Shown here: piece by piece, positions 1-36,693 of the stretch
Layout: each line of letters opens with the position of its first letter
How positions within the stretch are numbered: position 1 is the stretch's first letter
Assembly: GCA_017161705.1 (NCBI GenBank)
Contig: JADFCW010000025.1
Location: 1 to 36,693, forward strand
Length of the DNA: 36,693 nucleotides
Direction: 5' to 3'
Source: Candidatus Sumerlaeota bacterium
Lineage (GTDB): Bacteria > Sumerlaeota > Sumerlaeia > JADFCW01
Notes under the pieces: generated by a model
What the model was told of the DNA's origin: nothing
Seen by the model: only the letters and a program-made list of their open reading frames with translations
Databases searched by the model: none
Program-made: the position numbers and the translations under genes

Positions 1-1082
1 CGTCCGGGCTGGGCACCTCCAACCGCAGCGGGAGCCTCAGCGCGCGCCCCGAGCCCGGCAGGCCTTCGGCTCCACCTTCGATCTCGTTGCCCAGACCAGA
101 TTCGGGAACGCGCAGCGGTCCGCCTTCGGTGTCGGATCCGGGTCTGCTTTCACGGCGGGGCACAGGGCCGTCGGCGCCCAGCATTCCGGGAGTCAAACCG
201 GGCGTTGAGCCGGGACGAGTGCCGGACATCGGCAACGTTACGCCGGGCATTTCCAGCCGCAGCAATCGTCCGCCCGCCTCAGGAGGCACGGGTACGACGC
301 CGCGGGTTCCCGATATTTCCAATCGCGGCACAATCTCGCGCCCGTCGCCTACGATTCCGGATGTTGGCACCGGCCGATCGGGGGATGTGATTCGGCAGGC
401 CCGGCCCGATCTGCCGCGGAGCGCCGGGACGTTGTCGAGCCGCGGGACTTTGGATCCGCGCCTGCCGCGCTCGATGATGCCCAATGTCCCGGATGTGGAC
501 AGCGTGCGGCGGGCCGCTGGCGATTCCGAGCACCACCGGCGGTTCCTCCCGCCCCTTCCGCCTCCGCCACCCTTCCCCGGCTTTATTGACCGAGACTACC
601 ACGATCGCTGGCGACGGCATTATCACGATTACGCCGATCATTGGTTCGGAGGACATATCGGGTGGAGAACGTTCATTCACGGCTGTGTTGCAGCGCCATG
701 GTTCTGGCCTGCCTATCCCAGAGTGTATGTCCACCCGTGGGTGTATGGTTTCTACGACCCGATTGTCTATGTCCGCTACGGCTGGACGGCGCCGGTCTGG
801 TGCGGCTACGTATATGAGCCGTGGTGGGATTGGTGCGATGCGCCGTTTGTGTATTACTACTTTCGCTATCCGGCACGGTTCAGTTTCCACATCACGCTGA
901 CCAACAGCTACAGCGATTATGGGGACTATGGCGACTACAGTGTGAGCTACAGCGACTACGTGGATCCAAGCGATGTCACCCTGGTTGCCGGCGACCGGCC
1001 GCTGGGGCTTTGGGTTCCGGGGCATTATGATCAAACCTTGGACGGCGAGTGGGTGTGGATGCCGGGGTATTACGCCTATTGA
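1..1082 (+). CDS. Pro/Ser/Arg-rich then Tyr/Trp-rich protein with C-terminal WVPGxY-type motifs, 5' truncated by window edge
   Basis: Frame is open from the window start (track ORF begins at an internal TTG at 87); ends ...LGLWVPGHYDQTLDGEWVWMPGYYAY then stop; strong terminator follows. Confidence 0.6.
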   Translation, partial: SGLGTSNRSGSLSARPEPGRPSAPPSISLPRPDSGTRSGPPSVSDPGLLSRRGTGPSAPSIPGVKPGVEPGRVPDIGNVTPGISSRSNRPPASGGTGTTPRVPDISNRGTISRPSPTIPDVGTGRSGDVIRQARPDLPRSAGTLSSRGTLDPRLPRSMMPNVPDVDSVRRAAGDSEHHRRFLPPLPPPPPFPGFIDRDYHDRWRRHYHDYADHWFGGHIGWRTFIHGCVAAPWFWPAYPRVYVHPWVYGFYDPIVYVRYGWTAPVWCGYVYEPWWDWCDAPFVYYYFRYPARFSFHITLTNSYSDYGDYGDYSVSYSDYVDPSDVTLVAGDRPLGLWVPGHYDQTLDGEWVWMPGYYAY

Positions 1083-1170
1083 TAAGGAGTCGGAAGCGGC
1101 TCGACGTGAGACCTGGGCGATCTGCCCACGAGATATGGCTGAAAACGCAAGGGTGCATTTGTGGATGCGC

Positions 1171-1205
1171 AAAGGCGGCGAACCAGACTTCGCCGCCTTT
1201 TTCTT
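1171..1205 (+). terminator. Rho-independent terminator
   Basis: AAAGGCGGCGAA-ccagac-TTCGCCGCCTTT perfect 12-bp stem, then TTCTT; lies ~90 bp after the stop at 1082. Confidence 0.85.
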
Positions 1206-1266
1206 GACGCACCAGGGGATTGTCCTTACACTTTCCTATTCGATCCTGCAGGAAAAGGAATAGTTC

Positions 1267-1500
1267 ATGTTCGCAAAGCAGCCACACAAGGGACGACGGG
1301 GACAAACCCGCCAAGAAGCCCTGCTCATCCTTCTGGTCTGCGGCATCGCGCTCGCGGCCGCGCTATCGGTTTTTGTGCCAGCCATTCGGCGGGTGTGGGT
1401 AGGATTGGGGCGCAGCCTGCTGGGCTATCAGGGCTCGACAACGGCACGCGATCTGCCCGTGGCCAGTGTCGCCGGCGAAGGCATTCAGGAGCAAAAATGA
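1267..1500 (+). CDS. Small single-TM pilin-like/secreted protein (77 aa)
   Basis: MFAKQPHKGRRG|QTRQEALLILLVCGIALAAALSVFVP: basic N-terminus, G followed by E at +5 and a hydrophobic helix; overlaps the next gene by ATGA. Confidence 0.6.
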   Translation: MFAKQPHKGRRGQTRQEALLILLVCGIALAAALSVFVPAIRRVWVGLGRSLLGYQGSTTARDLPVASVAGEGIQEQK

Positions 1501-3110
1501 CCGGCCAGGTCGTTGACGGCAAATTTGAAATCCTCGACGAAATCGGCCACGGCGGGATGGGTGTCGTCTATCGGGCGCGCCAGATCTCACTGGATCGGAT
1601 TGTGGCTCTGAAAATGCTCTCCGCCTCGCTGGTGGACGACCCCGAATTCCGCAGCCGATTCTGTCAGGAAGCCAAGATCATCGCCCGCCTGAACCACCCC
1701 AATATTCTGCACGTGTATGACATTCTCGACCATGGCACGGATTTCTGGATTGTCATGGAGTATCTCGAGGGGCGGTCGCTCCGCGACGTCTTGCGCGATG
1801 CCGGACGTTTGCCCATCGCCAGGGCGGTTCATATTGCCGCGCAGGTGGCCGGCGGTCTGGCCTATGCACACAGCAAAGGCATCATTCATCGCGACATCAA
1901 ACCCGACAACATCATGATGCTTCCCGACGATCAGGTGAAGATCATGGACTTCGGGATCGCCCATTTGCGCGGCTCGTCCATTCACACGCAAACCGGCGTG
2001 GCCATGGGCACGCCGCAATTCATGTCGCCCGAACAGGCGGCCGGCAAACCCGTGGACGCCCGCAGCGATCTCTACTCGCTGACTGTCGTGCTTTACCGCA
2101 TGCTGACGGGCGAGTTGCCCTTTACGGCCGACAGCCCCGTGGCCGTGGCGCTCAAGCACGTGCAAGAGCCGCCGCCGCGGCCCAGCAAGGTCAATCCGGC
2201 GATTCCGCCGGCTCTCGATGCGCTGGTTCTGAAGGGCATGGCCAAGAAACCCGACGAGCGGTTTCAGAGCGCCGAAGAGATGCGCGAGGCGTTATTGCAT
2301 CCGGATTTTCGCGTGGAACCCGCGGCGGCCCCCTCCGCATCGCCCGAAGAAACGTATGTTGCCGCGCCTGCGCAGCCGCTGGCCTTTTCGCCGCCGCCCC
2401 CGGCGGCCGAATCCATCGGCACAGCCTCGACGCCCGTGCTCGTTCCCGTCCGTCGGATGCGGGTTCGCCCCCTTTGGGCGGCGGCGGTTGCAGGCGGATT
2501 GTTGGCCGGAGTCTGGGTCCTTCACATGCTCTATGGGAACCATTCGCAGCCCGACGAGACCTTCCCCCGCACTCCGGCTGCGCTTTCGCCCGACGCCAGG
2601 AGCGAGAGCGACCCCAAGCTGCCGCGGCGCAAGACGGGCGAGCGGGCCAGCGCGCTTGAACTGCTTCTGAACAGTCTCAACGAGCCAAAGCCCCGCAATC
2701 CGGCGGAAGCGGAAAAACGGTTCAAGGAAGCGCTGCGCCTGAAGCGCGACTGGGAGAATTCGCCGCAATTGCTTCGGAATCCCAACCTTCTGCTTTGCCT
2801 CGAACCCTTCGTGGATTGCATCAATTTCGACACCAGCCATACGCTCCACAGCATAGAGTTTATCCGGTTTCTGACCGAGGCGACCGAGCAGCAGACGATC
2901 GGGTCGGCGTTTCGCGCCCAGCTGAGGGAGACCGCCCTCGGCCAAATTGCCAAAGTCCGCCGACTGCCCGACGCGGACCTCTATCGGGCGGAGCTGGACA
3001 AGATCGAAGCGCGGTTGCTGACGGAGCCGCCGGCCACAACGTCTCCTCTATCGGCCGCGCGTCCCGGCATGCCCGCCGACGCGCGAACCGACGATCTCGA
3101 TATGCCATGA
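1497..3110 (+). CDS. Serine/threonine protein kinase with a single TM and a C-terminal extracytoplasmic region
   Basis: YRARQISLDRIVALK, HRDIKPDNIM, DFGIAH and GTPQFMSPEQ motifs; Pro-rich linker; TM LWAAAVAGGLLAGVWVLHML. Start placed at ATG 1497 inside the track ORF 1161..3110. Confidence 0.92.
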   Translation: MTGQVVDGKFEILDEIGHGGMGVVYRARQISLDRIVALKMLSASLVDDPEFRSRFCQEAKIIARLNHPNILHVYDILDHGTDFWIVMEYLEGRSLRDVLRDAGRLPIARAVHIAAQVAGGLAYAHSKGIIHRDIKPDNIMMLPDDQVKIMDFGIAHLRGSSIHTQTGVAMGTPQFMSPEQAAGKPVDARSDLYSLTVVLYRMLTGELPFTADSPVAVALKHVQEPPPRPSKVNPAIPPALDALVLKGMAKKPDERFQSAEEMREALLHPDFRVEPAAAPSASPEETYVAAPAQPLAFSPPPPAAESIGTASTPVLVPVRRMRVRPLWAAAVAGGLLAGVWVLHMLYGNHSQPDETFPRTPAALSPDARSESDPKLPRRKTGERASALELLLNSLNEPKPRNPAEAEKRFKEALRLKRDWENSPQLLRNPNLLLCLEPFVDCINFDTSHTLHSIEFIRFLTEATEQQTIGSAFRAQLRETALGQIAKVRRLPDADLYRAELDKIEARLLTEPPATTSPLSAARPGMPADARTDDLDMP

Positions 3111-3117
3111 CAGTCCG

Positions 3118-3330
3118 TATGAAAGATTGGAGGGCGGCCGCGGAAGCGAGGGCAATCGTTTGTCTTGCGATGAACCCGTACGGCAAAGCGGCAGCCATGC
3201 TGCCGCTTTTGCCCGCCAAGTTTCGATGCATTGAACGCGGCCTGCGGCCATAAGCAAACATGGAATGCTCCATAAAGATGCATGCGGTTTGGCTAGATCT
3301 TTAAACGAAAAAATCCGAAAGATTGAATTG
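3118..3330 (+). repeat. Long intergenic repeat, copy 1 (contains a single palindrome at 3188-3206)
   Basis: Shares ATGAAAGATT..., GGGCAATCGYTTGTCTTGCGATGAAC, AAAGCGGCAGC..GCTGCCGCTTT, GAACGCGGCCT and ACAAACATGGAATGCTYCAYAAAG blocks, in the same order, with the reverse complement of ~32770-33100. Confidence 0.8.
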
Positions 3331-3377
3331 CATGTTGGGTGCGCTGGAAACATGCCCTGTTCCACGGGAGGTCTGAG

Positions 3378-4088
3378 GTGCGCCTGAACTTCTCTGACGA
3401 GCGTCTCCTGGCCATTGTGGCCCATCCGGACGACGCCGAGTTGCTCTGTGCAGGTACACTGGCGCGGGCCAAAGCCGACGGCGCAGCTATCGGATTGTGT
3501 GTGCTCTGCCGGGGCGACAAAGGGCAGCCGGCCCGTCCGATCAAAAACCTTGCCGTCGTCCGCCGCCGCGAACTCAACGCCGCCGCGCGACTGCTCGGCG
3601 CCGAATTGTTTCGCGGCGAATTCAGCGACGGCGAACTCGCCGACACCTATGCATCCCGCCGCGCGGTGATTGAAATTGTCCGCCGCTTCGCCCCCACGCT
3701 AATCCTCGCCCATTCGCCCGCCGACTATCATGCCGACCACCGCGCGGCCTCCGCCCTGGCCGAGGCCGCCTCGTGGTTCTGCGCCTCGCCGGGCCACAAG
3801 ACCCCCTCGCCCGCACTGCCTGCGCCGCCTGCGCTCTGGTGGATGGACACCATCAATATGATCGGCTTCGAACCCGGGTTTTTCGTGGACGTAACGAAGT
3901 ATCTGGACTTGAAACGAAAGATGCTCTTATGCCATCGCAGCCAGATGCGCAGGGGCAGCGAAATCCGTTTCGGCCCATTGATGGAGCAAATGATGTTTCA
4001 GGCCGCTGCGCGCGGCGCTCAGGCGGGGGTTCGCGGCGCCGAGGCTTTTCAAACTTACTGTGCCTGGAAACGCGCCCGTGCCTGGTAA
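3378..4088 (+). CDS. PIG-L/LmbE family deacetylase (possible BshB-type)
   Basis: LLAIVAHPDDAELLCAGTLARAKADG; HSPADYHADH motif; GTG start at 3378 preceded by GGGAGGT. Confidence 0.85.
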   Translation: MRLNFSDERLLAIVAHPDDAELLCAGTLARAKADGAAIGLCVLCRGDKGQPARPIKNLAVVRRRELNAAARLLGAELFRGEFSDGELADTYASRRAVIEIVRRFAPTLILAHSPADYHADHRAASALAEAASWFCASPGHKTPSPALPAPPALWWMDTINMIGFEPGFFVDVTKYLDLKRKMLLCHRSQMRRGSEIRFGPLMEQMMFQAAARGAQAGVRGAEAFQTYCAWKRARAW

Positions 4089-4261
4089 CCGCTTCATTCC
4101 CCGCAGTAAGAAGTCAGACCGCCCCCTTTTCAATCGAATGGCCCTTTCGACTTGAAAAAGCCCCAACGCCGGAGCGGTGCCGGGTGCCGCCTCCTGGAGC
4201 GAACTCTCTCTGCTTGTTCCAGTACGTTGTTGTCCAGCGTGCTTGTTGGCCGGCGGGTGCT

Positions 4262-6154
4262 TCAGCTTACGTCGCTTTGGGTGATGCGCATGACCTCGGT
4301 CGTGGTGGTCTGGCCGAGGAGCACTTTTTCCCAGCCATCCATGCGCAAGGTGCGCATGCCTTTGCTGACGGCGTAGCGTTTGATTCGGGCGGAGGACTCG
4401 GACCGGATGATCATCTGGCGGGCGGTCGAGTCGGGAACAAAGATTTCGTGGATGGCGGTTCGGCCGCGATAGCCGCTGAAGCCGCACCGGTCGCATCCCC
4501 TGCCGCGGCGGAATTCGTAGTCGCGATACTTGGCGGGATCATAGCCCATTTCGCGGATTTCTTCTTCGCGCGGCCGATAGCTTTCCGCACACTGGTGGCA
4601 GATGCGCCGCACAAGTCGCTGAGCGATCACGGCCTGAATGGACGAGGAGACCAGGAAGGGTTTCACGCCGATGTCAATCAAACGGGTCGTGGCGCCCGGC
4701 GCGTCGTTGGTGTGAAGCGTGCTGAAGACGAGGTGGCCGGTCAGGGCGGCGCGAATGCCGATCTCCGCCGTTTCCATATCGCGGATTTCGCCGACCATCA
4801 GAATTTCGGGGGCCTGGCGCAGCGCCGACCGCAGGCACGCCGCGAACGTCAAGCCTATGCTCTCATCCACCTGCACCTGGCAGATGCCCTCGAGCATATA
4901 CTCGACCGGGTTTTCGATCGTGATGATTTTGCGATCGGGCGTGTTTAGGGTCGAGAGCGCCGAGTACAGCGTCGTCGTCTTGCCGGAACCCGTCGGTCCG
5001 GTCATCAAGATGACGCCGTTGGGTGCGCGGATCAGCTGCTCGAACAGGCGAATGTTGTCCGGGAGGAACCCGACGTCGGACAGACCCAGAAGCACGCTGC
5101 TCTGATCGAGCAGACGCATGACGATGCTTTCGCCGTAAATGGCCGGCAGAGACGACACACGGACGTCAATCAGCTTCTTTCCCCCCTGAAGGTTCAGCTT
5201 GATGCGTCCGTCCTGCGGGAGGCGCTTTTCGGCCAGGTCCATGCCGGAAAGCACTTTGAGCCGCGAGATGATGGCCTTTTGCCATTTCTTGGGTGGCGAA
5301 GGAATTTCCTGCAGCACGCCGTCAATGCGGAAGCGCACGACGAGACTATTCTTGGCCGGCTCGATGTGAATGTCGCTCGCGCGGTCATGGATGGCCTGTT
5401 TGAAAATCAGGTCCACGAATTTCACGACCGGCGCTTGATTGATCTCCTGGACCTCGTCGAGATTGATGTTCGAGTAATAGTCTTTCGCCTCTTCCTTGGC
5501 GACTTCCGTGGTGAAGTCCTCGTACAGCTGATTGACCTCGTCGGCCTCGTAGTAGCGGCGGAGGGCATGGATGATTTCATCTTCCGGCGCGATCAGGCCC
5601 ACCACTTTTTTCTGCAGGATGCGTTCAAGGTCGTCGGTCGTCTGAATGTTGAGCGGGTCGGCCAGGGCCACGTAGATGGTGTCCGGCGTGACGCGGACGG
5701 GGAAAACGCGATAGTTGCGGGCGACCTTGGGGTCAATGGCCGCGAGCAATTCGGGCGTGACTTTGATCTCGTGCAGCGAGACCTTCTCCATGCCCATTTC
5801 CTGGGCGAGGGCATCGAGGATTTCCTCCTCGCGCACCAGACCGGTGTTGACCACGGCCTTGCGCAACGTCATGCCGGCCTCGTTCTGCAGCGACTCCTGA
5901 ATGTCGCGGAGCATGGAGGACGAAACCAGGCCGGCTTGCTCGAGAACGCGGCCGATCAGGGCCGAATTGTCGGCGATCCCGCGGCCGTCCGCGCCCGGAC
6001 GCGCCACGGCCTTTTGGGCCTTTTCCGTGGGCGGAGCAATCTCATTGCCCTTTTTCAACGGATGCGCTTCCTCGCCGCGCGGAACTACCCGCCGGGGATC
6101 CATGGGAATTTGCGCGCTGGGTTTTTCCGGTGCCATGATGGAACCATCCTTCAC
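4262..6154 (-). CDS. pilB: PilB/GspE-family type IV pilus/type II secretion ATPase
   Basis: Walker A GPTGSGKTTTLYSAL, ASP/His boxes, Zn motif CHQCAESY...CDRCGFSGYRGRTAI, N-terminal MshEN-like region. Start could be the internal ATG at 6136. Confidence 0.92.
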   Translation of the reverse strand: MKDGSIMAPEKPSAQIPMDPRRVVPRGEEAHPLKKGNEIAPPTEKAQKAVARPGADGRGIADNSALIGRVLEQAGLVSSSMLRDIQESLQNEAGMTLRKAVVNTGLVREEEILDALAQEMGMEKVSLHEIKVTPELLAAIDPKVARNYRVFPVRVTPDTIYVALADPLNIQTTDDLERILQKKVVGLIAPEDEIIHALRRYYEADEVNQLYEDFTTEVAKEEAKDYYSNINLDEVQEINQAPVVKFVDLIFKQAIHDRASDIHIEPAKNSLVVRFRIDGVLQEIPSPPKKWQKAIISRLKVLSGMDLAEKRLPQDGRIKLNLQGGKKLIDVRVSSLPAIYGESIVMRLLDQSSVLLGLSDVGFLPDNIRLFEQLIRAPNGVILMTGPTGSGKTTTLYSALSTLNTPDRKIITIENPVEYMLEGICQVQVDESIGLTFAACLRSALRQAPEILMVGEIRDMETAEIGIRAALTGHLVFSTLHTNDAPGATTRLIDIGVKPFLVSSSIQAVIAQRLVRRICHQCAESYRPREEEIREMGYDPAKYRDYEFRRGRGCDRCGFSGYRGRTAIHEIFVPDSTARQMIIRSESSARIKRYAVSKGMRTLRMDGWEKVLLGQTTTTEVMRITQSDVS

Positions 6155-6583
6155 GAAGGAAACGCAAATCCCTTTGCTTTGCGCGTCCTGCCAATCAAAA
6201 ATTCTGCGCCGAACCCGCTTACGGCGTCAACCAAAAATGTGCCTGCCGACAGACAGACAAACGAACGTCTATAACTTTTCCTCTTGCCTGTCAACAGAAC
6301 ATCGCCAAAAACCGGCAAGGCCCCAGCCTGCCATTGAAAGAAATCGTTGCGAAACGCAGCCGAACAGGTTTGCATCGGCCGTTTTGATTCTGCGGTATGC
6401 CGAATCTGCCGCAATCCTGGAGGCCGGGGGAAGACCGCGGCGAGAAATCCCTAGCAGCCGCGCGAGGCTCCGGATGCCCGAATGCGGAGTTTACAAGGCA
6501 GGCCGGCTCTCTGCCGTGATCGTTTGGCATCGGCAGGGCATCGTTCTTCGCCGGCTCTGCCCAAATAACAAGAGGAGCAGCCA

Positions 6584-7837
6584 ATGCCCCGCGACTTTGC
6601 TTCCGCCGTTTGGTACAAATGGGCTGTAGTGGGGATGCTTTGGTTTGTATGCTTTTTTAATTATGTCGACCGACAGGGTATCTTCTCCGTTTTTCCGCTT
6701 CTGGAGCAACCCGACAAAGGACTGGGTTTATCCAAGCAACAGCTGGCCCTGATTGGCTCGGCCTTCATGTGGGTTTATGCCGGGTCGGGTTGGCTGGCCG
6801 GCATCATCGGCGACCTCGTCCGACGCAAAACGGTCATCCTTGGCGGCTTCCTGTTCTGGTCTGTGGTCACCCTGGCTTTTGGGTTTGCCACGAAATACTG
6901 GCATCTTGTGGCTTTGCGCGCCATCGAGGGACTCGGCGAGGCTTTCTACTTTCCCGCCGCTATGGCCATGATCAGCGCTTATCACGGCAAGGCCACGCGC
7001 TCGAAAGCCATGGGCATCCACCAGTCCAGTGTCTATGTGGGCACGATTGCCGGCGGCGCGATCGCGGGTGTCATGGGCGAGTATCTGGGGTGGCGGTCGT
7101 CGTTCTTTCTGTTTGGCGGGCTTGGTGTTTTGGTTGCCTTGCTGCTTTGGGTGTTTCTCAAAGAGCCCAGTGCAGAACAACTGGCGGCATCGCGGCAGGA
7201 GGCGGCCGGGGCGCAGCCGGCCCGCCGCTTCAACTTTCCCATGGTCATCGTTCTGGCGCTCGTGTTTATTGGTGCCAACTCGGTCGCCTCGATTTTTCTG
7301 GCCTGGACGCCGACATTTCTTCACGACAAGTTCGCCATCAGCGTCTCGCGTGCGTCGGTCTATGCCTCGGCCTATTTGCAGACATTCTCGATTCTCGGCG
7401 TTCTGTTCGGCGGCTGGCTGGCCGACCGTTTGGTGCGGCGCTTCCTTGGCGGGCGCCCGATGACCCAGGCTCTTGGTCTGTGCTGCGGCATGCCGTTCAT
7501 CTTTATGGTCGGCTGGTCTGACCAAATAAAAGCGACGTTGATGGCCCTTGCCCTGTTCGGTTTTTGCAAGGGGATTTACGACTCGAACATTTGGGCCTCG
7601 CTGCACGACGTAGTGCCCGCCGAACGCCGCGCAACCGCCGTCGGCGTCATCAACTCGATCAGCTGGTTCGGCGGCGGGCTGGCAGCCTACCTCATCGGCT
7701 ATTGCACTCAATGGTTCAGCATGAGCGTTATGATTAGCGCCGTCTCGGTCGTTTATTTGATCTTCGCTCTGGTCATGATCGGGGGCGTTCGCCGGTTCAT
7801 GAGCGGCCGGCAGCCGCTTCAGTTGCCGCACGGTTGA
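6584..7837 (+). CDS. MFS transporter
   Basis: 12-TM pattern; NYVDRQGIFSVFPLL, GDLVRRKTVILGG, FLKEPS. Confidence 0.9.
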   Translation: MPRDFASAVWYKWAVVGMLWFVCFFNYVDRQGIFSVFPLLEQPDKGLGLSKQQLALIGSAFMWVYAGSGWLAGIIGDLVRRKTVILGGFLFWSVVTLAFGFATKYWHLVALRAIEGLGEAFYFPAAMAMISAYHGKATRSKAMGIHQSSVYVGTIAGGAIAGVMGEYLGWRSSFFLFGGLGVLVALLLWVFLKEPSAEQLAASRQEAAGAQPARRFNFPMVIVLALVFIGANSVASIFLAWTPTFLHDKFAISVSRASVYASAYLQTFSILGVLFGGWLADRLVRRFLGGRPMTQALGLCCGMPFIFMVGWSDQIKATLMALALFGFCKGIYDSNIWASLHDVVPAERRATAVGVINSISWFGGGLAAYLIGYCTQWFSMSVMISAVSVVYLIFALVMIGGVRRFMSGRQPLQLPHG

Positions 7838-7887
7838 TCGTGCCCTCGGCGCCGTCGCATTCACAGCAGACAGGATTTCGCAATCCG

Positions 7888-9525
7888 ATGAACCCTATTT
7901 GGCCCGCTTACCTTGCCCGCGACGAACGCCTGGCCGATTTTTTCCTCCACTGGCCGGGCGACTGGGATTCGGCCGAAGCGTTGCGCCAGGACCGGCCGGC
8001 GCCACCGCTCGATCCGTCCGCTCTCGATCACCTACACCAGGCGCATGCGGCCTGGGGGGTTTCTCCGCGTGCCGCCCAACGCATTGACCTTTTGGGCGAT
8101 CCCAATACGCGCGTGGTTGCCACGGGCCAGCAAGCCGGCCTGCTCGGCGGCCCGCTTTTTACCCTCTACAAAGCCATCGCTGCCGTCCGCTGGGCCGAAC
8201 GGCTCGAACGCGAGCGAGGCGCCCCGGTTGTGCCGGTCTTCTGGGTCGCTTCCGAGGATGCCGATTTCGACGAGGTGCGCTCGTTCCGGTGGCCGGATGC
8301 CGAGGGCCGCTGGCAGCGATACGAATACCGCCCCGCCGCCTACCGCCCGGGCCAACCGGTTCACGACATTCCCGTCGAACTTCATCTGGCCGGCGACCTT
8401 GCCGATGTTTTTGCGCGCACGCGGCAAACTGAATTCACTGCAGCGCTGCGTGAACAGACCCACACGCTTATTGCCGCCTCCGACACGCTCGAAACGTTGT
8501 TTGTCCAAACTCTCGCATGGCTACTAGGCGACCGCGCGCCGGTATTTGTTTCCCCCCGCATGGCGTGGGTCCGCCGGGGCGCGGCCCGTCTTCTGGCGCG
8601 CGAACTAGCCGAGCCGGGCAAATCGAGCCGCCGCATCATCGCCGCCGGCGAGCGCCTGGCGTCGCGCGGTTTCGCACCCTCGCTCCATCGCCGGCCCGAG
8701 CATGTGAACGCTTTTGTTCTCCGCGGCGGTCTGCGGCACAAGATCCTTTTCAGGGGCGGAGCATTCGAGGCCATCGCGCCTTCCGGCGCCCGCGAACGCA
8801 TGGAACCCGCGCGTTTGCTTGCCGAACTCGAAGACGACCCCGGCCGCTTTGGCCTCAACGTGGCCACGCGACCTATCGTACAGGACGCCCTGCTGCCCAC
8901 GGTGGCCGCGGTTGCGGGGCCGGGCGAGGTCGCCTATTTTGCCCAGCTGCGCGAGGTCTACGAATTCTTCGACGTTCCCATGCCGGTTATTCTTCCGCGG
9001 CCGCAGGTTTGTTTGATCGAGCCGCGCGTCGAGCGGGCGCTCGGCCGGTTGCATATTGCTCTCGAAGCCCTTGCGCCGACCCTTGGAGAGTCGCCCGCCG
9101 CCTTCGATGCCCTGGCCCAGGGCGCCGTCGAACCTTGGGATATCGAGCAAGCCCTTCGCGACATTCGCAAACAGATGAACGACGCACTGGAATTCGCCGC
9201 CTCGCGCGTGGACTGCTCCGACCCGGCCGTTGCCCGCGCGCTCGAACGCCTGCGCGAGTCCCTCGCCGTCGGCTTGGACAAACTGGCCGAACGTCAGCGT
9301 CACGCTGCCGCCTCGCGCGACCAGGACCTGCACCGCGCGGTCGAAACGGCTCGCACGTCGCTTTGGCCCGACGGCCTGATGCAGGAACGCGCGGCTACCA
9401 TATTTTTCCCTTTCCTCAACCTATTTGGCCGGCCGCTGATCGAACACTTGTACGAGGCCATTGCCATAGACCCGACAGCGGTTCAGCCCATAGTGCTCTC
9501 GGCCTTGCCGTCCGCGCGGCATTAG
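7888..9525 (+). CDS. bshC: Putative bacillithiol biosynthesis cysteine-adding enzyme BshC
   Basis: VVATGQQAGLLGGPLFTLYKAIAAVRWAERLER..PVVPVFWVASEDADFDEV is characteristic of BshC/YllA; start chosen at ATG 7888 (MNPIWPAYL). Confidence 0.9.
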   Translation: MNPIWPAYLARDERLADFFLHWPGDWDSAEALRQDRPAPPLDPSALDHLHQAHAAWGVSPRAAQRIDLLGDPNTRVVATGQQAGLLGGPLFTLYKAIAAVRWAERLERERGAPVVPVFWVASEDADFDEVRSFRWPDAEGRWQRYEYRPAAYRPGQPVHDIPVELHLAGDLADVFARTRQTEFTAALREQTHTLIAASDTLETLFVQTLAWLLGDRAPVFVSPRMAWVRRGAARLLARELAEPGKSSRRIIAAGERLASRGFAPSLHRRPEHVNAFVLRGGLRHKILFRGGAFEAIAPSGARERMEPARLLAELEDDPGRFGLNVATRPIVQDALLPTVAAVAGPGEVAYFAQLREVYEFFDVPMPVILPRPQVCLIEPRVERALGRLHIALEALAPTLGESPAAFDALAQGAVEPWDIEQALRDIRKQMNDALEFAASRVDCSDPAVARALERLRESLAVGLDKLAERQRHAAASRDQDLHRAVETARTSLWPDGLMQERAATIFFPFLNLFGRPLIEHLYEAIAIDPTAVQPIVLSALPSARH

Positions 9526-9638
9526 CATTCGGCATACTCGGATCGAAAATATGCGAATCAAAAATGCCCGGAGTTCCTTCTTGACACGCCCGATCCCCGT
9601 GGCTCAATTTCCATAGAGATTCGGCTGTACAGGAGTCT

Positions 9639-9947
9639 TTGCAGATGATTCCCGAAGGGTTGGACGAGCTGGAACGCCGCATAACGGGCTTGCTCGAGCA
9701 TTATCGTGCGGCGCGCGAGCAGCTGCGCCAGACCGAAAGCCGCCTCGAAGCCTGCGAAAGCGAGCGCGCGCGCCTGGCCGAGGAAAACGATCGGTTGCGC
9801 GTCCGCGTCGCCGAGCTCGAAACCGAACAGGCCAGCCGCAGCAGCCGCGAGGAAGTAGTCCGCAATCGGCTGCAGCAAATCCTCGGCCAGATTGACTCGC
9901 TCGAGGCCGAGATTGCCAGGATGGAAACCTCCGGCCATGAATCCTGA
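9639..9947 (+). CDS. Small coiled-coil protein (102 aa), possible ZapB-like partner of ZapA
   Basis: Continuous heptad-like Leu/Glu/Arg pattern; overlaps the start of zapA. Confidence 0.7.
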   Translation: MQMIPEGLDELERRITGLLEHYRAAREQLRQTESRLEACESERARLAEENDRLRVRVAELETEQASRSSREEVVRNRLQQILGQIDSLEAEIARMETSGHES

Positions 9948-10251
9948 CAAGCGAACGGAAATTTCCATCGGCGGGCAGGTTTTCAAGCTGCGCTGCGCCG
10001 AAGGCGAGGAGGACAAACTCCGCGAAGCCGCCGCTCTGGTGGATGCCAAAATCGCGGAGCTGGGCCGCGCCACCGGCATTGTGGATAGCCTGCGGCTGGC
10101 CCTTCTGGCTGCATTTCACTTTGCCTACGAGCAAGCCGGCCGCGAGGAGAAAAACTTTCAAAAATCTTCCGAATACAAAAAACTCCAGAAACGCTTGAAG
10201 CAGTTGGTCGAGCAGATTGATTCAGGGCTTTCTCCGGGCAAGTCCAGGTGA
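9937..10251 (+). CDS. zapA: Cell division protein ZapA-like
   Basis: MNPDKRTEISIGGQVFKLRCAEGEEDKLREAAALVDAKIAEL..., the ZapA domain pattern; start at 9937. Confidence 0.85.
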   Translation: MNPDKRTEISIGGQVFKLRCAEGEEDKLREAAALVDAKIAELGRATGIVDSLRLALLAAFHFAYEQAGREEKNFQKSSEYKKLQKRLKQLVEQIDSGLSPGKSR

Positions 10252-10260
10252 GGTGCAACC

Positions 10261-10512
10261 ATGCGGACAAGTGATGCGCCCCGACCGCCGTGGCTCGCGC
10301 TTCTCCGCGTATTATGGATAGGACTCTCAGCCTTGGCGGCGTTGTATTTGGGAGCCGAAATTCTTTGGTTCCTCGGATGGCCCATAGCCGGAGTGCACCA
10401 ATGGACCATCTCGATAGGGGGCCTAACCGTCAAAGTCTGGTGCCTGTGGGTAGTGATCCCGTTCGGCCTTGCCTCGGCGTGGGCTGCGGCCCATTGGCGG
10501 CGCAAGCAATAA
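10261..10512 (+). CDS. Small membrane protein (83 aa)
   Basis: Two hydrophobic segments; lies between zapA and recA on the same strand. Confidence 0.55.
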   Translation: MRTSDAPRPPWLALLRVLWIGLSALAALYLGAEILWFLGWPIAGVHQWTISIGGLTVKVWCLWVVIPFGLASAWAAAHWRRKQ

Positions 10513-10530
10513 GAAGGAAGGAGAGAGACC

Positions 10531-11562
10531 GTGAGTCCGGATGTGGATGACAAGCGAAAGGCGTTGGAACTGGCCCTGACCCAGATCGAGCGCAGTCACG
10601 GCAAGGGCAGCATCATGCGGTACGGGGAGAGGCCGGCTGTCGAGGGCGTGTCGGTCATTCCGTCGGGCGCGCTGTCGCTCGACTGGGCGCTGGGGGTGTG
10701 GGGCTATCCGCGCGGGCGGATTGTCGAGATTTTTGGTCCGGAAGCCTCGGGCAAAACGACCCTCGCGCTTCACGCGGTGGCCGAAGCGCAGCGACAGGGA
10801 GGGGTAGCCGCCTACATTGACGCGGAGCACGCCGTGGACCCCACCTATACAAAGAACCTCGGCGTCAATCTCGACGCTCTGCTGATCTCGCAGCCGGACA
10901 CGGGCGAACAGGCGCTGGACATTGTCGAAACGCTGGTCCGGAGCAATGCGCTCGATATTATTGTCATAGACTCAGTGGCGGCGCTCTCGCCCAAGGCGGA
11001 GATCGAGGGCGAGATGGGCGATTCGTTTGTCGGGCTTCAGGCACGGATGATGTCGCAGGCCCTGCGCAAGTTGACCGCGGCGATTAGCCGATCAGGCACG
11101 TGCACAATTTTCATCAATCAAATCCGCGAGAAAATCGGCGTGATGTTCGGGCCGAGCGAGACCACGCCCGGCGGCCGCGCGCTCAAGTTTTACGCCTCCG
11201 TACGCGTGGACGTGCGACGGATCGCTTCGCTGAAAGAAGGGGAAGAAAACGTCGGCAATCGCGTGCGCGCGCGCGTGGTGAAAAACAAAATGGCCGCGCC
11301 GTTCAAGGAGGCCGAGTTCGACATTCTGTTCGGCAAGGGGATTTCGGCCGCGGGCGATCTGCTCGATCTGGCGGTCAAGCACCACATCGTGGAGAAAAGC
11401 GGCGCGTGGTTTTCTTTCGACAAGACCCGCCTTGGACAAGGCCGCGAGAACACGTGCGCGTTTCTCATCGGCAACGCCGACGTCCGCCAGGCCATCGAGA
11501 CCAAAGTCAAAGAGAAACTCGGCCATCCGAGCGTTCTGAAAAAAGCAGAAACCAAAACCTGA
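10531..11562 (+). CDS. recA: Recombinase RecA
   Basis: [87 protein letters not shown] start. Confidence 0.98.
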
Positions 11563-11563
11563 T

Positions 11564-12565
11564 TTGGCGACGCGGCCGGACTCTGGAACGGTGAAATCGC
11601 CGCCCCACCGATATCGTTCCTTCTCCTCTCACTTGCGCGAGATTTTTGGCTGCCGCGTGCATCGCGTGGCGGTGGATGCGGGCTTTACGTGCCCGACGCG
11701 CGACGGAACGCTGGGGCGCGGCGGATGTCTCTATTGCGAGGAAGCGGGATCGCGTGCGGCTTACGTCGAGCCGGCGCTGCCGATTCGCGAGCAGGTGCGG
11801 CACGGCATCGAGCATGTGCGCCGGCGGTACAAGGCCGAAAAGTTTCTGGTCTATTTTCAACCCTATACAAACACCTACGCGCCCGCCGAGCGGCTGCGCG
11901 CCCTTTATGACGAGGCGCTGGATCATCGCGATGTTGTGGGATTGATGATTGGGACCAGGCCGGATTATTTGGGGGATGCAGGCACGGAAAAAGCGACCCG
12001 CTGCCGCGCGGCCGCCCAACACACGCCCGCCCCGCTCGATCTTCTCGAAGAATATCATCGCCGAACCTATCTGTGGGTGGAATTGGGACTGCAGTCGGTC
12101 AATGACCAGACACTGCGATGGATCCGGCGAGGGCATGACTTTGCGGCGTTCGAACATGCGGCTGTTGCCGCCAGGGCGCGCGGTCTGCGGCTGTGCGCGC
12201 ATGTGATCGTGGGACTGCCGACGGACCGGCGCGAGGATCATCTGGCCGCGGCCGATGCGCTGAACCGCCTCGGTTTCGAGGGCGTGAAAATCCACTGCCT
12301 GTATGTCAGCCGCAAAGCGCCCCTGGGCGAAGTCTATGCCCGCGAGCCTTTCCCCCTGATGACGCGAGAAGAATATGTGGAGCGCGTGTGCGACATTCTG
12401 GAGCGGCTCAATCCCCGCATCGTCATTCATCGGTTGACCAGCGACGCCGACCGGCGCACGCTCATCGCGCCGCTGTGGTGTCTGGACAAAGGCGGCATCC
12501 TATCGGCTATTGATGCGGAACTAGCACGCCGCAACTCGCGGCAGGGAAGCCGGTATCGTCCATAA
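11564..12565 (+). CDS. TIGR01212/YhcC-type radical SAM protein
   Basis: VDAGFTCPTRDGTLGRGGCLYC cluster motif; FQPYTNTYAP; ELGLQSVND; GLKxHxLY-like region. TTG 11564 or GTG 11591 start. Confidence 0.9.
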   Translation: MATRPDSGTVKSPPHRYRSFSSHLREIFGCRVHRVAVDAGFTCPTRDGTLGRGGCLYCEEAGSRAAYVEPALPIREQVRHGIEHVRRRYKAEKFLVYFQPYTNTYAPAERLRALYDEALDHRDVVGLMIGTRPDYLGDAGTEKATRCRAAAQHTPAPLDLLEEYHRRTYLWVELGLQSVNDQTLRWIRRGHDFAAFEHAAVAARARGLRLCAHVIVGLPTDRREDHLAAADALNRLGFEGVKIHCLYVSRKAPLGEVYAREPFPLMTREEYVERVCDILERLNPRIVIHRLTSDADRRTLIAPLWCLDKGGILSAIDAELARRNSRQGSRYRP

Positions 12566-12676
12566 TCGGCCATGACACACGATTGGCCGTGCTACATTAT
12601 TGAGCGTGATTTTCCAGGACGTGCCGAATGATGATTTTTTGCCGGTCGCTCGAAAGCGGGAAGAGAGTGTTTCTTT

Positions 12677-12791
12677 TTTGGAGTGCGGTAGCCATGCTAC
12701 CGCTTTGATCTGGTCCGTGGTGCTGGAGGCAACGTTTGGCTGAGCCGTCTGTGACTAAAGCAAAGCGGCAGCATGGCTGCCGCAGTCCAAA
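12677..12791 (+). repeat. 115-bp palindrome-flanked element (core orientation B)
   Basis: TTTGGAGTGCGGTAGCCATGCTACCGC (arm 12685-12703)...core...GCGGCAGCATGGCTGCCGC (arm 12765-12783)AGTCCAAA. Confidence 0.9.
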
Positions 12792-12809
12792 ATAAAGGAG
12801 ATTTTACGG

Positions 12810-13067
12810 ATGAGCAGGTCGTTTGCCGTAATCGCGTGTCTATTCTGGATCATCGGACAGCGACTGGGCGCTAAAAAGTCCCGCTCCCGCTGGCCAATTT
12901 GCCGGCGCGGACAGTCGGGGCGGCTGTCTGTGGGAATTACCGGTTTCCAGCAGGCACGGCGGACAGACCTTTTGGAGAAAGACCTTGGCGAACTGGAAAT
13001 CGCCGACGGCCGGGTTGTGCTTGATTTGCCCGGCCGCGGCTTTGCCGGATTGCACTTGCTGCCGTGA
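12810..13067 (+). pseudogene. Possible C-terminal remnant of a glycoside hydrolase-like protein
   Basis: ARRTDLLEKDLGELEIADGRVVLDLPGRGFAGLHLLP resembles the DLL...DGRVxLDLPPRGxAVLxL tail of alpha-amylase/galactosidase-type enzymes; no catalytic part present. Confidence 0.3.
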
Positions 13068-13102
13068 GCCGCAGCCTGCATTGCCGCAGAAGGAGGAGAT
13101 CA

Positions 13103-13921
13103 ATGAAACGAAGACGTGTGATCCTGCCATTGCTGATCCTGTATGCGGCGGCTTTGTGCGCCGCAGGTGAAGAAAGCAAGATTCCGCGCATCGCCGTGCT
13201 CAGCTACAATATCCATCATGGCGAAGGAATGGACGGGAAGATCAATCTGCCGCGGATTGCCGGGGTCATTCGCTCGGTCGCGCCCGACCTGGCGGCCGTT
13301 CAGGAAGTGGACCGAAAAACCCAGCGCTCAGGCGGCGTGGACCAGGCCGCGACACTTGCCCGACTCACGGGAATGGAAATGGTCTTTGGCCGCACGATTG
13401 ACTACCAGGGTGGCCAATACGGCAATATGATCCTATCGCGGCTGAACATTCGCGCCTCCGCCAATCATCCGCTGCCGTTCACCCAGGGGCGCGAACCGCG
13501 AGCCGTTCTGCGCGCCGAGGTGCTGTGGCCGGACGGCGAGGCCGCACCGCTCGATCCCGAGGGCATTGTGCTTTACGCCACGCATTTTGATCACACGCCG
13601 GATTCGACCGATCGGTTGGCAGCAGCCGCAGAAATCGAAAGACTGGCAAAAGCCGACGGCGACCGTCCCGCGCTCCTGGCCGGCGATTTGAACACCACGC
13701 CCGGCAGTCCGACGTTGGCCGTCCTGACGCGCCTGTGGACCATTGCCGAAACGGGCCGGCCGCTTTTTACCACGCCGGTGAAGCGTCCCCAGCGCCAGAT
13801 TGATTTCATTCTGTATCGTCCGAAGAGCCGCTGGCGCGTGCTCGAGGTGCGTGTTCTCGACGAGGCCGAGGCATCCGATCACCGCGCCATTCTGGCCGTG
13901 CTCGAACTCCTGCCCAAATGA
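13103..13921 (+). CDS. Endonuclease/exonuclease/phosphatase (EEP) family protein, secreted
   Basis: Signal peptide, VLSYNIHHGEGMDG, AVQEVDRKTQRSGG, LAGDLNTTPGSPT, SDHRAILAVLEL; ATG 13103 after AAGGAGGAG. Confidence 0.9.
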   Translation: MKRRRVILPLLILYAAALCAAGEESKIPRIAVLSYNIHHGEGMDGKINLPRIAGVIRSVAPDLAAVQEVDRKTQRSGGVDQAATLARLTGMEMVFGRTIDYQGGQYGNMILSRLNIRASANHPLPFTQGREPRAVLRAEVLWPDGEAAPLDPEGIVLYATHFDHTPDSTDRLAAAAEIERLAKADGDRPALLAGDLNTTPGSPTLAVLTRLWTIAETGRPLFTTPVKRPQRQIDFILYRPKSRWRVLEVRVLDEAEASDHRAILAVLELLPK

Positions 13922-13972
13922 CAGAGTTTTGGAAAATCGCAGACGGCCGCGGAATTCCTTTTTACCGCTGCA

Positions 13973-14743
13973 TCAAGGCTCGGTCAGTTTGGGGGGCTGA
14001 TCGCCGTTATTGGGCGCGGCCAGAATTTGCCGCAGGCGCTTGACGTTCTCCACGACCTCGCCGTTGCGAAAGACTGTCGTGCCCATGACGAGAACTTCGG
14101 CGCCTGCGGCGGCGACCAGGCGGATGTTGGATTCATTGATGCCGCCGTCGGCCTGAATGAGGAACTGGAGTTTTTCCAGTTCGCGCAAGTGTTTCAACTC
14201 GCGAATCTTGCCCAGTGTGCGCGGCAGCAATTCCTGCCCGCCAAATCCCGGCTCGACCGTCATGATGAGCACCAGGTCCACCAGCTTGAGGACCGGCATG
14301 AGCACCCTGGTCGGTGTGCGCGGGCGGATGGACACGCCGACCCGCACGCGCTGGCGGCGCAAAAAGCGGCACAGCGCAACGGGATCCTTGCAGGCCTCGA
14401 TGTGAATGGTAACCAGCGACGAGCCGGCGGCGATGAACTCGCGCGCCAGAGGCAAAGGATTCTCCACCATCAGGTGCGTGTCATAAAACAAATCGGGCAC
14501 CGCTTGTTTGAGACAGCGAAAAACCGGCGGGCCGAGGGTCAGGTTGGGCACAAAATGGCCGTCCATGACGTCCACATGCACCCAGCGACAGCCGGCGCGC
14601 TCGACTTTCTTCAACTCGCGTTCGAGGTTGGCGAAATCGCTGGCCAGAATCGAAGGGGCAAAAGTTGCTTCGTTAAGTTTGGCCGGCAGAGTGTGGGACA
14701 ACCGCCGGCTGCGCGACTCCGGTTTGGGTATATTTTTACTCAT
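13973..14743 (-). CDS. rpe: Ribulose-phosphate 3-epimerase
   Basis: APSILASDFANLERELKKVE, WVHVDVMDGHFVPNLTLGPPV, DTHLMVENP, MTVEPGFGGQ, IQADGGINESN; start at ATG 14743. Confidence 0.95.
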   Translation of the reverse strand: MSKNIPKPESRSRRLSHTLPAKLNEATFAPSILASDFANLERELKKVERAGCRWVHVDVMDGHFVPNLTLGPPVFRCLKQAVPDLFYDTHLMVENPLPLAREFIAAGSSLVTIHIEACKDPVALCRFLRRQRVRVGVSIRPRTPTRVLMPVLKLVDLVLIMTVEPGFGGQELLPRTLGKIRELKHLRELEKLQFLIQADGGINESNIRLVAAAGAEVLVMGTTVFRNGEVVENVKRLRQILAAPNNGDQPPKLTEP

Positions 14744-15233
14744 GGCAAAACCCTGTCGGGCGATAAAATAAAAAAGATGTAAGAATGAATTGCCCGCGGC
14801 ATCGCCCCGGCATTGATCGAACAGGCAGGACGGTCTGCAAAGGGCTGTCAGACCAGGGACTGGGAACTGGCGGATGAAAGACGCGCGATGGAAACGAGGC
14901 AATATCCCACCCTGCCGAAACGACGCGTGCCGCGATACCTACCAAAGCACAGTGAAGCATTGCAAGCGGGAAGTGCAAGAAAAAATGCCCCCAGCCGATT
15001 TTTCAGACCGCTCCGGAAATCAGAAAAGGGGCTCCTCTGGCGAAAGCCATCTTCTAAAAGGAATGCCCTGCCCAACGTCCGAAAGAATTTGCGGCTGAAG
15101 CGGAAGAGGATGCGGCCGGAGTAGAAGCCGACCCCTCCACTCGGCCCCGCAAGGAGATACGCGCCAGAGCAAAGACTGTATGCGATACACGGAAATTTGA
15201 AATACAGACAAGTCGCGCTCTGCGCTTGTATGG

Positions 15234-15271
15234 AAAAAAAACGGGGCGAGAACATTTTGCGTTCTCACCCC
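15234..15271 (-). terminator. Rho-independent terminator for the 15348-18506 gene
   Basis: Minus strand: GGGGTGAGAAC-gcaaaat-GTTCTCGCCCC-GTTTTTTTT; the U-G pair forms only on the minus strand. Confidence 0.85.
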
Positions 15272-15278
15272 ACACTCG

Positions 15279-15312
15279 CCGGTCGGGCCGTCCGGGCAGG
15301 CGGCCCGACCGG
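15279..15312. other. Strong inverted repeat/hairpin next to the terminator
   Basis: CCGGTCGGGCCG-tccgggcagg-CGGCCCGACCGG, perfect 12-bp arms. Confidence 0.8.
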
Positions 15313-15347
15313 GTACATGACCACGAAAGGAGACTAGAAACACGTGG

Positions 15348-18300
15348 TCATCGGTAAAGTTCCCAATGCTGCGCACCCAAGGTGAACGGCACATAGGCCT
15401 TGATAGCCAGAATGGGCCGATTGGCCACCGTACCACTGTTCCGCGAGGTGAAATTGCACACCCCCGGCGTCCAACCCCAATGATTCGGGATCGTCGCAGT
15501 GGTATTGGACGCTTCCTGTGACAACCGCATTCCGTTGTTGCTGGAAGGGAAAGCCACCCACTTTGTGGCCATTTGCGTTACATCCCACACCAGCCAAGTA
15601 CCGATTGTGTTGGTGGTAGCATCGGCGCTGGATTCCGGCATATCTTGGTCGAGAGCTCCGCCGCGCAAGCCGCCACCCGCCCATGGCGATTCGGCTGCGC
15701 GCGCCCAATACCACGAAGCCTCGCCTTTGTTGGCATACGTGCCGTCGGCATTTGTTATGCCGCGCCCTTCACCCCAAGCCTTGTTGACTTTCGCCACATA
15801 AATCTTGTGGACCGTTCCGCTGGTATCCCCAGGAACGCCTGCGCCGATAGCGCGTCGGTTGTATTGGTGATACAACATGAGCTTGGCGCTGAACACCGTC
15901 GCGGCCGGGGAGATCAGAGCGGTGTTGAACTTGAGCAGGATGGTCTTCTGATCATCGGGCCAGTAAGAAGTGCCCCAATCGCCTTCCTCGATGGTGGCAT
16001 ACCAACCATTATTCATGCCGAATCCGTTGGCATAGCCACCTGTCCGCGACCGATACATGATAATGTGGCAGTCCTCTGTTCCATTGTAGCTTGGGTCGGG
16101 GAACCGGCCTTGCTGGAAAGTGGTCACCAGGTAGGCCTGCGCTATATTGACGTCTCCGACGTTGAACTGGAAGCTGTTGGTCTGATCCGCGACCACGCCC
16201 GTGCCCCAGATCGCCGGAGCGATCTCGTCCACGCTGGGCGGGGTCAGCTGGTAGGTCAGCGTCGTGTCGGCCGAGAAGTTCGCCAGCGTCCACGTGATCG
16301 TCGTGCCGTTGATCGCGCCACCATGGCTGGCCGACGCCACCGTCCAGCCGGCCGGAGCCACCTCGCGGACCGTAACCACCGCCGGCGCACCGCCGCCGTG
16401 CTTCAGGAAAATCCGCCCCTGAATGCCCTGCGACGTGTACCGATCCGGATACAGCGGATGCGGCCCCAACACACTGCGGTTCGCATACTCCACCGAGATG
16501 CCCTGCGTCAGCACCACGTTGGTGAACTCCGCCGTCACCGATGTCCGGTTGTCGTGGCTGGTCACGGCCAGACAGGCCAGAACCGGCGCCGTGGTCAACT
16601 CCGTCACCGTAACCCATCCCTGTCGGTGCGGCACCCAAACGCCACCATACATCTGCTGCGCCTGGATGATGTTGCCGCGGCGAATCAACCGAATGGGCAG
16701 CCACTGCGGCGGCGTCGTGCAAAAATCATCCTGCTGCGTACGGTCGCGGAAGGCCGAACTGCTCATGCCGCCCCATGCCGTCGGCCGCCACTGCGTGATG
16801 AAGTCGCCGTCGGCTCCGGCCGTCGCCACAAAGTAGTAGTTCCGAATGCCCGAATCTCCGTGGCACGCACCGGCCGAAAGCGAATTCCGCACCATCACCA
16901 GCGCCTTGCACCAGTTCGTCCCGTCCGTCCGATACGGATTCGCACCAAACGCCCCGTTCAACCCCGGCATACTGGTCCACTTGATGTCGGCCTTGAGAAT
17001 GAAGTTGCCCGACACCCGCTTGGCCAGAAGATGCCCGGCGTCGTTGTTGTCCCAGATGTCGTGACCCGAGGCGGTCACCGTATAAACGCCTCCGGCAAAC
17101 GAACTGCGGCCAAGAAGCGCAGGGTCGCCGGCCCGGTGCATCGGATACAACGGATCCGGCGGACGCGTGGCACTGTACGAAGTGCCAAAAATCGCCCCCG
17201 CTCCGTAGTCGCCGCGCCAGTCGAATATCCCCAGCGGCCCGTCATGCGGCCCGTAGATCATCGGGTCGCGCGTTCCCCCCGCCGCCTGTCCGGCGCCAAT
17301 GACCCGGCGAATGTCCGACTCCACCGTCCCGGTGCATACACCGTCGGCCGTCGAACCGACCGGCGGCGTTACGGTGTAGCGCAAAAATGCCACGTTCGTG
17401 GTCAGGTGGTTCATCGCACCCACATCCCAACGGATATAACTGCCCGTGTAGCCGTCGGCCGTGGTCGTCGTCAGAACCTGCGCCGACCCCAGCGTCGTGG
17501 TCGTAATGCTGATCGCCCAGCCTTTCGGCGGAAATTCCCGCACCACCGGCGACGGATGACCCGACGCGGTCGTCACCCGCACGTCCACATGGACGGGCTG
17601 ACCCGCTGTGTAGGCCAAATACTGGTTCACGATCCGATACGCCGTCGCGGCATTCGACGGCGTCGGAGGTAGCGGATACGCGAAGCCCGCGGGATTTGTA
17701 TCCCATCGAATTTCGTTCTCCAAAATGCCGCCTGCCGGTGCGGCGCCGCTGGGAGGATTGCCTGTCATAGTGCCCCGCTGGAACCGGCAACGGAACGCAT
17801 GGCCGCCGCCACCGTTGAAAATCTTCACGCACACCAGATGTTTTCCCGGCGTCAAGGTAAAGGCTGCCGAGGCGTTTTGAACGCCATTGTCATTGGAATT
17901 TACCCCGCGGCTGACATTGTTGATATAACGCTCGATCCCATCCACCAATACTTGGATGGAATCATCCGAGGCAATCCCGATGTTCACCGTCAAATCTGCA
18001 CCCGTGATATTTTCGGCATAGGCGAAAAAATAGGTCATGGTGTGGTCTAGACGAACGTTGCCCTGAAAATTTATGTCACTGTAGTTGTCGCCCTGGTCGA
18101 AAACACAATCGGGCCAGTTCATGCCGTTTCCGCCGCGGACATCAATTAGGGCTTTATTGCCTGGTGCTGAATACGTAAAGACCGTGGGGACATCCTTGCC
18201 ATTGGCAATGGTGCGCCATACGAACGAGAAACTGCCAGCAATGGTATAGTTTGTGTTCACAACCATTCCATCTGTGGGGATTATGTTTCTCTCTGTCACC

Positions 18301-18506
18301 ACGCCATCGGTCAAGTAGTCCAGACGAAGGCTGGCGTTGCCGGGGTTTGCGCCTGTGTTATCCCGGTAGTAGGGCCCCAGCACCAGCCAGTCTTGGTTGA
18401 AGCCGTATGTGTTGACGCGCGCATAGGCCGATCCGGATATAGACACACACGCGGCTATCGCTAGCAACACGGCTCCACCGGTCGTTTTTTTGCATTTTTG
18501 AATCAT
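15348..18506 (-). CDS. Large secreted multidomain protein (1052 aa): lectin/PA14-like N-terminus, two DUF11-like modules, a DUF1349-like region, a DNRLRE-like C-terminus
   Basis: Signal peptide MIQKCKKTTGGAVLLAIAACVSISGSAYA; SD GGAGAT; repeated V.R..PP.GW....I.W......T.L.Y.(V/L)TPP modules; C-terminus ...KTILLKFNTALISPAATVFSAKLMLYHQ... typical of DNRLRE domains. Confidence 0.85.
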   Translation of the reverse strand: MIQKCKKTTGGAVLLAIAACVSISGSAYARVNTYGFNQDWLVLGPYYRDNTGANPGNASLRLDYLTDGVVTERNIIPTDGMVVNTNYTIAGSFSFVWRTIANGKDVPTVFTYSAPGNKALIDVRGGNGMNWPDCVFDQGDNYSDINFQGNVRLDHTMTYFFAYAENITGADLTVNIGIASDDSIQVLVDGIERYINNVSRGVNSNDNGVQNASAAFTLTPGKHLVCVKIFNGGGGHAFRCRFQRGTMTGNPPSGAAPAGGILENEIRWDTNPAGFAYPLPPTPSNAATAYRIVNQYLAYTAGQPVHVDVRVTTASGHPSPVVREFPPKGWAISITTTTLGSAQVLTTTTADGYTGSYIRWDVGAMNHLTTNVAFLRYTVTPPVGSTADGVCTGTVESDIRRVIGAGQAAGGTRDPMIYGPHDGPLGIFDWRGDYGAGAIFGTSYSATRPPDPLYPMHRAGDPALLGRSSFAGGVYTVTASGHDIWDNNDAGHLLAKRVSGNFILKADIKWTSMPGLNGAFGANPYRTDGTNWCKALVMVRNSLSAGACHGDSGIRNYYFVATAGADGDFITQWRPTAWGGMSSSAFRDRTQQDDFCTTPPQWLPIRLIRRGNIIQAQQMYGGVWVPHRQGWVTVTELTTAPVLACLAVTSHDNRTSVTAEFTNVVLTQGISVEYANRSVLGPHPLYPDRYTSQGIQGRIFLKHGGGAPAVVTVREVAPAGWTVASASHGGAINGTTITWTLANFSADTTLTYQLTPPSVDEIAPAIWGTGVVADQTNSFQFNVGDVNIAQAYLVTTFQQGRFPDPSYNGTEDCHIIMYRSRTGGYANGFGMNNGWYATIEEGDWGTSYWPDDQKTILLKFNTALISPAATVFSAKLMLYHQYNRRAIGAGVPGDTSGTVHKIYVAKVNKAWGEGRGITNADGTYANKGEASWYWARAAESPWAGGGLRGGALDQDMPESSADATTNTIGTWLVWDVTQMATKWVAFPSSNNGMRLSQEASNTTATIPNHWGWTPGVCNFTSRNSGTVANRPILAIKAYVPFTLGAQHWELYR

Positions 18507-18539
18507 TGGAATCTCCTTTCATGTTTTGCGTTTTTGTCG

Positions 18540-18561
18540 AAGAACCGCCACCTCGGTTCTT
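18540..18561 (-). promoter_or_regulatory. 5'-UTR hairpin upstream of the 1052-aa gene
   Basis: AAGAACCG-ccacct-CGGTTCTT perfect 8-bp stem ~34 nt upstream of the ATG. Confidence 0.4.
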
Positions 18562-19418
18562 ACGTTTCGCCGGGACCAATTCTGAGCTGTGCGGTCCTCG
18601 TGCGAACTAAACTGGGATTCTTGGTTTCCTCCTTTCTTTCTGGAATGGTTAATGGCCGCGCCGCCTGCCGTGGGTAAAGGAATGCGCTGGACAACAAAGC
18701 TTGCACTCCTTTGTTTCCTCCCCCGATTGTCATTTCTCCCCCCTTTCGCGAAGAAATATGGCCGGCAGCGAGGTCAGCAAACGCCACCAACTTCATCTTC
18801 CCATCGGCGAGCGGTGGAAAAGACAAAAGTTATAGTTTTTTCGCTACATTGAAATACTTTGGGCGCCCACACTGTAGCAGGTCATGTGGGGCTGTTGCTG
18901 GAATTCTTTGATGGTCTCTGCACTGATGTCGAATCGCCTGGAATTCCGGCTATTGTCTCAGGCACCCTGCGCTTTCCTGAAGACCCACAACCTCATCCTG
19001 GCTTTTCGCGCGAAACACACACCCTAGCGCGATGTGCGGAATTGGGGATACCCATGATGCGGAGGATTGACACGAAATTCGTGATGCAGAGACACGAAGG
19101 CGAGCACTTGTTGAAAGGTCAAACGATGTTTGTCCGGATATCCCGCAATTCTTTGATATTATGTTTGTTGCGCCGACCTCCTTTCCTTCTAGGACTAGCA
19201 CATCCTGTAGGACAGGCCTCATAAATCGGTGCGAATTAAGGAGTTGCAGAGTTCGTGCGCTGTGCGAGAAGATGGGGCCAAGAAGCCGTTGGTTGCCGCT
19301 CAACGAGAAGCGGCCAGGGAAAAACTACAGACCCTGCATCTTTTTTGAATTGCCCCGCGAGGGGGGTTCTGATATGGTTTGCACACTTTTGACGGGAAGT
19401 CATGACAGGAGATCTCCA

Positions 19419-22076
19419 ATGAAGTACGTGCGCCATTGCATCCTGCTCGGCTGGGTCTGCGTCCTGTTTTTAGTGCCAGACGCTCGCGGCGGGGAACCGC
19501 CCAGGATCGTTCAACCGAAGGGGGTGTCCGCCCAGCCGGGACCGAAGTTGGTTTCACCCAAGACCGCCGGCTCCAAGCAGCCGTCCAAAAAAGCGCCGGC
19601 GAACGGGGCTCCGATGGTTGCCGCACCAAAGGCCGCTCCCAAAGGGCCCGCGAAAATAGTCCAGCCCGCTCCGCCTTCCGACGTTTTGCGGAAACGCGCT
19701 CTGGCCGGCCCGCTCCGCGACCATCCGGAGATCGTCTTTGCCGTCCGCGCGAAATACAACGACGGGCATTGGTATGCCAACATCGGTTACTACTGCGATG
19801 ACGAATCGTTAAAGGCGTATGCGGGCAACGGCGCGGGCGACGTCGGCAAGCTATGCAAACTGAATCTACGCACGGGCGACGTATCGGTTCTTCTCGACGC
19901 AAAAACCGGTTCGATCCGCGATCCGCAGGTGCACTACGACGGGAAAAAAATCCTTTTCGCCTGGCGCAAGGAAGGAACCGACTATTACAACCTTTACGAA
20001 ATCAATACCGACGGTTCCGGACTGAGGCAGATCACTTCCGGTCCTTACGACGACTTCGAGCCGACCTATCTGCCCGACGGCGATATCCTGTTTGTCTCCA
20101 CCCGCTGCAACCGCTGGGTCAATTGCTGGAAAACGCAAGTGGCGATCATGTTTCGCTGTGGCCCCAACGGCGAAAACATCCACGCGGTCTCGGCCAATAC
20201 GGAGCACGACAACACGCCGTGGATGCTCCCGGACGGCCGCGTCCTTTACACGCGCTGGGAATATGTGGACCGCAGCCAGGTCGAGTTTCATCACCTTTGG
20301 GTCATGAATCCCGACGGCACGAATCACATGGTCTTCTACGGCAATATGCATCCCAAGATCGTCATGATAGACGCCAAGCCGATTCCGGGGACCAACAAAG
20401 TCGTCGCCTCGTTTTCGCCCGGCCACGGGATCAACGAGCACGCGGGTATCGTGACCATCGTGTCGCCCGACAAAGGCCCGGATGATCTCACGGCGGCGCA
20501 GCCGCTGCATAAGAATCGGTTCCGCGACCCGTATGCTCTGTCGGAAGACCTCTTCCTTGTGGCCATGAACAACCAAATTCTTCTGCTGGACAGCCAAGGC
20601 ACGCTCGAGCCGATTTATACCCATAAAGGCGACGAGGGGCAGCTTCACGAGCCGCGTCCGATCCAGCCGCGGCCGCGAGAGCCAATCCTCCCGCGGCGCG
20701 CCAATCCGGCCAAACCAGTCGGCCACTACGTCCTGTCGGACATTTACAACAGCCGCAATCTGGCGGGCGTTCATCGCGGCGAAATCAAGAAGCTTCTTGT
20801 GCTGGAGACGCTGCCCAAGCAGGTCAACTTCAGCGGGGGCCCCGACCTGCTGAGCTGGTTGGGCACGTTTTCGCTCGAACGTGTTCTTGGCACCGTCCCC
20901 GTCGAGCCCGACGGGTCGGCCTACTTCGAAGTACCGCCCGGACGGCAGCTGTTTTTCGTGGCGCTGGACGAGAAGGACCTATCGGTCAAGCGCATGCACA
21001 GTTTTACCAGTCTCATGCCGGGCGAAGTGATGAGCTGCGTCGGCTGCCATGAAGAGCGGCAGAAGACGCCTGAACAGCGCGGCGTGAACGTGCTTCAGGC
21101 GTTGCAGCGTCCGCCCAGCCGCATCCAGCCCTTCGAGGGTTTCCCCGATGTGATTGATTTCAGCCGCGACATTCAGCCGATCCTCGATGCCCATTGCGTT
21201 CGTTGCCACGACTACAGCCGTCGGGAGGGCAAGGTCGTTCTGGCCGGCGATCTCGGTCCGCACTGGTCCCACAGCTACTACAATCTTCTGGCGTTCCGCC
21301 TTGTGGCCGACGGACGAAACGGCCTGGGCAACTATCCCCCGCGCACCATCGGCAGTTCCGCAAGCCGTCTGCTGAAACTGGTGGACGGCAGTCACTACGG
21401 GGCCAAAGTCTCCGAGCGCGAGTGGCGAATGTTGTGGCTGTGGATCGAAAGCGGCGCGACCTATGCGGGCAGCTACGCGGCCCTGCGCAACGAAGATGAA
21501 ATGGCCATGGCCGGCCGAGCGTATGGCCAAGCCTGGGGCGGGTGCAATGGGGTGTTGCGGCGGCGCTGCGCCCAATGCCATGCCATCGGCGGCCCGGCAG
21601 AGGCCGACAAGTTGCCCCTGCCCTATTCGCCCGAGCGCCTGAGCCAACGGCCCGGCATCACATGGCCCGTTGCGGTGCATGAGCGCGTGGTTTTTGAAAA
21701 CGATCCCATTGCGCGGTTCGGTTCACATATCCTGTTTAATTTTACGCGGCCCGAATATTCGCCGATCGTGCTCGGCCCGCTGGCCAAAGAAGCCGGCGGC
21801 TACGGCAGCTGCGGCGAAGTATTCCAGGACAAAAACGACCCGGACTACAAAACGATGGTGGACGCCATCGCCCGCGGCAAGGCGGTGTGGAATGGCTATG
21901 CCCGCTACGGCTCGCCGGATTTCCGCCCCAACCGCCAATATGTGCGCGAAATGAAGCGGTTTGGCATTCTGCCGCCGACGTTTGATCCGGCGAAAGACCC
22001 GATCCATATCTTCGAGGCCGATCAACTCTATTGGCGATCCTTCTGGCACAAGCCCGCCTCTGCAGGAGGCGAATAG
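19419..22076 (+). CDS. Secreted PD40/HZS-alpha-like multiheme protein
   Basis: Signal peptide MKYVRHCILLGWVCVLFLVPDARG; PD40-type blades (DGKKILFAWRKE, LPDGDILFVSTRC, LPDGRVLYTRWEY); three CxxCH motifs CVGCH, CVRCH, CAQCH. Confidence 0.88.
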   Translation: MKYVRHCILLGWVCVLFLVPDARGGEPPRIVQPKGVSAQPGPKLVSPKTAGSKQPSKKAPANGAPMVAAPKAAPKGPAKIVQPAPPSDVLRKRALAGPLRDHPEIVFAVRAKYNDGHWYANIGYYCDDESLKAYAGNGAGDVGKLCKLNLRTGDVSVLLDAKTGSIRDPQVHYDGKKILFAWRKEGTDYYNLYEINTDGSGLRQITSGPYDDFEPTYLPDGDILFVSTRCNRWVNCWKTQVAIMFRCGPNGENIHAVSANTEHDNTPWMLPDGRVLYTRWEYVDRSQVEFHHLWVMNPDGTNHMVFYGNMHPKIVMIDAKPIPGTNKVVASFSPGHGINEHAGIVTIVSPDKGPDDLTAAQPLHKNRFRDPYALSEDLFLVAMNNQILLLDSQGTLEPIYTHKGDEGQLHEPRPIQPRPREPILPRRANPAKPVGHYVLSDIYNSRNLAGVHRGEIKKLLVLETLPKQVNFSGGPDLLSWLGTFSLERVLGTVPVEPDGSAYFEVPPGRQLFFVALDEKDLSVKRMHSFTSLMPGEVMSCVGCHEERQKTPEQRGVNVLQALQRPPSRIQPFEGFPDVIDFSRDIQPILDAHCVRCHDYSRREGKVVLAGDLGPHWSHSYYNLLAFRLVADGRNGLGNYPPRTIGSSASRLLKLVDGSHYGAKVSEREWRMLWLWIESGATYAGSYAALRNEDEMAMAGRAYGQAWGGCNGVLRRRCAQCHAIGGPAEADKLPLPYSPERLSQRPGITWPVAVHERVVFENDPIARFGSHILFNFTRPEYSPIVLGPLAKEAGGYGSCGEVFQDKNDPDYKTMVDAIARGKAVWNGYARYGSPDFRPNRQYVREMKRFGILPPTFDPAKDPIHIFEADQLYWRSFWHKPASAGGE

Positions 22077-22115
22077 GCCGCTTTCCCGCGGTGACCACAT
22101 GAGAGCAGCGAGGGT

Positions 22116-23153
22116 ATGCGCGTGGAAAAGACAGTCGTTTTTGGTGTGGCGATTGCGATGGCCTTCTCGGTGCTTGCGCGAAAAGCAGGGTGCGAACCGC
22201 CTTATCCGCCAAGTTCCATTGTCCAAAGCGCAACATTCGACTCGACCCCAACGATCATCCGCAGGGCTGTCGGCAGCGACAACTGGCCGATCACATGGTG
22301 CGATGACGATTCGCTCTTTACGTCGTATGGCGACGGGAGCGGATTCGAGCCGCGGCTGAAAGAAAAACTCAGCCAAGGGTTTGCGCGCATCACGGGCATG
22401 CCGCCGGCGTTCGAGGCGGTCAATATTCGTTCGCCCAGCGGCGAAACCCAAGGCGACGGCCCCAAGGGTGCCAAAGCCAGCGGGATGCTGATGGTGGACG
22501 GCAGGCTGTATATGTGGGTGCGGAACACCGGCAACTCGCAGCTGGTGTGGTCGAAAGACCGTGGCGCCACTTGGACGTGGGGCTTCAAGTTCACCGAGAG
22601 TTTCGGCTGTCCGGCGTTTCTGAATTATGGGAAAAACTATGAAGGCGCGCGCGACAGCTTTGTCTATACCTATTCCTCCGACGGCCCCAGCGCCTACGTG
22701 TCTTACGACACCGTCGTGCTGGCCCGCGTTCCCAAAGACAAAATCACGCAGCGTGCTGCTTACGAGTTCTTTGCAGGAGAGAAGGGCGGCGAAGCGGTGT
22801 GGTCGAACGACATCGCCGCCCGCCAGGCCATCTTTCGCTATCCGGGCAATTGCCAGCGCCTCGATGTGATCTATCATCCCGTGTTTCGGCGCTACTGGCT
22901 GATTCTCGGCTACAATCACGAAAGCGGCTGGGGGATTTATGACGCACCGAAGCCATGGGGGCCGTGGACGACGGTCTTTCACACCGACCGCTGGGATATT
23001 CGCGGCACGCACGGTTACCGTTTCCCAACCAAATGGATCAGCGGGGATGGAAAGACGCTGTGGTTGATCTTTTCCGGCGGGGTGAAATACGGCTACGATG
23101 CTTTTTGCTTGCGCCGTCTGACCCTGACAACTGCTTCAGGTGCAACCCAATAG
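22116..23153 (+). CDS. Secreted DUF4185-like/BNR-type protein
   Basis: N-terminal signal; WPITWCDDDSLFTSYGDGSGF; LVWSKDRGATW; IYDAPKPWGPWTTVFHT; WLIFSGG. Confidence 0.75.
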   Translation: MRVEKTVVFGVAIAMAFSVLARKAGCEPPYPPSSIVQSATFDSTPTIIRRAVGSDNWPITWCDDDSLFTSYGDGSGFEPRLKEKLSQGFARITGMPPAFEAVNIRSPSGETQGDGPKGAKASGMLMVDGRLYMWVRNTGNSQLVWSKDRGATWTWGFKFTESFGCPAFLNYGKNYEGARDSFVYTYSSDGPSAYVSYDTVVLARVPKDKITQRAAYEFFAGEKGGEAVWSNDIAARQAIFRYPGNCQRLDVIYHPVFRRYWLILGYNHESGWGIYDAPKPWGPWTTVFHTDRWDIRGTHGYRFPTKWISGDGKTLWLIFSGGVKYGYDAFCLRRLTLTTASGATQ

Positions 23154-23217
23154 GCTTGCGATGCAAAAAATCCGCCCCGAGAGAATGGGGAGCGGCCGGA
23201 CTCCGGGAGACCAAGCC

Positions 23218-24048
23218 ATGAAACACCTTTCGCTTCGCCGCACACAGGCTCGACCTTTGCCTTGCGGAAAAATTCAGCCGCGCCCGCTTGCCCCGTTTGC
23301 AACCCGACTGCTTCTCTTTGCATTGATAGCTCTTCTCTCCGATCGGCCTGGTGCCGCCGAATCCTGGCTGAGTTTGGATGTAGGCCAGACCGTCGCCGGC
23401 GGCACCGCGATCAATGCCAACACCACGTTCACTGTCACGGGCGGCGGGGACATCGGCGGTACCCGCGACAGTTTTCGCTTTGTCTATCTGCGCGCAAAGG
23501 GCGATTGCGAGATTACTGCCCGGCTTGTTGTCCAAACAGCGACGCCTCCGGCGGCTCTCTCTTCCGAGGCGAAGGCCGGCATCATGATTCGGCAAAGCCT
23601 CTCGTCGGCCACGCTGTATGCAGCCCTGCTGCGAACGCCCGCCGGCCGCGTTTATTTTCAATGGCGGCTGACCCCGCAAGGCAGGACGGCCGCGCGCTCC
23701 GACCGCGCCGCTGGGCTGCCGTGCTGGCTTCGCTTGCGGCGAAATGGCCAAACGTTTTCCGCCTATTACGCCCGCGAGACCGCCGGACGCCCCGCCGCAT
23801 GGACCAAAGTGGGCGGCGATGTGGTGATCACGATGAGCAATCCGCTCCTCGTGGGAATGTGCGTTTCCAACCGCGTTGCCGACACGCCAGGCACGGCGGT
23901 TTTCGACCATGTAGTCGCAGCGGGAGCCTTTCGTCCGGGCGCCGGTCTGATTCTGGGCCACGGGCCGAGTCCCGACGACTACGCGTTGCCGCATGCCCCC
24001 GTAGCGTTGCTGCGGCAACGCACTCTCCTTATCGCTTTCCTGTGGTAG
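23218..24048 (+). CDS. Secreted DUF1349-like concanavalin-type protein
   Basis: FTVTGGGDIGGTRDSFRFVYLRAKGDCEITARL...EAKAGIMIRQSL...LRLRRNGQTFSAYYA. Confidence 0.75.
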   Translation: MKHLSLRRTQARPLPCGKIQPRPLAPFATRLLLFALIALLSDRPGAAESWLSLDVGQTVAGGTAINANTTFTVTGGGDIGGTRDSFRFVYLRAKGDCEITARLVVQTATPPAALSSEAKAGIMIRQSLSSATLYAALLRTPAGRVYFQWRLTPQGRTAARSDRAAGLPCWLRLRRNGQTFSAYYARETAGRPAAWTKVGGDVVITMSNPLLVGMCVSNRVADTPGTAVFDHVVAAGAFRPGAGLILGHGPSPDDYALPHAPVALLRQRTLLIAFLW

Positions 24049-24098
24049 GAATTGGACGTGTCGTGAGGCGGTTCCGGGTGCACTGCACACGGCTATGT

Positions 24099-24413
24099 CT
24101 ATACACTTTCCACCATGACCGTGTCGCCGTCAAGCCGTACCGGATACACTTTCATCACGCAATCGGGGTTGGCCGAGCAAATGCCAGTCTTCAAATCCAG
24201 CTCCCAGCCGTGCCATGGACAGAGCACTTTTCCTTCGTCGGCGATCACCGCGACCGGCTGGACGTGGTGGCCGCCGGGACCACATCGGCCTTCGAAGGCA
24301 TGAAACTCGCCTTCCAGATTGATTACAGTCAGGTGCGCGCCGTCGGAGAGCGTCACGACGCGGCAGGTATTGATCGGAAAATCCTCGATTGTTCCCAGTC
24401 GCACGGTTTTCAT
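24099..24413 (-). CDS. Rieske-like ferredoxin (non-canonical first ligand motif)
   Basis: LEGEFHAFEGRCGPGGHHVQP...KVLCPWHGWELDLKTG; the CPWHGW half is canonical. Confidence 0.85.
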   Translation of the reverse strand: MKTVRLGTIEDFPINTCRVVTLSDGAHLTVINLEGEFHAFEGRCGPGGHHVQPVAVIADEGKVLCPWHGWELDLKTGICSANPDCVMKVYPVRLDGDTVMVESV

Positions 24414-24515
24414 CTGTTCCTTCCCCCTCTGCGGAAGCAGCCCTCATACTCTGCGTGAGGTGCTCCCCGCTTGCATGGCATGCAATTGCCCGCACCACAT
24501 CGCCGCAATGCGGCG

Positions 24516-24965
24516 CTAAGCGCCGGGCTTGAATTCGGCCAGCTCGCGATATTCCGAATCGAGCACGCCAGCCTCGAGCCCTTTCCCGGTTGTCTTGCGC
24601 AGATAGTGATCGATCGCGCGGCGCAACGCCTGCTCGGCCAGCACCGAGCAATGCACCTTGGCTTCTGGCAATCCGCCCAAGGCCTCGACGACCGATTGAT
24701 TCGTCACCGCCAGGGCCTCTTCGATCGTCTTGCCTTTGATCATCTCGGTCGCCATCGAGGATGAGGCAATGGCAGCGCAGCAGCCAAAGGTCAAAAACTT
24801 TATATCAACAATCCGACCGTCAACGACCTTGATGGTGATTTTCATCAGATCGCCGCACAGTGGACTGCCCACCTGTCCCACGCCGTCGGCGTTGGGAATT
24901 TCGCCCACGTTCCGCGGGTTCATGAAGTGGTCCATCACAATCCGGCTGTAAGGGTTTCCGACCAT
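24516..24965 (-). CDS. NifU/IscU-like Fe-S cluster scaffold
   Basis: YSRIVMDHFMNPRNVGEI, GSPLCGDLMKITIKV, FGCCAAIASSSMATEMIKGKT, HCSVLAEQALRRAI. Confidence 0.95.
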   Translation of the reverse strand: MVGNPYSRIVMDHFMNPRNVGEIPNADGVGQVGSPLCGDLMKITIKVVDGRIVDIKFLTFGCCAAIASSSMATEMIKGKTIEEALAVTNQSVVEALGGLPEAKVHCSVLAEQALRRAIDHYLRKTTGKGLEAGVLDSEYRELAEFKPGA

Positions 24966-25164
24966 GACAGTCTCCGCGCTGGTTCGAAACCATAGCGCGC
25001 CCGCGCCGGCCGCTGCAACTGGAAAGAATATGCCGATAAAGCGCGGACTGTGCCCTCAGCGGTCGGCGGAGATGGTTTCGGCCAACAGGGCAGGAAAAAA
25101 CAAATTGCCTTTCTGCGGCGGGGTATGCTAGCGGTAACTCCCGAAAAGGGAGGTGAACGCCACA

Positions 25165-25380
25165 ATGATTGCCAAAATTGCAGGCGTGATTATGGCTGTG
25201 GTCGGCGGCTGGTATGCACACAGCTTTGTGGTCCAATATTTTGAAAGCAGCGGCGGCGCCAGCGAGTATTGGAGCGAACAAGGCACGATTTTTGTCACGA
25301 TTCTTTTGACGATTGTGGGCGCCGCCGTTAGCGGTGTGGTTACCTATTACATTTTGAATTTCTTCCGGCGGTTTGATTGA
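25165..25380 (+). CDS. Small two-TM membrane protein (71 aa)
   Basis: Preceded by GGGAGGTGA; two hydrophobic helices; ATG 25165. Confidence 0.7.
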   Translation: MIAKIAGVIMAVVGGWYAHSFVVQYFESSGGASEYWSEQGTIFVTILLTIVGAAVSGVVTYYILNFFRRFD

Positions 25381-25440
25381 TTGTCGCTGCGAGAGGCTCG
25401 GCGAAAAATAAGATCTGTGGAGTTCCTATCTGCCGAGCCC

Positions 25441-26217
25441 CTACAATCGCCGCAGGTGGAACCCGCCATCCACGTTGATGACCTCGCCGGTCGAATAGGG
25501 CAGAGAACCTTCCGCGATGGCCGCTGCGGCGCGGGCAATGTCCTCAGGTTCGCCCCACCGACGGATCGGCAGCAAGCCTTCGGCAATGAGTTTGTCATAT
25601 TTTTCGCGCACCGCCGCTGTCATGTCGGTGCGAATAATGCCGGGTCGGATTTCATAGACGCCGATGCCGAATTCCGCGAGACGGTCGGCATAGAGTTTGG
25701 TCATCATGCTGACGCCGGCTTTTGAGACGCAGTATTCGCCGCGCGCGGGCGAGGACGTGTAGGAAGAGATCGAGGCGATATTAATAATGCGCGGATGATA
25801 GTCGGACTGAGTTTGTTTGATTTCCACCATCCAGCGCGCGATCAGCTGGGTCAGAAAATAGGGCCCTTTCAGATTGACGGCGAGGACTTCATCGAAGCTC
25901 TCCTCGGTCGCTTCGAGCAAGTCGAGCCGTTTGCGCGGCGCAATGCCGGCATTGTTGACCAGGAGATCGAGCCGGCCAAAGCGGGCGCGAACCTGCTCGA
26001 CAAGAGCGGCGCGGTCGGCGCGTTGGCTGATATCAGCCCGCACATAATAGGCGTCGCCGGGCAGGCCGGCAAACTCTGCCAGCGACGCTGCAGCCGCGTC
26101 GGGCGGAATGATGTCGTTGAGGGCCACATCGAATCTCCGACGGGCCAGCTCCAGGGCGATGGCTTTGCCGATCCCTCGGGCCGACCCTGTGACCAACGCA
26201 GTTCGCCTGGATGACAT
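25441..26217 (-). CDS. SDR-family oxidoreductase (3-ketoacyl-ACP reductase-like)
   Basis: [66 protein letters not shown]. Confidence 0.93.
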
Positions 26218-26380
26218 ATCGCGCCTCCCTTTCTAAAATCAGGACGCGGCCGCTCCGGAATTTTCCGCTGCAAGGAGGGCGACCGGTTCTCGTAACTCCC
26301 AATTTTCCCGTCGGTCTCCTTGCATGGATTGCCGACCCATGAGCGGCCGCGTGTGCTGGACGTTGACCGAAACGCCGGCT

Positions 26381-26671
26381 CTACTTCTTGGGATTGGGCA
26401 ACGAAATCCCGAAGGGTTCTTCGAGCATTTCGTGGGGACTGGGGATCACGTGAACGGAAACGAGTTCGCCGATTTTTCGGGCTGCCGCAGCGCCGGCATC
26501 GGTGGCCGCTTTGCACGCCGCGACATCGCCGCGCACCAGCGCCGTGACATACCCGCCGCCGATCTGCTTGTAGCCGACCAGCTGCACATTCGCCGCCTTG
26601 ACCATGGCATCCGCCGCCTCAATCAAGGCAATCAATCCGCGTGTTTCGATCATTCCCAACGCAACTCTCAT
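26381..26671 (-). CDS. Bacterial microcompartment shell protein, BMC-H type
   Basis: [64 protein letters not shown]...[10 protein letters not shown]. Confidence 0.95.
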
Positions 26672-26865
26672 CGTTGTCCTCCAAGAGGAAATATCAAAAT
26701 TCGACGACCAGAGTTTCAGAGACTGGTTTTCGGATTTCAAGCTTCAAATTATGCGTTTTTTTGCAAACATCTCGTGGTACTTAGGCGTTCCGTTCTTCTT
26801 GATTTTGACATGTCGGAGCCGGAAAGAATACCTGTCGCACAAACGATCTGCGGGGGTTTTCAGGA

Positions 26866-28077
26866 ATGATGAGCACATGCGGCCGCCACTGCAGCCCTTC
26901 GGCTCCGCGTCCGCTTCGAGTCCTTTCGATCTGGCACGGTGCCGTGCGCGCGCTCAATCGCGAGCGCTACGATGCGCTGGCTGAGAGCGGCGATTTGGAA
27001 CTGACCGTCCTCGCCCCGAAGCGCTGGTCGGCAGCGATGCCTCGCCCGCTCGACCTCGAACCGGGCGGAAATCAGCGCTATCGGCTGATCGCGGCGTCGG
27101 CATGGCTGCGCCGCCATGCCGCGTTTCATTTCTATCCGCGCCTGATTTCGATCCTCGCGCAAATCCGACCGGATATTCTAGACCTTTACGAAGAACCTTA
27201 CACCTTCATCGCGTGGGCCGCCGCGTGGTGGCGCAACCAGTTCGCGCCCGGAACACGCCTGGTCTTCACGGCCTGTCAGAACATCGCCAAGCGCTATCCG
27301 CCGCCCTTTCGCCAGATGGAACGCTACGTGCTGCAATCGGCAGACGCGGCCATGGCGCTCAACCGCGAGGCCGTCGGCGTTTTCCGGGCCAAAGGCTACG
27401 ACGGCCCGTTCGAGGTGGTGCCGACCGGCATTGATCCAGCGCGGCTGCGCCGCGTGGACGCCGGCGACCTCCGGCGCCGTCTCGGTCTGACGCGCCCGAC
27501 GGTCGGCTATCTCGGACGCCTGGTGGAAGAGAAAGGCGTGGCCGTCCTGCTCGACGCCGTTGCGGTTGCCAACGACGGCAGTTTTCAACTGCTGATTGTC
27601 GGCGACGGGCCGGAAAAGACAGCGCTCCTACGCCGCGCCGAAGACCTTCGCATCGCCGAACACATCGTGTGGGCCGATAGCATCGGTTCGGAATCCGTCG
27701 TGCGGTATCTCAGCGCGATGGACGTGCTCGTTCTTCCATCGCTGACCCGTCCGCACTGGAAAGAGCAGCTGGGCCGGGTTCTCATCGAGGCGATGGCCTG
27801 CCAGACCGCTGTTGTCGGGTCAAATTCCGGCGCGATTCCCGAGGTTGTCGGGGATGCCGGTTTGATCTTTCCGGAGGGCAACGCGCGTGAGTTGCGTGCG
27901 GCGCTCGACCGTCTTGTGAGCAATGCGGCGTTGCGCCGCGACTTGGCTGTGCGCGGCCGCCGTCGCGCCGAAGCCGAGTTCAACTGGGCAACAATCGCCG
28001 AGCGCATCCGCGCCGTCTGGACAGCGGCTCGCCAACGCCCGCCGCTCGAACTCCGCCGCCGCGGAGAATCACTTTAG
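26866..28077 (+). CDS. Glycosyltransferase family 4
   Basis: VVPTGIDPARL, VGYLGRLVEEKGVAVLLDAV, LIVGDGPEKTALL, EQLGRVLIEAMACQTAVVGSNSGAIPEVVGDAGLIF. Confidence 0.93.
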   Translation: MMSTCGRHCSPSAPRPLRVLSIWHGAVRALNRERYDALAESGDLELTVLAPKRWSAAMPRPLDLEPGGNQRYRLIAASAWLRRHAAFHFYPRLISILAQIRPDILDLYEEPYTFIAWAAAWWRNQFAPGTRLVFTACQNIAKRYPPPFRQMERYVLQSADAAMALNREAVGVFRAKGYDGPFEVVPTGIDPARLRRVDAGDLRRRLGLTRPTVGYLGRLVEEKGVAVLLDAVAVANDGSFQLLIVGDGPEKTALLRRAEDLRIAEHIVWADSIGSESVVRYLSAMDVLVLPSLTRPHWKEQLGRVLIEAMACQTAVVGSNSGAIPEVVGDAGLIFPEGNARELRAALDRLVSNAALRRDLAVRGRRRAEAEFNWATIAERIRAVWTAARQRPPLELRRRGESL

Positions 28078-28105
28078 TCGGTTTCCAGGAAGAGAGCGTT
28101 TCTTT

Positions 28106-28220
28106 TTTGGACTGCGGTAGCCATGCTACCGCTTTGCTTTAGTCACAGATCTTCCCACCAAACGTGGCCATGAGCGCCACGGACCAGAACAAAGCGGCAG
28201 CATGGCTGCCGCAGTCCAAA
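28106..28220 (+). repeat. 115-bp palindrome-flanked element (core orientation A)
   Basis: Arms 28114-28132 and 28194-28212; outer TTTGGACT/AGTCCAAA. Confidence 0.92.
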
Positions 28221-28316
28221 GCTTAGTTATGAACGCGGAACGGACGGGCCGCCCTGCCGCCAGAACGGCCGAAACCCGGTTTCTAGGAAGAGTTTCTGGG
28301 AAGAGAGCTGTTCTTT

Positions 28317-28431
28317 TTTGGACTGCGGTAGCCATGCTGCCGCTTTGCTTTAGTCGCAGATCTTCCCACCAAACGTGGCCGTGAGCGCCGCGGACCAGAA
28401 CAAAGCGGCAGCATGGCTGCCGCAGTCCAAA
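28317..28431 (+). repeat. 115-bp palindrome-flanked element (core orientation A)
   Basis: Arms 28325-28343 and 28405-28423; core differs from the 28106 copy at three positions by eye. Confidence 0.92.
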
Positions 28432-28483
28432 GCTGGGCGATGGAGGGAGATATGCTCAAAGTCGTCGTAGTGCGTTTTTGGCC

Positions 28484-28516
28484 TTGACGTGGCTGCAAAG
28501 TTTTTATAAGTATAAA
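28484..28516 (+). promoter_or_regulatory. Candidate promoter upstream of the 28675 gene
   Basis: TTGACG ... TATAAG/TAAGTA/TATAAA in an AT-rich patch; spacing 15-21 depending on -10 choice. Confidence 0.25.
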
Positions 28517-28674
28517 TTAATCGCTGCGTAGTCTCGCCGTGATTGTTTCTTCTTTTGGTCCACCGAACACGCACTTTTTGCACTGCCGCTTTCAACCCGG
28601 GGATAGGTTTCATCGGCCATTGCCGTGCATCGAGAGTGGTCGCGGCGGCCGCACATTCAATAGGGGAGGGTTTC

Positions 28675-30105
28675 ATGTTTAGCCCAAAATCAACCCGCCG
28701 AGTAAGTGCTCCAGTCCTTGTGCTGGCGGTCATTGCGCTGGCGCTCGGTTCGTTCGCCGCGGCTTTGGACGTCGGCGGTGCGCTCGATCGCGCAAAGCGA
28801 ACCGCCCAGCAGGCCAAAGACGCCGCGGAATCGGCTGCGCGTGTCGGCGCCGCGATTGCGGTTCCGTCGGGCGCCGCTACGTATCTGCGGCAGATCGATC
28901 AGAAACTCGAAAAAATGGACCGCATGATGGGCGAGGATGCCGCCCGCTATGACAAGGACTATCGCGTGAAGGAATCCGAGGCGTTGCTGAAAGGCGCCAG
29001 GGACGACCTCGCCACCATCGAAAATCGCTATGGTGCAAAGATGGGCAAGGATCATCCCGAACTGGTTTCACGCCGCGACCGGATCGCCGCAGCCGAGAAG
29101 AAACTCGAAACGTTCAAAGGCACCATGGGCGCCGCTATTCAGAAGGAAAAGGACGCGCGCGAGGCCAGGAGCAAAGAGGAAGAGGCGGCGTACGCTGCTC
29201 AGAAGGAAAGGCAAGCCCGGGAGGCTGCCGAACGCGAGGCCGAGGCAATGCGGCCGCAGGCCGAACCCGCTGCCGCCGGAAAAGTCCTCTTCTCCAGGTC
29301 GCCCATTGATCCGGCCAAGCCCGCCAATCTCACCGCCAGCTTCAAGGCCGGCGACACCATCTATGGCCTGATTCAGGCCGACAAGACCTGGCGCGAACTC
29401 TACAACGCCCAGGGCAAATCGGAAGTCGGCATCATGATCGTCATGGCCATCGGCAAAAATGAGACGTATCAATACATCACCTTGAAAAACGCCAAATACA
29501 TTGACACCAACCAGCTGGTGCTTGACATTGCACCGGCGCCCGACAAGATGACAGCCTATAAGGACCCGGAGATCGTGTTTGGCGAAGGCAAAGGCAATCG
29601 CAAGATCGGCCCGATCGCGTTCACCTATGAGCTGGCGCAGTTGCCGGCCGGCAAACACACCGTCCAGTTCTATGTCCGCGACTTCGGCAAGCGGCATGCC
29701 GCGGGCCAGCTGGAAATCGAGGGCGCCGACTTTAAATTCTACGCCGACCTCCACGAAAAGGTCAAAGCCCTTGCCGACGCTTCGGCCATCATGCCGCCCG
29801 TCGGCATGGTCAACAAGGCGCTCGAGGCCGAAATGCTCGCGTTGCTCAAAAATGCCGGCTGGCCGCCCGTTCTGCGTCTGGTGATCCGCGACAAAGACTG
29901 GTGGCTCAACCGCGTGGCCGGCGGCAACAGCCCGGTCAGCAGCCGCCACATCAACGCTGCCGTGGCCGCAAAAGGACCGGACGGCAAGTGCTATTATCGA
30001 ATGGTGGTTTTCGAGCAACCGATGACGCTGGCCGGCTGGGGCAAGCTCGAAATCACGCGGCAGGGCGATCCGAAGCCGATTGCCGAAGAAAACATCTATA
30101 AATAA
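28675..30105 (+). CDS. Secreted hypothetical protein with an N-terminal coiled-coil
   Basis: SD GGGAGG; signal peptide MFSPKSTRRVSAPVLVLAVIALALGSFAAA; long charged coiled-coil then a globular region. Confidence 0.8.
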   Translation: MFSPKSTRRVSAPVLVLAVIALALGSFAAALDVGGALDRAKRTAQQAKDAAESAARVGAAIAVPSGAATYLRQIDQKLEKMDRMMGEDAARYDKDYRVKESEALLKGARDDLATIENRYGAKMGKDHPELVSRRDRIAAAEKKLETFKGTMGAAIQKEKDAREARSKEEEAAYAAQKERQAREAAEREAEAMRPQAEPAAAGKVLFSRSPIDPAKPANLTASFKAGDTIYGLIQADKTWRELYNAQGKSEVGIMIVMAIGKNETYQYITLKNAKYIDTNQLVLDIAPAPDKMTAYKDPEIVFGEGKGNRKIGPIAFTYELAQLPAGKHTVQFYVRDFGKRHAAGQLEIEGADFKFYADLHEKVKALADASAIMPPVGMVNKALEAEMLALLKNAGWPPVLRLVIRDKDWWLNRVAGGNSPVSSRHINAAVAAKGPDGKCYYRMVVFEQPMTLAGWGKLEITRQGDPKPIAEENIYK

Positions 30106-30316
30106 AGAAACGGCCGCCCCTCGAATTGTACTGCCCCGCCAGTTGGGGTAGGGGAGCACCGCGGGTGTTGTGAAGTCGCTTTGCGAACCTGTCGGCGCGC
30201 CCCTAGGATAGTCGCTTTTCCGGACGGCGAGGGGCCAGAAAATCCCCTCTGAAGCGCGAACTACGGCGATCGCGGGTGACGCTCAAACGGATTTGCCGAC
30301 AGGCCAGCTTGGGGCT

Positions 30317-30583
30317 CTATCCGAAATTGTAATGCTTGCGGACCTTCCTGGCCACGATCCACGTGCACGAGAGACCTTTGGGAAAGACAACCAGGTCGCC
30401 GGCACCGAAGTGGACGCTCCCTTCCGGGGTTTTTACTGTTACATCGCCTTCGAGAATATAGCAGGTTTCGCGATCGTCGTAATACCAGTCGAAGGTCGAA
30501 GGCTCGCACGTCCAAATCGGCCAGCTGCTGACGCCAAGCGAGTCGAGTTCTTCTTGCGTGGGTTTGCGGATGAGAATGTCCAT
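30317..30583 (-). CDS. Small cupin-domain protein (Cupin_3/DUF861-like)
   Basis: FDWYYDDRETCYILEGDVTVKTPEGSVHFGAGDLVVFPKGLSCTWIV. Confidence 0.9.
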   Translation of the reverse strand: MDILIRKPTQEELDSLGVSSWPIWTCEPSTFDWYYDDRETCYILEGDVTVKTPEGSVHFGAGDLVVFPKGLSCTWIVARKVRKHYNFG

Positions 30584-30605
30584 GGGTTTGCTCCTTTGGC
30601 TGGGT

Positions 30606-31538
30606 TTATTTTTGAAAAATAGTTCCCCTTTTTATGCGAAGCCTTTTTCTACCATAGAAGTATATGCCCTCGAAATAGTACCGAAGCTGTCGCAGCCGAT
30701 AGCCGCGCGCTTCGGGAACCCGCCGCCACCAGCGATACTCGAAGGGAAGAAATTGGGCGAGCATCTGGCGGAACGAGTAATTGTAAGCGACGAAACGGAT
30801 GCGGTTGCGATAGTAGTAGTGAAAGAACGAAGGGCTGTGCAGCTTGAACGATTGGGATTCGTGATGGTAAACGACGGCGCGCGGAATGTAGAGGATGCGG
30901 TATCCGGCGCGCCGCGCCCGCCAACAAAAGTCCACTTCCTCAAAATATCCGGGCCAGTAGTCTTCGTTGAAACCGCTCAGGTGTTCGAGAACATCGCGCC
31001 GGACGGCGATCGCGCAGCCGGATGCATAGTCAATTTCGCAGACGGAGTCATACTGGCCCGTGTCCGGCTCGTCCTTTCCGCGATGGCCGGTCATGCCGTT
31101 GGGATGAACAATGCCGCCGGCGTGCCAGAGCGTAGGGCGGGCGTCGGGATAGAGAATTTTGCAGCCGCAGACGGCGGCGTCGGGATGGGCCGCGAAAGCC
31201 TCGGCAAGTGCTTGGGCGATGTGGCGGTCCACCGTGGTGTCAGGATTCAGAAACAGAATAAAATCGCCGCCGGAAGCGCGCCAGCCGTCGTTGTAGCCGC
31301 CCGCGCAGCCGCGATTGGCGCCGTTGGGAATAAGAATATGATAAAGGCCGGTGGCGCGGGCGTTCTCGACCGTTTTGTCTGACGAGGCATTGTCCACAAC
31401 GATGACCTCGAGGTCGGGGTATCGCACCGCGGCGATGGATTCGAGGCAGGGGCCGATGAAGGATTCGCTGTTAAAGGTGAGAACAACGATGCTGAACTTA
31501 GGCGCGGGGCTGGGAGAAGAGCTGGGGGACGGCGTCAT
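30606..31538 (-). CDS. Glycosyltransferase family 2 (rhamnosyltransferase-like)
   Basis: FSIVVLTFNSESFIGPCLESIAAVRYPDLEVIVVDNASSD, FLNPDTTVD, NEDYWPGYFEEVDFCWRARRAGY. Confidence 0.93.
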   Translation of the reverse strand: MTPSPSSSPSPAPKFSIVVLTFNSESFIGPCLESIAAVRYPDLEVIVVDNASSDKTVENARATGLYHILIPNGANRGCAGGYNDGWRASGGDFILFLNPDTTVDRHIAQALAEAFAAHPDAAVCGCKILYPDARPTLWHAGGIVHPNGMTGHRGKDEPDTGQYDSVCEIDYASGCAIAVRRDVLEHLSGFNEDYWPGYFEEVDFCWRARRAGYRILYIPRAVVYHHESQSFKLHSPSFFHYYYRNRIRFVAYNYSFRQMLAQFLPFEYRWWRRVPEARGYRLRQLRYYFEGIYFYGRKRLRIKRGTIFQK

Positions 31539-31598
31539 TGTCGGTCCGCAAACTGAAGTTTGAACTACGTGTCTTTTCCATCGGTTCGACTTGAAGGA

Positions 31599-32582
31599 CT
31601 ACCGGCTCTGCATTGTTTCCAGTGCTTGAATATGGCGCCGGACGGCTTCGAGCACGCGCTCCCGGTGCGCTTTATAGTCGCCGGTGAAGCGACAGCCGGC
31701 TGCCGAGCGATGGCCGCCGCCGCCGAGTTCCTTCGCCAGCACATTGGCGTCCACGTGACCGCGCGAGCGAAAGCTGGCCCGGCCCGTTCCGTTGCCCATC
31801 TGGTGAAACAGCACGGCGACCTCGACGCCGCGAATGCCCCGCATCTGGCTGGCCAGCTGCTCGGGCTGGCATTCGGGACCGCCCAGGCGTTCATACATAT
31901 CGAGCGAGATTTCTCCCCAGACCAACCGCCCGTCGCATTCGAAATGGAGGTTGCTGAAGACCTCGCCGGTCATGCGGACGGCGTTGGGATGAACGTTCTC
32001 GTAGTAGTGCTCGGCGATGTCGTGAGCATTGGCGCCGGCGCGCACGAGGGCGGCTGCGGCCTCGAACGTGCGAGCAGAGGTCTTGCTGTAACGAAAGCAA
32101 CCGCTGTCGGTAAGAATGGCCAGATACAGACATGCGGCCGTTTCCGGGTCGAGCGCCCCGTCGGCGCCGTCCAGCAGCAGGAAGAGCATTTCGCCGACGG
32201 CCGACGCGTCCACGTCCACCCAGTTGATCGCGCCGAAGTCGGTGTTGCCGGCGTGATGATCAATGTTGATGACAAGCCCTTGGGGGCGAACACCGGGAAG
32301 AATGCGCGCAAGCGAGCCCGTGTCGAGACAAAACGTAACGTCGGCGTCAAACCCCTCGGGCGGGCGGGACAGGATCTGATCGTAACCGGGAAGAAACGTG
32401 TAGTTCGCGATCGTGGGGCCGCCTGCGACGACCGCGGCGGTCTTCCCGCGCCGCCGCAGCCAGTGAAACAAGCCCAGTTCCGACCCGATGCAGTCGCCGT
32501 CGAGGTCTTCGTGGCCGCAGATCAGGAAAACCTTGCGGGTGTGAAGAATATGCCGGATCTTCTGGATAACGGGCAAACTCAT
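31599..32582 (-). CDS. DHH/DHHA1 phosphoesterase (NrnA-like)
   Basis: ICGHEDLDGDCIGSELGLFHWLRRRGK, NIDHHAGNTDFGAINWVD, AILTDSGCFRYSKTS, GGGGHRSAAGC. Confidence 0.93.
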   Translation of the reverse strand: MSLPVIQKIRHILHTRKVFLICGHEDLDGDCIGSELGLFHWLRRRGKTAAVVAGGPTIANYTFLPGYDQILSRPPEGFDADVTFCLDTGSLARILPGVRPQGLVINIDHHAGNTDFGAINWVDVDASAVGEMLFLLLDGADGALDPETAACLYLAILTDSGCFRYSKTSARTFEAAAALVRAGANAHDIAEHYYENVHPNAVRMTGEVFSNLHFECDGRLVWGEISLDMYERLGGPECQPEQLASQMRGIRGVEVAVLFHQMGNGTGRASFRSRGHVDANVLAKELGGGGHRSAAGCRFTGDYKAHRERVLEAVRRHIQALETMQSR

Positions 32583-32769
32583 GAGGATACCCTCTCGCCC
32601 GATGGATTGACTGTTGGACTAGCGGCTCTCAAGTCAAATTCGATGGAATTCCAGTTCACACTCTTCCCTGCATAGGCCCATTACCTGGCTGCAGCGACAA
32701 AATAATGTCTATATTGCGGAACGAATGGCCTTTGCTATGCTGCCCCGAAGTGTCTTCGCTTTAGGGCGA

Positions 32770-33100
32770 AGTCCTGGATGCGGCATAGATCTTTTCGTCG
32801 AAAGAGTTAGCCGAAATGCATCCACCTTTGTGAAGCATTCCATGTTTGTCACTATAAGGCCGCGTTCGGCGGTAAGGCCGCGTTCGGCGGTCGAAGGTTG
32901 TTGGGGAAAGCGGCAGCATGGCTGCCGCAGTCCAAAGCGAAAGCATTTTATTTTGCCCTATTGGAAGTCTGCGGAGCAAAACTTTTGGAGTGCGGCAGCC
33001 ATGCTGCCGCTTTTCCATATTAGTTCATCGCAAGACAAGCGATTGCCCCGGCTTTTTCGGCTGCCTGAGAATCTTTCATTTCAAGTCAAGATCCAGCCAT
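32770..33100 (-). repeat. Long intergenic repeat, copy 2 (inverted; two palindromes)
   Basis: Palindromes 32910-32928 and 32992-33010; flanks match 3118-3330 in reverse complement. Confidence 0.78.
32855..32890. repeat. 18-bp direct tandem duplication
   Basis: TAAGGCCGCGTTCGGCGG x2, perfect. Confidence 0.95.
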
Positions 33101-33160
33101 CTTGCGAAGACTTTTTTGGTTGCGGCCACAGGCCACTTTAGAACCAGACCTTAGCGACTA

Positions 33161-35389
33161 TTAATAGCGGCGGCCGCGGCCGCCGCGGTCTCGGTCGCGT
33201 CCGCGGTCGCGATCCGGGGGACCTCCCGAACGCCCATGCGGATGCGCCGCAGGGCGGTGTGATTCGGACGGGCCGCCGCTGCGAGGCCCCGTGCCCGAGG
33301 CTCCGTCGGTCTGGCCGGTTTCGAGCGCCTGCCGGCGGCTGAGCCGGATTTTGCCGCTCTGCGGGTCGATGCCGATGACCTTGACCAGGAGGGTGTCGCC
33401 CTCGCGGCAGACGTCCTCGACGCGGCCGACGCGGTGGTTTTCGAGCTCGGAGATATGGACCAGACCGTCTTGTCCGGGCAGAAACTCGACAAAGCAGCCG
33501 AAATCGGCGATACGGACCACCTTGCCGCTGTAGATTTTGCCGATTTCCGGAACAGCCGTCAGACCCTTGATAATGTCAATGGCGGCCTGACTGTCCTCGG
33601 CTTTGGTCGCGGCGATGAGCACTCGCCCGTCGTCCTCGATGTCAATTTTCGTATTGGTCTTGGCCGTGATCTCGCGAATGGTCTTGCCGCCCGGGCCGAT
33701 CACGTCGCGGATGCGGTCTATCGGGATTTGGATCATGGTAATCCGCGGAGCATAGGGAGACAATTCGGGCCGCGGCTGCGGCAACACCTCGCACATCTTG
33801 TCAAGAATGAACAACCGCCCTTCGCGTGCTTGTTCGAGCGCCCGCTTGATGATCTCGAACGTCACACCTTCGATCTTGATGTCCATCTGCAGGGCCGTAA
33901 TGCCTTTGCGCGTTCCGGCGACCTTGAAGTCCATGTCGCCGAGGTGGTCTTCCAACCCGAGAATATCGCTCAGAATGGCCGCGCGATCGCCTTCCTTGAC
34001 CAGGCCCATGGCGATGCCCGAAACGGGGGCCGAAATGGGCACGCCGCAGTCCATGAGACTCAGGCTGCCGGCGCACACGCTGGCCATCGAGGACGAGCCG
34101 TTCGATTCCAAAATCTCGGACACCACCCGAATGGTATAGGGGAAATCGTCCCGTTTGGGAATGGTTGGCAGCAGGGCGCGTTCGGCGAGCGCGCCATGGC
34201 CGATTTCGCGGCGGCCCGGCCCGCGAATGGGGCGGACTTCGCCGACGCTATAGGCCGGGAAGTTGTAGTGGAGATAGAAAGGTTTGTCGCGCACGCCCAG
34301 CAGATCATCTATCAGAAGCATGTCTTCGGCGGTTCCCAGGGTGCAAACGCCAAGGGCCTGCGTCTGGCCGCGGGTGAAAAGGGCGGAACCGTGGGTGCGC
34401 GGAAGCACACCGACTTCCACCGTGATGGGGCGGATGTCAGTGGGGCCGCGTCCGTCGGCGCGAACACCCTCGTCGAGGATTTTGCGCCGCACCTCGCGCT
34501 GGTAGCAGGCATCGAACAGGTTGGCAATAATCTGTTCCTGTTCGGGGAACTCCTCGGCAAAGCGTTGTTGGACCTGCAAGCGCGCCTCGTTGAGTCGGTC
34601 CTCGCGCTCCTGTTTTTCCGTCCGTTTTTGGATTTCGGCAATCAGCGGTTTGGAGAAAGCCTCGACCGCCTCGCGCAAGACCGGGTCAACCTGCTGCGCC
34701 GTTACCGCGCGCTTGGGCAGCGCGTATTTGGCGGCGATGGCGGCCATTTCGCGGCAGAGCCTTTGAATTTCCTCGTGAGCCAGCTGCATGGCTTCGACAA
34801 TATCGGCTTCGGACACCTCGCGCGCGCCGGCCTCGACCATGTTGACGGCGTGTTCCGTGCCGGCGACCACAAGGTCCAAATCGCCCGCATCTATTTCGGC
34901 ATAGGTCGGATTCAGGATAAAGGTGCCGTCGAGACGGCCGACCCGTACGGCGGCCACCGGCGTGGTGAACGGAATGTCGGACAGCAGGAGCGCCATGGCG
35001 GTGGCGTTGAAGCCAACCAGCTCCGGCGGATTTTCGTTGTCGCTCGACAGTACGGTCACATAGACTTGCGTGTCGTCGTTATAGCCTTCAGGGAAGAGCG
35101 GCCGAAGCGGCCGGTCAATGAGTCGGGCGCGCAGCGATTCGGCGTCGGAGGGTCTTCCTTCGCGGCGGAAGAAGCTGCCGGGAATGCGGCCCGAGGCGTA
35201 AAATTTGTCGCGATAGTCCACTGTGAGGGGAAAGAAATCAATCCCCTCCCGCGCGGGACCGGCGACGACGGCGGCCAAAGCCACCGTGCCGCCTGTTTGG
35301 CCCAACACCGCGGCATTGGCCTGTTTGGCCATTCGTCCAAATTCAAAAAACAACTCTTTTCGCCCGAAGGCGACTTGCAGTCTTTCCAT
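33161..35389 (-). CDS. pnp: Polyribonucleotide nucleotidyltransferase (PNPase)
   Basis: Two RNase PH domains, KH (IPIDRIRDVIGPGGKTIREI) and S1 (GKIYSGKVVRIADFGCFVEFLPGQDGLVHIS); Arg/Gly/Asp-rich tail. Confidence 0.98.
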   Translation of the reverse strand: MERLQVAFGRKELFFEFGRMAKQANAAVLGQTGGTVALAAVVAGPAREGIDFFPLTVDYRDKFYASGRIPGSFFRREGRPSDAESLRARLIDRPLRPLFPEGYNDDTQVYVTVLSSDNENPPELVGFNATAMALLLSDIPFTTPVAAVRVGRLDGTFILNPTYAEIDAGDLDLVVAGTEHAVNMVEAGAREVSEADIVEAMQLAHEEIQRLCREMAAIAAKYALPKRAVTAQQVDPVLREAVEAFSKPLIAEIQKRTEKQEREDRLNEARLQVQQRFAEEFPEQEQIIANLFDACYQREVRRKILDEGVRADGRGPTDIRPITVEVGVLPRTHGSALFTRGQTQALGVCTLGTAEDMLLIDDLLGVRDKPFYLHYNFPAYSVGEVRPIRGPGRREIGHGALAERALLPTIPKRDDFPYTIRVVSEILESNGSSSMASVCAGSLSLMDCGVPISAPVSGIAMGLVKEGDRAAILSDILGLEDHLGDMDFKVAGTRKGITALQMDIKIEGVTFEIIKRALEQAREGRLFILDKMCEVLPQPRPELSPYAPRITMIQIPIDRIRDVIGPGGKTIREITAKTNTKIDIEDDGRVLIAATKAEDSQAAIDIIKGLTAVPEIGKIYSGKVVRIADFGCFVEFLPGQDGLVHISELENHRVGRVEDVCREGDTLLVKVIGIDPQSGKIRLSRRQALETGQTDGASGTGPRSGGPSESHRPAAHPHGRSGGPPDRDRGRDRDRGGRGRRY

Positions 35390-35443
35390 CGTGCATTCTC
35401 CTTATGCAGTTGTGGATAGGTCCGCACAACGGAAAGACTGTGC

Positions 35444-35466
35444 ATCGGCCGTTTTGGCCGGCCGAT
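35444..35466 (-). promoter_or_regulatory. Leader hairpin upstream of pnp
   Basis: ATCGGCC-gttttggcc-GGCCGAT ~55 nt upstream of the pnp start. Confidence 0.45.
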
Positions 35467-35780
35467 TTCGGGGTTTTAGGTCGGCGCAAAGCCGGAAGAG
35501 TGAAGTGGAAAGCGGGAAGAGGAAAGGGAGTGTTTGGAAAACAAAAAATTCAGATAAAGTGCTCCGAATTTGATGATTTTTCAAACCCTCGTTTCCAACC
35601 TTCCGCCTCTCACCTCTTTCTTCTCGCTGCTCGTGGTCAAGGGAGAGCCGTCTTTGCAACGGCATAAAATCCCGAGCGCAGACCTTTCCGTCATTGGACT
35701 GTTTTGTCGAAGGGGCCGAGAATTCTCCCATCCCCTACTGTTCGCTTGTTGCTTTCCCCGGTGCCGAACCCGTGCCGCGC

Positions 35781-36050
35781 TTACCGCCGCAGCCCCAGGC
35801 GCTGCACCAGATTGCGGTATCGCTCGATGTCCGTCTGCCGCAGGTAGTTCAGCAGCCGCTTTCGCTGACCGACCAACATGAGCAGACCGCGCCGCGAGGC
35901 ATGGTCCTTCACGTGGGTCTTGAAATGCTCGGTCAGATTGCGGATGCGCTCCGACAGAATCGAGATCTGGACTTCGGGCGAGCCCGTGTCTTTCTCGTGT
36001 GTTTTAAATTGCTCGATCAACTCCTTTTTGCGTTCCTTGGTAACCGACAT
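35781..36050 (-). CDS. rpsO: 30S ribosomal protein S15
   Basis: [89 protein letters not shown]. Confidence 0.98.
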
Positions 36051-36337
36051 GTTGACACCTCCGCCGCGCTGTCCCTGACCGCCACCCCAGATCCCCGCTG
36101 GTGAGGCCAAGGTCTGAGCATGGGGTGAAAATGCGGACAACGCCGACATGATTTGCGCCGTTTAACAACCGGCAGATGGATTCTTTGCCAGTCGGGTGGC
36201 CGGCTGTCAATCTTTTTGCGGGAAAAATATTTGCCTGCCCGCCGGCGCCGTCCGCCCCAGAGACAAAGCGCGAGCGGCGACCGGGCCGTTCCTTTTGTTG
36301 ACAGAGCGGGCGGAGCGGCCTATTTCCCGGCGAAAGA

Positions 36338-36693
36338 ATGGACTGTGTGGCACATCGTATGCAATCGGATTTTCAGCGGCCGGCACGGCAGGGCAGGGGC
36401 ACTCGAACCGTTGTCCTGCTGATGGTTTTCTCGCTTCTTTATGCCGCGGCAGCCGCGGTTCATTTCAGCATTGGCTATCAGGATTTCGGCGACGGAAATT
36501 ATCTTTACATTGCGCGGCGCGCGGCCGACGGCGCCGTGCTCTATCGCGATATTCTGGCGCCGCAGCCGCCGTGTCATCTGCTGGTCGGCGCGGGTCTGAT
36601 TCGCTTGGGGCGGCTGTGGGGCGCGAGTGTCGAGGCGCAGTTGATTACCGTTCGCGCGTTCAGCGTGTGGCTTCATCTGGCCACGATGTTGGC
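36338..36693 (+). CDS. Membrane protein, possible GT39/PMT-like glycosyltransferase, 3' truncated by window edge
   Basis: Open frame from ATG 36338 (or 36359) to the window end: ...VVLLMVFSLLYAAAAVHFSIGYQDFGDGNYLYIARRAADGAVLYRDILAPQPPCHLLVG... Confidence 0.6.
   Translation, partial: MDCVAHRMQSDFQRPARQGRGTRTVVLLMVFSLLYAAAAAVHFSIGYQDFGDGNYLYIARRAADGAVLYRDILAPQPPCHLLVGAGLIRLGRLWGASVEAQLITVRAFSVWLHLATML

Follow-up and report, generated by a model that had tools for sequence, protein, structure and literature searches.

We found that the feature at 12.7 kb of the window (the whole 36,693-nucleotide stretch of DNA analysed, contig 103 of the 4.67-Mb, 395-contig genome of a Candidatus Sumerlaeota bacterium) carries a core that is reversed relative to its flank and arm variant, and that the sister species SKW40 has an independent flip with both flanks conserved. 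The reading we prefer, with a probability of about 0.72, is that the feature is a REPIN-like dispersed hairpin element whose polar core was inverted in place between its inverted arms, most likely by exchange between the arms. Inversion in place is well supported by comparison of the copies. The repeats record a process of local DNA inversion, not an obvious genetic switch.

Anatomy and distribution of the element

The arm reads TTTGGA[C/G]T-GCGG[C/T]AGC-CAT-GCT[G/A]CCGC-TTTG, its outer bases being TTTGGACT or TTTGGAGT. Since the arm forms an 8-bp stem with a 3-base loop, its T/A variant remains paired. Each element is composed of two inverted 19-bp hairpin arms within near-symmetric ends of 27-31 bp, with a polar core of about 61 bp (61-63 bp) between them. 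Either strand is predicted to fold into a long hairpin (-62 to -85 kcal/mol, z -7 to -10). Copies with the core type of this window, called K here, have a polar flank, F, on one side, which extends up to about 105 bp; the left flank noted at the 12.7 kb copy forms the 3' end of such a repeat, which starts near 12571, measures about 105 bp and is dispersed among other genomic copies. The 12.7, 28.1 and 28.3 kb copies, the three for which the position was checked, sit between genes. The coordinates are given in Table 1.

Table 1. Positions of the element, its flank and the copies compared (window coordinates unless SKW40 is named)
Feature	Position	Strand	Remarks
Flank repeat F, polar, left of the element	12571..12676	+	About 105 bp here; common to C333, C307, C211, C17, C358, C340, partly C323, C251
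Left (F-side) arm, T/A variant, TTTGGAGT-GCGGTAGCCATGCTACCGC-TTTG	12677..12707	+	19-bp hairpin 12685-12703
Core, inverted	12704..12764	-	K-minus relative to flank F; usual family polarity when read on the - strand
Right arm, CAAA-GCGGCAGCATGGCTGCCGC-AGTCCAAA	12761..12791	-	19-bp hairpin 12765-12783
3' end of flank F, 28.1 kb copy	28088..28105	+	F-like remnant at the orthologous SKW40 locus
Reference copy, usual core orientation	28106..28220	+	Arm 28114-28132, core 28133-28193, arm 28194-28212
Second copy in usual orientation	28317..28431	+	Arm 28325-28343, core 28344-28404, arm 28405-28423
L264, flipped copy of family S	SKW40 (G001 C24), about 7699-7821		

A pattern search gave 311 arm matches in the window's genome and 0 for the reversed control pattern. 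Of 99 genomes searched, 12 had arm matches; 10 of these 12 belong to the same class but not to the genus. In the named genome collection, which may omit entries for the genome of the window, the extended arm pattern matched only Candidatus Sumerlaeia SKW40. The arm copies compared below are a non-exhaustive sample, drawn from searches and fetched stretches. Rfam gave 0 matches to the window. K-type cores or core edges also adjoin another hairpin-like motif, about GTTGCGGCAGGAGGCCGCGTCAG, at four loci (L201, L203, L204 and L206, on C17, C323, C191 and C307, respectively); this motif is perhaps an alternative arm.

Orientation of the core in the window and its genome

The first-pass annotation had claimed a gap-free match of 62 bp with 13 mismatches between the 12.7 kb core and the reverse complement of the 28.1 kb core. 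This is exact: the 62-mer at 12704-12765 agrees with the reverse complement of 28132-28193 at 49/62 positions, and no other ungapped reverse-complement match elsewhere in the window is better. With gaps allowed, the 12.7 kb core scored 65 against the reverse-complemented 28.1 kb core, whereas 2000 dinucleotide shuffles had a mean of 13.7 and a maximum of 35. Chance similarity of the two cores was rejected, as no shuffle reached 65. The same cores compared forward scored 12, a value attained by 1006/2000 shuffles and thus at chance level. After 12 bases were trimmed off each core end the reverse-complement score was 23 (6/2000 shuffles as high), so much of the signal within the window sits in the outer parts of the core. 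Against the core of the 28.3 kb copy, which shares 96% identity with the 28.1 kb copy, the score was 55 in reverse and 12 forward. The flank GGAAGAGAG..TTTCTTTTTTGGA and the arm GGTAGCCATGCTACC had been said to stay on the left in both copies, and they indeed lie on the left side and the same strand at 12659-12701 and 28088-28130.

It had also been proposed that core orientation be tabulated against flank and arm variants across the genome. With F set on the left, seven of the ten K copies that have flank F are K-plus (28.1 kb, 28.3 kb, C17, C323, C307, C211 and C251) and three are K-minus (12.7 kb, C214 and C333); C214 was oriented by a recognisable F remnant, about its last 22 bp, together with the T/A arm. 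All exact T/A-variant arms in the genome (8/8) are on the F side, with the core in either direction. The flank and the arm variant therefore did not move with the core.

How many times the core turned may be judged from trees of the copies. Three orientation changes are needed on the core tree, two on the flank tree and three on the combined tree, and a single change was found in 0%, 1% and 0% of the respective bootstrap trees. With 60-140 alignment columns, support for the trees is weak. It is therefore probable, but not proved, that the orientation changed more than once in this genome, the trees giving 2-3 changes. The three K-minus copies could nevertheless share one flip: a single ancient event may have founded a K-minus subfamily that later dispersed as complete units of flank plus element. 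In its favour, the alignment of the 12.7 kb copy with C333 (91%) and C214 (87%) is collinear over the flank end, arms and core, and the starred tree branches force no more than one change. However, one change in 0-1% of bootstrap trees argues against this account, C333 is without the T/A arm, and the flipped copy in SKW40 would still require its own flip. We consider a single founding flip possible but doubtful; if true, it would alter the number of events and not their nature.

Gene order around the 12.7 kb locus is conserved in SKW40, where the arms and core are absent and a 39-bp piece of F is present (no shuffle was as good). At the SKW40 counterpart of the 28.1 kb locus, a shorter F-like remnant was found. 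These alignments indicate that at both sites arm-core-arm was gained or lost apart from at least part of F. Most K loci were traced in SKW40 via joined coding flanks, and none of them has a K-core element there; no orthologue with the core in the opposite orientation was thus found, a point against inversion in place. A K-core search of SKW40 gave weak relatives at most. Directly downstream of the flipped element, window positions 12806-13070 hold a gene remnant from which about 2.3 kb is missing; its intact counterpart in SKW40 is 849 aa long, with a weak glycoside hydrolase 38 C-terminal match.

A flip in SKW40 and rival explanations

In SKW40, two further core families, Q and S, sit between the same arms. 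Polarity is consistent with the flanks in 13/13 Q copies that have recognisable flanks and in 11/12 S copies. The exception, L264, has both S flanks in normal order, and its core aligns with other S copies solely as the reverse complement (78-89%). S flank polarity is clear because on both sides the flanks extend outward into a direct repeat of roughly 115 bp. L264 has a perfect inverted repeat of 27 bp. Judged from its alignment, L264 represents an independent flip and a cleaner case than the 12.7 kb copy, since both flanks are conserved: reversal in place is seen from both sides at L264, and from the F side and gene synteny at 12.7 kb.

A core might instead have been replaced from another copy by arm-anchored conversion or recombination. 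Since the ends of the element are mirror images, a donor core can enter either way round, and the arm matches across the genome offer many potential partners. The cores nearest to the 12.7 kb core include that of C17, which has the opposite polarity. In SKW40, an S-type core adjoins a Q-type flank in opposite polarity (L181, 153-276), which is probably a core swap between repeat families. However, the core of L264 is a typical S core and so matches its flanks, as a flip in place predicts, and exchange within one element requires no second locus. We therefore regard ectopic replacement as unlikely, although better placed than the two explanations that follow.

Misassembly at the repeated arms would be a technical origin of the reversed cores. 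The two genomes are in fragments, with many K copies at contig ends, but all three K-minus copies and L264 are inside contigs, and flips occur in two separate assemblies. Arms of 27-31 bp are shorter than the words usually used in assembly, which also counts against such an artefact; it is very improbable.

The first-pass annotation had described the core as flipped in place and as a possible invertible switch. The first part is supported by the genome copies and by L264 with both flanks conserved; the second is not supported. A regulatory switch turned by a site-specific recombinase is the least probable of these explanations and hardly credible: the element is a polar segment between inverted, terminator-like arms upstream of a gene remnant, but that downstream reading frame is only a remnant, most copies keep one polarity, the fold is preserved after the flip, a consensus scan found no promoter-like site in the core, the orthologous SKW40 locus is without arms and core, and the trees suggest few events over evolutionary time.

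Mechanism, related systems and meaning

In the inversion in place that we prefer, the core alone would turn, with both arms, the polar flank and the adjacent genes left where they were. Exchange between both arms might occur via replication template switching at the hairpin, or via recombination across the inverted repeat of 27-31 bp; the two routes would yield one and the same product. In yeast, spacers between inverted repeats become inverted through template switching, a process that favours long arms (PMC8604942), and in chloroplasts hairpin loops of 25-27 bp flip recurrently between arms of at least 18 bp (PMC2903610). Two flipped copies retain an intact T/A arm on the F side, which is not expected from a mid-arm crossover. 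The exchange point may therefore lie in the innermost arm bases, or the arm may have been corrected later. Matched loop variants in both arms, a sign of homogenisation, gave a Fisher p of 0.07; arm homogenisation as a side product of template switching is thus only hinted at. The flip is probably near-neutral. The fold depends on the arms, so that the hairpin persists after a flip with little change, and neutrality is the default. We infer both this neutrality and the molecular route.

The element resembles REPINs (Bertels and Rainey 2011, PMC3116915), which likewise have two inverted short palindromic arms around a spacer, occur in high copy number, form a long hairpin and in some copies are in tandem together with their flanks. 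REPINs are extragenic, as are the three copies whose position was checked. Here, too, inverted REP-like palindromes surround a short spacer to form one hairpin, and the palindrome copy number is high. Unlike in REPINs, no matching RAYT was found and a known REP tag is absent from the arms; spacer polarity varies among copies, for which we found no report in REPINs. No cognate RAYT gene flanked by the same palindrome was found in the genome, which is 94% complete, so that a missed gene is possible. Because no cognate RAYT was found, the element is REPIN-like rather than a REPIN. The one IS200-like (RAYT-like, Y1_Tnp) gene of the genome, L119 (G000 C111:7500-9460), lies among tandem hairpins TTCGCCTTTCAGGCGAA of a different family. 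It was rejected as the mover of this arm family, as there are no arm matches there.

Tagged REP dimers, head-to-head and tail-to-tail (PMC3733652), are a second relative. Both dimer types are found here, with 8-bp stems and partly conserved spacers. However, the outer bases here are GGACT or GGAGT, and neither GTAG nor CGTC was found at the stem foot. Spacer inversion in yeast (PMC8604942) shares the reverse-complementing of the spacer in place between perfect or near-perfect arms, but the spacers there are a few bases long whereas those of the dispersed bacterial repeats are 60-85 bases. Chloroplast hairpin-loop inversions, for example trnH-psbA (PMC2903610), share recurrent flips between arms for which no recombinase is invoked, but they concern one orthologous locus in many plants and not many dispersed copies in one genome. 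The mutation type, spacer inversion between inverted repeats, is thus known, and it is the setting that is unusually countable. In the open literature searched on REPINs, REP dimers and spacer inversion, we found no report of recurrent core inversion in REPINs or REPIN-like families.

With its many dispersed copies, in which flank and core are both polar, a single genome can serve as a natural assay for micro-inversion at short inverted repeats. Flips were found in 3/10 K copies, 1/12 S copies and 0/13 Q copies, and in none of about a dozen copies compared of family D, which consists of tail-to-tail arm dimers. Because these counts are unequal among families, dependence on arm identity, arm length and spacing is testable. 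REPIN-like alignments that disregard core polarity will misjudge relatedness. As a broader and tentative suggestion, REP-type doublet arms might act as cassette borders between which polar cores undergo repeated inversion and exchange, and families would then diversify by core shuffling between mirror-image ends; in the literature searched, we found no description of such shuffling as a mode of evolution of bacterial dispersed repeats.

The arm sequence also occurs in other arrangements. Single arms form regular tandem arrays at G000 C9:5134-5305 (spacing 51 bp) and C108:1106-1210 (43 bp). Window positions 32910-33010 hold a tail-to-tail dimer of family D that has a conserved polar spacer and flanks of its own, and a solo arm lies at 3188-3206, where the conserved outer sequence resembles that of family D.
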